Source: Pseudodesulfovibrio nedwellii
GTDB lineage: Bacteria > Desulfobacterota > Desulfovibrionia > Desulfovibrionales > Desulfovibrionaceae
DNA length: 64,000 nt
NCBI RefSeq assembly: GCF_027923765.1
Contig: NZ_AP026709.1
Span: forward strand, 1,979,501-2,043,500
Direction: 5' to 3'
The translations under genes and the position numbers were made by a program. Shown in pieces: positions 1-64,000 of the stretch (the first letter of the stretch is position 1; every line of letters begins with the position of its first letter). Below the pieces are notes generated by a model, which was given only the letters and a program-made list of their open reading frames with translations, ran no database searches and was not told where the DNA came from.

Positions 1-75
1 CATTCCTTGACATCATGAACAAAAGTCTCACATTGACAGCAGGACACAACTTGAACGTCAATCCAAGGTAATGCA

Positions 76-279
76 ATGCCCATATACGAATACATCTGCA
101 AAGAATGCGACAATGAGTTCGAAGAACTTGTCTTTTCTCAAGACGCCACTGTGGTCTGTCCAAAATGTGGCTCGGAAAAGACAGAAAAGCTCATGAGCGC
201 CTGCGCCGTAAAGACTGACGGCGGAGGCCTCAACCTCGATGCATTGCAGGACTCCGGCTGCGGCTCCGGCGGCGGCTGA
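76..279 (+). CDS. FmdB-family zinc ribbon protein
   Basis: A 67-residue protein. It opens with the typical FmdB start MPIYEYICKECDNEFEEL and has two CxxC pairs (Cys8/Cys11 and CPKC near residues 28-31), which should bind one zinc. The tail is rich in glycine and cysteine, as is common in this family. FmdB-like proteins were named from a formamidase regulatory gene, but their role is mostly unproven; they are often described as putative regulators. A paralogue lies at 21292-21549 and shares the N-terminal zinc ribbon. The gene stands alone ahead of the deaminase-ribD pair. Family assignment is secure; function is not. Confidence 0.85.
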   Translation: MPIYEYICKECDNEFEELVFSQDATVVCPKCGSEKTEKLMSACAVKTDGGGLNLDALQDSGCGSGGG

Positions 280-457
280 GGCATCTAGATTCCGCACCCC
301 GGTCCGGGGGGCGATCCCTTTTTCACGATGACTGTTGACGCTCACAGTCCACTGTCACGAAGCATGGTGTACAGCCATATGCACCGTTTCCTTTCCTTGT
401 AAGAAATGATAGATAAATCAAACCGGTTTCCACACCTTGACCGTTCGAGGAGCTTCC

Positions 458-916
458 ATGTCGAACAGATTACCTTGGCCTGAATACTTCATGCGCATTG
501 CCCATTTGGTGGCCCAGCGCTCCACCTGCACCCGCCGCGCCGTGGGTGCCATAGCCGTACGCGACAAGCGTATCCTCGCAACCGGTTACAACGGTGTGCC
601 CACCAACATCGCCCATTGTGAAGAGGTCGGATGTCTTCGCGACAAGCTCAACATTCCATCTGGAGAACGCCATGAGCTGTGCCGGGGGCTCCACGCCGAA
701 CAAAATGTCATCATCCAGGCAGCCACGCACCAGTTGGACCTCAAGGGATGCGACATCTACTGCACCACCAAGCCGTGTATCCTTTGCACCAAGATGCTCA
801 TCAACTGCGAAGTAGAAAATATATACTTTTCCGAAAACTACCCTGACGAGTTATCCGAAGAAATGCTCGCCGAGGCTGGAGTGAACTATGTGTTCATGGA
901 AGGCGAATTCATCTAG
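458..916 (+). CDS. deoxycytidylate (dCMP) deaminase family protein
   Basis: A 152-residue zinc-dependent deaminase, probably converting dCMP to dUMP for dTTP synthesis. The zinc site is visible: HAE at residues 79-81 (proton-shuttling Glu) and PCILC with Cys107 and Cys110. The segment TGYNGVP and the Cys-rich insert before HAE are typical of dCMP deaminases and ComEB-like proteins. I chose the ATG at 458 because GAGG lies 7 bases upstream; a TTG at 437 would add seven residues but has no better ribosome site. The end overlaps the proposed start of ribD by 29 bases, suggesting coupled translation. Both proteins belong to the cytidine deaminase fold but act in different pathways. Confidence 0.88.
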
Positions 917-2024
917 AGACGAACAATTTATGGCCGAGGCCATAGACCTGGCCTATCAAGGGCGCGGCACCACTGCGCCCAATCCCTGCGTCGGAGCGGT
1001 CCTCGTGGATGGCGACCAAATCGTCGCCCGAGGGTGGCATACTCGATACGGCCAACTTCATGCGGAACGGGAATGTCTGGCCCATGCCAGTAAAAAAGGC
1101 GTCGATCCAACAGGGCTGACCATGTTCGTCACCCTTGAACCGTGTAACCACCACGGTAAAACGCCTCCCTGCACCGAAGCCATCATTGAAGCAGGCATCA
1201 CCAAAGTCGTTATCGGCACTCGTGACCCCAACCCCGTTGCCGCTGGCGGCGTGGAAAAACTACAAAGCCACGGTATCGAAATCGTGGTGGGCGTCCTTGA
1301 GCAGCAATGCAAAGACCTCATTGCCGACTTTTTGCTCTGGCAGGACTCGCATTCCCCATTCAACATCATTAAAATGGCTGCGACGCTGGACGGGAAAATC
1401 GCATCCAGCGCAAAAAAACCTGAACCGGTTTCCAGCCCGGAGTCTTTTGCTCGTGTCCACGATCTGCGTGGCATGGTCGGAGCCGTTGTCGTCGGCGGCA
1501 CCACTTTCTACGCCGACAACCCAAGCCTGAACTGTCGCATGGAACAGCTGCCACCAGACTTTATCCAACCTTTTGGCGTGGTCGTCACATCACGGCTCCC
1601 AGAAGATCCGGCGGCACACACCCTGCTTAGAAAACGCCCGGAACGAACTATTTTCATGACCACTGAAATAGCGGCTCACAGTGAAGCCGCTGACCGTTTG
1701 CGAAGCCGAGGCACCTCGGTCTGGCCTTTGCCGGGACATCCCGGTGGCCTGACTCTCTCCTGTGGGTTCGAACGACTCCGCTATGAAAAAGGATGTCATT
1801 ACACCTTGTGCGAAGGTGGCGGAAGATTCTCCATGGCCCTCATCCAGCAGGGATTGGCCGACGAAATCGTCCACTTCGTGACCCCTCGCATACTCGGCGA
1901 CAATACCGCTCCAGCGGCTTACTCTGGCCGCAAATCCATCTCCATGGCTGATTCCGTAGACTTCCGCATCATCAAAACGAAAACTACTGGATCAGATATC
2001 ATGTTGACTTTACGAACAAAATAA
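888..2024 (+). CDS. ribD: bifunctional riboflavin deaminase/reductase RibD
   Basis: A 378-residue two-domain enzyme for steps two and three of riboflavin synthesis: deamination of the pyrimidine intermediate, then NADPH-dependent reduction of its ribosyl chain. The N-terminal deaminase domain shows HAE at 58-60 and the [11 protein letters not shown] zinc motif at 85-95. The reductase domain follows from about residue 150, with [11 protein letters not shown] and a GGG segment near the C-terminus. The ATG at 888 has GGAG six bases upstream inside the previous gene; an ATG at 930 would give a shorter protein but has a weaker ribosome site. Other riboflavin genes are ribE (4263) and, inverted, ribH and ribBA (9.5-11.3 kb). 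Confidence 0.95.
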
Positions 2025-2041
2025 TCGCTCAACATACAAAC

Positions 2042-2057
2042 ATGAACAAAGGTTCAT
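2042..2057. promoter_or_regulatory. candidate operator palindrome, ATGAAC-4-GTTCAT
   Basis: A perfect inverted repeat, ATGAAC AAAG GTTCAT, with further AAA/TTT pairing outside it. It lies just before a TTGACA box, in front of the methyltransferase and TetR-family genes, so it is a plausible autoregulatory operator for that TetR protein. ATGAAC half-sites recur at 2075-2080 and 2101-2106. A weak ribD terminator is the alternative reading, since Ts follow the stem. Confidence 0.45.
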
Positions 2058-2065
2058 TTTTTATG

Positions 2066-2094
2066 TTGACAATATGAACCCGACCTCATATTTG
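2066..2094 (+). promoter_or_regulatory. sigma-70-type promoter for methyltransferase-TetR pair
   Basis: TTGACA at 2066-2071, then a 17-base spacer and TATTTG at 2089-2094. The -35 matches the consensus and the -10 is fair. It overlaps the ATGAAC half-sites next to the palindrome at 2042-2057, which suits repression by a TetR-type protein. Confidence 0.45.
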
Positions 2095-2125
2095 TATTTT
2101 ATGAACAAACGCCAAGGAGGCATTC

Positions 2126-2695
2126 ATGAACTACGCATATAGAGAACAAGGCAACCACGTCATGTCATGGCGCACTCAATGGACCTTGGACAATCCAATA
2201 CGGGGGCTCGTCCAGCCACCCAAAAAAATGTTCGGCCATATGGTTACCCCGGGCATGACGGTTATTGACACAGGATGCGGGGTCGGCTTTTTCACCATGG
2301 CGTTAGCACGCATGGTAGGAGAAACTGGCAAGGTCATTGCTGTGGACCTTCAGGCTGAAGCATTAGCCAAGCTGGAGGAAAAGGTAGAACGAGCAGGCTT
2401 ACACAGACGAGTGGAAACGTGGAAATGCGATGCAAATGACATCGGAGTGCTCCCAAAAGCGGACTTCGTTCTTTCTGCATACATGGCGCACGAAGTTCCT
2501 GATATCGACATCTACTTTCACCGCATGGCGCAATGCATCAAACGCAATGGGCGCATGCTTTTTGTCGAACCGAAGTTTCACGTCTCTCCCAACAACTATC
2601 GCGAAGAAGTTGCTGCTGCCATCAAGGCGGGGTTTGAGCTGGATAGCTTGCCTTCCATATTCTTCAGTCACGCCGTCGTCCTCAGAAAGGGTTGA
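2126..2695 (+). CDS. class I SAM-dependent methyltransferase
   Basis: A 189-residue Rossmann-fold methyltransferase. Motif I is VIDTGCGVGFFT at about residues 47-58, and an acidic residue ends strand 2 (IAVDLQ near 74), as expected for S-adenosylmethionine binding. The substrate is unknown. The start is well supported by AGGAGG at 2115-2120. The next gene encodes a TetR-family regulator whose start lies 41 bases after this stop, and a promoter with palindromic half-sites lies upstream. This looks like a small self-regulated unit, possibly for resistance or detoxification (inference). Confidence 0.82.
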   Translation: MNYAYREQGNHVMSWRTQWTLDNPIRGLVQPPKKMFGHMVTPGMTVIDTGCGVGFFTMALARMVGETGKVIAVDLQAEALAKLEEKVERAGLHRRVETWKCDANDIGVLPKADFVLSAYMAHEVPDIDIYFHRMAQCIKRNGRMLFVEPKFHVSPNNYREEVAAAIKAGFELDSLPSIFFSHAVVLRKG

Positions 2696-2736
2696 TACCG
2701 AACCTCTTGCAGGGTACTTTCGCCTCGGAGCAAACA

Positions 2737-3390
2737 ATGACCGAACAAAACACTATCAGGGTTCCTCAGCAGACCCGAAGTATCGAAAAAAAGAAACGGC
2801 TTATGGATGCGGCCATGGCAGAATTCGGCGCAAAGGGGTTCCATGGCACAAATGCCAAGGGAATTGCCAAAGGGGCAGGTGTTTCTGTTGGAACTTTTTA
2901 CGCCTATTTCACTGATAAAAAAGCAATTCTGTTTGAAATAATCAACCAGCATCTGATCGAAATCGACCAGTCCATATTCAAGACGCTCACCCGCAAGATG
3001 GATGAGGGGGCTACGGGCAGAGAAGTGATCGGCCACATTGTCAAACTAGGACATGAAGCACACCATCATTCCCCGGAACTTTTACGGGTCATGCTTTCCA
3101 TGCAATACATTGACGAAGATTTTAAAGAATATGCTGCAACAGAATTCAATGGCACAACCACAAAGCTGAGTAAATTTCTCAAAACCATGAGCGACCGTCT
3201 CCGTATCACCGACATGGAGGCGGCAGCTCAAGTAGTCGCCAACGCGTTTGAAGAAACCATGCACTCGGTGGCGACTGGTCAACCTCATGTTGAACAAGAC
3301 CGCTTATATAATGCTCTGATCGACATGACTTCCATATATCTTTTCAAAGATCCGGATGCACCGCTTTCCCACCCTTCACAAGATAACTAA
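2737..3390 (+). CDS. TetR/AcrR-family transcriptional regulator
   Basis: A 217-residue one-component repressor. The N-terminal helix-turn-helix is typical: an RLMDAAMAEFGAKGFHGTN segment followed by IAKGAGVSVGTFYAYFTDK, roughly residues 20-63. The C-terminal two-thirds is the variable ligand-binding and dimer domain. The ATG at 2737 has GGAG six bases upstream; a TTG at 2692 would overlap the previous gene but lacks such a site. It is co-directional with the methyltransferase and probably binds the ATGAAC-type sites near 2042-2106 (inference). The ligand cannot be told from sequence. Confidence 0.88.
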   Translation: MTEQNTIRVPQQTRSIEKKKRLMDAAMAEFGAKGFHGTNAKGIAKGAGVSVGTFYAYFTDKKAILFEIINQHLIEIDQSIFKTLTRKMDEGATGREVIGHIVKLGHEAHHHSPELLRVMLSMQYIDEDFKEYAATEFNGTTTKLSKFLKTMSDRLRITDMEAAAQVVANAFEETMHSVATGQPHVEQDRLYNALIDMTSIYLFKDPDAPLSHPSQDN

Positions 3391-3438
3391 AAAATATAAC
3401 CCCCTTGTCACAATCCCGCACACATCGTAAAGAAAGGT

Positions 3439-4200
3439 ATGCTCAACAGACTTCGACATGTGATTGTATTCATCATCCTCGTTTGCCTACAGGTGGTCAC
3501 GAGCCATGCGCAGTCAACACCTGATCCGGCAACTCGCCTCACATACCTGACTGAAGAATTCAAACCATATAACTATACAGAAAATAATAGTCAGACAGGA
3601 TTGGCCGTCGACCTCCTGAAAAAAGCGTGGATGGAAATAAACGTCACCCCGCCGCCTCTTCATTTCCTTCCTTGGACTCGAGCCTACGAAATGCTTGAAT
3701 CCGAAAAAAACATTGTCCTATTTTCCATGCTCAGAACACCAGAACGAGAAAATCTCTTCAAATGGGCCGGACCGATCGCTCTCTCCACAACTTTTTTTTA
3801 TGCTAAAGCAGACTCTCCTATCAACATACAGTCTTTCACAGACGCTCAAGGACTGTCTGTTGGCATTGTCAAAGGCTATGCTTCGGAAGGGTTACTCGCG
3901 AAAAAAAGTCACATAGTTCGCATCAAATCTCTTAAATCCGTTCAGGCCTGCATTAATATGCTTATATCATCAAGAGTCGATCTCATTTCGTTGGAAGCGC
4001 GGACTTTCAACAAAGCTATTCGTGAGAGAGGTCTCGACCCAGACAACTTCAAAACCGTGTGGAAAGTTTCTGAAATGCGATCCTATTACGCCTTCAGCAA
4101 AGACGTTCCCGACACGCTGGTTGATCGTTTTCAAAAAGCCATTGACCGGGTCCGCAGTTCCTCTGCCTATGAGGACCTTGTCCGTCGTTATCTTCATTGA
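3439..4200 (+). CDS. periplasmic solute-binding protein (SBP_bac_3 type)
   Basis: A 253-residue exported protein. The first 24 residues are a clear signal peptide (basic start, VIVFIILVCLQVV core, AQ cleavage site). The mature part resembles family-3 amino-acid binding proteins: LTYLTEEFKPYNYTEN near the start, GLAVDLLKKAW, and a C-terminal YEDLVRRYLH helix. No permease or ATPase gene is adjacent, so it is either an orphan receptor or serves a transporter elsewhere. Such orphans are common in Desulfovibrio-type genomes. It sits between the TetR gene and ribE, splitting ribD from ribE. Confidence 0.8.
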   Translation: MLNRLRHVIVFIILVCLQVVTSHAQSTPDPATRLTYLTEEFKPYNYTENNSQTGLAVDLLKKAWMEINVTPPPLHFLPWTRAYEMLESEKNIVLFSMLRTPERENLFKWAGPIALSTTFFYAKADSPINIQSFTDAQGLSVGIVKGYASEGLLAKKSHIVRIKSLKSVQACINMLISSRVDLISLEARTFNKAIRERGLDPDNFKTVWKVSEMRSYYAFSKDVPDTLVDRFQKAIDRVRSSSAYEDLVRRYLH

Positions 4201-4262
4201 TCCCGGATTTACACCCGCCCCGCACCCTGATACAAAAGCGCCAGACAACAGCGAGGATTATT

Positions 4263-4922
4263 ATGTTCACAGGATTGGTCATGGGTATGGGCCGTATCGA
4301 AGTCGCCGAAAATCGGAGCGCTGAAACGCGATTCCGCATCAAGGCATTATTCGATCTCAACGACATCGAACTGGGGGAATCCATTGCGGTCAACGGCGTC
4401 TGCCTGACCGTGGAGACTTTCGGCGATGGCTGGTTCACCTGTTACGCCTCAAAAGAAACCACCTCTGTCACCAGCCTTGGTACATTGCGAATGGGTTCCT
4501 CCGTCAATCTGGAACGCGCCATGGCCATGGGTGACCGTTTTGGCGGGCATATCGTATCCGGTCATGTGGACTGCATGGCCGAAGTAGCCGAGATTCGTCC
4601 TTCCGGTGAATCAAAGATCTACCGCCTCACCTTTGATGCCGCACACGGCAAATACGTCATCCCCAAAGGCTCCATTACATTGGATGGAATCAGTCTCACC
4701 GTCAACGACTGCGCTCCTACGTGGCTTGAGATGAACATCATTCCCGAAACCCAAAAGGTGACAACCATCGGAGATTGGTCTCCTGGCACGACGGTTAACA
4801 TGGAAACCGACATCATCGGCAAGTACGTGGAGCGCATGGTGACTCCATGGGTCGGAGACAAAGGGGCTGGCGACACCAAGCCGGACATCACCATGGATTA
4901 TCTTCGGGAACACGGATTTTGA
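4263..4922 (+). CDS. ribE: riboflavin synthase, alpha subunit
   Basis: A 219-residue enzyme that dismutates two 6,7-dimethyl-8-ribityllumazines into riboflavin and a pyrimidine returned to lumazine synthase. The hallmark N-terminus MFTGLV is present, and the two internally repeated lumazine-binding beta barrels can be seen: GESIAVNGVCLTV in the first and GSITLDGISLTV in the second. The ATG at 4263 follows a GAGG site and matches the family start. A strong terminator follows at 4932-4959. The partner RibH and RibBA are encoded on the other strand at 9.5-11.3 kb, which is unusual if the genes were once one operon. Confidence 0.96.
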   Translation: MFTGLVMGMGRIEVAENRSAETRFRIKALFDLNDIELGESIAVNGVCLTVETFGDGWFTCYASKETTSVTSLGTLRMGSSVNLERAMAMGDRFGGHIVSGHVDCMAEVAEIRPSGESKIYRLTFDAAHGKYVIPKGSITLDGISLTVNDCAPTWLEMNIIPETQKVTTIGDWSPGTTVNMETDIIGKYVERMVTPWVGDKGAGDTKPDITMDYLREHGF

Positions 4923-4931
4923 TAAAGACAC

Positions 4932-4959
4932 AAGGCACGCTGCAAAGCGTGCCTTTTTT
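4932..4959 (+). terminator. intrinsic terminator after ribE
   Basis: GGCACGC (4934-4940), a six-base loop, GCGTGCC (4947-4953), then six Ts. A clean Rho-independent terminator that ends the ribE transcript before the hydrolase gene at 4993. Confidence 0.9.
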
Positions 4960-4992
4960 CATACGCACAACTTACGATCAGGAGCAGAATTC

Positions 4993-5532
4993 ATGGCCGA
5001 CCAGACCGTTCTCGTTGTCATAGATGTTCAGAACATCATGTTTGAAACCCCAGACGAAATTCCCTTTGAAGGCGACCGCGTTCTCAAAACCATTGAAAGC
5101 CTTATTGCTTCGGCGCGAGAAAGGAATATTCCGGTACATTACATTCAGCACACCACCGAAGAAGCAGGGTCTGAATTTGAAAAGGACTCCCACAACTGGT
5201 TGTTCAAGCCTGAAATTGCTCCGCAGAATGGCGACCTCGTTTCCTTTAAATCTTCTTACGACGCATTCTGGGATACTGATTTTGATGCCAACCTCAAAAA
5301 GCTCGGAGCCAAAAAACTTGTCTTCTGTGGGCTTCAGACTGAATGTTGTGTGGATACCACTATTCGAAGTGCGTTGGTCCATGGATATGATAATGTTTTG
5401 ATTGGTGATGCGCATACTTCATACGACAATGGGGTGCTCACGGGGGAGCAAATTGTGGGTCATCATAATCAGACCTTGAACAGGCGATTTTGTCAGGTTG
5501 TTATGGCGAGGGATTTTTGCTTCGATGAATAA
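4993..5532 (+). CDS. isochorismatase-like cysteine hydrolase
   Basis: A 179-residue member of the isochorismatase fold. The catalytic Asp lies in VVIDVQN (Asp11), the Lys region is SFKSSYDAFWDTD, and the nucleophile Cys is in CGLQTECCVDTT with the usual following helix. Relatives hydrolyse nicotinamide, isochorismate, ureidoacrylate or similar amides, and sequence alone does not choose. AGGAGC lies upstream of the ATG. It is preceded by the ribE terminator, so it likely has its own promoter, and is followed by a repeat-rich intergenic stretch. Confidence 0.85.
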   Translation: MADQTVLVVIDVQNIMFETPDEIPFEGDRVLKTIESLIASARERNIPVHYIQHTTEEAGSEFEKDSHNWLFKPEIAPQNGDLVSFKSSYDAFWDTDFDANLKKLGAKKLVFCGLQTECCVDTTIRSALVHGYDNVLIGDAHTSYDNGVLTGEQIVGHHNQTLNRRFCQVVMARDFCFDE

Positions 5533-5536
5533 TTAA

Positions 5537-5672
5537 AGCAGTCGGGGTTTAACCCCCGACGGGAAATAAGAAATAAGGAAGGGCTGCTTTCATGCGGCCT
5601 TTTTCTTTGAAGATGCGCCTTCGGCGAGAGTCATTGTTGGGTGTTGAAGCACCCCAAGGCCCTTTATGGATA
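5537..5672 (+). repeat. composite intergenic repeat, left copy of inverted pair
   Basis: Reading rightwards: palindrome GTCGGGG/CCCCGAC (5541-5560), a GGAAG spacer, a GC-rich C-A-TGCGGCC piece, the conserved GATGCGCCTTCGGCGAGAG block, then hairpin GGGTGT-TGAA-GCACCCC (5639-5655). The same modules occur in reverse orientation at 13449-13570 with roughly 85% identity by eye. The first palindrome may also act as a terminator for the hydrolase gene. It is not coding. Confidence 0.75.
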
Positions 5673-5699
5673 ACGAAGAGCCTCAAATCAAGAATGGAC

Positions 5700-6010
5700 A
5701 CCTACACCGAGAAACATCTTAAAGCGACGGACAATTGATAGCGAACCTTAGAGCCTGTCTAGCGCGGCGAAGCGTGGCCCGACCGAGTCTGTGTCACAGA
5801 CAATCCTGTCGGGCAGTAAAGCCGCGTACAGGCTCTTAGGTCCGCTATCAGGCTCACAACGAAGAAGGCGTTTTTTGCCTCCTTTTTTTCGCCTCAAAAA
5901 AAGCAGGTCGCCGTAAAGGCGAAACCTTTGAAATAATACTGTTTGCATTTTCACTACGAAAGCACGCAACGCTCACCAAAAAAAACAAGTCCCTTTCCTT
6001 CATCTTCGCT
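5700..6010 (-). repeat. hairpin repeat family C, minus-orientation copy
   Basis: About 300 bases, near-identical in reverse complement to 54650-54975. The core hairpin spans 5736-5850 with arms TGATAGCG.. / ..CGCTATCA around a GAGCCTGT/ACAGGCTC inner stem and an apical GTCTGTG/CACAGAC stem. Flanking it is a stretch with TTTTTTGCCTCC and GGCGAAACCTTTG. A 73-codon open frame crosses it but is better explained by the repeat. The whole interval 5533-6131 holds no gene that I can support. Confidence 0.75.
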
Positions 6011-6131
6011 ACGAAACCTGCTTACCTTTCTCTTCTCTTTTCAAACAAAAACTCCCCCCCCCGTTGACCCAAACCAACTATCCATATATTCAAGTCAGAA
6101 CATTCAAGACCATATACGAGGAGTTCCCTGA

Positions 6132-6452
6132 ATGATGACTTTGATCAACATCGCAATTATTGTCGCCGTTTGTATCGGTATGTGGAAGACTTTTGAAAAA
6201 GCGGGAGAATACGGCTGGGCCTGCCTCATTCCCTTCTATAACCTGTGGGTTCTCAATCGCATGGGTGGCAAGGAATGGTACTGGTTCATCGGCTACTTCA
6301 TTCCGGTGGTAAACATCATCTTGATGATTCTGCTTTCCATTGCGCTGGCCAAAAAATTCGGACAGCCCGGTGTCTTTGCAGCTGGCCTTTTCCTACTTCC
6401 TTTCATCTTCTATCCCATTCTCGGCTTCGGCGAATCCAAATATCAGAAATAA
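6132..6452 (+). CDS. small membrane protein (DUF5684-like)
   Basis: A 106-residue protein with three or four hydrophobic segments: an N-terminal helix at about 4-20, WACLIPFYNLWVLNRMGGKEWYW, a long segment near 53-75 and a last one near 80-97. The pattern of a glycine-tryptophan-rich SLIPFYNLW segment matches the uncharacterised DUF5684 family, which is sometimes found near signal peptidases. AGGAG lies upstream of the ATG. It is the only plus-strand gene inside the block of inverted genes and is convergent with leuS. Function is unknown. Confidence 0.7.
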   Translation: MMTLINIAIIVAVCIGMWKTFEKAGEYGWACLIPFYNLWVLNRMGGKEWYWFIGYFIPVVNIILMILLSIALAKKFGQPGVFAAGLFLLPFIFYPILGFGESKYQK

Positions 6453-6476
6453 ACGCACACCAATCCACACAAAAAA

Positions 6477-6505
6477 GCCCGGAAGGACAACATCCTTCCG
6501 GGCTT
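6477..6505. terminator. bidirectional terminator between small membrane gene and leuS
   Basis: GCCCGGAAGGA (6477-6487), five-base loop, TCCTTCCGGGC (6493-6503). As precede and a TT-rich stretch follows, so it can end transcripts from both sides, most clearly leuS from the right. Confidence 0.88.
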
Positions 6506-6529
6506 CTATTTGATTCAATTAACGTCTTT

Positions 6530-9031
6530 CTAATTGGCTACAATATTTACCAATTTATTAGGAATAACGATCACCTTACGAACGGTTTTACCTTCGATAA
6601 ATTTGACCACATTCTCCATTTCGAGAGCGATCTTTTCCGCGTTTTCCTTGGGGGCATTGTTAGGTGCCTGGAACTTGCCACGCATCTTGCCGTTGACCTG
6701 AACAACCATGGTCACTTCATCCTTGACCAGAGCCTTCTCATCAAAAGTCGGCCAGGACTGAGAAGTCATGCCAGTCTCATGCCCCATGGAATGCCACAAT
6801 TCCTCACAGATATGAGGAGTCACCGGGGACAACAGGGTCACAGCTGTTGCAATAGCCGAAGACATGGCCTTAGGATCGGACTCTTTGAGTTCATCCTTGA
6901 CGTGGTACATCTCATTGACCAATTCCATGACAGCCGCAATGACCGTATTGAATTGGAATTCATTTTCGATGTCCCGCGTAGCGCGACGAATGGTGTCGTG
7001 TTCCTTGAACCGAAGTTTCTTGGCGGCTTCGGACTGCGGATCATTAGCAGCCGTAGGAAGAACCGGCTCCAGCACACCTTCCATCTCTTCCACTAAGCGC
7101 CAGAGGCGGCTCAGGAAACGGAATGCACCTTCGATACCTTGGTCAGACCACTCAAGTTCCTTGACCGGCGGTGAAGCGAACAGAATGAACAAACGAGTTG
7201 CATCTGCGCCGTACTGGTTGATCATGGAATTAGGGTCAACCACGTTGCCCTTGGACTTGGACATCTTGCCGCCGTCCTTAAGCACCATGCCCTGCGTCAA
7301 CAGGTTGGAAAAAGGCTCGCTTGCCGAGACAAACCCGGTATCACGCAGAGCCTTTGTAAAGAAACGGGAATAGAGCAGATGCAGAATAGCATGCTCAATA
7401 CCACCTATATACTGATCCACGTTCATCCAGTAATCCAGATGTTCAGCGCCCAGCGCTTCCTCGTCATTGCGCGGGTCACAATAGCGCATGTAGTACCAGG
7501 AAGATTCAAAGAATGTATCAAAAGTATCGGTCTCGCGACGGGCAGCCTTGCCACACTTAGGACATTCGCAATTCACGAATTCTTCCATGGTGGGCAGCGG
7601 AGACTTGCCGTCCTTGCGAACCTGTGCGTTTTCCGGCAGCAGTATAGGAAGCTGATCCTCGGGGACCGGCACCACACCGCATTCTTCGCAGTAGATAACC
7701 GGGATGGGAGCACCCCAGAAACGCTGACGGGAAACGTTCCAGTCACGCAGACGGTAATTGACCGCCATCTTTCCCTTGCCGGACTCGTCCAGATGCTCAA
7801 CCACGGCCTTCTTGGCAGACTCATTAGCCATACCATCGAACTCACCGGAGTTAATCAGGAATCCGGGGTCAGTGTAGGCGGTGTCCAGATCGGCAGCGTT
7901 CAACACTTCACCCTTGTCATGCATTTCCGACGGGTTGATAACCGCCTGCATGGGCAACTCGTATTTGGTGGCGAACTCGAAATCGCGCTGATCGTGAGCA
8001 GGAACGGCCATAACTGCGCCGGTCCCATAGCCCATGAGCACGAAGTTGGCCACAAAGATGGGGATATCCTTGCCTGTGACCGGGTTCACGCAGTACTTGC
8101 CTGTGAAAATACCTTCTTTTTCCAGATCGTCAGCACCGCGTTTGATGCGGTCCATATTCCGAATATTGTTAACGAACGCCTCGACTTCAGCCTTATTGTC
8201 GGCATCAGCGATGAGTGCTTCCACTAACGGATGCTCTGCTGCCACGGACATGAAGGTCGCACCATAGAGGGTGTCAGGGCGGGTAGTGAAGACATCGATG
8301 GTCTCTACCATATCCTTGATCTGAAAGGTCAACTCAGCACCGTAGGACTTGCCAATCCAGTTGCGCTGCATGGTCAACACGCGCTCCGGCCAGCCGCCTT
8401 CAAGACCTTCAAGGTCTTTCAACAACTCGTCGGCGTAGTCGGTGATGCGCAAGAACCACTGTTCCATGTCCTTTTGCTCGACTTCGGATTCACAACGCCA
8501 ACACAATCCTTCTTCCACCTGCTCGTTAGCGAGCACGGTGTTACAGGTAGGACACCAGTTCTGGGGAGAATCCTTGCGGTAGGCAAGGCCCTTTTCCAAG
8601 AACTTGAGGAAAAACTTTTGTTCCCACTTGTAATATTCAGGACGACAGGTCGCGAGTTCACGACGCCAGTCATAGGAATATCCGAGACGCTGCAATTGCT
8701 CACGCATCTCGTCGATGTTCTGATATGTCCACTTGGCCGGATGGGTCTCATTCTTGATGGCCGCATTCTCGGCGGGCAAACCAAACGCATCCCACCCCAT
8801 GGGGTGCAACACGTTAAAGCCCTGCATGGACTTGAAACGCGCAACCACATCACCGATGGAGTAATTGCGCACATGGCCCATGTGAATTTTGCCGGAAGGA
8901 TACGGAAACATCTCCAGCACATAGTATTTCGGCTTACCGGGATCGGTTTCGACTTCAAAGCAACCGGACTCTTTCCAAATGTCCTGCCACTTCTTCTCGA
9001 TAGCTTCCGGGTTATATTTTCCTAAAGCCAT
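6530..9031 (-). CDS. leuS: leucyl-tRNA synthetase
   Basis: An 833-residue class I synthetase charging tRNA-Leu in the cytoplasm. The HIGH signature appears as HMGH at residues 50-53 and KMSKS at about 589-593. The editing (CP1) insertion is present with [12 protein letters not shown] and [20 protein letters not shown] zinc-type cysteine cluster (CPTCNTV... CWRC) lies near 160-180 and another (CEECG... CPKC) near 430-480. It is the last gene of a minus-strand set ribBA-ribH-nusB-leuS. In E. coli leuS is followed by lptE and holA; here those two lie at 13.7-15.2 kb on the opposite strand. Confidence 0.98.
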
Positions 9032-9058
9032 GATGGAACCTTTTATGATTTGAAATGC

Positions 9059-9505
9059 TTATTTATTGAGAGACTTGGCCACGCCGTCCAGAATGCCGTT
9101 CACAAAGGAACGGGACTTGCCGTCCCCAAAGGCTTTGGACAGTTCAATGGCCTCGTTGATGGCGGCCTTGACCGGAATATCGGTGAACATCATCTCGTAA
9201 AGCGAAAGTCGCAAAATGGACAATTCCACAACGGCGATGCGGGAGATCTTCCAATGCTGAGTGTTTTCATCAATGGTCTTGTCGATTGCTTCACAATTGA
9301 CGTCCACGCCCATAACCAAATCATGAGCGAAATCACGTGCAGTTTCGGACTCCTGATCCAGCACCGAAGGACAGATGGAAAACAGGGTTTCCATATCCAT
9401 AGGATTCTTGGTGTCGCGAAAACGCATTGAGTAAAGCACCTGAAAAGCCAGAGTACGTCCCACTCTGCGAATGCCGGGCCGATTGCCCTTTTTCTTGCCA
9501 GCCAT
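9059..9505 (-). CDS. nusB: transcription antitermination factor NusB
   Basis: A 148-residue all-helical RNA-binding protein that, with NusE (S10), binds boxA in rRNA leaders and prevents early termination. Typical features are the arginine-rich start GIRRVGRTLAFQVLYSMRF, the central FAHDLVMGV helix, and the C-terminal VVELSILRLSLYEM...PVKAAINEAIELSKAFG segment. It starts 3 bases from the ribH stop and ends 27 bases before leuS, so the three are one transcription unit. Confidence 0.95.
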   Translation of the reverse strand: MAGKKKGNRPGIRRVGRTLAFQVLYSMRFRDTKNPMDMETLFSICPSVLDQESETARDFAHDLVMGVDVNCEAIDKTIDENTQHWKISRIAVVELSILRLSLYEMMFTDIPVKAAINEAIELSKAFGDGKSRSFVNGILDGVAKSLNK

Positions 9506-9508
9506 AAA

Positions 9509-9976
9509 CTAGAGCTGCTCCAAGACACGGATAGTCTCAAGCAGTGCGGAAGCAGCTTCCACGCCCTTGTTACCACCCTTGGAACCGGCTCGTTCAATAG
9601 CCTGATCAAGAGAGTCACAGGTCAGCAGACCGAAGCCCATGGGCACACCGGTTTCCATGCTAGCCTGAGCCACGCCCTTGGCGCACTCGTTGCATACGTA
9701 GTCAAAATGCGGAGTGGCGCCACGAATGACGGCACCAAGCACGACCACGCCGTCGTAATCGCCGGAGCGAGCCAACTTCTGCGCGGCAATGGGGAGCTCG
9801 AAGGCACCGGGTAGTCGAACCAAGGTCAGATCTTCTTCACTTCCGCCGTGACGGACCAAATAGTCCACGGCACCGGAAATGAGGCGATCAACGATAAAAT
9901 CGTTGAAACGAGCCGCAACGATGGCGAACTTCAGCCCCTGGGCATTCAATTGTCCTTCGACAGTCTTTATAGACAT
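9509..9976 (-). CDS. ribH: 6,7-dimethyl-8-ribityllumazine synthase
   Basis: A 155-residue lumazine synthase, which condenses the ribityl pyrimidine with dihydroxybutanone phosphate and normally forms 60-subunit shells or pentamers. Visible motifs are [14 protein letters not shown] near the start, [34 protein letters not shown] with the catalytic-loop His, and [15 protein letters not shown]. It lies between ribBA and nusB. The product RibE that uses its lumazine is encoded at 4263-4922 on the other strand. Confidence 0.97.
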
Positions 9977-10053
9977 GGTATTTTCTCCCTACACAATAAA
10001 ATATATGCAATGTATTACGGTAGCAATTCCTGAAAAGTCAAATCTGACAGGGT

Positions 10054-11274
10054 TTATTCGTCGCCCGTCTCATTAACATGCAGCAGGTGCCCCATCTTGT
10101 CTTGTTTGGTCTTGAGATACTTTTCATTCAACTTGCATGCACCGATTTCGATGGGCACACGCTCGGTGACCTCAAGTCCGTAGCCTTCCAAACCAACCAT
10201 TTTTTTGGGATTGTTGGTCATAAGGCGCATTTTGGACACGCCGAGCGCTACAAGAATCTGAGCACCGGTGCCGTATTCACGCAGATCCGGCGGGAAACCA
10301 AGTTTCACGTTGGCTTCAACAGTGTCGTAACCCTGATCCTGCAAATGATACGCCTTGATCTTGTTACCAAGACCGATACCACGTCCTTCCTGTCGCATGT
10401 AAACCAGCACACCCTTGCCCTCATTACGAATCATGCACATGGCATCGGCCAACTGAGGACCACAATCGCAACGCAGAGAACCAAACACATCACCAGTCAG
10501 GCACTCGGAATGCACACGGACCAGAGTCGGTTCGTCAGGGTGAATATCGCCCATATACAGAGCAATATGGGTCTTACCGTCGGCTTCGGAATTAAAGGCG
10601 GCGGATTTGAAGTTACCCCAGCGTGTGGGCAACTTGGCTTCGCCGACCTTGGTCACGGACTGCCCGTCAAACTTCATGCGATAGGCAATAAGGTCAGCCA
10701 CGGAGCAAATCTTGAGATCATGCTTCTCAGCGTAGACTTCAAGGTCGGGCATCCGAGCCATGGAACCGTCTTCGTTCATGATTTCGCAAATCACGGCAGC
10801 GGGCTTGAACCCGGCCAGACGGGCGATGTCAGAACCGCCTTCAGTCTGCCCTGCGCGCACGAGCACGCCGCCATCTTTGGCGCGAAGAGGAAAAATATGT
10901 CCGGGGGTCACGATGGATTCCGGGGATGCGCCGTCCTCGACTGCGGCCAGCACGGTGGTGGCACGGTCTGCGGCAGATATGCCGGTGGTGACACCTTCGC
11001 GGGCCTCAATGGAGACCGTGAAATTTGTTCCGAAACCGGATTCGTTCTTCTTGGCCATGAGTTCCAAGCCAAGAGCGTCAGCCATTTCATTATTCATGGG
11101 CAGACAGATCAAACCACGACCATATGTAGCCATGAAGTTGATCAACTCCGGTGTTACCGCTTCAGCGGCACAAACGAGATCGCCTTCGTTTTCACGATCC
11201 TCGTCGTCCACCATGATGACCATTTTGCCCTGGCGGATATCCTCAATGGCTTCTTCAATTTTGCACAGTGCCAT
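10054..11274 (-). CDS. ribBA: bifunctional RibBA: dihydroxybutanone phosphate synthase / GTP cyclohydrolase II
   Basis: A 406-residue fusion making both riboflavin precursors. Residues 1 to about 200 are RibB, with the active-site acidic loop [12 protein letters not shown] and the [12 protein letters not shown] segment. The C-terminal half is RibA, with its zinc cysteines in [17 protein letters not shown] and the [13 protein letters not shown] loop. I start at the ATG at 11274, which has GAGGTG about six bases upstream and gives the family's normal N-terminus; a longer frame to 11349 has no ribosome site. No FMN riboswitch could be seen in the 150 bases upstream. Confidence 0.96.
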
Positions 11275-11509
11275 GTCTTCGCACCTCAATATTATTTTTT
11301 CCCAATTTCCATGCACAGGCTTCGCCTGCCACACTCCCATCGGGGACACATTACTTAACGTAAAAGATCACGGTGGGAAAGGGGAAAAATCTATGTTAAA
11401 AATTGTTACATATCAGACTGATGCAAAGTCGATGGATGCAACCAAGCCTTTGCAACGACAGCCTGCGTCACAAAAATAGTCATTTAAAGACCAATGGCAA
11501 TGGATAAAA

Positions 11510-12283
11510 TCAGACTAAGGGAATCTGTCGATCACTTTTAGGGACAAAGGAAAGAACCTGATTTCTGCCATTTTTCTTCGCCCGATGCATGGTGTTGTCG
11601 GCAGCGAGGACAAAGGCGTCTCTCGTACTTCCTTTACAATTTTTAACCGAGCGAAGATCGGCCACGCCGCAACTAATTGTCACTTTGACCTGCGGCCCCT
11701 CCAGACTGATGTCATTCACCTCCACGACCATACGGAGTTTCTCGGCCACCAAAACGGCCTGATCCGCCAATGTTTCAGGAAGCAGAACAACAAACTCCTC
11801 CCCGCCATATCGCGCCACAATGTCCGAAGTACGAACATTAGCCGAAAGCAGACGAGAAACCTCGGCCAGCGCCATATCACCAAGGGGATGCCCAAAAGAA
11901 TCGTTGACCCTTTTGAAATGGTCTATATCAATCATGATCATGGACAAGGAATTGCCATACCGAAACGCCCGATCCACCTCTTCATCCAGACGGTCAAAAA
12001 ACCAACGTCGGTTTGGCAATCCTGTCAGATCATCATGAGCCGAGAGCGTGGAAATCTTGTCGTGCGCCTCTTCAATCAATCGCATGAATCGAGTGGCACA
12101 ATAAAGGGACAAGCCAAGCACCATGGCCGCAGCCAATAACGGAGTAATCTGCGCATAAGGTTGATCAGGATAAAACAACACAGGAAACACGGAAAGGACC
12201 AACAGAGCCATTGAGATGCCTGCATGAAACGTAAAAATACGCCATGCAGTTTTTCTGTTTTCCAATTTATTGATCATTGTCAT
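11510..12283 (-). CDS. membrane-bound diguanylate cyclase (GGDEF)
   Basis: A 257-residue enzyme predicted to make cyclic di-GMP. Two membrane helices lie near residues 15-35 and 45-65, followed by a short linker and a GGDEF domain from about 80. The signature is RYGGEEF (the active variant GGEEF), and an inhibitory I-site RTSD lies five residues before it, so product feedback is likely. DDLTGLPNRRWF and IDIDHFKRVNDSFGH are also typical. There is no separate sensor domain besides the membrane part. AGGAA precedes the ATG. The glycosyltransferase upstream ends in its own terminator, so this gene is probably transcribed separately. Confidence 0.93.
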   Translation of the reverse strand: MTMINKLENRKTAWRIFTFHAGISMALLVLSVFPVLFYPDQPYAQITPLLAAAMVLGLSLYCATRFMRLIEEAHDKISTLSAHDDLTGLPNRRWFFDRLDEEVDRAFRYGNSLSMIMIDIDHFKRVNDSFGHPLGDMALAEVSRLLSANVRTSDIVARYGGEEFVVLLPETLADQAVLVAEKLRMVVEVNDISLEGPQVKVTISCGVADLRSVKNCKGSTRDAFVLAADNTMHRAKKNGRNQVLSFVPKSDRQIPLV

Positions 12284-12339
12284 TTATTGATTCCTCGTGA
12301 TGGCAAGTATGAGCGCACTGTAAAAAACATCGACGAAAA

Positions 12340-12383
12340 AAGAAAGACCGCTGTTCTGACACACAAGGGAATCGGAACAGCGG
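12340..12383 (-). terminator. terminator after glycosyltransferase gene
   Basis: On the minus strand the arms CCGCTGTTC and GAACAGCGG (12348-12356 and 12375-12383) enclose an 18-base loop and are followed by TCTTTCTTTTTT. It ends the transcript from 13148 and separates it from the diguanylate cyclase gene. Confidence 0.7.
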
Positions 12384-12416
12384 CTGTACTACAAAACTTT
12401 TCCCGTCTACGGGACA

Positions 12417-13148
12417 TCATGCCAAAGCAAGCCCCCCGGAAAAAGGACGTTCCAGTTCGCTGATACTGACGTCACGCTCGGCGGCCAGTCGATCAAGCAG
12501 CCCCATCTGTCGTCTGGAGAGAGCACTGCAATCAAGACTTCGACCAGCGTCATAAACCCCAACCACTTCTTCAATGACGGTGACACTGTGCGCACGACGG
12601 TGCCAATGAAGGATATTGAGATAGTCGGCCTCGTATTTGCCACGATATTTCCAACCACCGCATCTATCCACCACCAACCGACGTGAAAGGCACAGGCACA
12701 GCGGATCTATATTGCCAGGACGAATCATGGAGCCGGAGTCGAACACCGGCAGAAACGGCTGGTCAAAGGCGAGCTGTGTGTCGATACGGCCAACGACCAT
12801 CTCGGCATCGAAATGTTTAATATATTGCCTGAGGGCATATGGCTTGATGACATTGTCGTCATCCAGAAAAAGTATTTTTTCCCCGGAAGCCACCTTGAGC
12901 AGCATATCGCGGATGCCGTTCCCCCAGTCATTGTCCCTGGGCAGATTAAAAGCTCTGACCACATAGTCCGCCGTGGGGGTTTTCCCCTTGACGCCGTCAA
13001 AGCCTATAAGAATTTCGATCTGCCCTTTCTCCAATCCAGCGAACCGGGCCGCCTCATCCACGGATGAAACCGCTTTTTGCAAAGCCTTGGGCCTGTTGCC
13101 GGTGGAGGGAATAATCACCGAAAAAAGTATATCGCCGTCCCTGGCCAT
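12417..13148 (-). CDS. glycosyltransferase family 2-like protein, sigma-28-type promoter
   Basis: A 243-residue GT-A fold protein. The N-terminal strand FSVIIPSTGNRP is typical of family 2, and the metal-binding motif appears as FLDDDNV near residue 115. It has no membrane segment, so it should act in the cytoplasm. I start at the ATG at 13148 with GGAGGGAG upstream, rather than extending to 13241. A near-perfect sigma-28 promoter lies about 100 bases upstream (13247-13273), so it may be expressed with late flagellar genes; glycosylation of flagellin is a reasonable guess, not shown by the sequence. The acceptor and sugar are unknown. Confidence 0.8.
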   Translation of the reverse strand: MARDGDILFSVIIPSTGNRPKALQKAVSSVDEAARFAGLEKGQIEILIGFDGVKGKTPTADYVVRAFNLPRDNDWGNGIRDMLLKVASGEKILFLDDDNVIKPYALRQYIKHFDAEMVVGRIDTQLAFDQPFLPVFDSGSMIRPGNIDPLCLCLSRRLVVDRCGGWKYRGKYEADYLNILHWHRRAHSVTVIEEVVGVYDAGRSLDCSALSRRQMGLLDRLAAERDVSISELERPFSGGLALA

Positions 13149-13246
13149 ATCCAATCTCCCTCCCCGCGTCCTTGCGGGTTTGAAGGGTCTCCCAACCCCT
13201 ACATTGTCTCCCGAAACACCGAATATAATCCGGCGATTCATAAAAC

Positions 13247-13273
13247 TTATCGGCGAAGTTTAAACAATCTTTA
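13247..13273 (-). promoter_or_regulatory. sigma-28 (FliA) promoter for glycosyltransferase gene
   Basis: Read on the minus strand: TAAA, exactly 15 bases, GCCGATAA. This matches the FliA consensus TAAA-N15-GCCGATAA at every defined base, and TAAAGATT also fits the extended -35. The start codon at 13148 lies about 100 bases downstream. Confidence 0.8.
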
Positions 13274-13279
13274 GGGGGG

Positions 13280-13570
13280 TGTAATATTTTCGTTTCGAAC
13301 AGTGAACTGAAGGACGAAGAGGGGAGGAAGCTGCGCGCGACGATCAGCTTCTTGCCGCCGATCACCGGGCTGCCAAACTAGAAAAGGACTTTTTTTCGGC
13401 CCTTTTTTTGCCCCAACACCCCCCCCCGCCGGGAGGGCATGGAAAACGTTGGGTGCTCCGGCACCCAACAATGACTCTCGCCAAAGGCGCATCTTTCAAT
13501 AAAAAAGGCCGCATGGAAGCGGCTCTTCCTCACTTCTTCTTTCCCTTCGGGGTTTAAACCCCGACTTCTT
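13280..13570 (+). repeat. composite intergenic repeat, right copy of inverted pair
   Basis: The interval 13149-13674 holds a sigma-28 promoter and this repeat but no gene that I can support. Modules in order: a GC-rich AAGCTGCGCG part, the CTAGAAAAGGAC-T-rich/GGCCCT piece with GCCGGGAGGGCA (to 13440), hairpin GGGTGC-TCCG-GCACCC (13451-13466), the CTCGCCAAAGGCGCAT block, GGCCGCATGGAAGCGGC, and palindrome CGGGGTTTAAACCCCG (13548-13563). From the GGGTGC hairpin onward it is the reverse complement of 5537-5658. Confidence 0.75.
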
Positions 13571-13674
13571 CAGGCCCACCGCCCAGTTGCCCCTTCCCAA
13601 TCATATCAAAGTGGACCTTTACGCAATTTCCCATTACTATTCCTCAATTCAAAAGCCCGACATGGAGACCAAAC

Positions 13675-14172
13675 ATGAACTCTCTTCGATATAGCGTTCT
13701 TTTTCTCATCCTGATTCTCACCGGATGCGGCGGCTACACCTTCGGCGAAGGCAACTCTTCCGTACTCCCTCCAGAATACCACACCATTGCCGTCCGAGAA
13801 GTCACCAATCCGACAACACTCTCATGGCTGGAACCACGCATTCGCAAACTCCTCCGAGATGAACTAAACAACCGTGGCACCTTCACATGGGTCGACAACC
13901 AAGACCGAGCAGATTCCGTTATTTCCATCAAAATAACCAAGTACTATCGCCCAACCGCAGTTTCCGGCGGCAGTGATGAAACTCTCCGTTCCGTTGCCAA
14001 ATTCACCTTCAACGCAGTCATCCGATCCACAACTGACGACTCTGTACTCTGGCAATCAGGTGATATGTATCAGGACTGGCCCTTTTTCACCGGCGACGAA
14101 GCCGAGGCTGATGCCGAAGTAACCCGACTCGGTATCAGACGACTGGCTGACCGCATGACCCAGAACTACTAG
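13675..14172 (+). CDS. lptE: LPS-assembly lipoprotein LptE
   Basis: A 165-residue lipoprotein. Signal peptide with lipobox LTGC (Cys18) places it in the outer membrane. The GYTFGEG start of the mature part and the IAVREVTNPT... LEPRIRKLLRDEL pattern match LptE/RlpB, the plug of the LptD translocon that inserts lipopolysaccharide. It is followed seven bases later by holA, as in E. coli where leuS-lptE-holA are consecutive. Here leuS is inverted about 7 kb away. AGGAG-like GGAG lies upstream. LptE proteins diverge fast, so gene order adds much to this call. Confidence 0.85.
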   Translation: MNSLRYSVLFLILILTGCGGYTFGEGNSSVLPPEYHTIAVREVTNPTTLSWLEPRIRKLLRDELNNRGTFTWVDNQDRADSVISIKITKYYRPTAVSGGSDETLRSVAKFTFNAVIRSTTDDSVLWQSGDMYQDWPFFTGDEAEADAEVTRLGIRRLADRMTQNY

Positions 14173-14179
14173 GCACGCC

Positions 14180-15175
14180 ATGAACCGCCCAAAATATCTT
14201 TTTCTGATCTGCCCGGACCCGCAACTCATCAAGACCCAAATTGATGAACGACTCAAAGCGTCTAGCCAAAATGACTGGGAAACCAAAACATTCTGGGGTG
14301 ATGACGAAGAACCTCTGCCAAACACGTTTTGGACCGACCTGACCATCAAATCACTTTTCCCTCAGCCCAAGGCGTTGGTTGTCCGCCGCGCCCACACCCT
14401 CAAGGCTGACCACTGGGACAAACTCGACGCCGGGGTCAAAGGCCTTGGCAGCGACATTTTCCCCATCTTCTGTCTAGAAGGTCAATGGAAAGGAAAAACC
14501 CCACCGGTTCCCGTCGCACTGTCCCGTCGCGGCCTTTTCAAAAAGGCAAAAAAAGAAAATTGGATATGGGAATCGAAAGGCCTTGATCAACGCTCCCTGA
14601 CCGATTTCGTCAAAGCATGGGCAGCGCGAGAAGGATTGACCTTCGAACCCGGCGCTGGACAAGCCTTGGCTTTTGCCCTGCCCATGGACGCTGTAGCCGC
14701 ACGTCTGGAGCTTGACAAAATCGAATTGGCCACAGGCGATGAACGTACAGTTCGTCGAGAACACGTCGACCTCGTGGCGCAAACCGGTGAAATGCCCTTT
14801 TTCGATCTCATGGATGCTTTGGGTCAACCCGGAGCTGAAGTTTCAGTATGGAAACGGGTCCTCGACGACCATGCCAAATCGGCCAAAGATCAGATGCTGT
14901 TCAATCTCATCGGATTTCTGGCAAGTCAGGCCCGTATGTACTGGATGCTTGCCAATGGGGAGAACCCCAAGGGCAACCCTTATATGCTGAAAAAGAAAGC
15001 CCCAATCGCCCAACGACTGGGCAGAGCCGGTGTCGCCCGCATGATCGACCTGGCCCTTGAGGCTGAACTGTCGCTCAAAACCGGTGAACGCAGATATGAA
15101 GAGGCGCTGGATATCCTCATGGCCGGATTAATTGACCTGTTTCAACCCAAACGTCAAACCCGCCGTGCCCGATGA
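14180..15175 (+). CDS. holA: DNA polymerase III subunit delta
   Basis: A 331-residue clamp-loader subunit that opens the beta sliding clamp. It starts MNRPKYLFLICPDPQLI and carries the delta features: an N-terminal AAA-like domain without a good Walker A, a middle QALAFALPMDAVAARLELDKIEL segment where related proteins have the ELEKL helix, and a C-terminal collar domain ending AEEALDILMAGLIDLF-like. It overlaps the radC start by four bases (ATGA), showing tight coupling. Position after lptE supports the call. Confidence 0.88.
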   Translation: MNRPKYLFLICPDPQLIKTQIDERLKASSQNDWETKTFWGDDEEPLPNTFWTDLTIKSLFPQPKALVVRRAHTLKADHWDKLDAGVKGLGSDIFPIFCLEGQWKGKTPPVPVALSRRGLFKKAKKENWIWESKGLDQRSLTDFVKAWAAREGLTFEPGAGQALAFALPMDAVAARLELDKIELATGDERTVRREHVDLVAQTGEMPFFDLMDALGQPGAEVSVWKRVLDDHAKSAKDQMLFNLIGFLASQARMYWMLANGENPKGNPYMLKKKAPIAQRLGRAGVARMIDLALEAELSLKTGERRYEEALDILMAGLIDLFQPKRQTRRAR

Positions 15176-15855
15176 CCAAACCTGACACACCGCATTATCT
15201 TGGACACCGCCAACGCCTCAAAGCCAAACTCGTGGACAACAGCCGCAGTCTGGCGGACTACGAAATCATGGAGCTTGTGCTAGCACAGGTCCTGCCTCGT
15301 CGGGACACCAAACCACTGGCAAAAGAACTGATCGACAGATTCGGCTCGCTCAAAAGTGCAATCACGGCCCGCCCCGATCAGTTAGACACAGTCAAAGGTG
15401 TTGGCCCGGCGGTCACGGCCCACTGGATATTATTGCAGGAACTCTACGCCAGACTGGGAGAAGCGCAGGCCCGAAGCGGCATACCGCTTTCCGACCCCAG
15501 AGATGTCGCCGAAGCCGCAATGGCAAGGCTCGGAGGCAAAGGCGTCGAAGAATTCTGGACTGCATTTCTCGACTCGAAGAACAGAGTCATCGCATGGGAG
15601 AAAGTTGGCAATGGCACAGTCAATGCCGCGCCAGTATTCCCCCGTGAGATCATTGCCATGGCCCTTCGATTGGAAGCCGTCAGCATCATACTCGCGCACA
15701 ACCATCCCGGCGGCGATCCCACTCCTTCCAAAGAAGACATACTGCTGACCGGTATGATTAAGGAAGCCGCACAGAATCTGGATATAGCCGTACACGATCA
15801 TATCGTGGTCACAGACACGGACTATTACAGTTTTTATGAGGGAGGATATCTCTAG
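15172..15855 (+). CDS. radC: RadC-like JAB-domain protein
   Basis: A 227-residue protein. The C-terminal JAB/MPN metalloprotease-like motif is intact: LAHNHPGGDPTPSKED, with both His residues and the Asp. The N-terminal part has helix-hairpin-helix-like turns (VKGVGPAVTAHW near residues 64-75). RadC was once linked to DNA repair, but that role has been withdrawn and its real function is uncertain. The gene overlaps holA by four bases and ends one base before the acylphosphatase start. Confidence 0.92.
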   Translation: MTKPDTPHYLGHRQRLKAKLVDNSRSLADYEIMELVLAQVLPRRDTKPLAKELIDRFGSLKSAITARPDQLDTVKGVGPAVTAHWILLQELYARLGEAQARSGIPLSDPRDVAEAAMARLGGKGVEEFWTAFLDSKNRVIAWEKVGNGTVNAAPVFPREIIAMALRLEAVSIILAHNHPGGDPTPSKEDILLTGMIKEAAQNLDIAVHDHIVVTDTDYYSFYEGGYL

Positions 15856-16128
15856 ATGCATCAATTCCACGCCACCATCCACGGGAAAGTACAAGGTGTT
15901 TGGTTCAGGGCATGGACCCGTGACACAGCTCGCGAATTGGGCGTGACAGGTTGGGTACGCAACCTGCCAGATGGAAATGTGGAAACACTGGCTCAAGGCA
16001 ACCCGGAATTACTCAGTAAATTTGAACGCGACCTCTGGGAAGGACCACCCCTGGCGCGAGTTACAAAGATAAACACAACCCAATCTGAAACCGACGAAAT
16101 CATCCCTTCCTTCTCTATCCGCCGCTAA
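15856..16128 (+). CDS. acyP: acylphosphatase
   Basis: A 90-residue small alpha/beta enzyme hydrolysing acyl phosphates. The family signature is present: GKVQGVWFRAWTRDTA with the catalytic Arg in the phosphate-binding loop, and GWVRNLPDGNVE with the catalytic Asn. It follows radC directly and is the end of the lptE-holA-radC set before lon, which seems to have its own start region. Confidence 0.93.
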   Translation: MHQFHATIHGKVQGVWFRAWTRDTARELGVTGWVRNLPDGNVETLAQGNPELLSKFERDLWEGPPLARVTKINTTQSETDEIIPSFSIRR

Positions 16129-16226
16129 AAACAGTTTTTTTACAATAATAATATACTTGCAAACAGGAATTAACGACTTATTAGGTGTAACACACTCAGT
16201 TTGCACTCAAATGAGAGGTTATTCCC

Positions 16227-18764
16227 TTGAGCAAGAAAAACAAGAAATCCCCCATCCAACCGACGCGGATAAAACGCAAGAAGTCGGATGTCATCAAAGA
16301 TAAGGCCCCGACCCGCAAACCTGCCACCCCAAAATCCGAGGCCCCCAAGCCCGGCGAAGAATTGCCCGACATCATCGAGGCACTGACCAATCAGGGCGGA
16401 AACGCCGGACTGTTTGGTGACGGCACTGGCATGACCGGGCCCAACCCCTCGGACATTCCCCAGACACTTCCTGTCCTGGCCGTCCGCGACATTGTAGTTT
16501 TCAACTACATGATTCTACCACTATTTGTCGGCCGCGAAAAATCGGTTCAAGCGGTTGACGCCGCACTTTCTGGAGATCGCTATATTCTCATCCTGACGCA
16601 AAAGGACGAGGCCGTAGAAGATCCGACAGAAGACGAACTATATATGACCGGTACTGTGGGCATGATCATGCGCATGCTGAAAATGCCCGACGGACGACTG
16701 AAGGTTCTGGTCCAAGGTCTGGCACGCGCCAAGGTCCAACGGTTCACAACCAACGAGCCTTATCATATCGCCGAACTGGAACCACTCATGGAACCTGAGA
16801 CCGGCACCCTTACCGCGGAACAGGAAGCACTTGTCCGTTCTTCACGCGAGCAATCTGAAAAAATTCTCACCCTGCGCGGCATCTCTGCACAGGACATCAT
16901 GTCAGTCCTGAACAATGTGTCCGAACCGGGCAGACTGGCCGATCTGATTGCCTCCAATTTGCGCATGAAAGTGGATGCCGCACAGAAAATTCTCGAATGC
17001 CATGATCCCATGGAACGCCTTGAGCTGGTGAATAAACAGCTGCTCAAGGAAGTAGAAGTGGCGAGCATGCAGAACAAGATCCAAACCATGGCCAAAGAGG
17101 GCATGGATAAAGCGCAGCGTGATTTTTATCTCCGTGAACAACTCAAAGCGATCAAACGCGAATTGGGTGATGAGGGAGACGAATCTGAAGAAATGGACGG
17201 GTTGCGCAAAAGCATTGGCGCCTCAGGCATGCCGAAAGACGTCATGAAAGAAGCATTCAAGCAGCTCCGCCGTCTGGAAGCCATGCATGCCGAATCTTCT
17301 GAAGCGACCGTCATCCGCACCTATCTTGACTGGATGACGGAACTGCCGTGGAAAAAGACTTCACGCGACCGTCTGGATATCAAAAAAGCCGAAACAATCC
17401 TGAACGACGATCACTACGATCTCGAAAAGGTGAAGGAACGCATTCTTGAATACCTAAGCGTTCGTAAACTCAATCCCAAGATGAAAGGCCCGATATTGTG
17501 TTTCGTGGGTCCTCCCGGTGTGGGTAAAACCTCGCTTGGTCGCTCCATCGCACGAAGCTTGGGCCGCAAATTCCACCGTATGTCCCTTGGCGGCATGCGC
17601 GACGAAGCGGAAATTCGTGGTCATCGCCGGACCTACATCGGGGCCATGCCCGGACGTATCATCCAGGCCATCAAACAATGCGGCACCCGAAATCCGGTGA
17701 TCATGCTGGATGAGATCGATAAGCTCGGCTCGGATTTCCGAGGCGACCCGTCATCTGCCCTGCTGGAAGTGCTTGACCCGGAACAGAACTTCACATTCAC
17801 AGACCACTATCTGAACGTGGCCTTTGATCTGTCCAAGGTCATGTTCATCTGCACGGCCAACATGCTCGATTCCATTCCCGGTCCGCTTCTGGACCGCATG
17901 GAAGTCATCCGCATTCCCGGTTACACTGAACAGGAAAAGACCGTCATCACCCGCCGGTACATCCTTCCTCGCCAGATTGGTGAAAACGGTCTCAAGGAAA
18001 AGGAATTGACGATCAGCGACAAGTTGATCAGCAAGGTGGTACGCGAATACACCCGTGAAGCCGGACTGCGTAACGTGGAACGCGAAATCGGCACCTTGTG
18101 CCGCAAGATGGCCCGCAAAAAAGCCGAAGGCGAAAAAGGACCATTCAAGGTCACGGCCAAGAATCTGTATACATTGCTCGGACCACCGCGTTTTTTGGAC
18201 GACGAAAAGGAAACCACCCTGCCTCCGGGCGTTGCGGTCGGTTTGGCTTGGACTCCCTATGGCGGCGAAATCCTGCACATTGAAGTGACAACCATGCCCG
18301 GTAAAGGCAAACTCACCTTAACAGGCAAACTCGGTGACGTGATGAAGGAATCGGCTCAGGCCGCTCTGTCCATCGCCCGCACCATGGCCGATACCTACGG
18401 CATTGATCCAGGCTTCTCGGACAAACTTGATATTCACGTCCACGTCCCGGCAGGAGCAACGCCCAAGGACGGCCCTTCTGCTGGTGTTACACTGGTGACC
18501 GCGCTCATCTCCGCCCTGACCAATACTCCGGTCTGCCCGGACTTGGCCATGACCGGCGAAATCAGCCTGCGCGGACGAGTCCTGCCAGTCGGCGGCGTCA
18601 AAGAAAAAATCCTTGCAGCCGTATCTCGCGGTATGACAAAGGTGCTCATTCCAGCTCAAAACAAAAAGGATTTGAGTGAAATTCCAGACGAACTACGCAA
18701 ACGGATTAAGATCGTACCCATCGAAAAAGTAGATCAAGTCTGGCCACAAGCAAAAAAATGCTAA
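16227..18764 (+). CDS. lon: ATP-dependent protease Lon
   Basis: An 845-residue cytoplasmic protease of the AAA+ class. Order of parts: a lysine-rich N-terminal extension of about 85 residues with no counterpart in E. coli Lon; the substrate-binding LON domain; the ATPase with Walker [12 protein letters not shown] (about 429-439) and Walker [10 protein letters not shown]; and the protease domain with catalytic Ser751 (GPSAG) and Lys794 (GGVKEK). The start is a TTG with AGAGG eight bases upstream; no in-frame ATG is near. A terminator follows at 18787-18820. Confidence 0.97.
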
Positions 18765-18786
18765 ACAAATCCTCTCAAGATTAATT

Positions 18787-18820
18787 AAAAGCCCCGGCGC
18801 ACATGCACCGGGGCTTTTTT
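18787..18820. terminator. terminator between lon and TPR-like gene
   Basis: AAAAGCCCCGG, ten-base loop, CCGGGGC plus six Ts (stem 18791-18814). With As before and Ts after it, it serves the convergent genes on both sides. Confidence 0.9.
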
Positions 18821-18852
18821 CCATCAAAAACGGTTTCCTATCCTAATTCCTT

Positions 18853-19791
18853 TTACATCCCGACAATATCCCTTCCGGGAAGCCACAGGTCTTCCTTCGC
18901 TTTATCTTCTTTACGCACACTCAACTCTCGAGCTGTTTCCTGCGCGGTCTCATCATGAATGAAAGCCGCCTCACCCAACACTTCTGCCCGTCGGGCCACA
19001 CCATCCGGCACCGGAGGCTTACCATATCGCATCCTGAGCCGAGCACTGTCGGCCAACGCCATAACCAATACCACCAGATCACGGGCCACTGGCAGCACCG
19101 GATTCAAATCAAAGCATGACACCAGCGCGTTCATGCAGTCCCACCACTGGCCCTGTTCATAATAGGCCCGAGCCAGATTGTAATAGAGATGGTCATCGAC
19201 CTGCGTAAAAACCAAACCACGCCTATAACAAAGGACTGCGCCTTCGTAATGCCGGACCTTGCGAAGGCGAATACCGAAATCATTGAACAGAAACTGATCC
19301 CTGCCAGCATACTCAGTTGTCAACCTGAGCAATTCGCGAATAAAGACACGCGCCCGTGAAAGTTTGCGGGCCTTGATATACTTGAGGGCAATGCCAAATA
19401 GACCGCGCACATTGGCTTGATCTATGCGCAAAATGGACCGGCGATCACCGATCATCTGAAAGTCATGTTCTTTGGCCGCAGTCAACAACCGCTCCTCGAA
19501 AACCGCGACCTCTGGCGAATAATACGTCAGCAACTCACTGAGAGGGATGATTGCTTCGGTTCCGAAAGGCAAAAAATCGCCGTCCGCACCACGCACACCA
19601 AAAGAGACTTCGTCCATCTGGCGAACAAGCCAATAATGCTTTTGTCCCTGACCGCGCAACGTTGTCGCCCGGCTGAGCAAATGTGTTCTCTGAGTAGAGA
19701 AAATACAACAAACATAATCGAAACCGTCATGTCGCTGCTTGGTATATAACTGTCCCCTGCCATCTAGGGAGACATACGAATCCTGCCTCAT
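18853..19791 (-). CDS. TPR-like protein of unknown function, paralogue 1
   Basis: A 312-residue protein, soluble by appearance. The central region (about 165-250) has TPR-like helix pairs: LFGIALKYIKARKLSRARVFIREL, DQFLFNDFGIRLRKVRHYEGAVLCYRRGL, and LYYNLARAYYEQGQWWDCMNAL. It is clearly related to the next gene (20098-21054), with shared DQFLFND.GI.LRK, LYYNLAR and RYGKP segments. The N-terminal 100 residues have no motif I know. Upstream lie a structured leader (19803-19903) and a sigma-28-type promoter (20005-20032), which hints at a motility link. Function unknown. Confidence 0.8.
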   Translation of the reverse strand: MRQDSYVSLDGRGQLYTKQRHDGFDYVCCIFSTQRTHLLSRATTLRGQGQKHYWLVRQMDEVSFGVRGADGDFLPFGTEAIIPLSELLTYYSPEVAVFEERLLTAAKEHDFQMIGDRRSILRIDQANVRGLFGIALKYIKARKLSRARVFIRELLRLTTEYAGRDQFLFNDFGIRLRKVRHYEGAVLCYRRGLVFTQVDDHLYYNLARAYYEQGQWWDCMNALVSCFDLNPVLPVARDLVVLVMALADSARLRMRYGKPPVPDGVARRAEVLGEAAFIHDETAQETARELSVRKEDKAKEDLWLPGRDIVGM

Positions 19792-19802
19792 GGGAATCCC
19801 TT

Positions 19803-19903
19803 ACAAGGCTGCGACGTGCCCGACCTATCACCCCACCGAGCATCTTCCCCTGATGCAAAGCGAGTCTTCATGATGTGGCCGAACACGGTGCTACCAGCCT
19901 TGT
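19803..19903 (-). ncRNA. candidate structured RNA or 5' leader
   Basis: On the minus strand a 9-bp closing stem (ACAAGGCTG with CAGCCTTGT) surrounds an 11-bp stem (CGTGTTCGGCC with GGTCGGGCACG) that contains three G-U pairs, then a GCATC/GATGC hairpin. G-U pairs arise only in this strand's RNA, which gives a direction. It ends just before the ribosome site of the TPR-like gene at 19791. I could not match it to 6S, SRP, RNase P, tmRNA or any riboswitch I know. The rest of 19792-20097 holds a promoter and nothing else I can name. Confidence 0.45.
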
Positions 19904-20004
19904 GCATTGAGCATTGGGCTCCCGCGACACCAACCGCGTTCATTAATTAGAGAGAGATAGTTCCGGCAATTGCCAAAAAACACTCCATCCCTCAACCTTC
20001 TTTC

Positions 20005-20032
20005 TTATCGGAGGAGAATAAAACCGGCTTTA
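20005..20032 (-). promoter_or_regulatory. sigma-28-type promoter upstream of structured leader
   Basis: Minus strand: TAAA (20032-20029), 16 bases, TCCGATAA (20012-20005). One mismatch and one extra spacer base compared with TAAA-N15-GCCGATAA. It points at the structured leader and the TPR-like gene starting at 19791. Confidence 0.55.
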
Positions 20033-20097
20033 GGGGTCTGAAATAAGAAATCGAACGAGTTTCAATAACGCACTTGAAACACAGAAATTCTCATCAA

Positions 20098-21054
20098 CTA
20101 TTTGTCACTGCCATGCTTTTTCAATTCCACGACGCCGACAGCACCTGACCGAGCTCTTCCGGGTTCAATACCCATGACTACCGGTTCTTCATCAAGCTTC
20201 AACTTACCGGAATCGACGGTCAATATCTGCCGCGCCCGCGATGCAATATGCGGCGGTACAATAGGCTTGCCATACCGACCGAGCAGTGAATGATCCTGAT
20301 CCAATCCCACAATCATCTCAAGAAGGCTGCGCGTCATCTCCAGCTCCGGGTTGAGCCTATGTGAGAGAACAAGATATTCCAGACACCCGTCCCAATCATT
20401 GTTCTCGTAATGAACGCGAGCCAAATTGTAATAGAGATTTTCATCGTCACCAACAAATTCCAGAGCCCGACGAAAATAAACCATGGCATCCGGATACATG
20501 CCGCTTTTCCGCAGGGCTATACCGAGGTCGTTAAAAAGGAACTGATCCTTGCCGTCAAAATCAGCCTTGACCCGCACAAGTTGATCAAGCAATTCTCTGG
20601 CCCTGTCAGGTTCATGGCGAGAGAGATAAATCAAACTCAGCCCAAACAGAGACAAGAAACCACTGGCGTCAACACCTTTCACCTCGTCCGGGCTAACATT
20701 GGCCGCAACAGCCATGGCCGGAAGGACCAATTCCTCAAAATAGGACAACTCCGGCGTATAGTTGCTGACCAGATCCTGCATTGTGATGGACTCAGGGTCG
20801 CCGATTGGCACGTGAATATCATTAATCATTCGACCAGAAAATTCTTCTCGGTCCACTTGTTCAACATACCAGAAATTCTGACTGGCATGTGTTCGTTGGC
20901 TGGCTCCCATGCCCATCTTCACAGGGCGAGTGGTCGAGAATGCGCACCGAAGCATACCGCCGCGAGACATATACTTCCAACCGGAAGGAGGCTTGGGGGC
21001 ACCTTCATCATCAAGGGTACTGGCAAGATCAAGAGCAAAAAAGTCGTCGTTCAT
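20098..21054 (-). CDS. TPR-like protein of unknown function, paralogue 2
   Basis: A 318-residue protein homologous to the gene at 18853-19791. Shared segments: YTPELSYFEELVLPA, DQFLFNDLGIALRKSGMYPDAMVYFRRAL, LYYNLARVHYENNDWDGC, and GRYGKPIVPP. These form two or three TPR-like helix pairs. I start at the ATG at 21054; a TTG 24 bases further out is possible and has GGAG nearer the later ATG's reach. The tail differs from paralogue 1 (RARSGAVGVVELKKHGSDK). The tandem pair probably arose by duplication. Known relatives in Desulfovibrio-type genomes are annotated only as TPR proteins, to my knowledge. Confidence 0.78.
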   Translation of the reverse strand: MNDDFFALDLASTLDDEGAPKPPSGWKYMSRGGMLRCAFSTTRPVKMGMGASQRTHASQNFWYVEQVDREEFSGRMINDIHVPIGDPESITMQDLVSNYTPELSYFEELVLPAMAVAANVSPDEVKGVDASGFLSLFGLSLIYLSRHEPDRARELLDQLVRVKADFDGKDQFLFNDLGIALRKSGMYPDAMVYFRRALEFVGDDENLYYNLARVHYENNDWDGCLEYLVLSHRLNPELEMTRSLLEMIVGLDQDHSLLGRYGKPIVPPHIASRARQILTVDSGKLKLDEEPVVMGIEPGRARSGAVGVVELKKHGSDK

Positions 21055-21291
21055 GATACTCACTAAATACTCCGACAAAATTCATGGAACAACACCCCAA
21101 AGGGGACCTCTACTATTTTATATTCTCCCATTAGACGTGCTGGCTGTAAAGGATTGTTTTTAGCTCTCGAGACTAGACATAACAGCATCACGACTTACCA
21201 TTCCCTCTGCACATTGCCAGTCAAGCCCTTTTCGGATATGGAATCCCTCTGTCGGGCGAACTCGGCAAAAAACACCATTTCGGAGCATGTC

Positions 21292-21549
21292 ATGCCCATA
21301 TTTGAATACAAATGCAGTGATTGCGGCCACGAATTCGAAGAACTCGTCTTTGATCGGGATGAATGTCCTCCCTGCCCCAAATGCCAATCAGAAAAAACCG
21401 GCAAACTCATGAGTGCGGTCCGCTCCAAGATCGCTGGCGGCGCTTCCGCCCCTGAATCCGGCGGCGGCGATACAGACGCTGGTTCCAGTTTTTCATCTTC
21501 GTCTCCCTGTTCAGGCTGCTCCGGCGGCGACTGCTCCAATTGCGGTTAA
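21292..21549 (+). CDS. FmdB-family zinc ribbon protein, second copy
   Basis: An 85-residue paralogue of the protein at 76-279. The N-terminus [18 protein letters not shown] and [15 protein letters not shown] carry the two CxxC pairs of the zinc ribbon. The tail is longer and ends in a cysteine-rich stretch, [13 protein letters not shown], which could bind another metal or cluster. GGAG lies six bases before the ATG. It is 25 bases upstream of hemC and may be co-transcribed with it. Confidence 0.85.
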
Positions 21550-21574
21550 CTTTTTTCTCACCAGAAGGTTTCCA

Positions 21575-22504
21575 ATGAAAACATTGACTATCGCCACCAG
21601 AGGGAGCGAACTCGCTCTTTGGCAGGCCGACCACATCAAGGATCGACTTGAAGCCCAATACCCCGACTTGACTGTCGAACTGCTCAAAATCAAAACCAAG
21701 GGCGACAAGATTCTCGACGTACCGCTGGCTAAAGTCGGCGGCAAAGGACTCTTTGTCAAAGAGATCGAAGAAGCCATGCTTGATGGCCGCGCCCAACTTG
21801 CAGTCCACTCAATGAAAGATGTTCCCACCAAGCTGCCTGAAGGCCTTGAAGTAGATATCATCACCGAACGCGGAGCATCCACCGACACCCTGCTGTCTGT
21901 CAAATACGACGGTCTCAAAGGGCTGCCCGAAGGTGCCGTCGTCGGCACATCAAGCCTGCGCCGCCAATCTCAGCTTGCCGCTCTGCGTTCCGATCTCAAA
22001 ATCGAATCCCTACGCGGTAACCTCAATACTCGTATCCAAAAATTGCTGGATGGTAATTTCGACGCCATCGTCGTCGCCACAGCAGGTCTTGAACGACTGG
22101 GAATCTCCGCACCCAAAAGAGAAGAACTCGGACCGCCTGAATTTCTACCCGCCGTGGCACAGGGCGCACTCGGCATCGAGTATCGCACCGACAACACCGA
22201 GTTGATCGAAATGCTCCAATTCCTCGACCACGCTCCCACCAAGATGCAGGTCATGGCCGAACGCGGCTTCCTGACCGGTCTTGACGGCGGTTGTCAGGTT
22301 CCCATCGCAGCATGGTCCGTTTTGGATGGCGACTCTATCCATCTGACCGGCTTCGTGGCTGACGTGGACGGCTCCCGCCCCATCCGCATGGAGATCGAAG
22401 GCAAAGCCAAAGACGCATGGGACATGGGCATGGAATTAGCCGATCAGGTCAGCAAAGCCGGTGGCAAAGAAATCCTCGATGAAGTTTATAATCGCGTATC
22501 CTAG
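21575..22504 (+). CDS. hemC: porphobilinogen deaminase (hydroxymethylbilane synthase)
   Basis: A 309-residue cytoplasmic enzyme that joins four porphobilinogens into hydroxymethylbilane, feeding haem, sirohaem and cobalamin. Visible features: [14 protein letters not shown] at the start, [28 protein letters not shown], and the dipyrromethane cofactor Cys240 in [10 protein letters not shown]. The ATG at 21575 has AGAAGG at the right distance; the frame extends upstream to 21413 but that overlaps the FmdB gene. Cobalamin genes cobT, cobD-cobQ and cobS also occur in this window. Confidence 0.97.
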
Positions 22505-22513
22505 CACTGAAAC

Positions 22514-22534
22514 GGCCGCTTTTAGCGGCCTTTT
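22514..22534 (+). terminator. terminator after hemC
   Basis: GGCCGCT, three Ts, AGCGGCC, then TTTT. Compact intrinsic terminator ten bases after the hemC stop. Confidence 0.88.
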
Positions 22535-22625
22535 CATAAAAACATTTCACACTATAAGCCTATGAAAAAACTTACAGGAGTCCGTCTCCCGGGGGAACGT
22601 AAGCTCCGTGACCCGACAAATCCCC

Positions 22626-22652
22626 TAAAGGTTTCCTTCGGAAAGCCGATAA
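22626..22652 (+). promoter_or_regulatory. sigma-28 (FliA) promoter for 65-residue gene
   Basis: TAAA at 22626-22629, exactly 15 bases, GCCGATAA at 22645-22652. It matches the FliA consensus, including TAAAGGTTT at the -35. The start codon lies 48 bases downstream. Confidence 0.85.
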
Positions 22653-22699
22653 AGAAAGCATATAACATATTCAACACCCCTCTCAAGGAGGTACGAATC

Positions 22700-22897
22700 A
22701 TGGAAGTTGCTGGATTTGAAACACAGGGCGCGAATTTGACGGATCAGGTTAAGAATATCCGCAAGGTCAGGCTCCAACGTGAGGTTCTGGAAAACCCGGA
22801 AATGGCTCGTCAGCTCGTCAAGGTTGAAGCCACCGGCACCTACAACGCCAAGGGAGACGTCATACAGGCTGTCACCGGAGATCTCGGCGATGCATAG
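22700..22897 (+). CDS. small protein of unknown function under sigma-28 control
   Basis: A 65-residue soluble protein beginning MEVAGFETQGANLTDQV. AGGAGG at 22685-22690 fixes the start; the frame runs upstream but would include the promoter. It is probably helical (DQVKNIRKVRLQREVLENPE), ending with KVEATGTYNAKGDVIQAV. The end loosely recalls the C-terminal helix of anti-sigma factor FlgM, but the match is too weak to name it. The strong sigma-28 promoter suggests a role in late flagellar expression or chemotaxis. A perfect long hairpin follows directly. Confidence 0.75.
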   Translation: MEVAGFETQGANLTDQVKNIRKVRLQREVLENPEMARQLVKVEATGTYNAKGDVIQAVTGDLGDA

Positions 22898-22902
22898 GTT
22901 TG

Positions 22903-22967
22903 TGAACGATTCTCCAAAAAAATAGGCTGGACGCTTTGTCCAGCCTATTTTTTTGGAGAATCGTTCA
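22903..22967. terminator. perfect 30-bp inverted repeat, terminator
   Basis: Two 30-base arms with no mismatch around a GCTTT loop (22933-22937). The arms include TAGGCTGGAC/GTCCAGCCTA next to seven As and seven Ts, so the inner part is a normal bidirectional terminator. The outer GAACGATTCTCC/GGAGAATCGTTC pairing goes well beyond what termination needs. Confidence 0.85.
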
Positions 22968-22984
22968 GACACGGCTTCCGATAG

Positions 22985-23145
22985 CGGCCCATCTCCGTCG
23001 TTGGAAGGCGCGAGTCAATCCTCACCGTAGCCAGGCTACGCCTCCGGTTGCCTCGAGCCTTCCGCCTAGGAGCTGAACCACTCTCGAAAGCCTCACTTCA
23101 CCGGGGGGAAGAGCCGTTGTTGGGATGCTTTGCATCCCAAAGCAC
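22985..23145 (-). repeat. composite hairpin repeat (families B and A), minus orientation
   Basis: Family B hairpin from 22987 to 23080 with apex CGTAG-CCAGG-CTACG (23027-23041), arms GGAAGGC/GCCTTCC, CGAG/CTCG and GGTTC/GGGCC, and the conserved GAGGATTG block on the minus strand. Next to it is a family A hairpin GGGATGC-TTT-GCATCCC (23122-23138). The same pair occurs at 30612-30836 and 32380-32545. No gene lies in 22898-23451. Confidence 0.75.
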
Positions 23146-23377
23146 TCCATTTCAAAAAGAAAGAAGGCACGGCGCTTTGCTGGTGCCTTTTAAGAAAAGA
23201 GATGAATTCGGTGGTAAAAATGAATTGTACAAAAAAACGACAGCAAAATCATATCTAACCAACAAACCTTGTTGACTCTTCTGTGTGATACAAAAATCAT
23301 CTTATACTATACACGACCATCAAACGGCATCGCCGAAGGCGCTACAAAAAGTTTGGGAAGAAAGATGGGATGGGGGG

Positions 23378-23436
23378 CTGGGGGAAGGAAAGAGGGAGAA
23401 CCCTTCTCAAAGGATTTCCCTCTTTCCTTCCCCCAG
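23378..23436 (-). repeat. hairpin repeat family H, perfect 20-bp arms
   Basis: Arms of 20 bases pair without mismatch around a 19-base loop that reads CTTTGAGAAGGGTTC in its conserved part on the minus strand. A relative with different arms but the same loop lies at 32181-32219. It sits just beyond the cobT stop and may also act as its terminator, though no T-run follows. Confidence 0.7.
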
Positions 23437-23451
23437 ACGTTGGAAACAACT

Positions 23452-24522
23452 CTACACGTCAGATTCAGCGACACCGGCGTCTGCAAAAGTTGCCATATCG
23501 TTAAACATATTGGCGGCACTGCGAACGAGAAACATAGCACAGGCCGCGCCGGTTCCTTCGCCGAGTCGAAAACCGAGATCAAGATAGGGCTTCAGCTCCA
23601 TGGCTTTGACTGCGGCGGCATGGCCGGGTTCTGCGGAAGCATGACTGATAATACTATATTCTCGCACCGTGGGACAAATCTTCCAGGCGGCAAGATAGGC
23701 AGCGGTAGAAATAAATCCATCCACGCACACAAGCTGACGGTTCTTTGCTCCACCGAGAATAAGACCAGTCAAAGTCGCGATTTCCAATCCACCAAGTGCG
23801 GCTAAAATACCAACGGCATCACCGGACTTAACAATATCGGAATTTGCGGCAAGGCCCTTGTGAACAACGTTTGCCTTAGAAATAACGCCATCTTTGTCAA
23901 GGCCAGTTCCGGGACCAGTCATGGATTCAGGCTCAAGCCCAAGATACGCACAATAAAGAGCGGTGGACGGCGTGGTGTTGGAAATACCCATGTCGCCGGT
24001 ACCAAGAACTTTTATGCCCTCTTCATGGGCACGATCTGCCAACGAAATACCAAGATTAAGCGCCTGCACACACTGCTCATGCGTCATGGCCGGCCCTTCT
24101 GCCAAATTGGCCGTCCCCTCTGCCACTTTGGCCTGGATCAGGCTGGGATGCTCATCATATTTCCCCCCGCAACAACCAGCGTCCACGACATACAACTGTG
24201 CGCCAACAGTTTCAGCCAGGACATTGATTCCTGCTCCATTATTCAAGAAATTCAGCACCATTTGCCTGGTCACTTCCTGAGGAAACACACTGACACCTTC
24301 AGCATTCACACCGTGATCACCGGCCACGGTGTAGATGCGCATGGGGTCAACCGAAAGCTTTTGACCTTCTTGAATAAGATAAAGCTGCAACGCCAATTCT
24401 TCCAGACGACCAAGGCTTCCTTGCGGCTTGGTCAAATTATCGAGATGGGCCTGTCCCTGTTTGGCAAGGGCTTGATCAACTGGCTCTATGGCAGCCAAAG
24501 CTGCTTTAAAAAACGTATCCAT
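23452..24522 (-). CDS. cobT: nicotinate-nucleotide:dimethylbenzimidazole phosphoribosyltransferase
   Basis: A 356-residue enzyme making alpha-ribazole phosphate, the lower ligand of cobalamin. Typical segments are LTKPQGSLGRLEELA near the start, VAGDHGVNAEGVSVFPQEVT, GTGDMGISNTTPS, and the C-terminal SAEPGHAAAVKAMELKPYLDLGFRLGEGTGAA with the catalytic Glu. Length matches the family. Its product is used by CobS, encoded at 53873-54607. I saw no cobalamin riboswitch in the 150 bases upstream. Confidence 0.96.
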   Translation of the reverse strand: MDTFFKAALAAIEPVDQALAKQGQAHLDNLTKPQGSLGRLEELALQLYLIQEGQKLSVDPMRIYTVAGDHGVNAEGVSVFPQEVTRQMVLNFLNNGAGINVLAETVGAQLYVVDAGCCGGKYDEHPSLIQAKVAEGTANLAEGPAMTHEQCVQALNLGISLADRAHEEGIKVLGTGDMGISNTTPSTALYCAYLGLEPESMTGPGTGLDKDGVISKANVVHKGLAANSDIVKSGDAVGILAALGGLEIATLTGLILGGAKNRQLVCVDGFISTAAYLAAWKICPTVREYSIISHASAEPGHAAAVKAMELKPYLDLGFRLGEGTGAACAMFLVRSAANMFNDMATFADAGVAESDV

Positions 24523-24679
24523 AACACTCTTCCTTATCTATTTTTTCGTGTCCGCGAGGGATACCTTGTCCAAGCCACCCTGTAAACCGCCGAAGGCCTA
24601 TATTGCTGTAGAATGGGAACCATGATAGCTAAAGCTCAATGCTTTTCACGCACAAATCCAACCCGTTCCAGACACAATT

Positions 24680-25510
24680 ATGAACAAGGAACTTTGCATC
24701 GTTCACGCCAATTGTCAGGGCGCCCCACTTATCGAAAGACTTGAGACCTGCCCGGAATTTGCTGACAGGTACGAATGTCGGCTCTTCACCAACTATGTTC
24801 GAGAGCCTCTCCCCGACGATATTTGGAAAAACTGCACCCTGTTTTTATATCAATTTCTCGGACCCAATTGGGATGAACTGGCGTCAGAAACACTGCTTAC
24901 CAAACTTTCAGACAATGCTCGTTCCTTATGCATCCCCAACATGTTCTTCACAGGCTATTGGCCGACATGGTCAAATAAAACCGGATTCGATTACCGTTGT
25001 GAACATCTGGATACACTGGTCGCTCTCGGACTTCCGGCAGAGGAAACAGTCATCCTCGCCTTGCACGCAAACATTGCCGCTAAATACGACCTCCCTGCAC
25101 GCCTTGCACAGACCTTTGTACAAGAAGAAAGCCGGGAAGCGCACACGCCGATCACATACAGTCATATCATCCGAGAAAGTTACAAGGACACCAGACTATT
25201 CAACACAATCAACCACCCCGGCCCGATGCTCATGAATCATGTAGCCAAAGGAGTGCTCAAGGAATTGGGTTTCACGCCGCCAAACGATACCATATTAAAC
25301 TCGCTGGGTGATCCGTTCCCGGAATGTGAGCTACCCATTAACCCCAAGGTAGCCGCTACGCTTGGGTTGTCCTTTGGCGGACCTGAGCAGAAATACGAAA
25401 TTTACGGAGGGAAAATGGCCTTCGCCCGATGGGTCACACACTACATCAGTGCCCGAAAGGCGAACGTGACTGACTTTATCGGCTATCTCCAAGGCGTTCA
25501 CAAACCATAA
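24680..25510 (+). CDS. WcbI-like putative polysaccharide acetyltransferase
   Basis: A 276-residue protein beginning CIVHANCQGAPLIERL, which matches the start of WcbI-type proteins linked to capsule biosynthesis (HANCQ motif, SGNH-like or CoA-binding fold). Later conserved pieces are FLYQFLG, IPNMFFTGYWPTW and the NTINHPGPMLMNHVA segment. It has no signal peptide or membrane helix. No other polysaccharide genes are nearby, so the substrate is unclear. No good ribosome site precedes the ATG, which leaves the start uncertain. Confidence 0.72.
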   Translation: MNKELCIVHANCQGAPLIERLETCPEFADRYECRLFTNYVREPLPDDIWKNCTLFLYQFLGPNWDELASETLLTKLSDNARSLCIPNMFFTGYWPTWSNKTGFDYRCEHLDTLVALGLPAEETVILALHANIAAKYDLPARLAQTFVQEESREAHTPITYSHIIRESYKDTRLFNTINHPGPMLMNHVAKGVLKELGFTPPNDTILNSLGDPFPECELPINPKVAATLGLSFGGPEQKYEIYGGKMAFARWVTHYISARKANVTDFIGYLQGVHKP

Positions 25511-25564
25511 AGCGATCACGCGCACTGTCCGATAGGAATATACAGGCCATCACGGAGGAAGGTC

Positions 25565-25921
25565 ATGTATATAAAATTGGACAACACTCACATTTCAGGC
25601 GGGTACTCCTTTGAAATGCACCTCAAGGAAGTGGTGCAGGAGCAGGCAAGCCAAATTCTCGGCGACTTCATCGAGTTGTCGGAAGAGGCCATTGCAGCAT
25701 TCAAGGAAGCTGCCATCGAACCGATCAAAAACGGCACATTTTCGCTTGAGCACATGGAATCGCGTATTCAAACCGTGCGCTCGGAAATCGCCGATGTCTG
25801 GAACTCCGCACTGCCCGACGACGAAAAATATCGTCAGATTTCATCTAAAGAAAACGAGATAGCCCTGTTGCAGGCCGGACAATATACATTCGCCAAAGCA
25901 GGATTCTCGAAAAGCGTCTAA
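25565..25921 (+). CDS. hypothetical protein, helical
   Basis: A 118-residue protein I do not recognise. AGG and GGAGGAAGG upstream support the ATG. The sequence is mainly helical and charged, with KEVVQEQASQILGDFIELSEEAIAAFKEAA and a second helix LEHMESRIQTVRSEIADVWNSAL. No cysteines, signal peptide or membrane segment. It follows the WcbI-like gene by 54 bases and has its own terminator. Confidence 0.6.
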   Translation: MYIKLDNTHISGGYSFEMHLKEVVQEQASQILGDFIELSEEAIAAFKEAAIEPIKNGTFSLEHMESRIQTVRSEIADVWNSALPDDEKYRQISSKENEIALLQAGQYTFAKAGFSKSV

Positions 25922-25945
25922 ACAGCATCGCATACATCAAAAAAA

Positions 25946-25975
25946 GCGCACCGTGTTTATACACAGTGCGCTTTT
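25946..25975. terminator. terminator after hypothetical gene
   Basis: GCGCACCGTGT, loop TTAT, ACACAGTGCGC (one C-A mismatch) followed by TTTT, with As before it. It can serve both this gene and the convergent YkgJ-like gene. Confidence 0.82.
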
Positions 25976-26072
25976 CTTAATTCTTTATATCTCTGCTCTC
26001 ACACATGCCCCGCAGCCGACGCTTCAGTATGTGAAGATGCGGATTGACCGCAGCAACGACGCAATCGGCCGC

Positions 26073-26675
26073 TTATCGAAGCTTCGGCGGTCCGAGGACG
26101 ATCATCTCGGCTATGGTGTGATCCACTTTTGGCAGTTGGCGCAAATTCTTGCCCACGAACTGCATCTCAAGCATGACAAGATCCTTGTAAAGCGGAGTGC
26201 GATCCACTACGGGCGGAGTGTCCATGCCCTCGGTGAGTTCCTGACAGCGATAACATCCGGGAAAACGAATTTCCTGTCCTGTGGGTTTGACGAGCATATT
26301 GGGTACACCGTGCATACGACAAATCATGAGGCGGTGCTTGTACAGTCCACAAATGCCCTGATTCTCGTCGATATTCAACGGGCACATAATGTGCGGACGT
26401 TGACCGCGAGCCAGAGTCATCTGCCCCTGTTCCACATATTCCTGCGCCTTGGCTTTGATGGCTTCCAAACGATCTGCGGGGAGCTGGTTCAGCCCTTCCC
26501 ACATATACGCCCATTCAACATAGGTATGATGCTGAAAAAAGGAGAGACAACAGTTGTCGGTACAGCCGTCACATTTCATATCAATGGTTTCCGCTACATC
26601 ATTGTAACGATCAACCATCTTGTCATATATGGCGGCGAGCTTCCGAAAAGCCGCCTTGGGAGTCAATTTTTTCAT
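26073..26675 (-). CDS. YkgJ-family cysteine-cluster protein
   Basis: A 200-residue protein with the YkgJ-type metal or iron-sulfur cysteine pattern: CDGCTDNCC near residues 35-43, then CPLN, CGLY, CRMHGVPN and CYRCQ in the second half. These proteins are likely zinc or Fe-S binders but their reactions are unknown; a few modify ribosomal or flagellar lysines in other bacteria. It overlaps the kinase gene upstream by four bases, so the two share an mRNA with pyrR. Confidence 0.8.
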   Translation of the reverse strand: MKKLTPKAAFRKLAAIYDKMVDRYNDVAETIDMKCDGCTDNCCLSFFQHHTYVEWAYMWEGLNQLPADRLEAIKAKAQEYVEQGQMTLARGQRPHIMCPLNIDENQGICGLYKHRLMICRMHGVPNMLVKPTGQEIRFPGCYRCQELTEGMDTPPVVDRTPLYKDLVMLEMQFVGKNLRQLPKVDHTIAEMIVLGPPKLR

Positions 26676-27208
26676 GCGAAATCCACGTGTTCGAGAATAA
26701 GATCCACGCTCTCTTCAGGCGTATGCTCAACAGTACCAACCACGATGTCAGCGGCGGCACGGTACAGTGGCTCCCGTTCGTTGTAAAGGTCCTGCATGGT
26801 CTTACCGGGAGCGATGGCAAGCCCTCGATTCTCTGCATTTCCCACACGCTCGACAAACGTGGTTTCATCAATGTCGAGCAACACGACAGGTCCAAGCTTT
26901 TTAAGCCGTCCCATCGCCTTGGAACCATAGATAACACTGCCACCCGTTGAAATAACCGTCCGGGTCAGGTTCAATTCAGAAACCAGATGCTCTTCGATGC
27001 GCAAAAATTCATCCAGACCATACCTGTCGAGGATTGCCTGCAACGGCATGGCATAATAAGATTCGAGATAACGATCCGTATCGAGCTGTCCCCAGCCAAG
27101 TCGCTCGGCCAAAAGAGTGCCCAACGTGGACTTTCCCGCCGAGGCCATGCCCACTAATGTGATGCACGGCAACGGAATGGGGTCACGCTCCAAAGGAGTA
27201 AAAGCCAT
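26672..27208 (-). CDS. shikimate kinase-like P-loop kinase
   Basis: A 178-residue small kinase. The P-loop is GMASAGKST near residues 20-28, followed by LDTDRYLE (the DTD substrate-binding motif) and VISTGGSVIYG, which fits the GGG substrate loop of shikimate kinases (here GGS). The lid region is AENRGLAIAPGKTMQDLYNEREPLYRAAAD, with the typical R.PLY.E/A.AD end. The substitution in GGG makes the substrate less certain; gluconate or homoserine-like kinases are alternatives. It lies between pyrR and the YkgJ gene. Confidence 0.72.
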   Translation of the reverse strand: MAFTPLERDPIPLPCITLVGMASAGKSTLGTLLAERLGWGQLDTDRYLESYYAMPLQAILDRYGLDEFLRIEEHLVSELNLTRTVISTGGSVIYGSKAMGRLKKLGPVVLLDIDETTFVERVGNAENRGLAIAPGKTMQDLYNEREPLYRAAADIVVGTVEHTPEESVDLILEHVDFA

Positions 27209-27210
27209 GA

Positions 27211-27753
27211 TTAATCGCCCCGCACTAAGCAGACTTTGTCTTCATCGTCGCGCTCAACCACGAGCACGTTGACGTGCTCGTCACCCAGCGTATCGACTCG
27301 CTTGCCCACATAGTCCGCCTGAATAGGCAACTCACGGTGACCTCGATCAACCAGCACCAGCAGTTCAACCTGTTTGGGACGCCCATAATCAAGGATGGCT
27401 TCCAGCGCGGCTCGAACAGTACGACCGGAATAAAGCACATCGTCAACCAATACGATGGTGCGCCCTTCCACATCGTAGCCAATCTCAGAGCAATTGATGG
27501 TCGGAGCCAGTTCCAAATTGGTAGTCCAATCGTCGCGGTACAGGTTTATATCTAGCTTGCCCAACGGGACCTTGCGCCCAAGACGTTCATCCAGCAATTT
27601 TTTCAACCGCTCGGCAAGATCGGCTCCACGTCGCTGAATGCCAAGGATGGCCACGGTTTCGTCGTCACCATGCCGTTCATAAATTTCAAAGGCCAGACGC
27701 TCAAGCGTCCTGCTCATTTCCCTGTCGGATAATATGGTCCCGCATTCTTTCAT
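27211..27753 (-). CDS. pyrR: bifunctional pyr operon regulator / uracil phosphoribosyltransferase PyrR
   Basis: A 180-residue PRPP-binding protein. The PRPP motif is VLVDDVLYSGRTVRAAL near residues 98-114, and VAILGIQRRGADLAERL and LVDRGHRELPIQADYVGK are typical of PyrR. It is known in other bacteria to bind pyr mRNA and to have weak uracil phosphoribosyltransferase activity. No pyr genes are adjacent here. It is the first gene of a three-gene minus-strand unit. Confidence 0.93.
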   Translation of the reverse strand: MKECGTILSDREMSRTLERLAFEIYERHGDDETVAILGIQRRGADLAERLKKLLDERLGRKVPLGKLDINLYRDDWTTNLELAPTINCSEIGYDVEGRTIVLVDDVLYSGRTVRAALEAILDYGRPKQVELLVLVDRGHRELPIQADYVGKRVDTLGDEHVNVLVVERDDEDKVCLVRGD

Positions 27754-27922
27754 TGTGGTGGCCTCGCATACGTTTTTTTGGCTGTTCTCGGAATGGTGGA
27801 AATTAGCTCATACCAACGGGGTGGTCAACATCGAGTGCAGATAATCTGCAACTTTCGATTTGACAATTACTCCTATTAACCTTACCTCTTCCTTTCTCGA
27901 CCACATTTAGGAGGAAATTAAC

Positions 27923-28270
27923 ATGTTCGAAGTTACAGAAGCTGCCCAGAAGCAGCTTGAAGGCTACTTCCAGGACAAAGACGCATCTCCCATTCGCGTC
28001 TATCTCGCAGCCGGTGGCTGAGCAGGCCCTCGCCTGACTCTGGCTCTGGATGAGCCTAATGATAAAGACGAAGTTTTCGAGGCCGCTGGTTTGACCTTCC
28101 TTGTTGACAAGGAATTGAGCAAAGAAACCGGCAATATCAAGATTGACATGACCTACTACGGTTTCGTGGTTGAGTCTGAAAATCCTGTTGGCGGCGGCGA
28201 AGGCGCCAGCTGTGGATGCTCTTCCGCTGGTTCCTGCGAGTCTAACGGCTCCGGTGGCTGCGGTTGCTAA
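27923..28270 (+). CDS. HesB/IscA-like selenoprotein (in-frame UGA = Sec33)
   Basis: A 115-residue protein if the UGA at 28019-28021 is read as selenocysteine. AGGAGG at 27909-27914 sets the ATG. The frame stays open for 82 codons after UGA, to TAA at 28268. Residues align throughout with the cysteine paralogue at 30175-30486: Sec33 replaces Cys33 of its GGCSG motif, and PIRVYLAA, LTLALDEP, IDMTYYGF and the cysteine-rich tail all match. Hairpins suited to a bacterial SECIS follow UGA: CAGGC-CCTC-GCCTG (28023-28036), flanked by GAGC/GCTC. HesB-like selenoproteins are a known family. The likely role is iron-sulfur or redox handling. A strong terminator follows. Confidence 0.9.
28019..28046 (+). 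promoter_or_regulatory. candidate bacterial SECIS element after UGA
   Basis: Directly after the UGA is a perfect hairpin CAGGC-CCTC-GCCTG (28023-28036), enclosed by GAGC (28020-28023) and GCTC (28043-28046) as an alternative outer pair. Bacterial SECIS elements sit immediately 3' of the UGA inside the coding region. The exact fold and apical loop cannot be settled by eye. Confidence 0.5.
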
Positions 28271-28307
28271 TGCAGCGATAAGTCGTCTTTACGACATTGC
28301 TTTCAAG

Positions 28308-28353
28308 GCCCGGACCTTTGCGTACAAATAGACGCAATGGTCCGGGCTTTTTT
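28308..28353 (+). terminator. terminator after selenoprotein gene
   Basis: GCCCGGACC then TTTGCGT, short loop, ACGCAA and GGTCCGGGC, followed by six Ts. The two-part stem is long and GC-rich, so transcription of the selenoprotein gene should end here, before katA. Confidence 0.9.
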
Positions 28354-28471
28354 ACGCCCTTACAGAGACTCAACAACCCTTCTAATAATTTATCATCCCT
28401 TCTTCTTTCAAAGAATAATACTCCCGCCTTTTTTCGGCTGATATGCTCATCCCCTGTCGGTTTCTATTTAA

Positions 28472-28488
28472 ATCCAAACAATTTGGAT
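28472..28488. promoter_or_regulatory. candidate operator upstream of katA
   Basis: Perfect inverted repeat ATCCAAA-CAA-TTTGGAT in an AT-rich stretch about 40 bases before the catalase start, with AT-rich flanks. The position suits an operator over the promoter. It does not match the standard PerR or OxyR box, so the binding protein is unknown. Confidence 0.45.
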
Positions 28489-28527
28489 AATTAAATAAAA
28501 GAAATTATTCACTAAAGGAGAAAGCCA

Positions 28528-29979
28528 ATGTCAAAGAAAAAACTAACGAACAATTTCGGCGCTCCAGTCGCCGATAACCAGAATGTGATGACCGCCGGAC
28601 CACGGGGACCACAACTTCTGCAAGATGTATGGTTTCTTGAAAAACTTGCCCATTTTGACAGAGAAGTAATTCCTGAGCGCAGAATGCACGCCAAAGGATC
28701 AGGCGCATACGGCACATTCACCGTGACCAAGGATATCACACAATACACTAAGGCGAGCATTTTCGCGGAAGTAGGAAAGAAAACCGACATGTTTGCTCGT
28801 TTCTCCACTGTCGCCGGAGAACGTGGCGCGGCAGATGCGGAACGCGATATTCGTGGCTTTGCTCTGAAATTTTACACGGATGAAGGCAACTGGGATTTGG
28901 TAGGAAACAACACGCCTGTTTTTTTCCTGCGTGACCCGCTCAAATTCCCAGACCTCAATCACGCCGTTAAGCGCGACCCGCGCACCAATATGCGAAGCGC
29001 AAAAAACAACTGGGACTTCTGGACATCGCTGCCCGAAGCTCTGCATCAGGTCACCATAACGATGAGCGATCGTGGCATCCCACAATCATACCGCCATATG
29101 CACGGATTCGGCAGTCACACTTTCAGCTTTATCAACGCTAACAACGAAAGATTCTGGGTCAAATTCCATTTCCGGTCGCATCAGGGCATCAAGAACATGA
29201 CCGATGAAGAGGCTACCAAAACAGTTGGTATGTGCCGTGAAAGTCATCAACGAGATTTATACGACACTCTTGAACAAGGCGATTTCCCCAAATGGACACT
29301 CAGTGTCCAGATCATGCCGGAGAAAGAAGCCGCTACCTACAAGCACAACCCCTTTGATCTAACAAAAGTCTGGTACCACGGGGACTATCCCTTGATTGAA
29401 GTCGGTGAAATGGAGCTGAATCGTAACCCTGAGAACTACTTTGCGGAAGTGGAACAAGCCGCTTTCAACCCGGCGAGCATTGTTCCTGGCATTGGCTTCT
29501 CCCCCGACAAGATGCTCCAGGGGCGCCTGTTCTCCTATGGAGATGCACAACGCTACCGCCTCGGCGTCAATCATCACCTGATTCCAGTTAACGCTGCCAA
29601 ATGCCCTGTCCATGGCTACCACCGGGACGGTGCAATGCGTGTGGATGGTAACTATGGTGACACCCTTGGCTATGAGCCGAACAGCTATGGAGAATGGCAG
29701 GAGCAACCGGAACACAAAGAACCGCCGCTTGAACTGGATGGCGCGGCATACAACTGGGATCACAGAGAGGACGAAGACTATTACACCCAGCCCGGCAAAC
29801 TGTTCAGACTGATGTCACCTGATCAACAAAAAGTCCTCTTTCAGAACACGGCCAGTGCAATGGGTGATGCCCCGGAAGAAATCAAACAACGCCATATCGG
29901 CAACTGCATGAAAGCTGACCCCAACTATGGGAAAGGCGTGGCAAAAGCCTTGGGACTGACTCCGAAATGCATCGATTAG
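28528..29979 (+). CDS. katA: catalase
   Basis: A 483-residue monofunctional haem catalase that splits hydrogen peroxide. The active-site segment [20 protein letters not shown] holds the distal His54, and the haem-ligand Tyr lies in [14 protein letters not shown] near residue 335. The length is that of small-subunit (clade 3) catalases, without the extra flavodoxin-like domain. GGAG lies before the ATG. It is placed between the selenocysteine and cysteine IscA-like genes, a layout that fits oxidative-stress protection in an anaerobe. Confidence 0.97.
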
Positions 29980-29995
29980 TCCAATAATCCTTGAA

Positions 29996-30034
29996 TAATA
30001 GGGAGTGGCTTTGCACCAAAGCCACTCCCTATTA
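29996..30034. terminator. terminator after katA
   Basis: An 18-bp perfect stem, TAATAGGGAGTGGCTTTG with its complement, around loop CAC. It lies 16 bases after the katA stop; the AT-rich ends supply the U-tract. Confidence 0.85.
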
Positions 30035-30174
30035 TCTATACAATTTATAGACAAAATCTTTTTGAGAGTCGCAACAAAGCACAATTTTGCATACAAAAAA
30101 AAGGCCCTTACCTCTTTACAGAGACTAATTCCTACTTATTTGGTTTCAAACACATCAACTCTCAGGAGAGACCA

Positions 30175-30486
30175 ATGATTAACGTAACCGAATCTGCACA
30201 GAAAGAATTGACCACATATTTTGCCGACCGCGAAGTTCAGCCCATCCGTGTCCATCTGGCCGACGGAGGCTGCTCCGGCATGAGACTTTCATTGGCTTTG
30301 GACGAAGTTCGTGACGGAGATAAATCCGTCGAGCACGCCGGCTTTACTTTCCTCATCAATGAAGAATTGGCCGAGGCCTCTGGAACCGTCTCCATCGACA
30401 TGACTGACTACGGTTTCGCCATCGATTCCGAAAATCAGATCGGCGGTGGTGGATGCGGCAGTTGTGGTGGTGGATGCGGCCAATAG
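30175..30486 (+). CDS. HesB/IscA-like protein, cysteine form
   Basis: A 103-residue paralogue of the selenoprotein at 27923-28270. Cys33 in ADGGCSGMRL takes the place of Sec33. The rest matches closely: PIRVHLAD, LSLALDEV, GFTFLINEEL, IDMTDYGFAIDSEN. The tail is glycine-cysteine rich (GGGGCGSCGGGCG), unlike the CxC pair of E. coli IscA, so it is an IscA-like rather than a standard A-type carrier. Function likely involves iron-sulfur or metal handling. AGGAG precedes the ATG and a strong terminator follows. Confidence 0.88.
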   Translation: MINVTESAQKELTTYFADREVQPIRVHLADGGCSGMRLSLALDEVRDGDKSVEHAGFTFLINEELAEASGTVSIDMTDYGFAIDSENQIGGGGCGSCGGGCGQ

Positions 30487-30509
30487 ACAACACCAAATCA
30501 AACAAAAAA

Positions 30510-30533
30510 GCCCGCACAAGCGGGCTTTTTTTT
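30510..30533 (+). terminator. terminator after cysteine IscA-like gene
   Basis: GCCCGC-ACAA-GCGGGC followed by eight Ts. A textbook intrinsic terminator 23 bases after the stop codon. Confidence 0.92.
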
Positions 30534-30611
30534 ATATCTTACGCCACACATCTTATCACTCAAAAAATATCCAACCATCAGACCAACACCGTGCCTTCTT
30601 CTTCAATCTCA

Positions 30612-30836
30612 ACGGGAGCACTTTGGGATGCAAAGCATCCCAACAGCGGCTCTCCTCCCCGACACAATAAGGGACATGAACAATCCCTCTTCAAAGAAAC
30701 ATCCCCGACACCTCAAGGCTTTCGAGAGTGGTGCAGATGTGCATTTTCTCGGGCCAAATCAACCACAGTCGTAGCCTAGCTACGGCGAGGATTGATTTAC
30801 GCCCGAAAAATGTGCAGATGCGCCGCTATCAAAAGC
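30612..30836 (+). repeat. composite hairpin repeat (families A and B), plus orientation
   Basis: Family A hairpin GGGATGC-AAA-GCATCCC (30625-30641), then about 75 bases, then the family B hairpin 30730-30824: outer GGTGC/GCGCC, TCGGGC/GCCCGA, AAATCAACC with GG-A-TTGATTT (one bulged A), apex CGTAG-CCTAG-CTACG (30770-30784). Same composite as 22985-23145 (minus) and 32380-32545. No gene is visible in 30487-30922. Confidence 0.8.
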
Positions 30837-30922
30837 CGCCACCCACCCAAAAAAATCAAAGGGGCAGTGCTCGCTTGGCACCGCCCCACTCGATTAGGAC
30901 CGCAACCCGGCTAAAAGCCGGT

Positions 30923-32161
30923 TTAATAGAAAGTCCTCTCATCGACGAGCCGGGGCGTGTCTTCCGGGAATGTCCCGGGCGCGCAGGTTTCGACGACTGG
31001 TTTTAATTTCATCACCGACTGAAAATCGGCGCAGAACTTTTCTTTATCCAATGGAGTAGCAGTTTCCACTACCACCACAAGGGAGTCCCTGCCTTTATCA
31101 TTCTTTACCTGAATCTGCCAGCACGAAACATCAGGATACTTCGCGAAAACAGCCATGGCCTGTTCGGGATAAATGAATTGTCCCTTGACCTTGGCCGTAT
31201 CATCGGCACGCCCCTTCCAGCCCGTGAGTTTCCGGGCCGTCCGCCCGCATTCGCACAGAGAGGAATCGATGGAAGACAGGTCTCCCGTAGCCAGACGCAC
31301 CAACGGATAATCAGTGAAAAAAGGCGTCACCACGACCTCACCGAGTTCGCCGTCAGGCAAAGGTTCACCAGTTGCCGGGTCGCAAATTTCCACATGCCGG
31401 TAATTGGACAGGTGCATCCCTCCCAATTCCATGCACTCATAGGCGATACATCCCACATCCGCCGTACCGTAGCCTTGGCGGACGGTTATACCAAACATGT
31501 CCTCGACTTCTGCTCGAAGCATCTCGGACAGTGGTTCGGCGGCGACATAGGCTTTTTCAAGCGAAAAATCTTCACGCAGATCAAACCCTGCTGCCTGCGC
31601 TTTCTGGCCTATCACTTTGAGATAACTGGTCATGCCCACAAACGCTGTGACCGGCAATTGCATCAAGAACTCAATCTGCTTGGCTGTATTGCCCGGCCCA
31701 GCCGGGACCACGCCGCAACCAATATCCCGAAGCGGCTCCTCAAGCATCAATCCAGCGGGGGTCATATGATAGGAAAATGTCATCTGCGCGAGATCGCCGG
31801 GCCTGAATCCGGCAGCAAAAAAGCCCTCACTCCACGCCCAATAATCAGGGTCCATGCCTTCCGGGTCAAAAATGGGGCCGGGGGACTGATAGATACGCGA
31901 CAACTGACCGGGTTTGCAGTTTAGGAACCAGCCAAGGCCATATTCCTTCTGCCATTGGATGACATCCCGTTTTCTGAGCGGAGGGATTTTTCCATAGTCG
32001 TCCCAATTCTTGAAATCACGGGCACACGCACCCATGGTTTCCAGACGCGCCTGAAATTCACCGGACGACTGTTCGGCCTCAAGCAGCACTTCTCGTACGC
32101 CCTTCCACTTCCGTTTCATCCGCTTTTCACGCGGCTCAGTCTCATATTCGCTGTAGTACAT
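30923..32161 (-). CDS. phenylacetate-CoA ligase-like protein with altered P-loop
   Basis: A 412-residue protein of the PaaK-type adenylate-forming family. C-terminal landmarks are present: RQGYGTADVGCIAYECMELGGMH, VVVTPFFTDYPLVRLATGDLS and the CECGRTARKLTGWKGRADD hinge region. The usual phosphate loop SSGTTGKPT is replaced by QSPGPIFDPEG near residues 92-102, so normal ligase activity is uncertain. GGAGG lies before the ATG. It is the last gene of the Liv cluster and may activate or handle the carboxylate that the transporter brings in (inference). Confidence 0.8.
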   Translation of the reverse strand: MYYSEYETEPREKRMKRKWKGVREVLLEAEQSSGEFQARLETMGACARDFKNWDDYGKIPPLRKRDVIQWQKEYGLGWFLNCKPGQLSRIYQSPGPIFDPEGMDPDYWAWSEGFFAAGFRPGDLAQMTFSYHMTPAGLMLEEPLRDIGCGVVPAGPGNTAKQIEFLMQLPVTAFVGMTSYLKVIGQKAQAAGFDLREDFSLEKAYVAAEPLSEMLRAEVEDMFGITVRQGYGTADVGCIAYECMELGGMHLSNYRHVEICDPATGEPLPDGELGEVVVTPFFTDYPLVRLATGDLSSIDSSLCECGRTARKLTGWKGRADDTAKVKGQFIYPEQAMAVFAKYPDVSCWQIQVKNDKGRDSLVVVVETATPLDKEKFCADFQSVMKLKPVVETCAPGTFPEDTPRLVDERTFY

Positions 32162-32180
32162 TTGAAGATGCCTCCGGCGG

Positions 32181-32219
32181 CCAAGGGGGAAACTCTTTGA
32201 AAAGGGTTCTCCCCCTTGG
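32181..32219 (+). repeat. hairpin repeat family H, second copy
   Basis: Ten-base perfect arms CCAAGGGGGA/TCCCCCTTGG around a 19-base loop containing CTTTGAAAAGGGTTC. The loop matches 15 of 19 positions of the copy at 23378-23436, although the arms have a different sequence. A shared AAACTTTTTG motif follows in both. It lies just upstream of the ligase start. Confidence 0.72.
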
Positions 32220-32379
32220 AACCCCCTTCCTAAACTTTTTGTCGCTACGCCGCTGACAGGTCATACCAAAGAGAAAAGAAAATAAAGCGGCGTAAAAATC
32301 AGTCTAAAAATACAGTCTTTTCCTTTTACGACAGATCTAAAAATATTTCTAGCAAATCAACAATCTCTCACCAACCAAA

Positions 32380-32545
32380 GCACCTTGGATGCTCCAGCAT
32401 CCAACAGCGCCCCCCCCCATCACACCTGAAGGTTGTTCAGAGTGGGGTAGATGTGCATTTTCTCGGACGGAATTTAACCGGAGGCGTAGCCTAGCTACGT
32501 TAAGGATTAAATGAAGTCCGAAAAATGTGCAGATACCCCGCTATG
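32380..32545 (+). repeat. composite hairpin repeat (families A and B), plus orientation
   Basis: Family A hairpin GGATGC-TCCA-GCATCC (32387-32402), then family B at 32444-32539: GGGGTA/TACCCC, TCGGAC/GTCCGA, ATTTAACC with GG-A-TTAAAT, apex CGTAG-CCTAG-CTACG (32485-32499). Compared with 30730-30824, several pairs change on both sides. It lies between the transporter ATPase and ligase genes, which run the same way. Confidence 0.8.
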
Positions 32546-32553
32546 GACAGCCG

Positions 32554-33354
32554 TCACCCAAGCCAACGCTTACGACGGCGATAATGCTTTACATCCCGAT
32601 AAGATCGTTTGTCGCCGCTCTTTCCCATGCCGAGATAAAATTCCTGCACATCCGGGTTGTTAAGTAGCTCAGCGGCAGTGCCATCCATAACGACCCGACC
32701 ATTTTCCATAATGTACGCCTGTTGAGCCACGGACAGGGCCGCGCGAGCGTTCTGTTCCACCAACAGGATGGTCACGCCTTCTTCGGCGTTGATCTTCTTG
32801 ATGATGTCAAATATTTCTTCCACCAGTAGTGGCGCCAAACCGAGGGATGGCTCGTCAAGGAGAAGCAAGTCGGGTTTCGCCATGATGGCGCGACCAATGG
32901 CACACATCTGTTGTTCGCCGCCGGACATATAGCCCGCAAGTTGCTTGCACCGTTCCCGAAGCCGAGGGAAATAGTCATACACTTTTTCCATGGACGTGTT
33001 GATCTCGGAGCGTGGCCGGGTAAATGCGCCACATTTGAGATTCTCTTCCACGGTCAGATCTTCGAAAATACGGCGCCCTTCCATAACCTGAAAAACACCC
33101 TTCCTGACAATCTTCTCGGGGATGGTTCCTTGAATCGGCTCATCCTTGTAGAGGATAGTGCCGTCCGTGACTTCGCCGTCTTCGGTTTCCAGCAGGCCGG
33201 AAATGGCCTTCAAGGTAGTCGATTTGCCCGCGCCATTTGCTCCGAGCAAAGCCGTGATTTCTCCCAATGGACAAGCCAGGGACAAGCCTTTCAACACGAG
33301 AACGACGTCATTGTAGACGACTTCCAGATTTTCAACCTTCAGTACGTTATTCAA
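32554..33354 (-). CDS. livF: branched-chain-type ABC transporter ATP-binding protein (LivF-like)
   Basis: A 266-residue ATPase. Walker A GANGAGKST, signature MSGGEQQMCAIGRAI and Walker B LLLLDEPSLGLAP are intact, and the order fits the LivF branch. The start is a TTG with GGGAG six bases upstream; no suitable ATG exists. A basic tail (YRDVKHYRRRKRWLG) extends past the usual end. It lies downstream of the binding protein gene, separated by a family B-like hairpin at 33431-33528. Confidence 0.92.
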   Translation of the reverse strand: MNNVLKVENLEVVYNDVVLVLKGLSLACPLGEITALLGANGAGKSTTLKAISGLLETEDGEVTDGTILYKDEPIQGTIPEKIVRKGVFQVMEGRRIFEDLTVEENLKCGAFTRPRSEINTSMEKVYDYFPRLRERCKQLAGYMSGGEQQMCAIGRAIMAKPDLLLLDEPSLGLAPLLVEEIFDIIKKINAEEGVTILLVEQNARAALSVAQQAYIMENGRVVMDGTAAELLNNPDVQEFYLGMGKSGDKRSYRDVKHYRRRKRWLG

Positions 33355-33420
33355 GGGGTACTCCCGCGATATGGCCGAAGGCGATTGAAACCGCCCTCGG
33401 TCTTTTTCTATTTCTTCAAA

Positions 33421-33535
33421 AATTGTTTAAAAACCGGACTAGGTAGGCGCAAAACAAAATCAGGATCGAAGCGTAGTCTTCCTACGTGAGAGTCTGAATT
33501 TGCTGAAGCAACGACGCCAGCCCGGTTTTTTCAAC
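33421..33535 (+). repeat. divergent family B hairpin
   Basis: Outer AAACCGG/CCGGTTT, inner GGCG/CGCC and AAATCAG/CTGAATTT, apex CGTAG-TCTTC-CTACG (33472-33486). It shares the apex and GTGAG flank with the other family B copies but the loop differs. It sits between livK and livF on the same transcript, where it could tune relative expression. Confidence 0.65.
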
Positions 33536-33540
33536 AGTTT

Positions 33541-34755
33541 TTAATGTCCCAGCCAGTCGGCTCGACGGTTCAGGATTTCCTCTTTTACGAAGGTCAACTT
33601 GCCATCTTTGATGACGTACAGAAACACAGCCATATTCGGACGGTGATCATCCGGGAAGTAGGAAATCAACGGAGCTAAACCCATAGGATCAAAGTCACGC
33701 AGGGTTTCAAGAGCCGTCTTGAGAGACTCGCCTGTCACCGGACCATTAGCATTCGCACGCTTGAGGCCCTCAGCCATGACCAATACGGAGACGAAACCGC
33801 GGGTATAGTGTGTCATCTGCGGCTTGTTGTCGGTAATTTCCATAATGGCCTTCATGCCTGGAACATCCTGTCCATAAACAGCGGCGGCCTGATTGGAATA
33901 TGCGCCGTTGGCATCCTCTCCGGCCAACTTGGGCAGATTTTCATCAGAGCCCCAAATATTGGTGAAGAAGGTCGTATTCATACCAATATTCTTGGCGGAC
34001 TTAAGAATGACTGATGTGGACGGGGTCGTTCCGCCTATCCAGCAGAAATCGGGAGCCAAGTCCTTGAGGGGTAACAGCTCAGTGGTGGCGTCAATAGCCT
34101 TGAGCGAGACATTGGCTTCACCCACGATATCGTAACCGAGTTCTTCGGCGTAGGCCTTGGCTCCAACAATGGGAGCCAAACCGTAAGGATGGTCGGGATA
34201 GATAAAGGCAATCTTGGGTGCGCCTTCACCCTTCCAATTTTCATGAAAATACTTGATGGCAGCACGGGCCTGCGTGGAATAATCTGCCGCTATGAAAAAG
34301 TTGTAAGGAGCCTTTTTCGGGTCGGTCAAATGCGCGGAATAGGATGCCGAAAGATCAGGGACCTTGTCCTTAGCCAGATTACGGATCAGGGCTTCGGTCA
34401 CAGCCGATCCATACCCTTGGATGCAGACAACCTTGTCGGTGTTGACCATCTTCTTATACAGGGAAAGTCCTTGCTGAACATTATAGGCAGTATCCTGAAG
34501 ATTCAGTTCGATCATACGACCATCGATACCACCATTTTCGTTGACGTACTTGACTCCGCCCTTGATGCCTTCTGCATAGGGAGCACCCACGGACGACGTG
34601 GGACCGGACAGATCGATGAGGCCACCCACTTTGATGGGGGAAGCGTCGTTGGTTGAAGTTTCAGCCGAGTTCTTGTCTTCGCCTCCGCAGCCAAACAGCA
34701 TCAGCCCAGCCAAAAGCGTGATGCAGACCGCAGTTATGATTGTACCTACCCTCAT
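33541..34755 (-). CDS. livK: ABC transporter substrate-binding lipoprotein (LivK-like)
   Basis: A 404-residue binding protein of the Leu/Ile/Val class. Lipobox LFGC places Cys23 as the lipid anchor. The family-typical start IKVGGLIDLSGPTSSVGAPYAEGIKGGVKYVNENGGIDGR follows. I chose the ATG at 34755 because AGGAG lies seven bases upstream; an ATG six bases earlier is too close to it. The ligand is not known; the neighbouring acyl-CoA synthetases suggest an aromatic or branched-chain carboxylate rather than an amino acid (inference). Confidence 0.92.
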   Translation of the reverse strand: MRVGTIITAVCITLLAGLMLFGCGGEDKNSAETSTNDASPIKVGGLIDLSGPTSSVGAPYAEGIKGGVKYVNENGGIDGRMIELNLQDTAYNVQQGLSLYKKMVNTDKVVCIQGYGSAVTEALIRNLAKDKVPDLSASYSAHLTDPKKAPYNFFIAADYSTQARAAIKYFHENWKGEGAPKIAFIYPDHPYGLAPIVGAKAYAEELGYDIVGEANVSLKAIDATTELLPLKDLAPDFCWIGGTTPSTSVILKSAKNIGMNTTFFTNIWGSDENLPKLAGEDANGAYSNQAAAVYGQDVPGMKAIMEITDNKPQMTHYTRGFVSVLVMAEGLKRANANGPVTGESLKTALETLRDFDPMGLAPLISYFPDDHRPNMAVFLYVIKDGKLTFVKEEILNRRADWLGH

Positions 34756-34825
34756 AGTCATTCTCCTAAGGGATTAAGGTTGACACGTCCCTCCACTGTG
34801 AACGAGACGTCATTTCTATTTTCAA

Positions 34826-34840
34826 CCCGCGTTTCGCGGG
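34826..34840 (-). other. intercistronic hairpin between livM and livK
   Basis: Perfect CCCGCG-AAA-CGCGGG stem (minus strand) in the short gap between livM and livK, without a T-run. Such hairpins often stabilise or limit transcripts within transporter operons. Confidence 0.45.
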
Positions 34841-34847
34841 ATTATGC

Positions 34848-35894
34848 CTAATGAGCAAACGGATACAACTTCCAATATGCCTTGGCCAAACGCCAACGGT
34901 TTGCCAATCCTTCCGGTTCAAAAATCAGGAATAGAATAAGGACCAATCCGAACACACCTTCGCGCAGGGCCACAAGGTGCTGAGCGATGTCAGGGAAATA
35001 AGCGCCCACACCGTTCGCCACGATATTGAGAACCTCCGGGAGGAGCACGATGAATATGGCACCGAACACAGAACCTATGACCGACCCCAACCCGCCGATA
35101 ATGATCATGGCGAGATAGGAAATGGACAGCCCTATGTTAAACTGCTCAGCAGAAATATACCCCGTGTAATGCCCCCACAGCCCACCGGCCACACCCGCTA
35201 AGAATGAACTGACGCCGAACGCGATGAGCTTGTACCAAAACAGGTTCACACCCACTATTTCAGCCGACAGATAAAAATCCCTGATGGACACAAAAGCACG
35301 TCCATACTTAGACCGCATGATATTTGACACCATGAGCAGGCTGGCAGCAGTAAAGGCGAAAAGCAGATAGTACATCCGGCCCTCGGTATCAAAACTGAAG
35401 CCAAACATCTGCGGAGGATCGAGCAACAACCCATTGGACCCGCCGGTTAACACTCCACCGTGCAGAAACACATATTCAAGCACCAACTGGGCCGCCAACG
35501 TTGCGATAGCAAGATAAATACCCTTGAGCCTAAGCGATGGGACACCAAACACCATGCCGACCATGGCCGTAATCAGACCTCCGGTCAAAATAGCCAACGG
35601 AAATGGAACGCCGTGTAAGGAGCATTGTCCCGCTGCGTAAGCACCCACACCAATGAATGCACCATGACCGAGAGAAATCTGCCCGCATACGCCGGTCAAC
35701 AAGTTAAGGGACACCGCGCCGATGACCGAGATAAAAATCAAGTTCATGACGGATGTCGTAAAGACATCGAGTACCAATGGGGCAACACACAGGGCCGCAA
35801 CAAGCAGGCCGATCATGAGTTTTTGGAAACCGGATTGAAAAATCCGAGCTTCGCCGCGATAGGAGGTGAAAAAGAGACCGCATTTGCCTTGCAT
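34848..35894 (-). CDS. livM: branched-chain-type ABC transporter permease (LivM-like)
   Basis: A 348-residue inner-membrane permease with about eight to ten hydrophobic helices. The family core GQISLGHGAFIGVGAYAAG lies near residue 70 and the EAA-like SIRDFYLSAEIVGVN loop near 205. A soluble N-terminal stretch of about 20 residues precedes the first helix. It is two bases from livH and about 90 bases from livK. Confidence 0.94.
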   Translation of the reverse strand: MQGKCGLFFTSYRGEARIFQSGFQKLMIGLLVAALCVAPLVLDVFTTSVMNLIFISVIGAVSLNLLTGVCGQISLGHGAFIGVGAYAAGQCSLHGVPFPLAILTGGLITAMVGMVFGVPSLRLKGIYLAIATLAAQLVLEYVFLHGGVLTGGSNGLLLDPPQMFGFSFDTEGRMYYLLFAFTAASLLMVSNIMRSKYGRAFVSIRDFYLSAEIVGVNLFWYKLIAFGVSSFLAGVAGGLWGHYTGYISAEQFNIGLSISYLAMIIIGGLGSVIGSVFGAIFIVLLPEVLNIVANGVGAYFPDIAQHLVALREGVFGLVLILFLIFEPEGLANRWRLAKAYWKLYPFAH

Positions 35895-35896
35895 GA

Positions 35897-36784
35897 CTAA
35901 ACCCTCTCGATCTCTTTGGTCCCGAACAGACCGTATGGCTTGATCATTAAAATAATGACCAAAATGATGAAGGCCGCAACCTCTCGGAAACCACCCAGAC
36001 CGAACAACTGCCGCGCCGCTCCATCACACACATTTTCAAGCACACCAATAATCAACCCGCCAAGTGCCGCGCCAAGCAGGGAATCCAGCCCGCCGAGAAT
36101 CACCGCCGGGAAAACTTTCAGTCCAAGATGACCAATGTGGGAGTTGATACCGTTGATATTGCCAAGAATGACACCGCCCACAGAAGACACGACGCAGGCG
36201 ATGCACCAACTCATGGCAAAGATATTTTTGATACCAATCCCCATAGATTGCGCGGCTTGTTGGTCAAATGCCGTGGCACGCATGGCAATCCCTGTCCGTG
36301 AGTATTTAAAGAAAACCGAGAATATGGCGAACAGGACTGCAGAGAGCACAAAGGCAGCGATATAGACAGGAGCCACGGGCAAACCTGCGATCACGATCGG
36401 TTCACTCGGCAACACCTGCGGATACACCTTGATCTGGGTTCCCCAAAAAAGTTGTACCAATGACTTGAGCACGGAACTCATGCCCACTGTAACCATGATA
36501 ACCGAGATATGTTCCTCGCCAATGAGTGGCCGCAGGACCATACGTTCGATGGCAAGCCCGAGCAGGACTGAAAATCCCAGAGTGATAAAGAATGCCCAGA
36601 TAAACGGGATGTTAAACTGTACGGTCAACGCGAAGCACATGTATGCCCCGACCATGACCAGTTCACCCTGTGCGAAGTTCACGACCTTTGTGGCCTTGTA
36701 AATAATGACGAACCCCAGGGCGACCAAGGAATAGATCCCGCCGACCACCAATCCATTGACGATGAGTTGCAGATAATATTCCAT
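35897..36784 (-). CDS. livH: branched-chain-type ABC transporter permease (LivH-like)
   Basis: A 295-residue inner-membrane permease. It starts MEYYLQLIVNGLVVGGIYSLVALGFVIIYKATKVVNFAQGELVMVGAY in the usual LivH manner and carries about eight hydrophobic helices. The loop MRATAFDQQAAQSMGI matches the ATPase-contact region. It is one base from the acyl-CoA synthetase gene. Confidence 0.94.
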   Translation of the reverse strand: MEYYLQLIVNGLVVGGIYSLVALGFVIIYKATKVVNFAQGELVMVGAYMCFALTVQFNIPFIWAFFITLGFSVLLGLAIERMVLRPLIGEEHISVIMVTVGMSSVLKSLVQLFWGTQIKVYPQVLPSEPIVIAGLPVAPVYIAAFVLSAVLFAIFSVFFKYSRTGIAMRATAFDQQAAQSMGIGIKNIFAMSWCIACVVSSVGGVILGNINGINSHIGHLGLKVFPAVILGGLDSLLGAALGGLIIGVLENVCDGAARQLFGLGGFREVAAFIILVIILMIKPYGLFGTKEIERV

Positions 36785-36785
36785 G

Positions 36786-38699
36786 TTACGCCTCCATGTC
36801 TTCTATGCGGATATCGCCACACATCTCTCGCACCCGGCCATCCTGATACGTAATTTCAGTTTCCAGATTCACTGCGCATGCATCGGTATAAAGTGATTCG
36901 ATCAACGCACCATACCGCTCGTTGATAGTTGACCGCCGCACTTTGCGGGTTCGGGTCAACTCACCATCGTCAGGGTCCAATTCCTTGTAGAGCAGACAAA
37001 AACGCTTGATCTGCGTCTCTCCGGGGAGCGAATCATTAGTCTTCGCAATCTCTGCTTTGATGAGCGCGTAGACTTCTTCCTTGGCTGCCAAATCCTGATA
37101 CGTGGTATATGTGATCATCTGAGTCTCAGCCCAATGACCCACGATAGCCATATCAATGCACAAAATTGCGGCCACATAGTCACGCCCGCCGCCCAACACA
37201 ACGGATTCTCGCAAAAACGGAGAGAACTTGACTTTGTTCTCCAAAAATTGCGGCGAGAACTGGGTTCCATCATTGAGGTGCATAACATCCTTCAAACGAT
37301 CGATGACCACCAGACGCCCGTTGTCGTCGAAGTATCCGGCATCCCCCGAAAGCAACCAGCCATCTCCGTTTACGGTCTCACGAGTGGCTTCCTCGTTCTT
37401 GTAATAACCAAGAAAAACCGCTGGAGATCGGGAAACAATCTCACCCTCATCCGTAATCTTCACTTCTGTTTCCGGAATGGGTGCACCCACTGAAGTAAAA
37501 TCAACTTCGCCTTCCTTGTGGATGCAGGAAATACCTGCGATTTCTGTCTGGCCGTAAATCTGTTTGAGCCTGACACCGAGCGCATGGAAAAAACGGAAAA
37601 TATCCGGGCCGAGAGCGGCGCCGCCTGTTGTTGCCGAACGCATACGGCTGAAACCAAGACGATCACGCAGGGCGCGAAACAACCCTTGGTCGGCAATAAA
37701 ATACTTCAGCTTCAACCAAGCAGACGGAGTCTCTCCGGCAAACACGGTATCCACGTATTCATACCCGATGGGCAAAAACAAATTGTAGAGGAACCGCTTG
37801 AACTTCGTGGTCTCCATGATGTCGCCCTGCACTTTGGCAGCGATGGACTCATACACTCGAGGTGGAGAAAAGATGAAATGCGGCCCGATCTCGCGGGAGT
37901 CATTGGATGCTGTGTCCGGGTTCTCCGGGAAATTGACGCAAAAGCCGAACAGCAGGGCCGAGGCCACAGCCATCATCTGCTCGCCCATCCACGCCAGCGG
38001 CAAAAAAGACACGAACTCATCGGTTGCGCTCTTGGGGTCATACTTGCCCAAATTGTGCGCCATTGACAGCAGGTTGGCGTGTGAAAGTACTGCCAACTTG
38101 GGACGGCCAGTGGTGCCGGACGTTGTGGCGATCAATGCCGGATCATCCGGTTTGACCGCGCTGACCAGCTCTCTATATCGAGCCACGGCATCCTTGCAGC
38201 CTTCACGGCCCAGACGACGGACAGCCTTGAAATCCAACAGTCCGTCCACGTCCGCTTCATAGGCTTTGAGGCCTTTTGGCTCGTGGTAAATAATATGCTT
38301 AAGATTGGGCAGGTTTGCGCGGAATGAGAGCATCTTGTCGACCTGCTCCTGATCCTCGGCCACCACCAGTTTGCACTCAGTCAGTGCGAATATATACTCG
38401 ATTTCTTCTGCGGGGGAGTCCTGATACAGACCCAGCGCAATGCCGCCCAGCCCCTGAATGGCAAGCTCTGCCCAGATCCATTCCGGGCGGTTGTCACCAA
38501 TGAGAATAACAATGTCGCCCTTGCCCAGCCCGAAATGTTCGAGGCCGCACGCGAACTCCGCCGTCACTTTGAGATTCTTCTGCCAGGACACGGCCTGCCA
38601 GACACCCCACTCCTTTTCTCGCAGGGCAGTCTTTTCGCCGCGTTCCTCGGCCTGTTTGCACAGCAGTCGGGGCAACGTTGTCTTATATGGTTTTGCCAT
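36786..38699 (-). CDS. long-chain-type acyl-CoA synthetase (AMP-forming)
   Basis: A 637-residue adenylate-forming enzyme activating a carboxylic acid to its CoA ester. The P-loop is TTSGTTGRPKLAVLSH near 190-205, and the IYGQTEIAGISC and DSGDAGYFDDNGRLVVIDRLKD motifs follow. The C-terminal domain has the KVKFSPFLRESVVLG stretch. It lies between livG and livH in one run of genes, so its substrate is probably what the transporter imports. Closest in style to FadD15-like long synthetases. Confidence 0.92.
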   Translation of the reverse strand: MAKPYKTTLPRLLCKQAEERGEKTALREKEWGVWQAVSWQKNLKVTAEFACGLEHFGLGKGDIVILIGDNRPEWIWAELAIQGLGGIALGLYQDSPAEEIEYIFALTECKLVVAEDQEQVDKMLSFRANLPNLKHIIYHEPKGLKAYEADVDGLLDFKAVRRLGREGCKDAVARYRELVSAVKPDDPALIATTSGTTGRPKLAVLSHANLLSMAHNLGKYDPKSATDEFVSFLPLAWMGEQMMAVASALLFGFCVNFPENPDTASNDSREIGPHFIFSPPRVYESIAAKVQGDIMETTKFKRFLYNLFLPIGYEYVDTVFAGETPSAWLKLKYFIADQGLFRALRDRLGFSRMRSATTGGAALGPDIFRFFHALGVRLKQIYGQTEIAGISCIHKEGEVDFTSVGAPIPETEVKITDEGEIVSRSPAVFLGYYKNEEATRETVNGDGWLLSGDAGYFDDNGRLVVIDRLKDVMHLNDGTQFSPQFLENKVKFSPFLRESVVLGGGRDYVAAILCIDMAIVGHWAETQMITYTTYQDLAAKEEVYALIKAEIAKTNDSLPGETQIKRFCLLYKELDPDDGELTRTRKVRRSTINERYGALIESLYTDACAVNLETEITYQDGRVREMCGDIRIEDMEA

Positions 38700-38749
38700 G
38701 AAATTTCCTTATTTTTTATCTCGGCCAAAGTGGCCGGACCTTCTGTCTT

Positions 38750-39547
38750 CTATCTCCCGGTAAATGTAGCTTCCTCGGTTCCTAGGTAGGCGGCGATGAC
38801 ATTCTTGTCCGCCTGCACTTCATCCGGCGTACCCTCGGCTAGCTTGGCACCAAAATCGAGAACAACGACCTTATCAGAGATGTCCATGACAACTCCCATG
38901 TCGTGTTCAACCAATAGGACGGTGACGCCCCATTCTTCGGCGATATCCAAGATATATCTGGCCATGTCCTCGGTTTCTTCGAGGTTCATGCCAGCCATCG
39001 GCTCATCCAGAAGGATAAGCTTGGGTTCGGCGGCTAGTGCACGTCCGAGTTCCACCCTTTTCTGCACACCGTAGGGAAGGCGTCCCGCGTGTTGGTGCCG
39101 ATAGGGGGATAGGTTAAGAAAATCGATCACATCTTCCACGCGGCGACGATGCCTGTCCTCAGTACGGACGGCTTTGCCCCAGTAGAAAATGGACGATAGC
39201 AAACCATAGTTGATCTGACTGTGTCGCCCGACCATAAGGTTGTCCAGCACGGACAATCCCTTGAACAAGGCGATGTTTTGGAATGTCCGCGAGAGCCCCA
39301 ATTCCGTACGCTTGTGCGCGGGAAGGGACAGCAGACATTCGTCGTCTAATGAAATCTTGCACGGTCCGCTGGCTCCGCCATCGGGAATGTAGCGACCGCT
39401 GATGCAGTTGAGCATGGAGGTTTTGCCGGCACCGTTTGGACCAATGAGGGACGCAATGGTCCCTTGTTCCACGGTGAACGACACCCCCATAAGGGCGGCG
39501 ATGCCCTTGAAGGTGAGTGTTACGTCACTGACGTCGAGGTAAGCCAT
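38750..39547 (-). CDS. livG: branched-chain-type ABC transporter ATP-binding protein (LivG-like)
   Basis: A 265-residue ATPase. Walker A GPNGAGKTSML, signature LPYGVQKRVELGRAL and Walker B LILLDEPMAGMNLEE are intact, and the extended helical insert GLSRTFQNIALFKGLSVLDN is typical of LivG. With LivF, LivH, LivM and LivK it completes a transporter of five parts. Confidence 0.93.
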   Translation of the reverse strand: MAYLDVSDVTLTFKGIAALMGVSFTVEQGTIASLIGPNGAGKTSMLNCISGRYIPDGGASGPCKISLDDECLLSLPAHKRTELGLSRTFQNIALFKGLSVLDNLMVGRHSQINYGLLSSIFYWGKAVRTEDRHRRRVEDVIDFLNLSPYRHQHAGRLPYGVQKRVELGRALAAEPKLILLDEPMAGMNLEETEDMARYILDIAEEWGVTVLLVEHDMGVVMDISDKVVVLDFGAKLAEGTPDEVQADKNVIAAYLGTEEATFTGR

Positions 39548-39660
39548 AATCCTGCAATTATGGTTGAGAGCAAACCCATCAAAACGACGTTTGCACGGCC
39601 TGGCGGTGAATTACGTAACACCGCCCAGGTCCATATGCAGCCGAATCGGCGAATAGGCCC

Positions 39661-40317
39661 TTAGGTCCATTCTCCCTTGAAATCGTCGGGAGCGACCAAT
39701 TTGTAGCCCCGGTCCTTGAGAGATGCCTCTACTGCGGACGGGTCTTCGGTATCTATGCGGACGACGACAACGCGGCGTCCGTTAAAAAAGAAAGTGCCGG
39801 TGGAGATGATGGACATTTTCATGTTGGCGATGACACCGGCGACTTCGTAAAGTACACCGGAACGGTCTTCCACCTCAATAGTGAGGCGGCTGCCGCCCTC
39901 GCGGTATCCCATCTCTTCGGCAAGAACGTCGAGCATGACGTTTCGATTAATATACCCGATAAGCTCACCGGCACTGTCGACCACGGCCAGTCCGGCCAGG
40001 TTCATTTCGTACATCATGTCGGCAGCACCCTCGATTTCGGTCTCAGGGGCCACGGTCTTGATGTCGGTGCGGTAGATTTTCTCTACGGTCAGCTTACTCA
40101 TCAGGTAGTTGATCTCGTGTTTCTCCAGGGAGGTCATGATGCTGGGCAGGGCAGCGGAGATATCTTCCTTGCGCACGTAGCCGACCAGCTTGCCGTCCTC
40201 GTCCACCACCAGGAGCATCCAAAGCTTGCTTTCTTCAAGCTGCTTCTGGGCGTCCTTGACCAGAGTCTGGGGGGTGACTTTAACGAAGTCGCGAAGCATT
40301 TTCAGTCCGACGTACAT
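39661..40317 (-). CDS. CBS-pair and ACT-domain protein
   Basis: A 218-residue regulatory protein. Two CBS motifs lie in residues 5-140 (MLRDFVKVTPQTLVKDAQ and DIKTVAPETEIEGAADMM), followed by an ACT domain (RLTIEVEDRSGVLYEVAGVIANMKMSI). Similar AcuB-like proteins probably sense adenosine nucleotides and an amino acid or ligand. First gene of the Liv cluster, so it may adjust transport or activation to energy state (inference). Confidence 0.9.
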   Translation of the reverse strand: MYVGLKMLRDFVKVTPQTLVKDAQKQLEESKLWMLLVVDEDGKLVGYVRKEDISAALPSIMTSLEKHEINYLMSKLTVEKIYRTDIKTVAPETEIEGAADMMYEMNLAGLAVVDSAGELIGYINRNVMLDVLAEEMGYREGGSRLTIEVEDRSGVLYEVAGVIANMKMSIISTGTFFFNGRRVVVVRIDTEDPSAVEASLKDRGYKLVAPDDFKGEWT

Positions 40318-40573
40318 GTTTTATCCTCCTTGGATAGCCGCTGTGCGGTCTCTGTTAGCCTTAATGGCATCTAATTGTTACGGATGGATACACGTTTTCA
40401 CTGAGTGGTGCAATTCCATCCATAAACGGTACAGACCGCCAGCGAACCACTTCAAAACCTATTTTTGACTGACAAGTCAAGAGGCAAACAATTGTTTTGT
40501 AAAAAAGAAGATCAATTGGCACGTCTTTTTTTCTGGCGTCATTTATTGACCAACTAATTGTACTAAAACAAGA

Positions 40574-40599
40574 AAATGGCGATCCGAAGACCGCCATTT
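40574..40599. terminator. hairpin after pentapeptide gene
   Basis: AAATGGCG, ten-base loop, CGCCATTT, just before the stop of the pentapeptide-repeat gene (minus strand). The T-run on the minus side is short, so termination is probable but not strong. Confidence 0.6.
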
Positions 40600-40616
40600 C
40601 TCAAAACGATATTTTT

Positions 40617-41330
40617 TTATGGTGCCTTCGGAACCATCCCCTTTTGCACACCTTTTGGGGTAACAGGCTCGTAGGTCTTGACCTTTTTATTGAGTTGTAC
40701 CTTGGACGGATCTACCTGGCGTCCTGACGAGGCCACCCACTGGACCTTGCCGACCGGAATCTGACTGGACAGATACGGTTTGTAGACCTCACTGATCTTG
40801 ATGGCGTCCAACACGATGGAAGGTTGCTGAAATTTGATATTATCCCAAGTGATACCGGTTCCATCCTCCTGATACCATCGCCCGCCCTTGAGCGTGGCCT
40901 TGTCGAATTTGGCCCCGGCAATATCATTTTGATGCATCAGGACATTCTCCACAAACGCTCCGTTAAACCGGGCGTTGCGCAAGGTACATTGCATCATTTG
41001 CTGATGACTGAAGCTAACCCCAGAAAAATCCTGGCCGCTCAGGTCACACTCGAGGAACCGCGCACTACGAAACTGGGCATCCCTGAGGTTCGCCCCCCGG
41101 AAATCGCAATTTTGAAAAACCCGCCCGATCATAGTGGCATTGCTCAGGTTAGCGCCACTGAAATTCACGCCGTCATAAGGATCAGCAAACAAAGGCGCAC
41201 CGCTCAAATCTGCGCCCTGCATGTTCTTGTCCCCGGCAGCCAATCGGTCCACGTCAGCCTGGTTAAACGCCAAAGCGGGCGTGGTCAACAATACTGTCAA
41301 CACACAAATCAATCCGAGTATCCGTTTCAT
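40617..41330 (-). CDS. exported pentapeptide-repeat protein
   Basis: A 237-residue protein with a clear signal peptide (about 21 residues, ending ALA-F). The middle shows the pentapeptide beta-helix pattern A(D/N)LXX: MQGADLSGAPL, VNFSGANLSNATM, CDFRGANLRDAQFRSARFLECDLSGQDFSG and ARFNGAFVENV. The last 70 residues are lysine- and proline-rich. It should be periplasmic. Such proteins have diverse or unknown roles; nothing nearby hints at one. Confidence 0.82.
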   Translation of the reverse strand: MKRILGLICVLTVLLTTPALAFNQADVDRLAAGDKNMQGADLSGAPLFADPYDGVNFSGANLSNATMIGRVFQNCDFRGANLRDAQFRSARFLECDLSGQDFSGVSFSHQQMMQCTLRNARFNGAFVENVLMHQNDIAGAKFDKATLKGGRWYQEDGTGITWDNIKFQQPSIVLDAIKISEVYKPYLSSQIPVGKVQWVASSGRQVDPSKVQLNKKVKTYEPVTPKGVQKGMVPKAP

Positions 41331-41443
41331 GATTTTCTCCTCTTTCCCGCGCTCATTGTATACAGCCTCGCCCCCCCCCTTGATGCGGCAACAAAACTAC
41401 ACAGCATTACACGCGTAACACATCATGAAAACTATGGCAAAAA

Positions 41444-41466
41444 ACCGAGCTTTTTTTCACCTCGGT
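41444..41466 (-). terminator. weak terminator after cobD-cobQ fusion gene
   Basis: ACCGAG, eleven-base loop, CTCGGT, with several As before it on the plus strand, giving Ts on the minus strand. It lies just past the fusion gene's stop. Confidence 0.5.
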
Positions 41467-41483
41467 AGAAAGACAACAAGGAA

Positions 41484-44165
41484 TCAACCGCCGAGTTTGT
41501 AAAACAGACTTGCCTGGGCACAGCAACCACTCAAGCCTAACGACTTATAGATGGAATCCATGCACACGGCCTCACGCACAACACTCGCCAAATTATCAAT
41601 GGCATCTTCCAGGTCAAATGTGGTTTGAACCTGTTCAAGAGGCGACAGCCCTTTGTCCATGCGCAACTGATCAATAAACCAACGACGAAACTCATCTGCA
41701 TCGAATAATCCGTGAAGGTACGTGCCGAATATACGCCCATCCGCCCTGCCGTATCCCAACGGCTCGCCGTTATTATTGCGCAAAGCCACACGCAAAATTT
41801 CAGACAACGGCGTTGTCTGACCATGATGAATTTCATACCCGTGAACCTTTTGACCGGACGAGGAATGTACCCCCCATGTACGGGTTAGGGTCTTTTCCGG
41901 GGCGAGCGAAGTCTGCACAGGCAACAAGCCGAATCCTTCAACACGAGTGGTCTCTGATTCAAGGCCATACGGGTCATCCACAATATCGCCGAGCATCTGA
42001 AATCCACCGCATATACCGACAATGCGCGTCTTGTGTCCGTCGCCTGCCAGCTCACGCAACACCGCAGCCATGCCAGTTCCCTTGAGTGCTTTCATATCCG
42101 GCACTGTCGACTTGGAACCAGGCAAAATAATGGCATCCGGTGTCCCCACATCGCGGGCATCCGTTACCACACGGACCTTGACGTCCGGCTCGGCAAACAG
42201 CGGGTCGATGTCATTGAAATTCGATATGCGCGGCAGGTCCACAACGACGACTTCCACACATTCGTCATCAGGGAATTTTACACTGTCAGGAAGCAGCCCT
42301 TCCTTGAAGGAGACGGAATCCTCTTCGGGCAAACCGAGCGAATGGATATACGGAATGGTGCCAAGCACAGGTTTGCCCGTATGCTCAAACATCTGGCCAA
42401 AGGCAGGCTCCAGCAAGGTGGCGTCACCCCGGAACCGATTGATGAGAAAGCCTTCCACCAATGACCGTTCCATGGGTGTAAGCAAGCTCATTGTGCCGAC
42501 CATGGACGCAAACACGCCGCCCCGATCGATATCACCTGCCAACAATACCCGCGCATCCGCGTATTTGGCCATGGCCATATTCACAATATCATGGTGTTTC
42601 AAATTCACTTCAGCAGGACTGCCCGCCCCTTCGAGCACCATGATGTCATACTCGTTGGCAAGGGAGTCATAAGCAGTTTTGACAGCTTCCCAAGCGCGAG
42701 GCTTGTATTCCACATACTCACGCACAGCCATATTGCCCACAGGCTGCCCCATAACAATCACCTGCGAACCAACATCAGAACCGGGCTTGAGCAATACGGG
42801 GTTCATACGCACATCCGGTTTCAATCGACAGGCCATAGCCTGCGTCACCTGTGCACGGCCCATCTCTCCGCCCTGATCCGTGACATAGGAATTCAGCGAC
42901 ATGTTCTGCGCCTTGAAGGGAGCCACATTATAGCCGTCCTGCAAAAAAATCCGACAAAACGCCGCAGCCAACACGGATTTACCCGCATTGGAGCTGGTAC
43001 CTTGAAGCATCAACGCCGGAGTGCGCTTAATACGTTTGACTACCGGAGGCTTCGCCGTACCACTGACCGCTTCCATGGCCTTGATCAGCTGTTCATTCTC
43101 GCCCTGACTCCGAACAGCAACCCGGAACCAACTGTCGTCCAACCCTGTGTAGTTACCGCACAAACGAATACCTATATGATGTTCGGCCAGCAGTTTGTCA
43201 CGGAGCATGACCGCATCCTGCCCGATACGCTCCACCCGACAAAGCAGGTAGTTGGCTGTCCCCGGCAAGACCTTGATCCCCGGCACGTTTCGCAGTCCCG
43301 AGGCAAGCGACTCACGGAGCAACGCCGTCTGTTCACGGGTCTCGGCGGCGTACTGCGTGTCGCAGAGGCACTTGATGCCCACACTCTGGGCCAGCGTGTT
43401 CACGGACCATGCTGGCATACGTTGTTTGATCTGCAAGACGATCTCGGGGTCGGCAAAGGCCAACCCAAGCCGAATACCGGGGATGGCGTAAAATTTGGTC
43501 AGGGAAAGAACGGTGATGACGTTGGCCGGTCGATTACGGATAAGCTGATCTCGATCTTCAGGCAGAAAATCGCTGAAGGAAGCATCCACCACAAAACGCG
43601 ATTGCGGGAACATGGCCGCGACCTCACGCAAATCATCCGGCGAAATCATCGTACCCGTGGGATTGTTCGGGCTGCACAAAAAAACCACGGACGGCGTGGT
43701 CAGCAGCGATCCCATGGCCGGAAAATCCACCTGAAAATCCTCGGTCATCCCGGCTTCAACTATGGGCAGTCGGTGCGCCTTACATGCCCTCGCATAATCC
43801 ACATAGGTGGGTGACGGAATAATGGCCTGCCGATGCTGGCCCATACCCGCGATGGCGAACAACAACTCGGACGCACCGTTCCCCGGCAAAACCTGCGTGG
43901 GCCAAATCTTGTATTTCTCAGAGGCCGCCATGACCAAGTCATGACATTCCGGATCCGGGTACGAATCTACGTTCTGCAACGCCTGCCCCACCACCTGCCC
44001 CAGCCACGGCGGTGGTCCAAGCGGGTTCACATTGGCGGAAAAATCAAGAATATCCTCGGGCGCACACCCGGCAGTCTCGGCCATACGCCGCACATTCCCG
44101 CCATGAGCATACTTCTGCTCATCCAACATATCGGGAATCCCCGCAAATAATGTCTGTTTTTCCAT
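41484..44165 (-). CDS. cobQ: CobD-CobQ fusion: threonine-phosphate decarboxylase / cobyric acid synthase
   Basis: An 893-residue fusion. Residues 1 to about 370 form a fold-type I PLP enzyme like CobD, with [20 protein letters not shown], and the PLP Lys224 in [10 protein letters not shown]; its product is the aminopropanol phosphate linker. From about 383 comes cobyric acid synthase: P-loop GTSSNAGKS (389-397), [12 protein letters not shown], and a glutamine amidotransferase part with nucleophile Cys in [11 protein letters not shown] and YEIHHGQT. CobQ alone is usually about 500 residues, so the fusion joins two cobalamin steps that meet at CbiB. Other cobalamin genes (cobT, cobS) lie elsewhere in the window. 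Confidence 0.93.
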
Positions 44166-44260
44166 GAATCCGCCGCGTGAAAGTTAAAGTCTAGAAAATT
44201 TTGAGACTTCGCGATTATTACCCTTAATGGGGTCGAGTGTCCACTTTGAAGCACAAAAAA

Positions 44261-44281
44261 AAGCCGCCTTACAGACGGCTT
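44261..44281 (-). terminator. terminator after MBL-fold gene
   Basis: AAGCCG, nine-base loop, CGGCTT with an A-run on the plus side, giving a U-tract for the minus-strand transcript ending at 44322. Confidence 0.75.
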
Positions 44282-44321
44282 ATCATTGGTTAGGATTCAC
44301 AATGTCGAACATTTTACCCCA

Positions 44322-45287
44322 TCAAATAAAATTCAATGTCGTCCCGGACATATTCAAAATAAACTCATCTGGCATGGCCTTTTCAATGGCAAGGGTTGCC
44401 GCCCGTCCTGTGCAATGCGCCGGGATCACGTGCTGCGGTGAAAACGATTGAAAAGCCGCTATGGTCGGCTCGACAGCATGGACAAAATCAGGCCCGGTCA
44501 AATGGAAACCACCCATGATCGCATGGACCTTGTCTACTCCCGTAACCTCTCGCGCATAGTTGACCGTATTGACTATACCGGCATGCGCACAACCCGAAAG
44601 GATAACTAACCCTTTCCCCTTCAAATGGAAGACCATGGATGAATCGTCCTCTATGGTATCGAAAGATTCTTCCCCGCCGTTTTTTTGAAACGCGTTGGGC
44701 ATCCCCCGTTCAAAATCACAATTTCTAGGAATCTCCCCCAAGAACAAAGCGTTCCCGTCCAACATCTGACGAGGAACTTCGGATTCAACTACGGACACAC
44801 CTAAATCCTCCACATCCGCTCTCGCAAGCGTTGGGAAAATAAGCTGATACCCCGTGGGAGTCTTCACGAAACGACTCTCCTTGAACACCCCGGGATGCGT
44901 GACGAGTTCCAAATCCGACCGGCCCGTCCGCTCAACCAATTGCTTCATACCCCCGAAATGATCCAAATGACCATGTGAAAGCGCCAACGCCTCGACACGT
45001 GTCATGTCCTCATTCAATAAGTCTGCGTTAAATGCCGCGCCATGAGGTGAGCACCCAAAATCAAAAAGCATACGTCGTTCCTGCCCGTCCGCCTCCACGG
45101 TGATGCATGTCGAAAATCCATGTTCCGCAGCGGGGCTCAACGACAATGTCGCTCCGGTCTTTGTAGGATTTTTTACAAGAAATGGCCGTTCGATTGTATC
45201 GTTTCCATCCATGGCCAGTACATCGATATAGTTATCTTGAAGCGTAAGAATCGAGACCCTGTCTACTTTTCTGAGAAGATCACTCAT
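44322..45287 (-). CDS. MBL-fold metallohydrolase
   Basis: A 321-residue metallo-beta-lactamase-fold enzyme. Metal ligands: LSHGHLDHFGG (HxHxDH), CAHAGIVN and GGFHL, with HVIPAHCTG near the end. The LSHGHLDH and CAHAG pattern resembles the dihydropterin-type (methanopterin PabA-side) hydrolase group. The ATG at 45287 has GGAG six bases upstream, so I start there and not at 45299. Substrate unknown. Confidence 0.82.
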   Translation of the reverse strand: MSDLLRKVDRVSILTLQDNYIDVLAMDGNDTIERPFLVKNPTKTGATLSLSPAAEHGFSTCITVEADGQERRMLFDFGCSPHGAAFNADLLNEDMTRVEALALSHGHLDHFGGMKQLVERTGRSDLELVTHPGVFKESRFVKTPTGYQLIFPTLARADVEDLGVSVVESEVPRQMLDGNALFLGEIPRNCDFERGMPNAFQKNGGEESFDTIEDDSSMVFHLKGKGLVILSGCAHAGIVNTVNYAREVTGVDKVHAIMGGFHLTGPDFVHAVEPTIAAFQSFSPQHVIPAHCTGRAATLAIEKAMPDEFILNMSGTTLNFI

Positions 45288-45417
45288 ATTTGTCTCCATG
45301 TTCTTAAAGAGTTTAGCAGGTATACAGTATAGCAGGTATACACTATGTTCTTTTGAAAAGAAAGCGTTCTCATCATCAGAACACAGAACGGCTTTTTGCG
45401 ATTCTCGGCCACAAAAA

Positions 45418-45439
45418 AAGCCGCCCTTGCAGGCGGCTT
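45418..45439 (-). terminator. terminator after lepB
   Basis: AAGCCGCC, six-base loop, GGCGGCTT, with seven As before it on the plus strand, so a U-tract on the minus strand. It ends the lepA-lepB transcript. Confidence 0.85.
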
Positions 45440-45465
45440 ATTCATTTATTTTTTCTACAACCGAT

Positions 45466-46086
45466 CTAGTTGAACATGGTTCCGATACGGTTAAATCTGA
45501 TATCTGTCAGGGAGCCCCAGGACCAGTAGATGACGAGGGCCTTGCCCACGATTTTCTGACGCTTGACCGGTCCCCACCAGCGGGAATCATAGGAGCCTTC
45601 ACGGTTATCGCCCATGACGAAGAACTCGTCCTGCGGCACGGTGAACGGCCCGAAGTCGTCACGGATGGGATTACGAGTAAATTTGGTATGCTGGGTATAC
45701 GGCTCGTCGATAGGCTGGCCGTCGATGTAGACTACTTTATTACGAATCTCGATGGTCTCACCGGGCAGACCGATAACGCGCTTGATAAAATCCTTGGACT
45801 CGTCTTCCGGGAACTTGAACACGACGATATCGCCACGTTCAGGGTCGCCGGTCTTGGCAAGGACTTTGCCGTCTGTGGTGTCGAGCCAAATATTGGACGG
45901 CAGGCGCACGTCATACGCGAACTTGGTGACCAGCAAATGATCGCCGATCTGCAAGGTCTCCAACATGGAACCGGACGGGATTTTAAAAGCTTGAACAATA
46001 AAGGCGCGGATAACAAAGGCGAGCAGCAGGGCGACGACAATGGCCTCGATGGAGTCGCGAAAGGATTTCAGAGAGCTTTGGGTCAT
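45466..46086 (-). CDS. lepB: signal peptidase I
   Basis: A 206-residue inner-membrane protease that cuts Sec and Tat signal peptides. One membrane helix (about 15-33) is followed by the catalytic Ser40 in PSGSM and the general-base Lys102 in DFIKRVIGLPG; GDNREGSYDSRWWGPV completes the family signature. I start at the ATG at 46086, giving the normal short cytoplasmic end. It follows lepA, as in many bacteria. Confidence 0.95.
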   Translation of the reverse strand: MTQSSLKSFRDSIEAIVVALLLAFVIRAFIVQAFKIPSGSMLETLQIGDHLLVTKFAYDVRLPSNIWLDTTDGKVLAKTGDPERGDIVVFKFPEDESKDFIKRVIGLPGETIEIRNKVVYIDGQPIDEPYTQHTKFTRNPIRDDFGPFTVPQDEFFVMGDNREGSYDSRWWGPVKRQKIVGKALVIYWSWGSLTDIRFNRIGTMFN

Positions 46087-46221
46087 AATATCTAGTCCAA
46101 TGTTAATTCTTGTAAGAAGACTCGAATGCACGGCGTATCACAACGCGAGCCGATGTGCACGGATGTGCAAAACGTTTCCACTTGAAGAAAACGTCGTCGT
46201 CGGAGCATTTGGGTCGGTCTA

Positions 46222-48027
46222 TTAATCTTCGTCAGATTTAAGTACTGAGAGAAAGGCTTCCTGAGGTATCTCCACGTTGCCCATGCGGCGCATACGCTTC
46301 TTACCTTCTTTCTGTTTTTCCAACAATTTACGTTTACGAGTGATATCGCCGCCGTAACATTTGGCGGTGACGTCTTTACGGAACGGCGCATTGCGTTCCT
46401 TGGCAACGATCTTGTTGCCGATGGCGGCCTGAATGACCACTTCGAACATCTGGCGCGGGATCGAGCGTTTCAACTTGAGAGCCAGTGACCGGCCGATACG
46501 GGCCGCGTTCTCGCGGTGCACAATGCAGGAGAATGCGTCCACGGGGTCGCCGTTGATCAGGATATCGAGACGCACAAGGTCGGCCTCGCGGTAATCGATA
46601 ATCTCGTAATCCAAACTCGCATATCCTTTGGTAGAGGATTTGAGCTTATCGAAGAAGTCGTACATGACCTCGGCGAACGGAATCTCGTAGGTAATCACCA
46701 CGCGCTTCTCGGTCAGGTAGGCCATGTTTTTCTGGATGCCGCGTTTCTCCTCGCACAGAGCCAGCACCGCGCCCACAAATTCGTTGGGCACATGCACCTC
46801 AAGACGCACGAACGGCTCGCGGATGCTGCCTATATTCGACGGATCAGGCAACTTGGACGGGTTATCGATGGTCATGATCTCATCATGGATATCCGACACC
46901 TCATAGATGACTGACGGAGCCGTGGTGATGAGCTTGGCCTCGAACTCGCGTTCCAGCCGTTCCTGAATGATCTCGATGTGCAGCAAACCGAGGAATCCGC
47001 AGCGGAAGCCGAAGCCCAGAGCCTGCGAAGTTTCCGGTTCGTAACTGAACGCCGCATCATTGAGCTGGAGTTTTTCCAGTGCGGCCTTAAGCGTTTCATA
47101 CTCTGCCGGTTCAATGGGATACAGGCCGGAGAATACCATGGGCTTGACCGGCTTGAAGCCGGGATACGGCTCGACTACCGGATTCTCAGCCGAGGTGATG
47201 GTGTCACCGACAGGTGCGTCGCCGAGTTCTTTCATAGATGCGCACATGAACCCGACTTCGCCCGGTCCCATGGCCTTGATGTCCGCGGCTTCGGGCATGA
47301 ACGCGCCAACTCGTGTGACGTCGAACTCCTTGCCCGTGGAGAAAATTTTGATCTTGTCGCCCTTCTTGAGCTTGCCGTCGAGGATGCGGAACAGCACGAC
47401 AACGCCTTGATACGAATCATACCATGAGTCGAAAATAAGCGCCTTGAGCGGTGCTTCCGGGTCACCTTTGGGCGGAGGCAGCAGGTTGATGACCGCGTCG
47501 ATGACTTCCTGCACGTTCAAGCCGGTTTTGGCCGAAACCATAATCGGGTTGGAGCAGTCCAGACCGATCACGTCTTCGATCTCGTGGCTGATTGCCTCGG
47601 GGTCTGCACTCGGCAGGTCGATCTTATTGAGCACCGGGATAACTTCGAGGTCGTTGTCCATGGCGAGGTACACGTTGGCGAGGGTCTGGGCCTCAACGCC
47701 CTGCGTAGAGTCGACCACGAGCAGTGCGCCTTCGCAGGCCGACAGCGAACGCGAGACTTCATAGCTGAAATCAACGTGGCCGGGCGTGTCGATGAGGTTC
47801 AGGATATATTTTTCGCCGTCCGTATCGGTGTACGGAATTCGCACGGTTTGCGCCTTGATGGTGATGCCGCGTTCGCGTTCCAGTTCCATTTTATCAAGGT
47901 ACTGGTCTTTTTTCTCGCGGTCGCCGACCATGCCGGTGAGTTCGAGAATGCGGTCGGCCAAGGTCGACTTGCCATGGTCGATATGGGCGATGATGCTGAA
48001 ATTACGTATATTTTCTATTTTGCTCAT
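46222..48027 (-). CDS. lepA: elongation factor 4 (LepA)
   Basis: A 601-residue ribosomal GTPase, close to the usual length. G1 motif [10 protein letters not shown], the G-domain [12 protein letters not shown] and [10 protein letters not shown] are present; the C-terminal RNA-contacting domain carries [18 protein letters not shown] and ends [17 protein letters not shown]. LepA can back-translocate the ribosome and acts under stress. The ATG at 48027 fits the family start; the frame extends further upstream without a ribosome site. Confidence 0.97.
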
Positions 48028-48151
48028 AATGCCTTTTGGGGGAGCGCATTTTTTGCCGGACACACGGAAAGACCCGTGGGAGACGGCGTTTCGGAACAGT
48101 CTTGTAAAGGATTTGGGTGTGGTTGTCTAATATATATGGTCGCTGGTCGCG

Positions 48152-48487
48152 GACTGAAGCAGTCGGGGGTAAAACCCCGACGGGGAGAAAAGAGGAGATA
48201 ATGATGCCGCTTTCTGCGGCGGTGCTTTGGGAGGGGACGCTTGCAGCGGCTTGAAGAGGAGAGCCGTCACTGCCGTTCCTCCCAGTTTTTTTCTTGCCCT
48301 TCCGGCGGAGTCCATTTCTTTTGCTGCGCCAAAAGAAATAGACGAAAGAAAAGGCGCTTGCACTAGCTTGGCCGCCAGCACTCCCAAGCCAAGAATCTGA
48401 TCGATTTCGCCTCCGCTCCACGAAATAGTCGCCGAAGCGGCTCCAAATTTCGAAGAGCCGCTCCGGCAAAATCATCAGCTTCTAAGG
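48152..48487 (-). repeat. composite repeat, minus copy left of OLD gene
   Basis: On the minus strand it starts at CCTTAGAAGCT (48487-48477), directly after the OLD gene's last codons, then CGGAGCGGCTCTTCGAAA, a GCCGCTTCGGCGAC hairpin part, GCGGCCAAGCTAG, GCCGGAAGGGC, GGAGGAACGGCAGTGACGG, GAAAGCGGCATC and palindrome GTCGGGG/CCCCGAC (48162-48181). The stop codon TAG of the OLD gene is part of the repeat. No gene lies in 48028-48481. Confidence 0.72.
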
Positions 48488-50245
48488 CTTGAGAGATGGA
48501 ATGGCTGAGGAAGAATCAACAAATGACGATGCTACTAACTCCCTTAACTCTTCAAGCCTAGCTTTTTTTACTGTCCCTTCAAAAAGAGCTTGCATTAAAT
48601 TTAATGGTTTAAGATCTTTTCTAGCAGGCAGGTCAATCTCCAAAAAAGTCTCTAAATCTTGAGGAAAAGTAAGAATATTTTTTGTAAATATATTTCTATT
48701 TTCTTTTATAAAATCATTAACAACACGATGATAACTATTCCCACCATCCAGATCAAATAAAACAGCATGGTCAATGCCAATTTTTGAAAATAAATTCATA
48801 TATCTATGTATATTAAATTTCCCCATCGCATCCAAAACATAAACATTCTTTTCTTTTAAATCTCCCCAATCAGTACTCAACAAATAATCGAATAGAGCCT
48901 TTTCAGTCGCTCCTTCACAAATCAACACAGTCTTTGCAAAGAACATCGATGATCGCTCTGTATCTATCCACAAAAGATATTTAAGAGACTCTTCTTCTAG
49001 TTTGGCATTTATATCAAATGAATCAGCCCCTAGCCCCTTGTTCTTAAGACATCTCCTCAAATCATCATCTGTGGCTTTGTCTGCCATCAAATTGCAACAA
49101 TGGTAAAAAAGCCCACCATTCTCAGCAAAAAGATCTTCAAGCTCATTTCCTTTTATTTGATAAGCATTCGATATTGCATTAGATTTATTTATTTTTATCA
49201 AGGAATGCAAAAAGACTATATTACGACAAACAAATGCTGGTGAATGAGATGTTATTAATACTTGTTGATTTCCACGCCCCATCTTTTTTAAATTCCGATT
49301 GAGTAATTCCTGTTGACAAGGGTGCAAAAAAGCTTCCGGTTCTTCGAAAAGAATCAACACGTAATCAGGATCAAAAACACCATCTTTTGATGAAGAATTT
49401 AAATCATTATATTTCGATGCAAGGCGTATTAATGTAAAAATGATATGCCGCTGCATCCCTTGCCCGTAGGAATCCAGTCTAACCTTTGCGTTACCTAGCG
49501 AGACATCCTCAATATAATGAGAGACAAGACTTTTAACAATTGTATCAATATCAACTGGATTAATATTTACACCAAACAATACTCCCCAGCTTTCAATAGA
49601 CTTGTTAATGTCATTAATAACATTTTGTATTGAAAAATCACTTGTGTTGCATTCATCTGAAAAAGACAAATTAAACTCAAGAAATGAATCCTGCAAAGTT
49701 TGATAGGCGTTACTGTTAGAAATAACTTTCTTAAATGCTAAATTTAATAAATCTCTAAAAGGTGAAGGCCCCGTAAGCTTCATCGCATCATTCATTTTAC
49801 TAACTTCTGGGATATAAATAACCTTACCAAGCTTTGCTTGTGATATATTTTTAGCCCCATAAAATAATTTGTCAGACAACACCCCATTCTCATAACAATA
49901 AATATTACTCTGACTCGTTTTACATATTTCTTTATTCCTAGAAAACAAAATTTTACGAACTCTTAACAGGTTATCTGAGGACTGATATGACTCTTTTAGA
50001 CATTCCTGTTCGTCGTCTTTAAGTACATATTCAATTTCGATCCAACTTTCTTCATCCGTCTCAAATTTCGGAAAATCAGTTTCATAGTTAAACTTTATCC
50101 CATCCTCATAAAAGACTCGAATGGCATTCATAAGATTTGACTTTCCCGCGTTGTTCTCTCCAATCAATAGAGAATATCCATCCATCTTAAAAGTCACGTC
50201 TTTAAAACTTCTAAAATTATGGACTTTAACACTTATCATCTGCAT
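48482..50245 (-). CDS. OLD-family AAA ATPase/TOPRIM nuclease
   Basis: A 587-residue protein. The N-terminal SMC/ABC-like ATPase has Walker A GENNAGKSNL, an SYGQGMQR signature part, Walker B LILFEEPEAFLHP and an ITSHSPAF H-loop. The C-terminal TOPRIM domain shows ICEGATEKALF (Glu) and VLFDLDGGNSY (DxD). This is the layout of overcoming-lysogenization-defect nucleases, often phage defence. No UvrD-like partner lies beside it, so it is not Gabija but a lone (class 1) type. I start at the ATG at 50245, with GGAG six bases upstream. It is clearly AT-rich against its neighbours and is framed by outward-facing repeats, signs of transfer. Confidence 0.9.
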   Translation of the reverse strand: MQMISVKVHNFRSFKDVTFKMDGYSLLIGENNAGKSNLMNAIRVFYEDGIKFNYETDFPKFETDEESWIEIEYVLKDDEQECLKESYQSSDNLLRVRKILFSRNKEICKTSQSNIYCYENGVLSDKLFYGAKNISQAKLGKVIYIPEVSKMNDAMKLTGPSPFRDLLNLAFKKVISNSNAYQTLQDSFLEFNLSFSDECNTSDFSIQNVINDINKSIESWGVLFGVNINPVDIDTIVKSLVSHYIEDVSLGNAKVRLDSYGQGMQRHIIFTLIRLASKYNDLNSSSKDGVFDPDYVLILFEEPEAFLHPCQQELLNRNLKKMGRGNQQVLITSHSPAFVCRNIVFLHSLIKINKSNAISNAYQIKGNELEDLFAENGGLFYHCCNLMADKATDDDLRRCLKNKGLGADSFDINAKLEEESLKYLLWIDTERSSMFFAKTVLICEGATEKALFDYLLSTDWGDLKEKNVYVLDAMGKFNIHRYMNLFSKIGIDHAVLFDLDGGNSYHRVVNDFIKENRNIFTKNILTFPQDLETFLEIDLPARKDLKPLNLMQALFEGTVKKARLEELRELVASSFVDSSSAIPSLKP

Positions 50246-50334
50246 ATGGTTCTCCATTTTATTTTAAAGCCAACTCACTTTGTTTAAAAATCTATATCGC
50301 GTACAAAAAGACAAAGCTAGCCTACACACCCGCA

Positions 50335-50560
50335 CCTTAGAAGCTCCCCGAACAGCGGAGCGGCTCTTCGAAACCCGGAGCCGCTTCGGCGATTGTTTCG
50401 GGAGCGCAGCCGGTCGGTGGAGATTCTTAGGTGCGGGAGTGCAGGCGGCCAAGCTAGAAAGGGGCTTTTTTTCGGCCCTTTTTTTGCCCCAACAAAAAAA
50501 CGGCCCCCGCCGGGAGGGCAACAAAAAACTTGGAGGAACGCCAGTGACGGCTCTCCTCTT
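50335..50560 (+). repeat. composite repeat, plus copy 1 right of OLD gene
   Basis: Starts CCTTAGAAGCTCC, then CGGAGCGGCTCTTCG, GGAGCCGCTTCGGCGA, GCGGCCAAGCTAGAAAGG, T-rich/GGCCC stretch, GCCGGGAGGGCAAC and GGAGGAACGCCAGTGACGG. It points away from the OLD gene, mirroring the copy at 48152-48487. A second copy follows at 50625. No gene lies in 50258-51032. Confidence 0.8.
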
Positions 50561-50624
50561 AAACCGCCTATCCACAAGCAAAGAGTCTTCCAAATCATTC
50601 CCACCCCCAGCATCAAACCCGAAC

Positions 50625-50928
50625 CTTAGAAGCTCCCCGAATGGCGGAGCGACTCTTCGAAACCCGAAGCCGCTTCGGCGACTGTTTCGGGAGCGCAACC
50701 GGTCGGTGGAGATTCTTAGGTACGGGTGTGCAGGCGGCCAAGCTAGAAAGGGGCTTTTTTTCGGCCCTTTTTTTGCCCCAACAAAAAAACGGCCCCCGCC
50801 GAGCCCGAAGGGCATCCCGGTTCGCACGAAGTGCACCTGCCCGTCTGGGCAGGATGCGGCCTTTGCCGCATAACTGCGGAGGAGGGCAACAAAAAACTTG
50901 GAGGAACGCCAGTGACGGCTTTCTTCTT
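50625..50928 (+). repeat. composite repeat, plus copy 2, with hairpin-string insertion
   Basis: Directly repeats 50335-50560 with few changes, but the GCCG-GAGGGC junction is split by about 80 bases (50801-50881). The insertion is a row of perfect hairpins: GCCC-GAA-GGGC, GCAC-GAA-GTGC, CTGCCC-GTCT-GGGCAG and ATGCGGC-CTTT-GCCGCAT. It then resumes with GAGGGCAAC and the GGAGGAACGCC block. Confidence 0.8.
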
Positions 50929-51032
50929 CAAAAACAAACAAATCAACACAATCTATTAATAAAAATAAATAGAACAGGGTGCGAAATTTGCTTTAAAATT
51001 CAAAACAACTGAATTGGAGGGCATACTACAAC

Positions 51033-51338
51033 ATGGAAAATCCAAACGCCGAACAGGCAATCCAAATCATCGACGACCTCGTCAACAAAACCCTTAATAC
51101 ACAAAACGCTTTCGAACGAGCGATTGGAAAACTTCTTGAAGAGGCCATGCGCATAAGAGAAAGCGCTGAAGATATCTCCACGCCCCTTTCCAGTCATCAG
51201 ATAAAACAAATACTACAAAACGTGGGCTACATTATTCGAGAACTCGGGATGGTTGAAAAAGGGTTCGGAAAAATCCCTACGGAAGCCCCACACCACCAGA
51301 TGACGTATGAAGTCGAGGCTGAAGCCATAAAACAATAA
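51033..51338 (+). CDS. hypothetical protein in repeat-rich zone
   Basis: A 101-residue protein I do not recognise. It is acidic and helical (AIQIIDDLVNKTLNTQNAFERAIGKLLEEAMRIRESAED, then HQIKQILQNVGYIIRELG), which could form a coiled coil. GGAGGG lies about 12 bases before the ATG, rather far. It is surrounded by repeat copies. A separate copy of the GGAGGAACGCCAGTGACGG block lies after it at 51401-51420. Confidence 0.55.
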   Translation: MENPNAEQAIQIIDDLVNKTLNTQNAFERAIGKLLEEAMRIRESAEDISTPLSSHQIKQILQNVGYIIRELGMVEKGFGKIPTEAPHHQMTYEVEAEAIKQ

Positions 51339-51467
51339 GAAATGATCTCAGTCGCTCGGACAATTGAACCGTAAAATCACGGTAAAGCATGAAAAAAATC
51401 TTGGAGGAACGCCAGTGACGGCTCACCTCTTCAACCGCACCACTCAGCTACATGCTCAATAAAAAAA

Positions 51468-51489
51468 GGCCACCCCTAATGGGGCGGCC
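51468..51489 (-). terminator. terminator after PocR-domain gene
   Basis: GGCCACCCC-TAAT-GGGGCGGCC (one mismatch) with seven As on the plus side, a U-tract on the minus strand. It ends the gene at 51524. Confidence 0.8.
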
Positions 51490-51523
51490 TTCCTGCATTC
51501 TTCATCTTTAACTAAAAGCGGAA

Positions 51524-52015
51524 TCAATCAATAAGATCTTGAATCCGCTTTGCGATATATTCCTGAATTTCCTTAACCTTGGCTTCGGAAACAACCGTTA
51601 CGGTCTTGGCCTTCTCTTCAACGACAGCTTCATCCAAATCACTCATCATTCCGATGGTGAAGGCATCCACTTCGTCGTCGTCAGAGGCAAGCCCACACCC
51701 GCCAACAGCACCGATATACTCACCGTCATGAATGACCGGCACTCCCGCCCGCATCATGCCGCCGTCGCAAAACTCGGCAATAGGCTCCTTGGTAGTGCTG
51801 AGCATATGGTGAAACATCTGCCCGGCCGGAGCACAAATGGCACCGAAGCCCTTGGCATCATCACGAATAAGAGGACACAGCTCGTTGCCCCAGGTATGGC
51901 CGACAACTTTCTTGCCCTCGGCGTCCATTATATCGACGTTAAAACTGAACGTGTCGTGCAGTTCGTTCTGCAAGGCAATCAGGTCGTCTTTTCCAATAAG
52001 GTCTGTCAGTTTCAT
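51524..52015 (-). CDS. PocR-domain sensory protein
   Basis: A 163-residue protein made almost wholly of a PocR-like ligand-binding domain, with LIGKDDLIALQNELHDTFSFNVDIMDAEGK at the start, CPLIRDDAKGFGAICAPAGQ and CDGGMMRAGVPVI.DGEYIGAVGGCGL later. PocR domains bind small organic ligands in propanediol-type regulators. Conserved cysteines may bind a metal. No effector domain is present. AAGGA lies eight bases before the ATG at 52015. Confidence 0.78.
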   Translation of the reverse strand: MKLTDLIGKDDLIALQNELHDTFSFNVDIMDAEGKKVVGHTWGNELCPLIRDDAKGFGAICAPAGQMFHHMLSTTKEPIAEFCDGGMMRAGVPVIHDGEYIGAVGGCGLASDDDEVDAFTIGMMSDLDEAVVEEKAKTVTVVSEAKVKEIQEYIAKRIQDLID

Positions 52016-52175
52016 ACAGGTCATCCTTGATGTGAAATATATTCCGCACGCGGCGGACAGACCGCAGTACCCTCATTCCTTGCGACGCGCAAGCCCATGA
52101 TCGACACCCGTCCGCCACACGATTTTGGTTTTCAGAGACCGGAAAACCGGCTAGAACCATGGGCGGAGACACTAT

Positions 52176-53051
52176 ATGGATTACAAATACAAAAACAAAT
52201 TGCGCGCCATGACCTTTGGCGTCCCATGGAACCTCGCCCTGCTGACATTCGGCTCGTTTCTTGTCGCTTTTTCAGTCAAGGCCATCGCCATCCCGCACGG
52301 GCTGCTGACTGGAGGCATGTCCGGCATTGCCCTGCTCTGCTATTACGCCTTTGGAGGACTCTCCACAGGCCAATGGTATTTTCTGCTCAACCTGCCGGTA
52401 TTCGTGCTCGGCTGGGTGTTCGTCAGCAAACGATTCTTTTTTTACTCGCTTTACGGCATGGTCATTTCGTCGGTGTTCATCGACATCATCCCGTGGACAC
52501 TGCACATGGACGACATCTGGCTGGCCATCATCACGGGCGGTGGCATCATGGGCGCGGGCGTGGGCGTGGCATTGCGCTCACTCGGCTCCACAGGCGGATC
52601 CGATATTCTGGCCGTGATCTGCAAGGAAAAGTTCAATATGTCCATGGGCTCGTTTGAGTTCTGGTTCAACATGATCGGCTTCACAGGCGGTTTCCTGTTC
52701 CTTGCCATGGACATCGTGCTTTATTCCATCGTCATGACCTTTGTCATCGCGTTCGGCATCGAATACGTGCTCGGCATGTTCTCGGAACGCAAAATGATCA
52801 TGATTGTTTCGGATCACGTAGCGGCCATCAACGCGGCCATCCTCGGCGATCTAGACCGGGGCGTGACCATCCTCGACGGCACAGGCGGCTATACCGGCGA
52901 CCCCAAAAAAGTTATCCTGACCATGATTGCCTCCATCCAGCTCAAGGAACTGGAGGAACTGGTCTACACCATTGACCCGGATGCGTTCTTCATCATGGGC
53001 TCGGGCTTCCACGTCCAAGGCCAGGGGTTCTCGTCAAGAAAGGTGTATTAA
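52176..53051 (+). CDS. YitT-family membrane protein
   Basis: A 291-residue inner-membrane protein with five or six helices in the first 190 residues, followed by a soluble DUF2179-type domain (ERKMIMIVSDHVAAINAAILGDLDRGVTILDGTGGYTG). The GLLTGGMSGIALL and GGSDILAVICKEKF motifs are typical. Function is unknown. The next gene starts one base after its stop. Confidence 0.88.
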   Translation: MDYKYKNKLRAMTFGVPWNLALLTFGSFLVAFSVKAIAIPHGLLTGGMSGIALLCYYAFGGLSTGQWYFLLNLPVFVLGWVFVSKRFFFYSLYGMVISSVFIDIIPWTLHMDDIWLAIITGGGIMGAGVGVALRSLGSTGGSDILAVICKEKFNMSMGSFEFWFNMIGFTGGFLFLAMDIVLYSIVMTFVIAFGIEYVLGMFSERKMIMIVSDHVAAINAAILGDLDRGVTILDGTGGYTGDPKKVILTMIASIQLKELEELVYTIDPDAFFIMGSGFHVQGQGFSSRKVY

Positions 53052-53876
53052 ATGATATTCTCCCCCCGCACCGAGGAAACAGAACATCGCTGCATCGGCC
53101 TGATAACGGACTTCGGCCTGACCGACCCGTATGTAGGCCAACTCAAGGGCGTGCTTGCCAAAAAAGCTCCTCATTGCCGGGTGGTGGATATTTCACATGA
53201 TGTGGCCCCGTTCAACGTGGCGCAGGCCGGATTTTTCCTCGCCGCAAGTTATGAACATTTCCCCAAGGACGCAGTCATACTGGCCGTGGTCGACCCCGGT
53301 GTGGGCACGGACCGACGCATTGCCTGCCTCCAGATCGGCGACAGGCTCATGGTCGCCCCGGATAACGGACTGCTCTCGCTGGCCATGAAACACACATGGG
53401 AAGACGTGCGCGTTTTTGACCTTTCCCGCGCCATGGATGCCCCGAAAAAAGTCTCGCACACCTTCCACGGCCGAGACATTTTCGCCCCGTTGGTGGCCTG
53501 GCTCGCACTGGGTGGCAGCCTCAAGGGATTGGGCGAAGAAATAGACCCCGCCGAACTGGTCACTCAATCATGGAGCAATCCGTTCATCACTATAGGGCAG
53601 GCGCGTGGTCATGTGCTGCACATCGATCGATTCGGCAACTGCGTGCTCAATTTTGAAGCAGGCAGTCTCGGCAAACCAGAGGTCATTCACATGGTCTCAC
53701 CGTCCGGGGGCGAACTGGCCTATGTCACCACATACGCCGACATGCCCGAAGGCGCACCCGGTCTGCTGGAAGGCAGTCAGGGATTCCTTGAAATCGCGGT
53801 CAACCAACGATCCGCAGCCAAACGATTCGGCCTGTCCATGGGCGACGCAATAGAACTTTCCTGGGAGGACTCATGA
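53052..53876 (+). CDS. SAM hydroxide adenosyltransferase-like protein (DUF62)
   Basis: A 274-residue protein of the fluorinase/chlorinase superfamily. Conserved points: LITDFGLTDPYVGQLKG, DISHDVAPFNVAQAGFFL, VDPGVGTDRR and the C-terminal HIDRFGNCVLNF. Most bacterial members hydrolyse S-adenosylmethionine to adenosine and methionine. It lies between the YitT gene and cobS, overlapping cobS by four bases, so it may be linked to cobamide or SAM turnover (inference). Confidence 0.9.
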   Translation: MIFSPRTEETEHRCIGLITDFGLTDPYVGQLKGVLAKKAPHCRVVDISHDVAPFNVAQAGFFLAASYEHFPKDAVILAVVDPGVGTDRRIACLQIGDRLMVAPDNGLLSLAMKHTWEDVRVFDLSRAMDAPKKVSHTFHGRDIFAPLVAWLALGGSLKGLGEEIDPAELVTQSWSNPFITIGQARGHVLHIDRFGNCVLNFEAGSLGKPEVIHMVSPSGGELAYVTTYADMPEGAPGLLEGSQGFLEIAVNQRSAAKRFGLSMGDAIELSWEDS

Positions 53877-54607
53877 TATTCCGCACTTTTCTCGACACTC
53901 TCGGTTTCCTGACCCGACTCGCCCCAGCGCGCGTCATCCCGGAAGCGGCCATGAACCAATGTATGAAATACATGGTGCCCGTCGGCCTTCTGCTCGGCGC
54001 GGTCGTTGTCATGCCCTTCGGACTGGGACTATTCGATAACGCCCCATGGATTCAAGCATGGCTCATGGTGCTGCTTAGTATTTTCATCACTCGCGGCCTG
54101 CATTTCGACGGGCTGTCGGATGTGTGCGACGCAGTCACCACGCACACCAACCCCGTGAGGTTCTGGGAAGTCATCAAAGACAGCCGGTCCGGCGCATTCG
54201 GTATTATCGGACTAATAATGGTCATTGTCGGACAGGTTATCCTGTTCCACGAAATGGCAACGGTCGAAGCATACGGCGCAATACTCTGGACCTTTGTACT
54301 CGGTCGGGCCGCCTCGGTCTGGCTCGGCTACCATGTCCGCCATCTGACCCGCCCGGGCCTCGGCAAACTGTACATTGACGGAGCAACGCTCGGCACGGCC
54401 CTTCTGTCTGCCGGAATAGCCTTCATCGCCGGAGTATTTCTAGCGGGAATCGCCGCGACTGTGGCAGGCACAATTATCGTCTCGCTGATGCTGATCCCGA
54501 TCTATCGACTGGCCGTAAAAGTAGGTGGAGCCAATGGAGATTTTCTCGGCTGCGCCGTCATGGTTGGAGAGGTCGCCGCCGGCCTGGGGTTTGTGTTGGT
54601 CATGTAA
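53873..54607 (+). CDS. cobS: adenosylcobinamide-GDP ribazoletransferase
   Basis: A 244-residue inner-membrane enzyme that joins adenosylcobinamide-GDP to alpha-ribazole, the last step of cobalamin assembly. Family motifs: ITRGLHFDGLSDVCDA with the acidic site, RFWEVIKDSRSGAFGIIGL, and GDFLGCAVMVGEVAAGLG near the end. The ATGA overlap with the previous gene suggests coupled translation. Its ribazole phosphate comes from CobT (23452-24522). Confidence 0.95.
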   Translation: MIFRTFLDTLGFLTRLAPARVIPEAAMNQCMKYMVPVGLLLGAVVVMPFGLGLFDNAPWIQAWLMVLLSIFITRGLHFDGLSDVCDAVTTHTNPVRFWEVIKDSRSGAFGIIGLIMVIVGQVILFHEMATVEAYGAILWTFVLGRAASVWLGYHVRHLTRPGLGKLYIDGATLGTALLSAGIAFIAGVFLAGIAATVAGTIIVSLMLIPIYRLAVKVGGANGDFLGCAVMVGEVAAGLGFVLVM

Positions 54608-54649
54608 TCCCCTGCGGGGGGCTATTTCTTTCTTTTTAAATTGGAGGGC

Positions 54650-54975
54650 GTCCTTTCGCAGTGAGAATAGGAAGTGGAAGAAAGGACTTCTTTTTTGGTG
54701 GGCGTTGCGTGCTTTGCAATGAAAATGCAAACGGCATTATTTCAAAGGTTTCGCCTTTACGGCGACCTGCTTTTTTTGAGGCGAAAAAAAGGAGGCAAAA
54801 AACGCCTTCTTCATTGTGCGCCTGATAGCGGACCCAAGAGCCTGTACGCGGCTCCACTGCCCGACAGAATTGTCTATTGTATAGGCTCGGTCGGGCTACG
54901 TTACGCCGCGCGGGACAGGCTCTAAGGCCCGCTATCAATTGCCCGTCGTTGTAAGAGATTTTTGGGTGTAGGTGT
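54650..54975 (+). repeat. hairpin repeat family C, plus-orientation copy
   Basis: Reverse complement of 5700-6010 at about 85-90% identity by eye. Core hairpin 54823-54937 with TGATAGCG arms, CCCGACAG/GGTCGGGC and an apical GTCTAT/ATAGGC stem (54872-54886). In this copy the apex keeps pairing although bases differ from the other copy. An 83-codon frame crosses it. The rest of 54608-55589 is also repeat-derived. Confidence 0.75.
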
Positions 54976-55084
54976 TCATCTTTGATTCTAAGATCTTCGA
55001 TATCACACATGTTTTTTGAATCTTCATGTCATCGTGACCAGTTTTTTCCATCATAAGTATTCGCTTTTTATTCCAAGCTCTTCG

Positions 55085-55545
55085 TTATCCATAAAGGGCC
55101 TTGGGGTGCTCAAGCACCCCAACACCGTTCTCCCTCCGAAGACTATTTATTCCCCGCCCAATCAGACGAAAACGGAACCCAGCCTTTGATTGGCGGCTTA
55201 GAAACTGACCAATCGAAGGAGGCGGCTTTCGTCAGGAGATCAAGTAATTTGTCTTAAACTGAAGGATGACGGGAGAGGCAGGGCTTATACTTTTGATAGG
55301 GTGGAGCCGACTCGATTGGATCAGATTCTCGCCGCCAATCATGGAGGCGGCAAAACTAGCGCAAGCGACCTTTTTTGCTCCTTTTTTGGGCGCTGCCAAA
55401 AAAGAAGGCCCGCCCGGCAGGGCATGGAAAGCCTTGGGTGCTTCAGCACCCAACAATGACTCTCGCCAAAGGCGCATCCTCCATTCTTCATCGCTGCGAA
55501 ACGCAGCCTTCCTTTCTCTTCAATCCTACTTGGCAAGAACCTATC
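55085..55545 (+). repeat. mosaic of composite repeats
   Basis: Holds GGGGTGC-TCAA-GCACCCC (55103-55120), a degenerate GGCGGC/GAGCC part, CTAGCGCAAGCGACC, a T-rich/GGCGCTGCC stretch with GCCCGGCAGGGCA, the hairpin GGGTGC-TTCA-GCACCC (55436-55451), CTCGCCAAAGGCGCAT and GCTGCG-AAA-CGCAGC. It stops about 45 bases before the S49 peptidase start. Confidence 0.65.
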
Positions 55546-55589
55546 AAATAGCTAGTATATTCAAATCAAAAAGTAATTCTGGAGGCCCC

Positions 55590-56567
55590 ATGAGATCTCG
55601 TATTATCCTTACACTCTTAATAACCCTAATGACCCTTCCGGCGTGTGCGCCAAAAATAAAAATCTTCGCATCCCCAGCCACAGAACCTCTCAAAGAATTC
55701 GTAGTGGAAGGTGAAGGCACAGGCAAAATAGCCCTGATCCATTTACGCGGATTCCTGTCATCCCAACCAAAACAGGGAATGCTGGCCGCCAAACCAAGCC
55801 AAGTACAGGAACTCGTTAGCGCATTAAAACTCGCTGAAATGGACGACGAAGTGAAAAGCGTAGTCCTTGCCATCGACTCCCCCGGAGGAACGACCACCGG
55901 CTCGGACGTACTTTATCATGAGATCATCGGCTTCAAAAAACGCACCGGTAAAAAAGTCGTTGTCGCCATGTTCGATGTGGCGGCATCAGGAGGTTACTAC
56001 GCGGCCCTGCCTGCTGACTGGATTATGGCCCATCCTACCACTATCACCGGTTCAGTCGGCGTAATCTTCATGCGACCCAAACTGGTCGGCCTCATGGACA
56101 AAGTCGGCGTAAACGTTGAAGTCTCCAAATCTGGTAGGGATAAGGACATGGGTTCCCCCTTCCGTCCAACAACCAAAGAAGAAGACGCCCTGTTCCAGGC
56201 TATCATTGATGATTTCGCGGCGCGATTCCACATGCTGGTCGCCAAACACCGCAAACTTTCCGACGCTGATATGGAAACCGTAAAGACTGCGCGTGTGTTC
56301 ACGGCCAATCAGGCAAAAAAAATCGGCCTTATCGATCAGGTGGGATACATTCAGGATGCATTCGCCAAAGCTCGAAGCTTGTCCGGCTTGCCGAAAGACT
56401 GCCAAATCGTCAGCTACCGCCGCGATACCTACCCCAACGACAATCCATACAACACGCTGGACTCGGTTGATCCAGCCAAGATAAACCTGCTCGGCCTGGA
56501 TGCCAGCTTCATCATGCCGCCCAAAGCAGGATTTTATTATGTCTGGCCTCAAGGGCTGACACAGTAA
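55590..56567 (+). CDS. S49-family signal-peptide-peptidase-like lipoprotein
   Basis: A 325-residue protein. The lipobox LPAC (Cys19) marks an outer- or inner-membrane lipoprotein, unlike standard SppA. Clp-fold peptidase features follow: LAIDSPGGTTTGSDVLYHEI, the nucleophile Ser in DVAASGGYYAALPADWIMAHPTTITGSVGVIF, and the FTANQAKKIGLIDQVG end segment. GGAGG at 55581-55585 sets the start; the frame extends into repeats upstream. It likely cleaves membrane-linked peptides in the periplasm. Confidence 0.87.
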   Translation: MRSRIILTLLITLMTLPACAPKIKIFASPATEPLKEFVVEGEGTGKIALIHLRGFLSSQPKQGMLAAKPSQVQELVSALKLAEMDDEVKSVVLAIDSPGGTTTGSDVLYHEIIGFKKRTGKKVVVAMFDVAASGGYYAALPADWIMAHPTTITGSVGVIFMRPKLVGLMDKVGVNVEVSKSGRDKDMGSPFRPTTKEEDALFQAIIDDFAARFHMLVAKHRKLSDADMETVKTARVFTANQAKKIGLIDQVGYIQDAFAKARSLSGLPKDCQIVSYRRDTYPNDNPYNTLDSVDPAKINLLGLDASFIMPPKAGFYYVWPQGLTQ

Positions 56568-56594
56568 ATAATCACCAAACAATATTCTAAAGCG

Positions 56595-56624
56595 AAAAGG
56601 GCGAACCATGTGGTTCGCCCTTTT
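56595..56624. terminator. bidirectional terminator between S49 peptidase and aor
   Basis: AAAAGGGCGAACC-ATGT-GGTTCGCCCTTTT, a 13-bp stem with A and T ends. It closes both the peptidase gene and the aldehyde ferredoxin oxidoreductase gene. Confidence 0.92.
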
Positions 56625-56640
56625 CTGTTCGGTTGGTTAA

Positions 56641-58611
56641 CTATGCGGAGAGTGCTTTATTCATTTTTTTGGCCACGAAATCGAGGCCGAGCTTCTTCAG
56701 ATGTTTTGTCTCGGGAATGCCGTCCATATCCCAGCCGCGCTGCTTGTAGTAGGCGTCCAGAATCTTGTTGTACTTTACGCCGTCAATGGGAGGCAACGGG
56801 ATCGGGCCGACCGGATGTTCACCCGGACATTCCTTGTTCAGACACTTCCAGTTGGGCTGGTCATCTTCACGACGGATGCCGCGCATGACGATAGTGGCAC
56901 GCTCGATCTGATTGGACCGCTCGAATATCTCAAACAATTCCTCTGTCGTGTATTTGATGCCGGAGGCATAGTAGATGGACTGACAAATCAGGTCGTACAT
57001 GTGATCAAGGTCCTCGACCTTATCATGCCAGTAGCCAAGATGGCCGAAGTTGAACTTGCAGATACCGAGGCTGTCGGACAGGAAGAACATGTTCTCGTAA
57101 TATTGTACCAGACGGGCCTTGGCTTCGGGATGGTAAGAACGAACGTCGCCACCTTCCTTGAAACCAGACACCTTGACGGCAACGGGCGGGATGTTGACCC
57201 ACTCTGCCGTAGGCAGACCATTCAGATGGTGCGAGCCGCGCGGGGAAACCGCGAACTGAAGCATAGAACCGATGGTGGAACGAGTCTCAACACCCGTGGC
57301 ACACATACCTTTCTGATGATAAACAGACTGTAATGCTTTCTCGCCCAAAGCCTTGGCAACACGATACGGGCCATTGGCCAAATTATCGCCGCAGCCTTTA
57401 CGGAACACGATCTTGGGCATCATGGCAACACACGCATCACCGTTGCCGAACTGCATGTCGATATCATCCAAAAACGACTTGTTGATAAGCTTCCGTTCCA
57501 TCAATTCCATCAAGGTGGAAAACATGGCACCGGTCTCAACGGTGTCCAAACCATAATCGTTACACATGGTGTTGAGCTTGAGGACAACCTTATCGTCGGT
57601 GATATCACACTTATGACCCAATGCCGTGGTGGTTTCATATTCCGGCCCACCACCGCGTGTGGGATACTTACCGTCCTTGACCGCATAGGCAGCATGACAA
57701 TGGACGGGGCAGGCAAAACAGGCTTCACGACGGGTGCCGTGATCCTTACTCCACGAACGCACCAGACGATCAAACTTGGGATCAATGCCACACCGCTGCC
57801 AGTTGCGGATGGGTACCATACCCGTGGTCCCGATCAAATTGGTAATACCAGGTGTTCCCCACTTGGACATAAGGTCATAACTGGCACTATGGACCTTACC
57901 GAATTTCGGGTCCATCAACTCGTCACGGAGCTGCTTGGTGACCTTGTAAAATTCCTTTGGCTTAAACAATTTGACCGGCTTGGAGCCCTTGGCAACCACG
58001 GCCTTGAGATTTTTTGATCCAAAAACGGCACCCATGCCACAACGGCCCATGGAGTTTGTAGTCTCGGTACGAACATTGGCATAACGAACCAAATTCTCAC
58101 CGGCCTGACCGATGCAGAGCAGCTTGGTCGGCTCGCCATACTTCTCAATCAGTTCAGCCTGGGTGTCTATGGTACCCTTGCCCCACACGTCGGCTGCGGA
58201 TTCAAGACGAACCTCGTCATCTTCGATATACAGACACACAGGCTTCTTGGCCTTGCCGCTAATGACCAACATATCATAACCACACCGTTTGAGAGCCGGT
58301 CCAAAATGACCGCCACAGTTGGAATCACCCCAACCGGAATAGTTCATGGGAGAAAGATAGCAAGCGTGAGTACGCCCGGAACTGGGGAAAGTGGTCGCAC
58401 CCAGTGCGCCGGTACCGATGTAAACTTTATTGGCCGGAGACAATGGATCGGTCTTGGCCACGTCCACTTCATTGAACAACAGATAGTGTGCCAGACAACG
58501 ACCACCCAGCCACTTTTCATTATACTTGGAGGCATCCTCACGCGTTACCGACCCGGTTGTCAGGTCCACGCGCAGGATTATCCCCATGTTTCCGTAAACT
58601 TCTTTTGTCAT
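56641..58611 (-). CDS. aor: aldehyde ferredoxin oxidoreductase
   Basis: A 656-residue tungsten- or molybdenum-pterin enzyme oxidising aldehydes to acids with ferredoxin. N-terminal GRCLAHYLLF, the pterin-contact SGRTHACYLSP and GDSNCGGHFGPALK motifs, and NSMGRCGMGAVFGSKNLKAVV are present. The [4Fe-4S] ligands are Cys298, Cys301 and Cys305 in CFACPVHC plus a later Cys in SLGIC. It lies 22 bases after the ferredoxin gene and just left of a histidine kinase/response regulator pair, so the four genes likely work together. Confidence 0.96.
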   Translation of the reverse strand: MTKEVYGNMGIILRVDLTTGSVTREDASKYNEKWLGGRCLAHYLLFNEVDVAKTDPLSPANKVYIGTGALGATTFPSSGRTHACYLSPMNYSGWGDSNCGGHFGPALKRCGYDMLVISGKAKKPVCLYIEDDEVRLESAADVWGKGTIDTQAELIEKYGEPTKLLCIGQAGENLVRYANVRTETTNSMGRCGMGAVFGSKNLKAVVAKGSKPVKLFKPKEFYKVTKQLRDELMDPKFGKVHSASYDLMSKWGTPGITNLIGTTGMVPIRNWQRCGIDPKFDRLVRSWSKDHGTRREACFACPVHCHAAYAVKDGKYPTRGGGPEYETTTALGHKCDITDDKVVLKLNTMCNDYGLDTVETGAMFSTLMELMERKLINKSFLDDIDMQFGNGDACVAMMPKIVFRKGCGDNLANGPYRVAKALGEKALQSVYHQKGMCATGVETRSTIGSMLQFAVSPRGSHHLNGLPTAEWVNIPPVAVKVSGFKEGGDVRSYHPEAKARLVQYYENMFFLSDSLGICKFNFGHLGYWHDKVEDLDHMYDLICQSIYYASGIKYTTEELFEIFERSNQIERATIVMRGIRREDDQPNWKCLNKECPGEHPVGPIPLPPIDGVKYNKILDAYYKQRGWDMDGIPETKHLKKLGLDFVAKKMNKALSA

Positions 58612-58632
58612 GTCAGTTTCTCCTGGGGGTCA

Positions 58633-59289
58633 TTAAATCTTGTGGAAAGTGATAGCATGAGTGGGACACCAGGCAACACACTGCGGATCGCCGCCACACA
58701 AATCACACTTGACGGCCTTGTCCGTATGAGGATTGACCTTGATCATATTGAACTGACAGGCCTCTTCACAATCGCCACAACCGACACACAGCTCTTCCTT
58801 GACCACACGAGCTCCGGTCTTCGGGTCCACATAAATGGCATTCTCGGGGCAAGCATCCATACATTCAGGGGATGCACATTGCTGACACAGTTCATTGTCG
58901 GAAAATTCAGCAAAAGTGGCACGGGCCAAATCCTGGGGCCAGCCCGGAGCATTGGCGGACAACGCACTCACACCGATGAAATCAAGCACAGGCTTAAGGG
59001 TAAAAGTATTGCGGCTTGCCAAAGGATCAGCGTCACCGGCATGGAACTGGGCGCAGGCGACTTCGCAGTAGGCACAGCCTGCACAAATATTGGGATCAAA
59101 GCGCAATTCGTATCGGGCCGGAGGGACATCGCACCCTTCGGGACGGGCGGCAAAGGCCAACGAGCCTGATTCCTTAAGACAAAAAATTCCCGCAGCCAGG
59201 CCACCGGCAGCCTTACCCGCAGTCTTCAGAAAGCCGCGACGCGAAAAGCCCTTGCTTTCCCCTATGGCCGTTTCCTTAATTTTACTCAT
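58633..59289 (-). CDS. Tat-exported 4Fe-4S ferredoxin protein
   Basis: A 218-residue iron-sulfur protein. The twin-arginine signal SRRGFLKTAG lies near residues 16-25 with a following hydrophobic stretch. Four-cysteine clusters follow: CAGCAYCEVAC, CQQCASPECMDACP, CVGCGDCEEACQ and CDLCGGDPQCVAWCP, enough for four [4Fe-4S] clusters. AGGAGGAG before the ATG at 59289 is strong. It is the probable electron partner of the aldehyde oxidoreductase. A Tat export signal on a partner of a normally cytoplasmic enzyme is odd. Confidence 0.9.
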   Translation of the reverse strand: MSKIKETAIGESKGFSRRGFLKTAGKAAGGLAAGIFCLKESGSLAFAARPEGCDVPPARYELRFDPNICAGCAYCEVACAQFHAGDADPLASRNTFTLKPVLDFIGVSALSANAPGWPQDLARATFAEFSDNELCQQCASPECMDACPENAIYVDPKTGARVVKEELCVGCGDCEEACQFNMIKVNPHTDKAVKCDLCGGDPQCVAWCPTHAITFHKI

Positions 59290-59350
59290 TCGCTCCTCCT
59301 TCTGGAGTGTTGTCATACATGGAGTAAATCCTGTGTTTTCAACTCCTATA

Positions 59351-59365
59351 GGAAGAACTGTGCCA
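59351..59365 (-). promoter_or_regulatory. candidate sigma-54 promoter for ferredoxin-aor genes
   Basis: Minus strand: TGGCAC at 59365-59360, five bases, TTCC at 59354-59351. The -24 part is perfect and the -12 has one mismatch (TTGC expected). It lies about 65 bases before the ferredoxin start. The adjacent regulator is a sigma-54 activator, which supports it. Confidence 0.45.
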
Positions 59366-59439
59366 GCAATCCACATCCCTACAAGTGCCTTAAATAAATG
59401 CGTAAAATAAAAAGCATACAGGCACAAAAAAACGCCCCG

Positions 59440-59459
59440 ATTATTCCAACTGGAATAAT
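59440..59459. promoter_or_regulatory. candidate enhancer site (UAS) of the sigma-54 regulator
   Basis: Perfect inverted repeat ATTATTCCAACTGGAATAAT, nine bases per arm with a two-base centre. It lies about 75 bases upstream of the candidate -24/-12 promoter, a usual distance for enhancer sites bound by NtrC-type regulators. Confidence 0.55.
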
Positions 59460-59560
59460 ATCGAAACGTTTTTAAACTATTTACTTGAAATTGCAGGATT
59501 AAAATAAAATTATAATAAAAATTATTATATTCCTTTAGTTATACCCCACGTGCAAACACG

Positions 59561-60958
59561 TCATTCTTGTCCAGCAACCATCCGTTTCAACCGCTTGGAC
59601 AAAGCTGGCTGGGAAATGCCAAGCATTCGAGCCGCAGTCGTTTGTTTGCCGCCAGCCCGCTTCATGGCCTCTGTCACCAACAGATCGGAAACTTGAGCCA
59701 AAGTGGGGAGCGGGTCAGGGAAACCCACTGTATGAGGAAATCCCAACTCCACTCGCTGCACTTCATTTTCTACAGCCAACCGTTCCCGGAAAGGAGCCAC
59801 AGGCAAAACATCTCCAGAACAATTGCTGACCGCGTCGAAAATCATGGATTCCAATTCACGCACGTTACCAGGAAACGCATAGGCCGTCAGTCCGACGATC
59901 AATCGTTCCGGTACCTTGGGCACGTCCCGATTCAACAGACCAGCGGCCTTGTGTACAAAATGATCGATCAGCAACGGGATGTCGTCAGGGCGTTCCCGCA
60001 AAGACGGAATATGAACATGGTGGATACACAATCGATAATACAAATCCGCACGGAACCGCCCATCATCACGGGTCCCCTCAAGATCACAATGAGTCGCGGC
60101 AATAACACGGGCCTCGGCAGATTTGGGCAGGTCTGCTCCAAGCGGAAAATACTCCCGTTCCTGAATGAGTCGCAAAAGTTTGACCTGTGATGCCGCGGAA
60201 AGATCACCAATTTCATCCAGAAACAAACAACCGCCGGAGGCCTGTTCCACCAGTCCAGCCCGTGCATTTTGTGCGCCCGTATACGCGCCTTTGAGATGTC
60301 CGAACAGCGTATCGCTGAACACGGTGTCATCCACACCAGCCACATTCACCGGCACAAAAGGCTTATCCTTTGCCGTCAAAGTGTGCAGAGCGCGGGCCAA
60401 TAATTCTTTGCCAGTGCCGGATTCCCCGGTAATCAGTACGGGCTGACCGGAACCGGCCACGGCTTCCACATATTTGAACATCCTAAGCATACGTGCATCA
60501 CGAGCTATCATGTGAGAAAAGGCCTCAGGGTGATCCAATGCATCGGACAAAAAGCCACTTCGCAAACTGGAATTTTCCCGCTTGAGTCGACGCATCTCCA
60601 AGGCTCGGGTCACGGTGGACATAAGCCGTGTTTCGTCCACGGGTTTAACCAGATAGTCGAACGCGCCCAGTCGCATACAATTCACTGCGGAATCAACAGT
60701 GTCGATGCCGGTAATAATAACCACCTCGACGTTAGGGTGTGCATCCTTGATCTGTTCAAGCAATTCCTCACCCGTTACATGAGGCATAACCAAATCAAGC
60801 AGCATAAGGTCTACAGGATACTCGGCCAAAATATCCAAAACACGACGGCTGTCATCGCAACGCATAATGTTGCCCACGCCTCCGGCCATGAGTATCAACT
60901 CAAAACTGTCAATGGATGCGGGTTCATCGTCCACGATAAGTACGTGCGGTGTATACAT
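59561..60958 (-). CDS. sigma-54-dependent response regulator (NtrC family)
   Basis: A 465-residue activator. The receiver has phospho-acceptor Asp55 in LMLLDLVMP. The AAA+ domain shows Walker A GESGTGKE (178-185) and GAYTGA (224-229), the sigma-54 contact loop. A Fis-type helix-turn-helix closes the protein (TTAARMLGISQPALSKRLKR). It overlaps nothing but ends nine bases before the kinase gene. It should activate the ferredoxin-aor promoter via the palindrome at 59440-59459 (inference). Confidence 0.95.
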   Translation of the reverse strand: MYTPHVLIVDDEPASIDSFELILMAGGVGNIMRCDDSRRVLDILAEYPVDLMLLDLVMPHVTGEELLEQIKDAHPNVEVVIITGIDTVDSAVNCMRLGAFDYLVKPVDETRLMSTVTRALEMRRLKRENSSLRSGFLSDALDHPEAFSHMIARDARMLRMFKYVEAVAGSGQPVLITGESGTGKELLARALHTLTAKDKPFVPVNVAGVDDTVFSDTLFGHLKGAYTGAQNARAGLVEQASGGCLFLDEIGDLSAASQVKLLRLIQEREYFPLGADLPKSAEARVIAATHCDLEGTRDDGRFRADLYYRLCIHHVHIPSLRERPDDIPLLIDHFVHKAAGLLNRDVPKVPERLIVGLTAYAFPGNVRELESMIFDAVSNCSGDVLPVAPFRERLAVENEVQRVELGFPHTVGFPDPLPTLAQVSDLLVTEAMKRAGGKQTTAARMLGISQPALSKRLKRMVAGQE

Positions 60959-60966
60959 ACGTTGTC

Positions 60967-63063
60967 CTAACTAGAATGAGGTTCGGCTGGCAGGGTCAAA
61001 ACAGCCCGTGTGCCCTTACCTGTTCGAGGGAGAAATTCCAAAGTGCCACAGTGCTCGCTCACGATCTTGTGGGAAACGGACAATCCCAGTCCAGTGCCGC
61101 CGATGTCCCGTTTGGTCGTGAAAAACGGATCGGTTACATGTGGCAAATCGGTTTTGGAAATACCGGTTCCTTCATCCACAACTTCGACGACCGTGCTACC
61201 ACTCTCTGCATCCAACCGGGTAACCACGGTGATAGCGCAATTCTTTTCAGGCAGGGCTTCACAAGAATTTTGCACGAGATTGATGATTACCTGTTCAATT
61301 TTCTGATAATTACCACGGACCATCGGGCGACCATGAGCATACTGCACCTCGAAATTGTAGGTGGCTTGCTTGATCTGATTCGCCAGCAGATTCAAGGAAT
61401 GCTTGAGCACGGAATTTATAAAAACGGCCTGATCCATTTCCGTGGAGTCATGCCGGGCATAATCCTTGAGGTCCTTGACAATTCGCTTGATCCGCTCCGA
61501 ACCTTCCAACACACTATCAAACAGGCGCGGCACCCGGTCACGAGCCTGACTGTATTTAAGGCCGCCAAGGGTGAAGTCACCGTTATCATCATAGTACCGA
61601 TCCAACGCAGGAATGGCCCCGGCCCACATGCGAGAGAGCAACTGGGAATTGAGCATGATGTAATTATTGGGATTGTTCACCTCATGCGCCACACCCGACA
61701 CCAAAATGCCGAGGCTGACCATCTTGCCCGCCTGAACCAGTTGTTCCTGCTTGAGATTAGCCTCACGCTCGGCAACCCGTTTCTCCGTAATGTCACGGCA
61801 GGTGATGAGCGTGGTACCGTTCTGAATGGAAACCTTCTTGACGTTGACCATCAGTTCATGCTGACGCCCCAACTTATCGCAGACAGACAATTCAATATTG
61901 CGGATTTCGCCGAACGCGGCCAACCGGGTGCGATCATAAAAATTCTCACCAAGCAAAGAGGATATCTCGTCGAACCACCGTACCTCATGCTCGGTATAAC
62001 CGAACACGGTCTTCACACTAGGGCTAATATAAATAAAATGCCCGTTATCATCGGTGATAAACACGGCATCCGAAATACTAGCCAGAGTGATACGATGCAA
62101 TGCCTCGGAGTGTTGCAACGCTTCAACCCATTGACGATAATCAGTTATATTTCGATAGCTTACCACCATACCGATAGGCACGCCATCTGAATTCTTGAGT
62201 TTGGTAGCCGTGAGCGAACAGGGAACAGTTTTGCCTGAAGCATCCCGACAGTCTGTTTCATAGTCGGCCCGATCTCGTCCCATGAGTCGGGTCGAAGCCA
62301 TGCAGTGAACGCCATCACATCCATGACAGGGAAATACTTCAAAACACTTCTTGCTCTCGATATCGTCATGGCCGTGGCCGGACAGTTCGGAAAAGGCACG
62401 GTTGATCTTGAGAATATTCTTCTTGTTATCCGTAACGATCAGTCCATCTACCGAAGTCTCGAAAACTTGACTGAGTTCCATGTCAGCCCGTTCGAGATCA
62501 TCCTCAACCTGCGTCCGATAGAAACGCTCATCCTTGAGTGCGTCATGCGAAGATTTCAATTCCTCCGTGCGTTTCTCAATGATCCCTTCCATCCGATCAT
62601 ACAGGATGGTGCGTTTACGCTCGCGGCGTAAATCTTCGGTAATATCACGAATGGTCGCGACAACATATTGCTCATTATTGATGGCCACGGCCTTGAGTGA
62701 CACTTCCGTATCAATGAGCGTGCCGTCCCCTTGTTTGTCCTTCCAAAAAAAACGTTGAGGGGTTCCCTCGGCTGCGGCCCGTATTTTTTCCTGCGCCATG
62801 AGGTAAGAATCGCGACCATTGGGCTGTTTTTCCGGGGCGAATTCTGCCGGAGAACGGCCAAGAATCTGTCCCTTGTCTGCCTTCCAAATGCGACACGCAC
62901 TTTTGTTACAATCAAAAAAAGTATCTTGCAGAATGAGAATGCCATCGGACATGGCATCAAGCACACCCTGATATTTGCCCAGTTCCGACTCTAGCTCTGC
63001 GATGCGTGTTTGCTGCGCCTCGATAATCGCCTGCGACTTCGTCGCGTTGGTTGCCGTATCCAT
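60967..63063 (-). CDS. multi-PAS sensor histidine kinase
   Basis: A 698-residue kinase. It has a coiled start, then three PAS/PAC-like segments (near residues 40-150, 200-310 and 315-430; one with a cysteine-rich ECFEVFPCHGCDGVHC stretch that might bind haem or a cluster). The H-box GVAHEVNNPNNYIML lies near 455 and the ATPase boxes LVQNSCEALPE and GTGLGLSVSHKI near 600-660. No membrane helix is evident, so sensing should be cytoplasmic. GGAGGGG before the ATG at 63063 sets the start. It is the likely sensor for the aldehyde oxidoreductase genes. Confidence 0.93.
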   Translation of the reverse strand: MDTATNATKSQAIIEAQQTRIAELESELGKYQGVLDAMSDGILILQDTFFDCNKSACRIWKADKGQILGRSPAEFAPEKQPNGRDSYLMAQEKIRAAAEGTPQRFFWKDKQGDGTLIDTEVSLKAVAINNEQYVVATIRDITEDLRRERKRTILYDRMEGIIEKRTEELKSSHDALKDERFYRTQVEDDLERADMELSQVFETSVDGLIVTDNKKNILKINRAFSELSGHGHDDIESKKCFEVFPCHGCDGVHCMASTRLMGRDRADYETDCRDASGKTVPCSLTATKLKNSDGVPIGMVVSYRNITDYRQWVEALQHSEALHRITLASISDAVFITDDNGHFIYISPSVKTVFGYTEHEVRWFDEISSLLGENFYDRTRLAAFGEIRNIELSVCDKLGRQHELMVNVKKVSIQNGTTLITCRDITEKRVAEREANLKQEQLVQAGKMVSLGILVSGVAHEVNNPNNYIMLNSQLLSRMWAGAIPALDRYYDDNGDFTLGGLKYSQARDRVPRLFDSVLEGSERIKRIVKDLKDYARHDSTEMDQAVFINSVLKHSLNLLANQIKQATYNFEVQYAHGRPMVRGNYQKIEQVIINLVQNSCEALPEKNCAITVVTRLDAESGSTVVEVVDEGTGISKTDLPHVTDPFFTTKRDIGGTGLGLSVSHKIVSEHCGTLEFLPRTGKGTRAVLTLPAEPHSS

Positions 63064-63261
63064 GCGCCCCTCCAAAGGTGGGTTCGACTCTTTGTTCCCC
63101 ACTTAGCCCTGATTCGAAATCGACGCAAGGCAGCGATCGAAATGGCAACACATCGAAATATAAGAAGGAAAACAAACAGGGTCTGTTCACTGTCTCATTG
63201 TCTTGCGAGCGGAACTTCTTTCCCTTACAGTGACCTTTCACTCGATAAAAAGGAGACACAA

Positions 63262-64000
63262 ATGCAACTGATCTCATCCCAAATATCCGGCTACATGAAG
63301 CGGTCCTCATGGATTCGCAAAATGTTTGAGGAAGGTATTGCCCTGAAAAAGGAATTCGGTGAAGACGCTGTCTGCGACTTCAGCTTAGGAAACCCCGACC
63401 TGCCGCCGCCTGCCGCCATCAAAGATGCCTTGGTCGGGCTGGCCGAACAGGCAGACAAGCCTTTCTTCATGGGCTACATGCCTAACTTTGGTTACCCCGA
63501 CGTTCGTCAACGGCTGGCTGAAGAAGTGAGCAAGGAGCAAGGCGTGGACGTTCCCGCTGACAGCTTGATCATCACCTGTGGCGCAGCCGGTGCGCTCAAC
63601 TCATTTTTCCGTGCCGTGCTGGAACCGGGCGATGAAGTCATGTCCCCGGCACCATTCTTTGTTGAGTATGGTTTCTATTGTGAAAATTACGGTGCTTCTC
63701 TGGTCCCGGTCCCGGCCAAACCCCTGACCTTTGAACTGGACCTTGATGCAATGGACGCCGCCATTACGGACAAAACCCGCGTGGTACTCATCAACTCACC
63801 CAACAACCCTACAGGTGCGGTCTACTCCCGCAAAGAGCTCGACGGCCTGGCCGCCATTCTTCACAAGCACAATGAAGGCCGCGACAAACCGATCTTCATC
63901 CTGTCTGACGAGCCTTACCGCTTTCTCGCCTTTGACGGCGTGGAAGTCCCGAGCATGTTGGACGTCTATCCGTACTCGGTTGTCTGCTCCTCCTTCTCCA
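63262..64000 (+). CDS. class I/II aminotransferase, truncated by window end
   Basis: At least 246 residues; the 3' end is outside the window. A PLP-dependent fold-type I aminotransferase: FSLGNPDLPPP near the start, MGYMPNFGYPDVRQRLAEEV, TCGAAGALNSFFRAVLEPGDEV, and NSPNNPTGAVYSRKEL with the PLP-ring Asn region, then ILSDEPYRFLAFDG. The PLP lysine would lie just past the end. AGGAG lies eight bases before the ATG. It runs opposite to the histidine kinase gene. Substrate not determined. Confidence 0.9.
   Translation, partial: MQLISSQISGYMKRSSWIRKMFEEGIALKKEFGEDAVCDFSLGNPDLPPPAAIKDALVGLAEQADKPFFMGYMPNFGYPDVRQRLAEEVSKEQGVDVPADSLIITCGAAGALNSFFRAVLEPGDEVMSPAPFFVEYGFYCENYGASLVPVPAKPLTFELDLDAMDAAITDKTRVVLINSPNNPTGAVYSRKELDGLAAILHKHNEGRDKPIFILSDEPYRFLAFDGVEVPSMLDVYPYSVVCSSFS

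Follow-up and report, generated by a model that had tools for sequence, protein, structure and literature searches.

HesB-like selenoproteins in related organisms

HesB was counted among the known selenoproteins in 2005 (PMC1242214). HesB-like selenoproteins were then listed in 2006 for D. vulgaris, D. desulfuricans and others (PMC1794560), and DVU_1382 of D. vulgaris was named in 2007 as a UGA-containing HesB gene (PMC1914089). Recent reviews list the HesB-like family with the motif UxGP (PMC13188914). The view in the preliminary description of this DNA that such proteins are an established family is thus borne out (PMC1794560, PMC1914089, PMC13188914). Since the family was described in 2005-2007, the Pseudodesulfovibrio gene reported here is one more member of it. 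DVU_1382 and the D. desulfuricans gene are likened to it by their published descriptions, as UGA-containing HesB-family genes from other species of the same bacterial family. In the available portions of the literature on the D. vulgaris and D. desulfuricans HesB-like selenoproteins, we found no description of a neighbouring Cys copy or of SECIS details.

The archaeon Methanococcus maripaludis has a HesB-like selenoprotein that was labelled with 75Se (work cited in PMC11097638). A disruption mutant retained nitrogen fixation, and the function of the protein was called not clear (PMC11097638). M. maripaludis also has Sec/Cys isogene pairs regulated by HrsM (PMC11097638), and in P. nedwellii Sec and Cys isoforms likewise occur in one genome. 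Selenium regulation was shown there for other selenoproteins.

We analysed a 64,000-nucleotide stretch of the P. nedwellii genome, referred to as the window. The best overall explanation of the locus (probability approximately 0.85) is that it encodes a HesB-like selenoprotein in which Sec33 would be inserted by SelB with the help of a hairpin, and which would be an A-type-like binder of iron or an Fe-S cluster accompanied by a Cys isoform. What is new here is the definition of the predicted SECIS element and the finding that the tandem Cys copies have no single origin. The SECIS hairpin is sharply delimited and backed by compensatory changes, and it recurs in this genome in an unrelated selenoprotein.

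A gene with an in-frame UGA at codon 33

Sequence and translation confirmed the reading frame proposed in the preliminary description, which runs from ATG 27923 through an in-frame TGA at codon 33 and then over 82 sense codons to TAA 28268-28270. The strong ribosome site that it had claimed is also present, and a Shine-Dalgarno-like GGAGG was seen upstream of nearly all UGA copies read. The features of the gene are as follows.

27923-28270, + strand: HesB-like selenoprotein gene, 115 residues with predicted Sec33 (translation, profile scores, genus-wide conservation)
27909-27914, + strand: Shine-Dalgarno sequence AGGAGG, 8 nt 5' of the ATG (sequence)
28019-28021, + strand: UGA codon 33, probable selenocysteine codon (UGA/Cys alternation among homologues; Sec machinery in the genome)
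28308-28353, + strand: likely intrinsic terminator, with GCCCGGACC ... GGTCCGGGC and then TTTTTT (sequence)

The terminator was missed by the scan tool because its loop is too long for that tool. The immediate neighbours of the gene are pyrR, homoserine kinase and catalase, none of which is an Fe-S assembly gene. Rfam gave no match over gathering score near the gene, and PADLOC gave no defence-system match. A table-11 list of open reading frames of at least 80 aa contains nothing on the + strand at 27923-28270. The expectation that routine annotation would lose the gene is true of a plain table-11 ORF caller. It is weakened by the NCBI library, which now has the model NF038090 for this family, and by the presence of annotated HesB-like selenoproteins in RefSeq (PMC13188914).

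A search for selA, selB, selC and selD had been proposed as a check, and all four were found over their curated cut-offs, with one strong copy each of selA (612 bits), selB (399 bits), tRNA-Sec (selC; 79 bits, gathering score 47) and selD (341 bits), the last itself containing a UGA. The same genome also has in-frame UGA codons in three formate dehydrogenases that exceed the cut-off and in one partial homologue.

Within the order, 283 of 297 genomes had a homologue. Every one of the 33 Pseudodesulfovibrio genomes sampled had selA and an in-frame TGA in the HesB-like gene, at codon 33 in every copy read. Such conservation, which extends over many genera, rules out a pseudogene or a sequencing error at codon 33. 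Alignment of orthologues had been suggested as a way to reveal UGA/Cys alternation. Among 112 homologous copies from the genus and other genomes, codon 33 (numbered 30-33 depending on the chosen start) was UGA 73 times and a Cys codon 39 times, with no other residue, even though the search pattern allowed any residue at this position. Alignment of relatives also showed that the frame 3' of the UGA is under protein-level selection. The extra stops recorded in some relatives ("TGA plus TAA/TAG") were considered and set aside: they lie past codon 33 and, wherever the sequence was read, are the ends of shorter proteins.

The UGA form was nearly confined to genomes with selA. The 18 relatives in which selA went undetected were searched a second time, and in 16 of them the HesB copies contained no in-frame UGA. 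Nine of the 16 showed Cys on direct reading, and the site was not recovered by the script in the other seven. The two remaining genomes (G222 and G266) have a UGA copy. Both are fragmented drafts of 810-820 contigs, and five other sampled members of their genus all have selA, so the missing selA is likely an assembly gap.

A conserved SECIS hairpin 3' of the UGA

The preliminary description had noted a hairpin after the UGA. A hairpin is indeed present, but the RNA in fact folds into two (-20.5 kcal/mol over 46 nt; no shuffle was equally stable), and only the second is conserved.

28020-28040, + strand: first post-UGA hairpin, stable in this species yet not conserved (MFE fold; 68% of cells paired)
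28042-28056, + strand: predicted SECIS hairpin GGCUC-UGGAU-GAGCC, loop 28047-28051, 25 nt 3' of the UGA (conservation, covariation, published model)

Across 61 distinct UGA sequences, the second hairpin had 305 of 305 cells paired and was the sole structure found by RNAalifold. The stronger-looking first hairpin was rejected as the conserved element on the same alignment (68% vs 100% paired cells). The stem of the second hairpin contains two double compensatory changes, U-A to C-G at locus L072, which forces Glu to Gly, and G-C to A-U at L097, which forces Pro to Leu. These two cells are all the compensatory changes in the stem, and slid-partner controls gave none. Two further stem pairs are GU-tolerated. 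Codon usage within the hairpin was nearly fixed in UGA copies (Ala+8 GCT in 72/73, Leu+9 CTG in 73/73, Glu+11 GAG in 72/72), whereas in Cys copies synonymous choice was free (GCC in 25/38, CTG in 24/36, GAA in 17 and GAG in 15). The corresponding stretch of the Cys paralogue has no unusual fold (z 0.04).

The published constraints on bacterial SECIS elements are an apical loop of 3-9 nt, an upper stem of 4-16 bp, a G within the first two nucleotides of the loop, a distance of 16-37 nt from the UGA and an MFE of -7.5 kcal/mol or lower (PMC13188914). A SECIS search over 28015-28060 had been proposed, and the hairpin at 28042-28056 within that interval fits these constraints, with a 5-nt loop (UGGAU) that has G at position 2, a stem of 5 bp, a spacing of 25 nt and a folding energy of -7.6 kcal/mol when the 15 nt of the hairpin are taken alone.

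In the same genome, the three formate dehydrogenase genes (L109, L110 and L111) have GGCUC-UGGNN-GAGUC after their UGA, one codon nearer, and the pattern common to them and the HesB-like gene is GGCUC-UGGNN-GAGYC. The exact HesB hairpin had no other match in the genome, the formate dehydrogenase version differing from it at three positions. A common hairpin is expected if one SelB serves both, and the pattern suggests a putative lineage-specific SelB recognition hairpin. A further formate-dehydrogenase-like gene of this genome (L112, G000:C1:1696752-1697507, - strand) has an in-frame TGA in DHCART-U-HAPSV followed by the hairpin GUCGUC-GGUCU-GACGAC, whose loop is unlike those of the genome's other SECIS elements.

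We propose that SelB with Sec-tRNA-Sec would bind the hairpin at 28042-28056 while the ribosome stands at the UGA at 28019, and that selenocysteine would be inserted at residue 33 of the HesB-like protein. Sequence and comparative evidence for this step is strong, and SelB-dependent insertion at residue 33 appears nearly certain; every computational check proposed in the preliminary description favoured it. The alternative that the UGA really ends translation or is a lesion of recent date, leaving a pseudogene or only a 32-residue peptide, would fit the codon itself and the empty table-11 list. Against it stand the occurrence of UGA at the same codon throughout the sampled genus and in many other genera, the selection on the frame past the UGA and the conservation of the downstream hairpin at synonymous sites, which together leave this reading a negligible probability. 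Decoding of the UGA as some other residue, by general readthrough or reassignment, found no evidence in its favour and is also very improbable, given the complete Sec machinery of the genome, Cys as the sole alternative residue in homologues, the SECIS pattern common to the genome's own formate dehydrogenases and the absence of the UGA form from nearly all relatives lacking selA.

Similarity to A-type Fe-S carriers

With the UGA read as a residue, the Sec protein matched the NCBIfam model NF038090 (IscA_HesB_Se) along the full model length and scored 118.6 bits, the cut-off being 85; the Cys paralogue likewise matched along the full model with 107.2 bits. Both copies in the window are thus over the cut-off, with no difference from the family that matters; no mention of NF038090 was found in the literature searched. 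The Sec protein also exceeded the gathering score of Pfam PF01521 (Fe-S_biosyn; 33.8 bits vs 26.3). It did not reach the cut-off of TIGR01911 (HesB_rel_seleno; 37.3 bits, E 3e-9, vs 66.35). The UxGP motif listed for HesB-like selenoproteins (PMC13188914) is present as U33-A-G-P36. TIGR01911, with this motif in common and a weak profile similarity, is a neighbouring subfamily.

A profile of the Sec protein and its relatives matched solved structures of HesB/IscA type, AQ_1857 (1nwb) with an E-value of 7e-12 and GGC aligned over GGC. The AlphaFold model had a pLDDT near 90 for most of residues 1-90, with the C-terminal tail unplaced, and its best PDB matches were IscA (1r94, 1x0g, 1s98) and SufA (2d2a), with E-values of 1e-6 to 1e-5. 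The GGC-over-GGC match and a fold nearest to IscA and SufA place residue 33 at the first conserved ligand Cys of the carriers. The Sec copy has the A-type carrier fold with the ligand position in the GGC-x-G loop, where Sec replaces Cys. Aligning 22 relatives showed columns 33 and 97 to be the invariant Cys/Sec columns. Despite the fold (1r94, 1x0g, 2d2a) and GGC-x-G loop in common with IscA, SufA and ErpA, the protein differs from these A-type Fe-S carriers in having Sec for the first Cys and a variable Gly/Ser/Cys tail for their C-terminal Cys motif. Its scores with the three equivalog models were 24.9, 27.2 and 28.0 bits, all below the respective cut-offs of 150.6, 136.2 and 117.

The product would fold like IscA and SufA with Sec33 replacing the first conserved ligand Cys, and Sec33 and the cysteines of the Gly/Ser/Cys tail would most likely bind iron or an Fe-S cluster. 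A role as an Fe-S or metal carrier is moderately probable from these similarities. Cluster binding is a prediction, because the scores lie below the IscA/SufA cut-offs and AlphaFold did not place the Cys-rich tail. The low scores, the differing tail, the neighbouring genes, which are not Fe-S genes, and the retained nitrogen fixation of the M. maripaludis disruption mutant (PMC11097638) count against a carrier role. The first three would also suit a selenoprotein that does not carry iron or Fe-S clusters but acts as a thiol/selenol redox enzyme, or senses or binds toxic metals. Most selenoproteins that await characterisation are taken to be redox proteins (PMC13188914), and a catalase gene adjoins the gene here, though not as a rule in the genus. 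The fold and the GGC-x-G site are nevertheless those of A-type carriers, and the sequence U-A-G-P contains neither a UxxC nor a CxxU motif. We consider the redox or metal-sensor role quite possible, although we lean against it, and retain the A-type-like iron or Fe-S binder as the preferred reading.

Pairing of Sec and Cys copies

A Cys paralogue lies downstream in the window.

30175-30486, + strand: Cys paralogue, 103 residues, Cys33, with its own Shine-Dalgarno sequence and terminator (sequence, profile, alignment)

The paralogue has TGC at the codon corresponding to the UGA, in agreement with the Cys claimed for this position in the preliminary description. It was also said to align with the Sec protein over the whole length. 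The alignment (55% identity, E 1e-37) in fact covers residues 1-89 (89 residues) and stops there because the Gly/Ser/Cys tails differ and are unalignable. In this species, the two copies are separated by a catalase gene (28528-29979). It looks like an insertion, because Sec and Cys copies are only about 110-700 nt apart in most congeners read.

A Sec/Cys pair is present across the whole bacterial family. A maximum-likelihood tree built from 90 columns of 111 copies needed 12 changes between UGA and Cys, at least 7 of them forced by well-supported branches. Most Cys copies of the genus Pseudodesulfovibrio formed one clade (100/99), and in several other genera the Cys copy grouped with its own Sec neighbour. 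On the tree, Sec and Cys copies of tandem loci outside the genus (L089, L081, L087, L088, L084, L061 and others) were interleaved. A single ancient origin of all Cys copies was rejected (AU p = 2e-47 for a tree holding the Cys copies together). Repeated duplication or gene conversion in Desulfovibrionaceae may each explain the tree, to be taken with caution at 90 columns and with long branches. At one locus on the minus strand (L039 in genome G094), two Cys copies (2063 and 2588) stand beside one Sec copy; the copy at 2063 is diverged, with a long branch and a tail down to a single cysteine.

We tentatively suggest that the Cys paralogue at 30175 probably serves as an isoform under conditions, or for tasks, in which Sec is unavailable or unneeded. 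The many Pseudodesulfovibrio genomes with matched Sec and Cys forms are suited to a direct test of HesB-like function.

Upstream regions of the two copies

A conserved region precedes the Sec copy.

27860-27890, + strand: putative promoter region, TTGACA (-35, 27860-27865) and strongly conserved CTTACCTCTT (27881-27890) (conservation; function predicted)

The TTGACA...CTTACCTCTT region is kept in nearly all members of the genus and is looser in much of the family. Its -10 element is non-consensus. The pattern TTGACA-N11-18-CTTACCTSTT had a single occurrence in the genome, and a regulon for the motif was rejected on that basis. The regions upstream of the Cys copies are different, and in some of them dyad-like sequence is visible by eye at the promoter. 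That selenium switches expression between the Sec and Cys copies is a guess.

A broader scenario for Desulfovibrionaceae is that the pairing of the Sec form with a mostly adjoining Cys form arose repeatedly, through independent duplications or through one duplication and repeated conversion, and that the Sec copy is expressed from a conserved constitutive promoter, its Cys counterpart having an operator of its own and standing in for it in a selenium-dependent manner. We regard this combination as rather unlikely; if true, the repeated pairing would be a natural replicated experiment on the contribution of Sec to an A-type carrier. As a separate observation, in this species CTTACCTCTT is also present by itself at 30107, 5' of the Cys copy.
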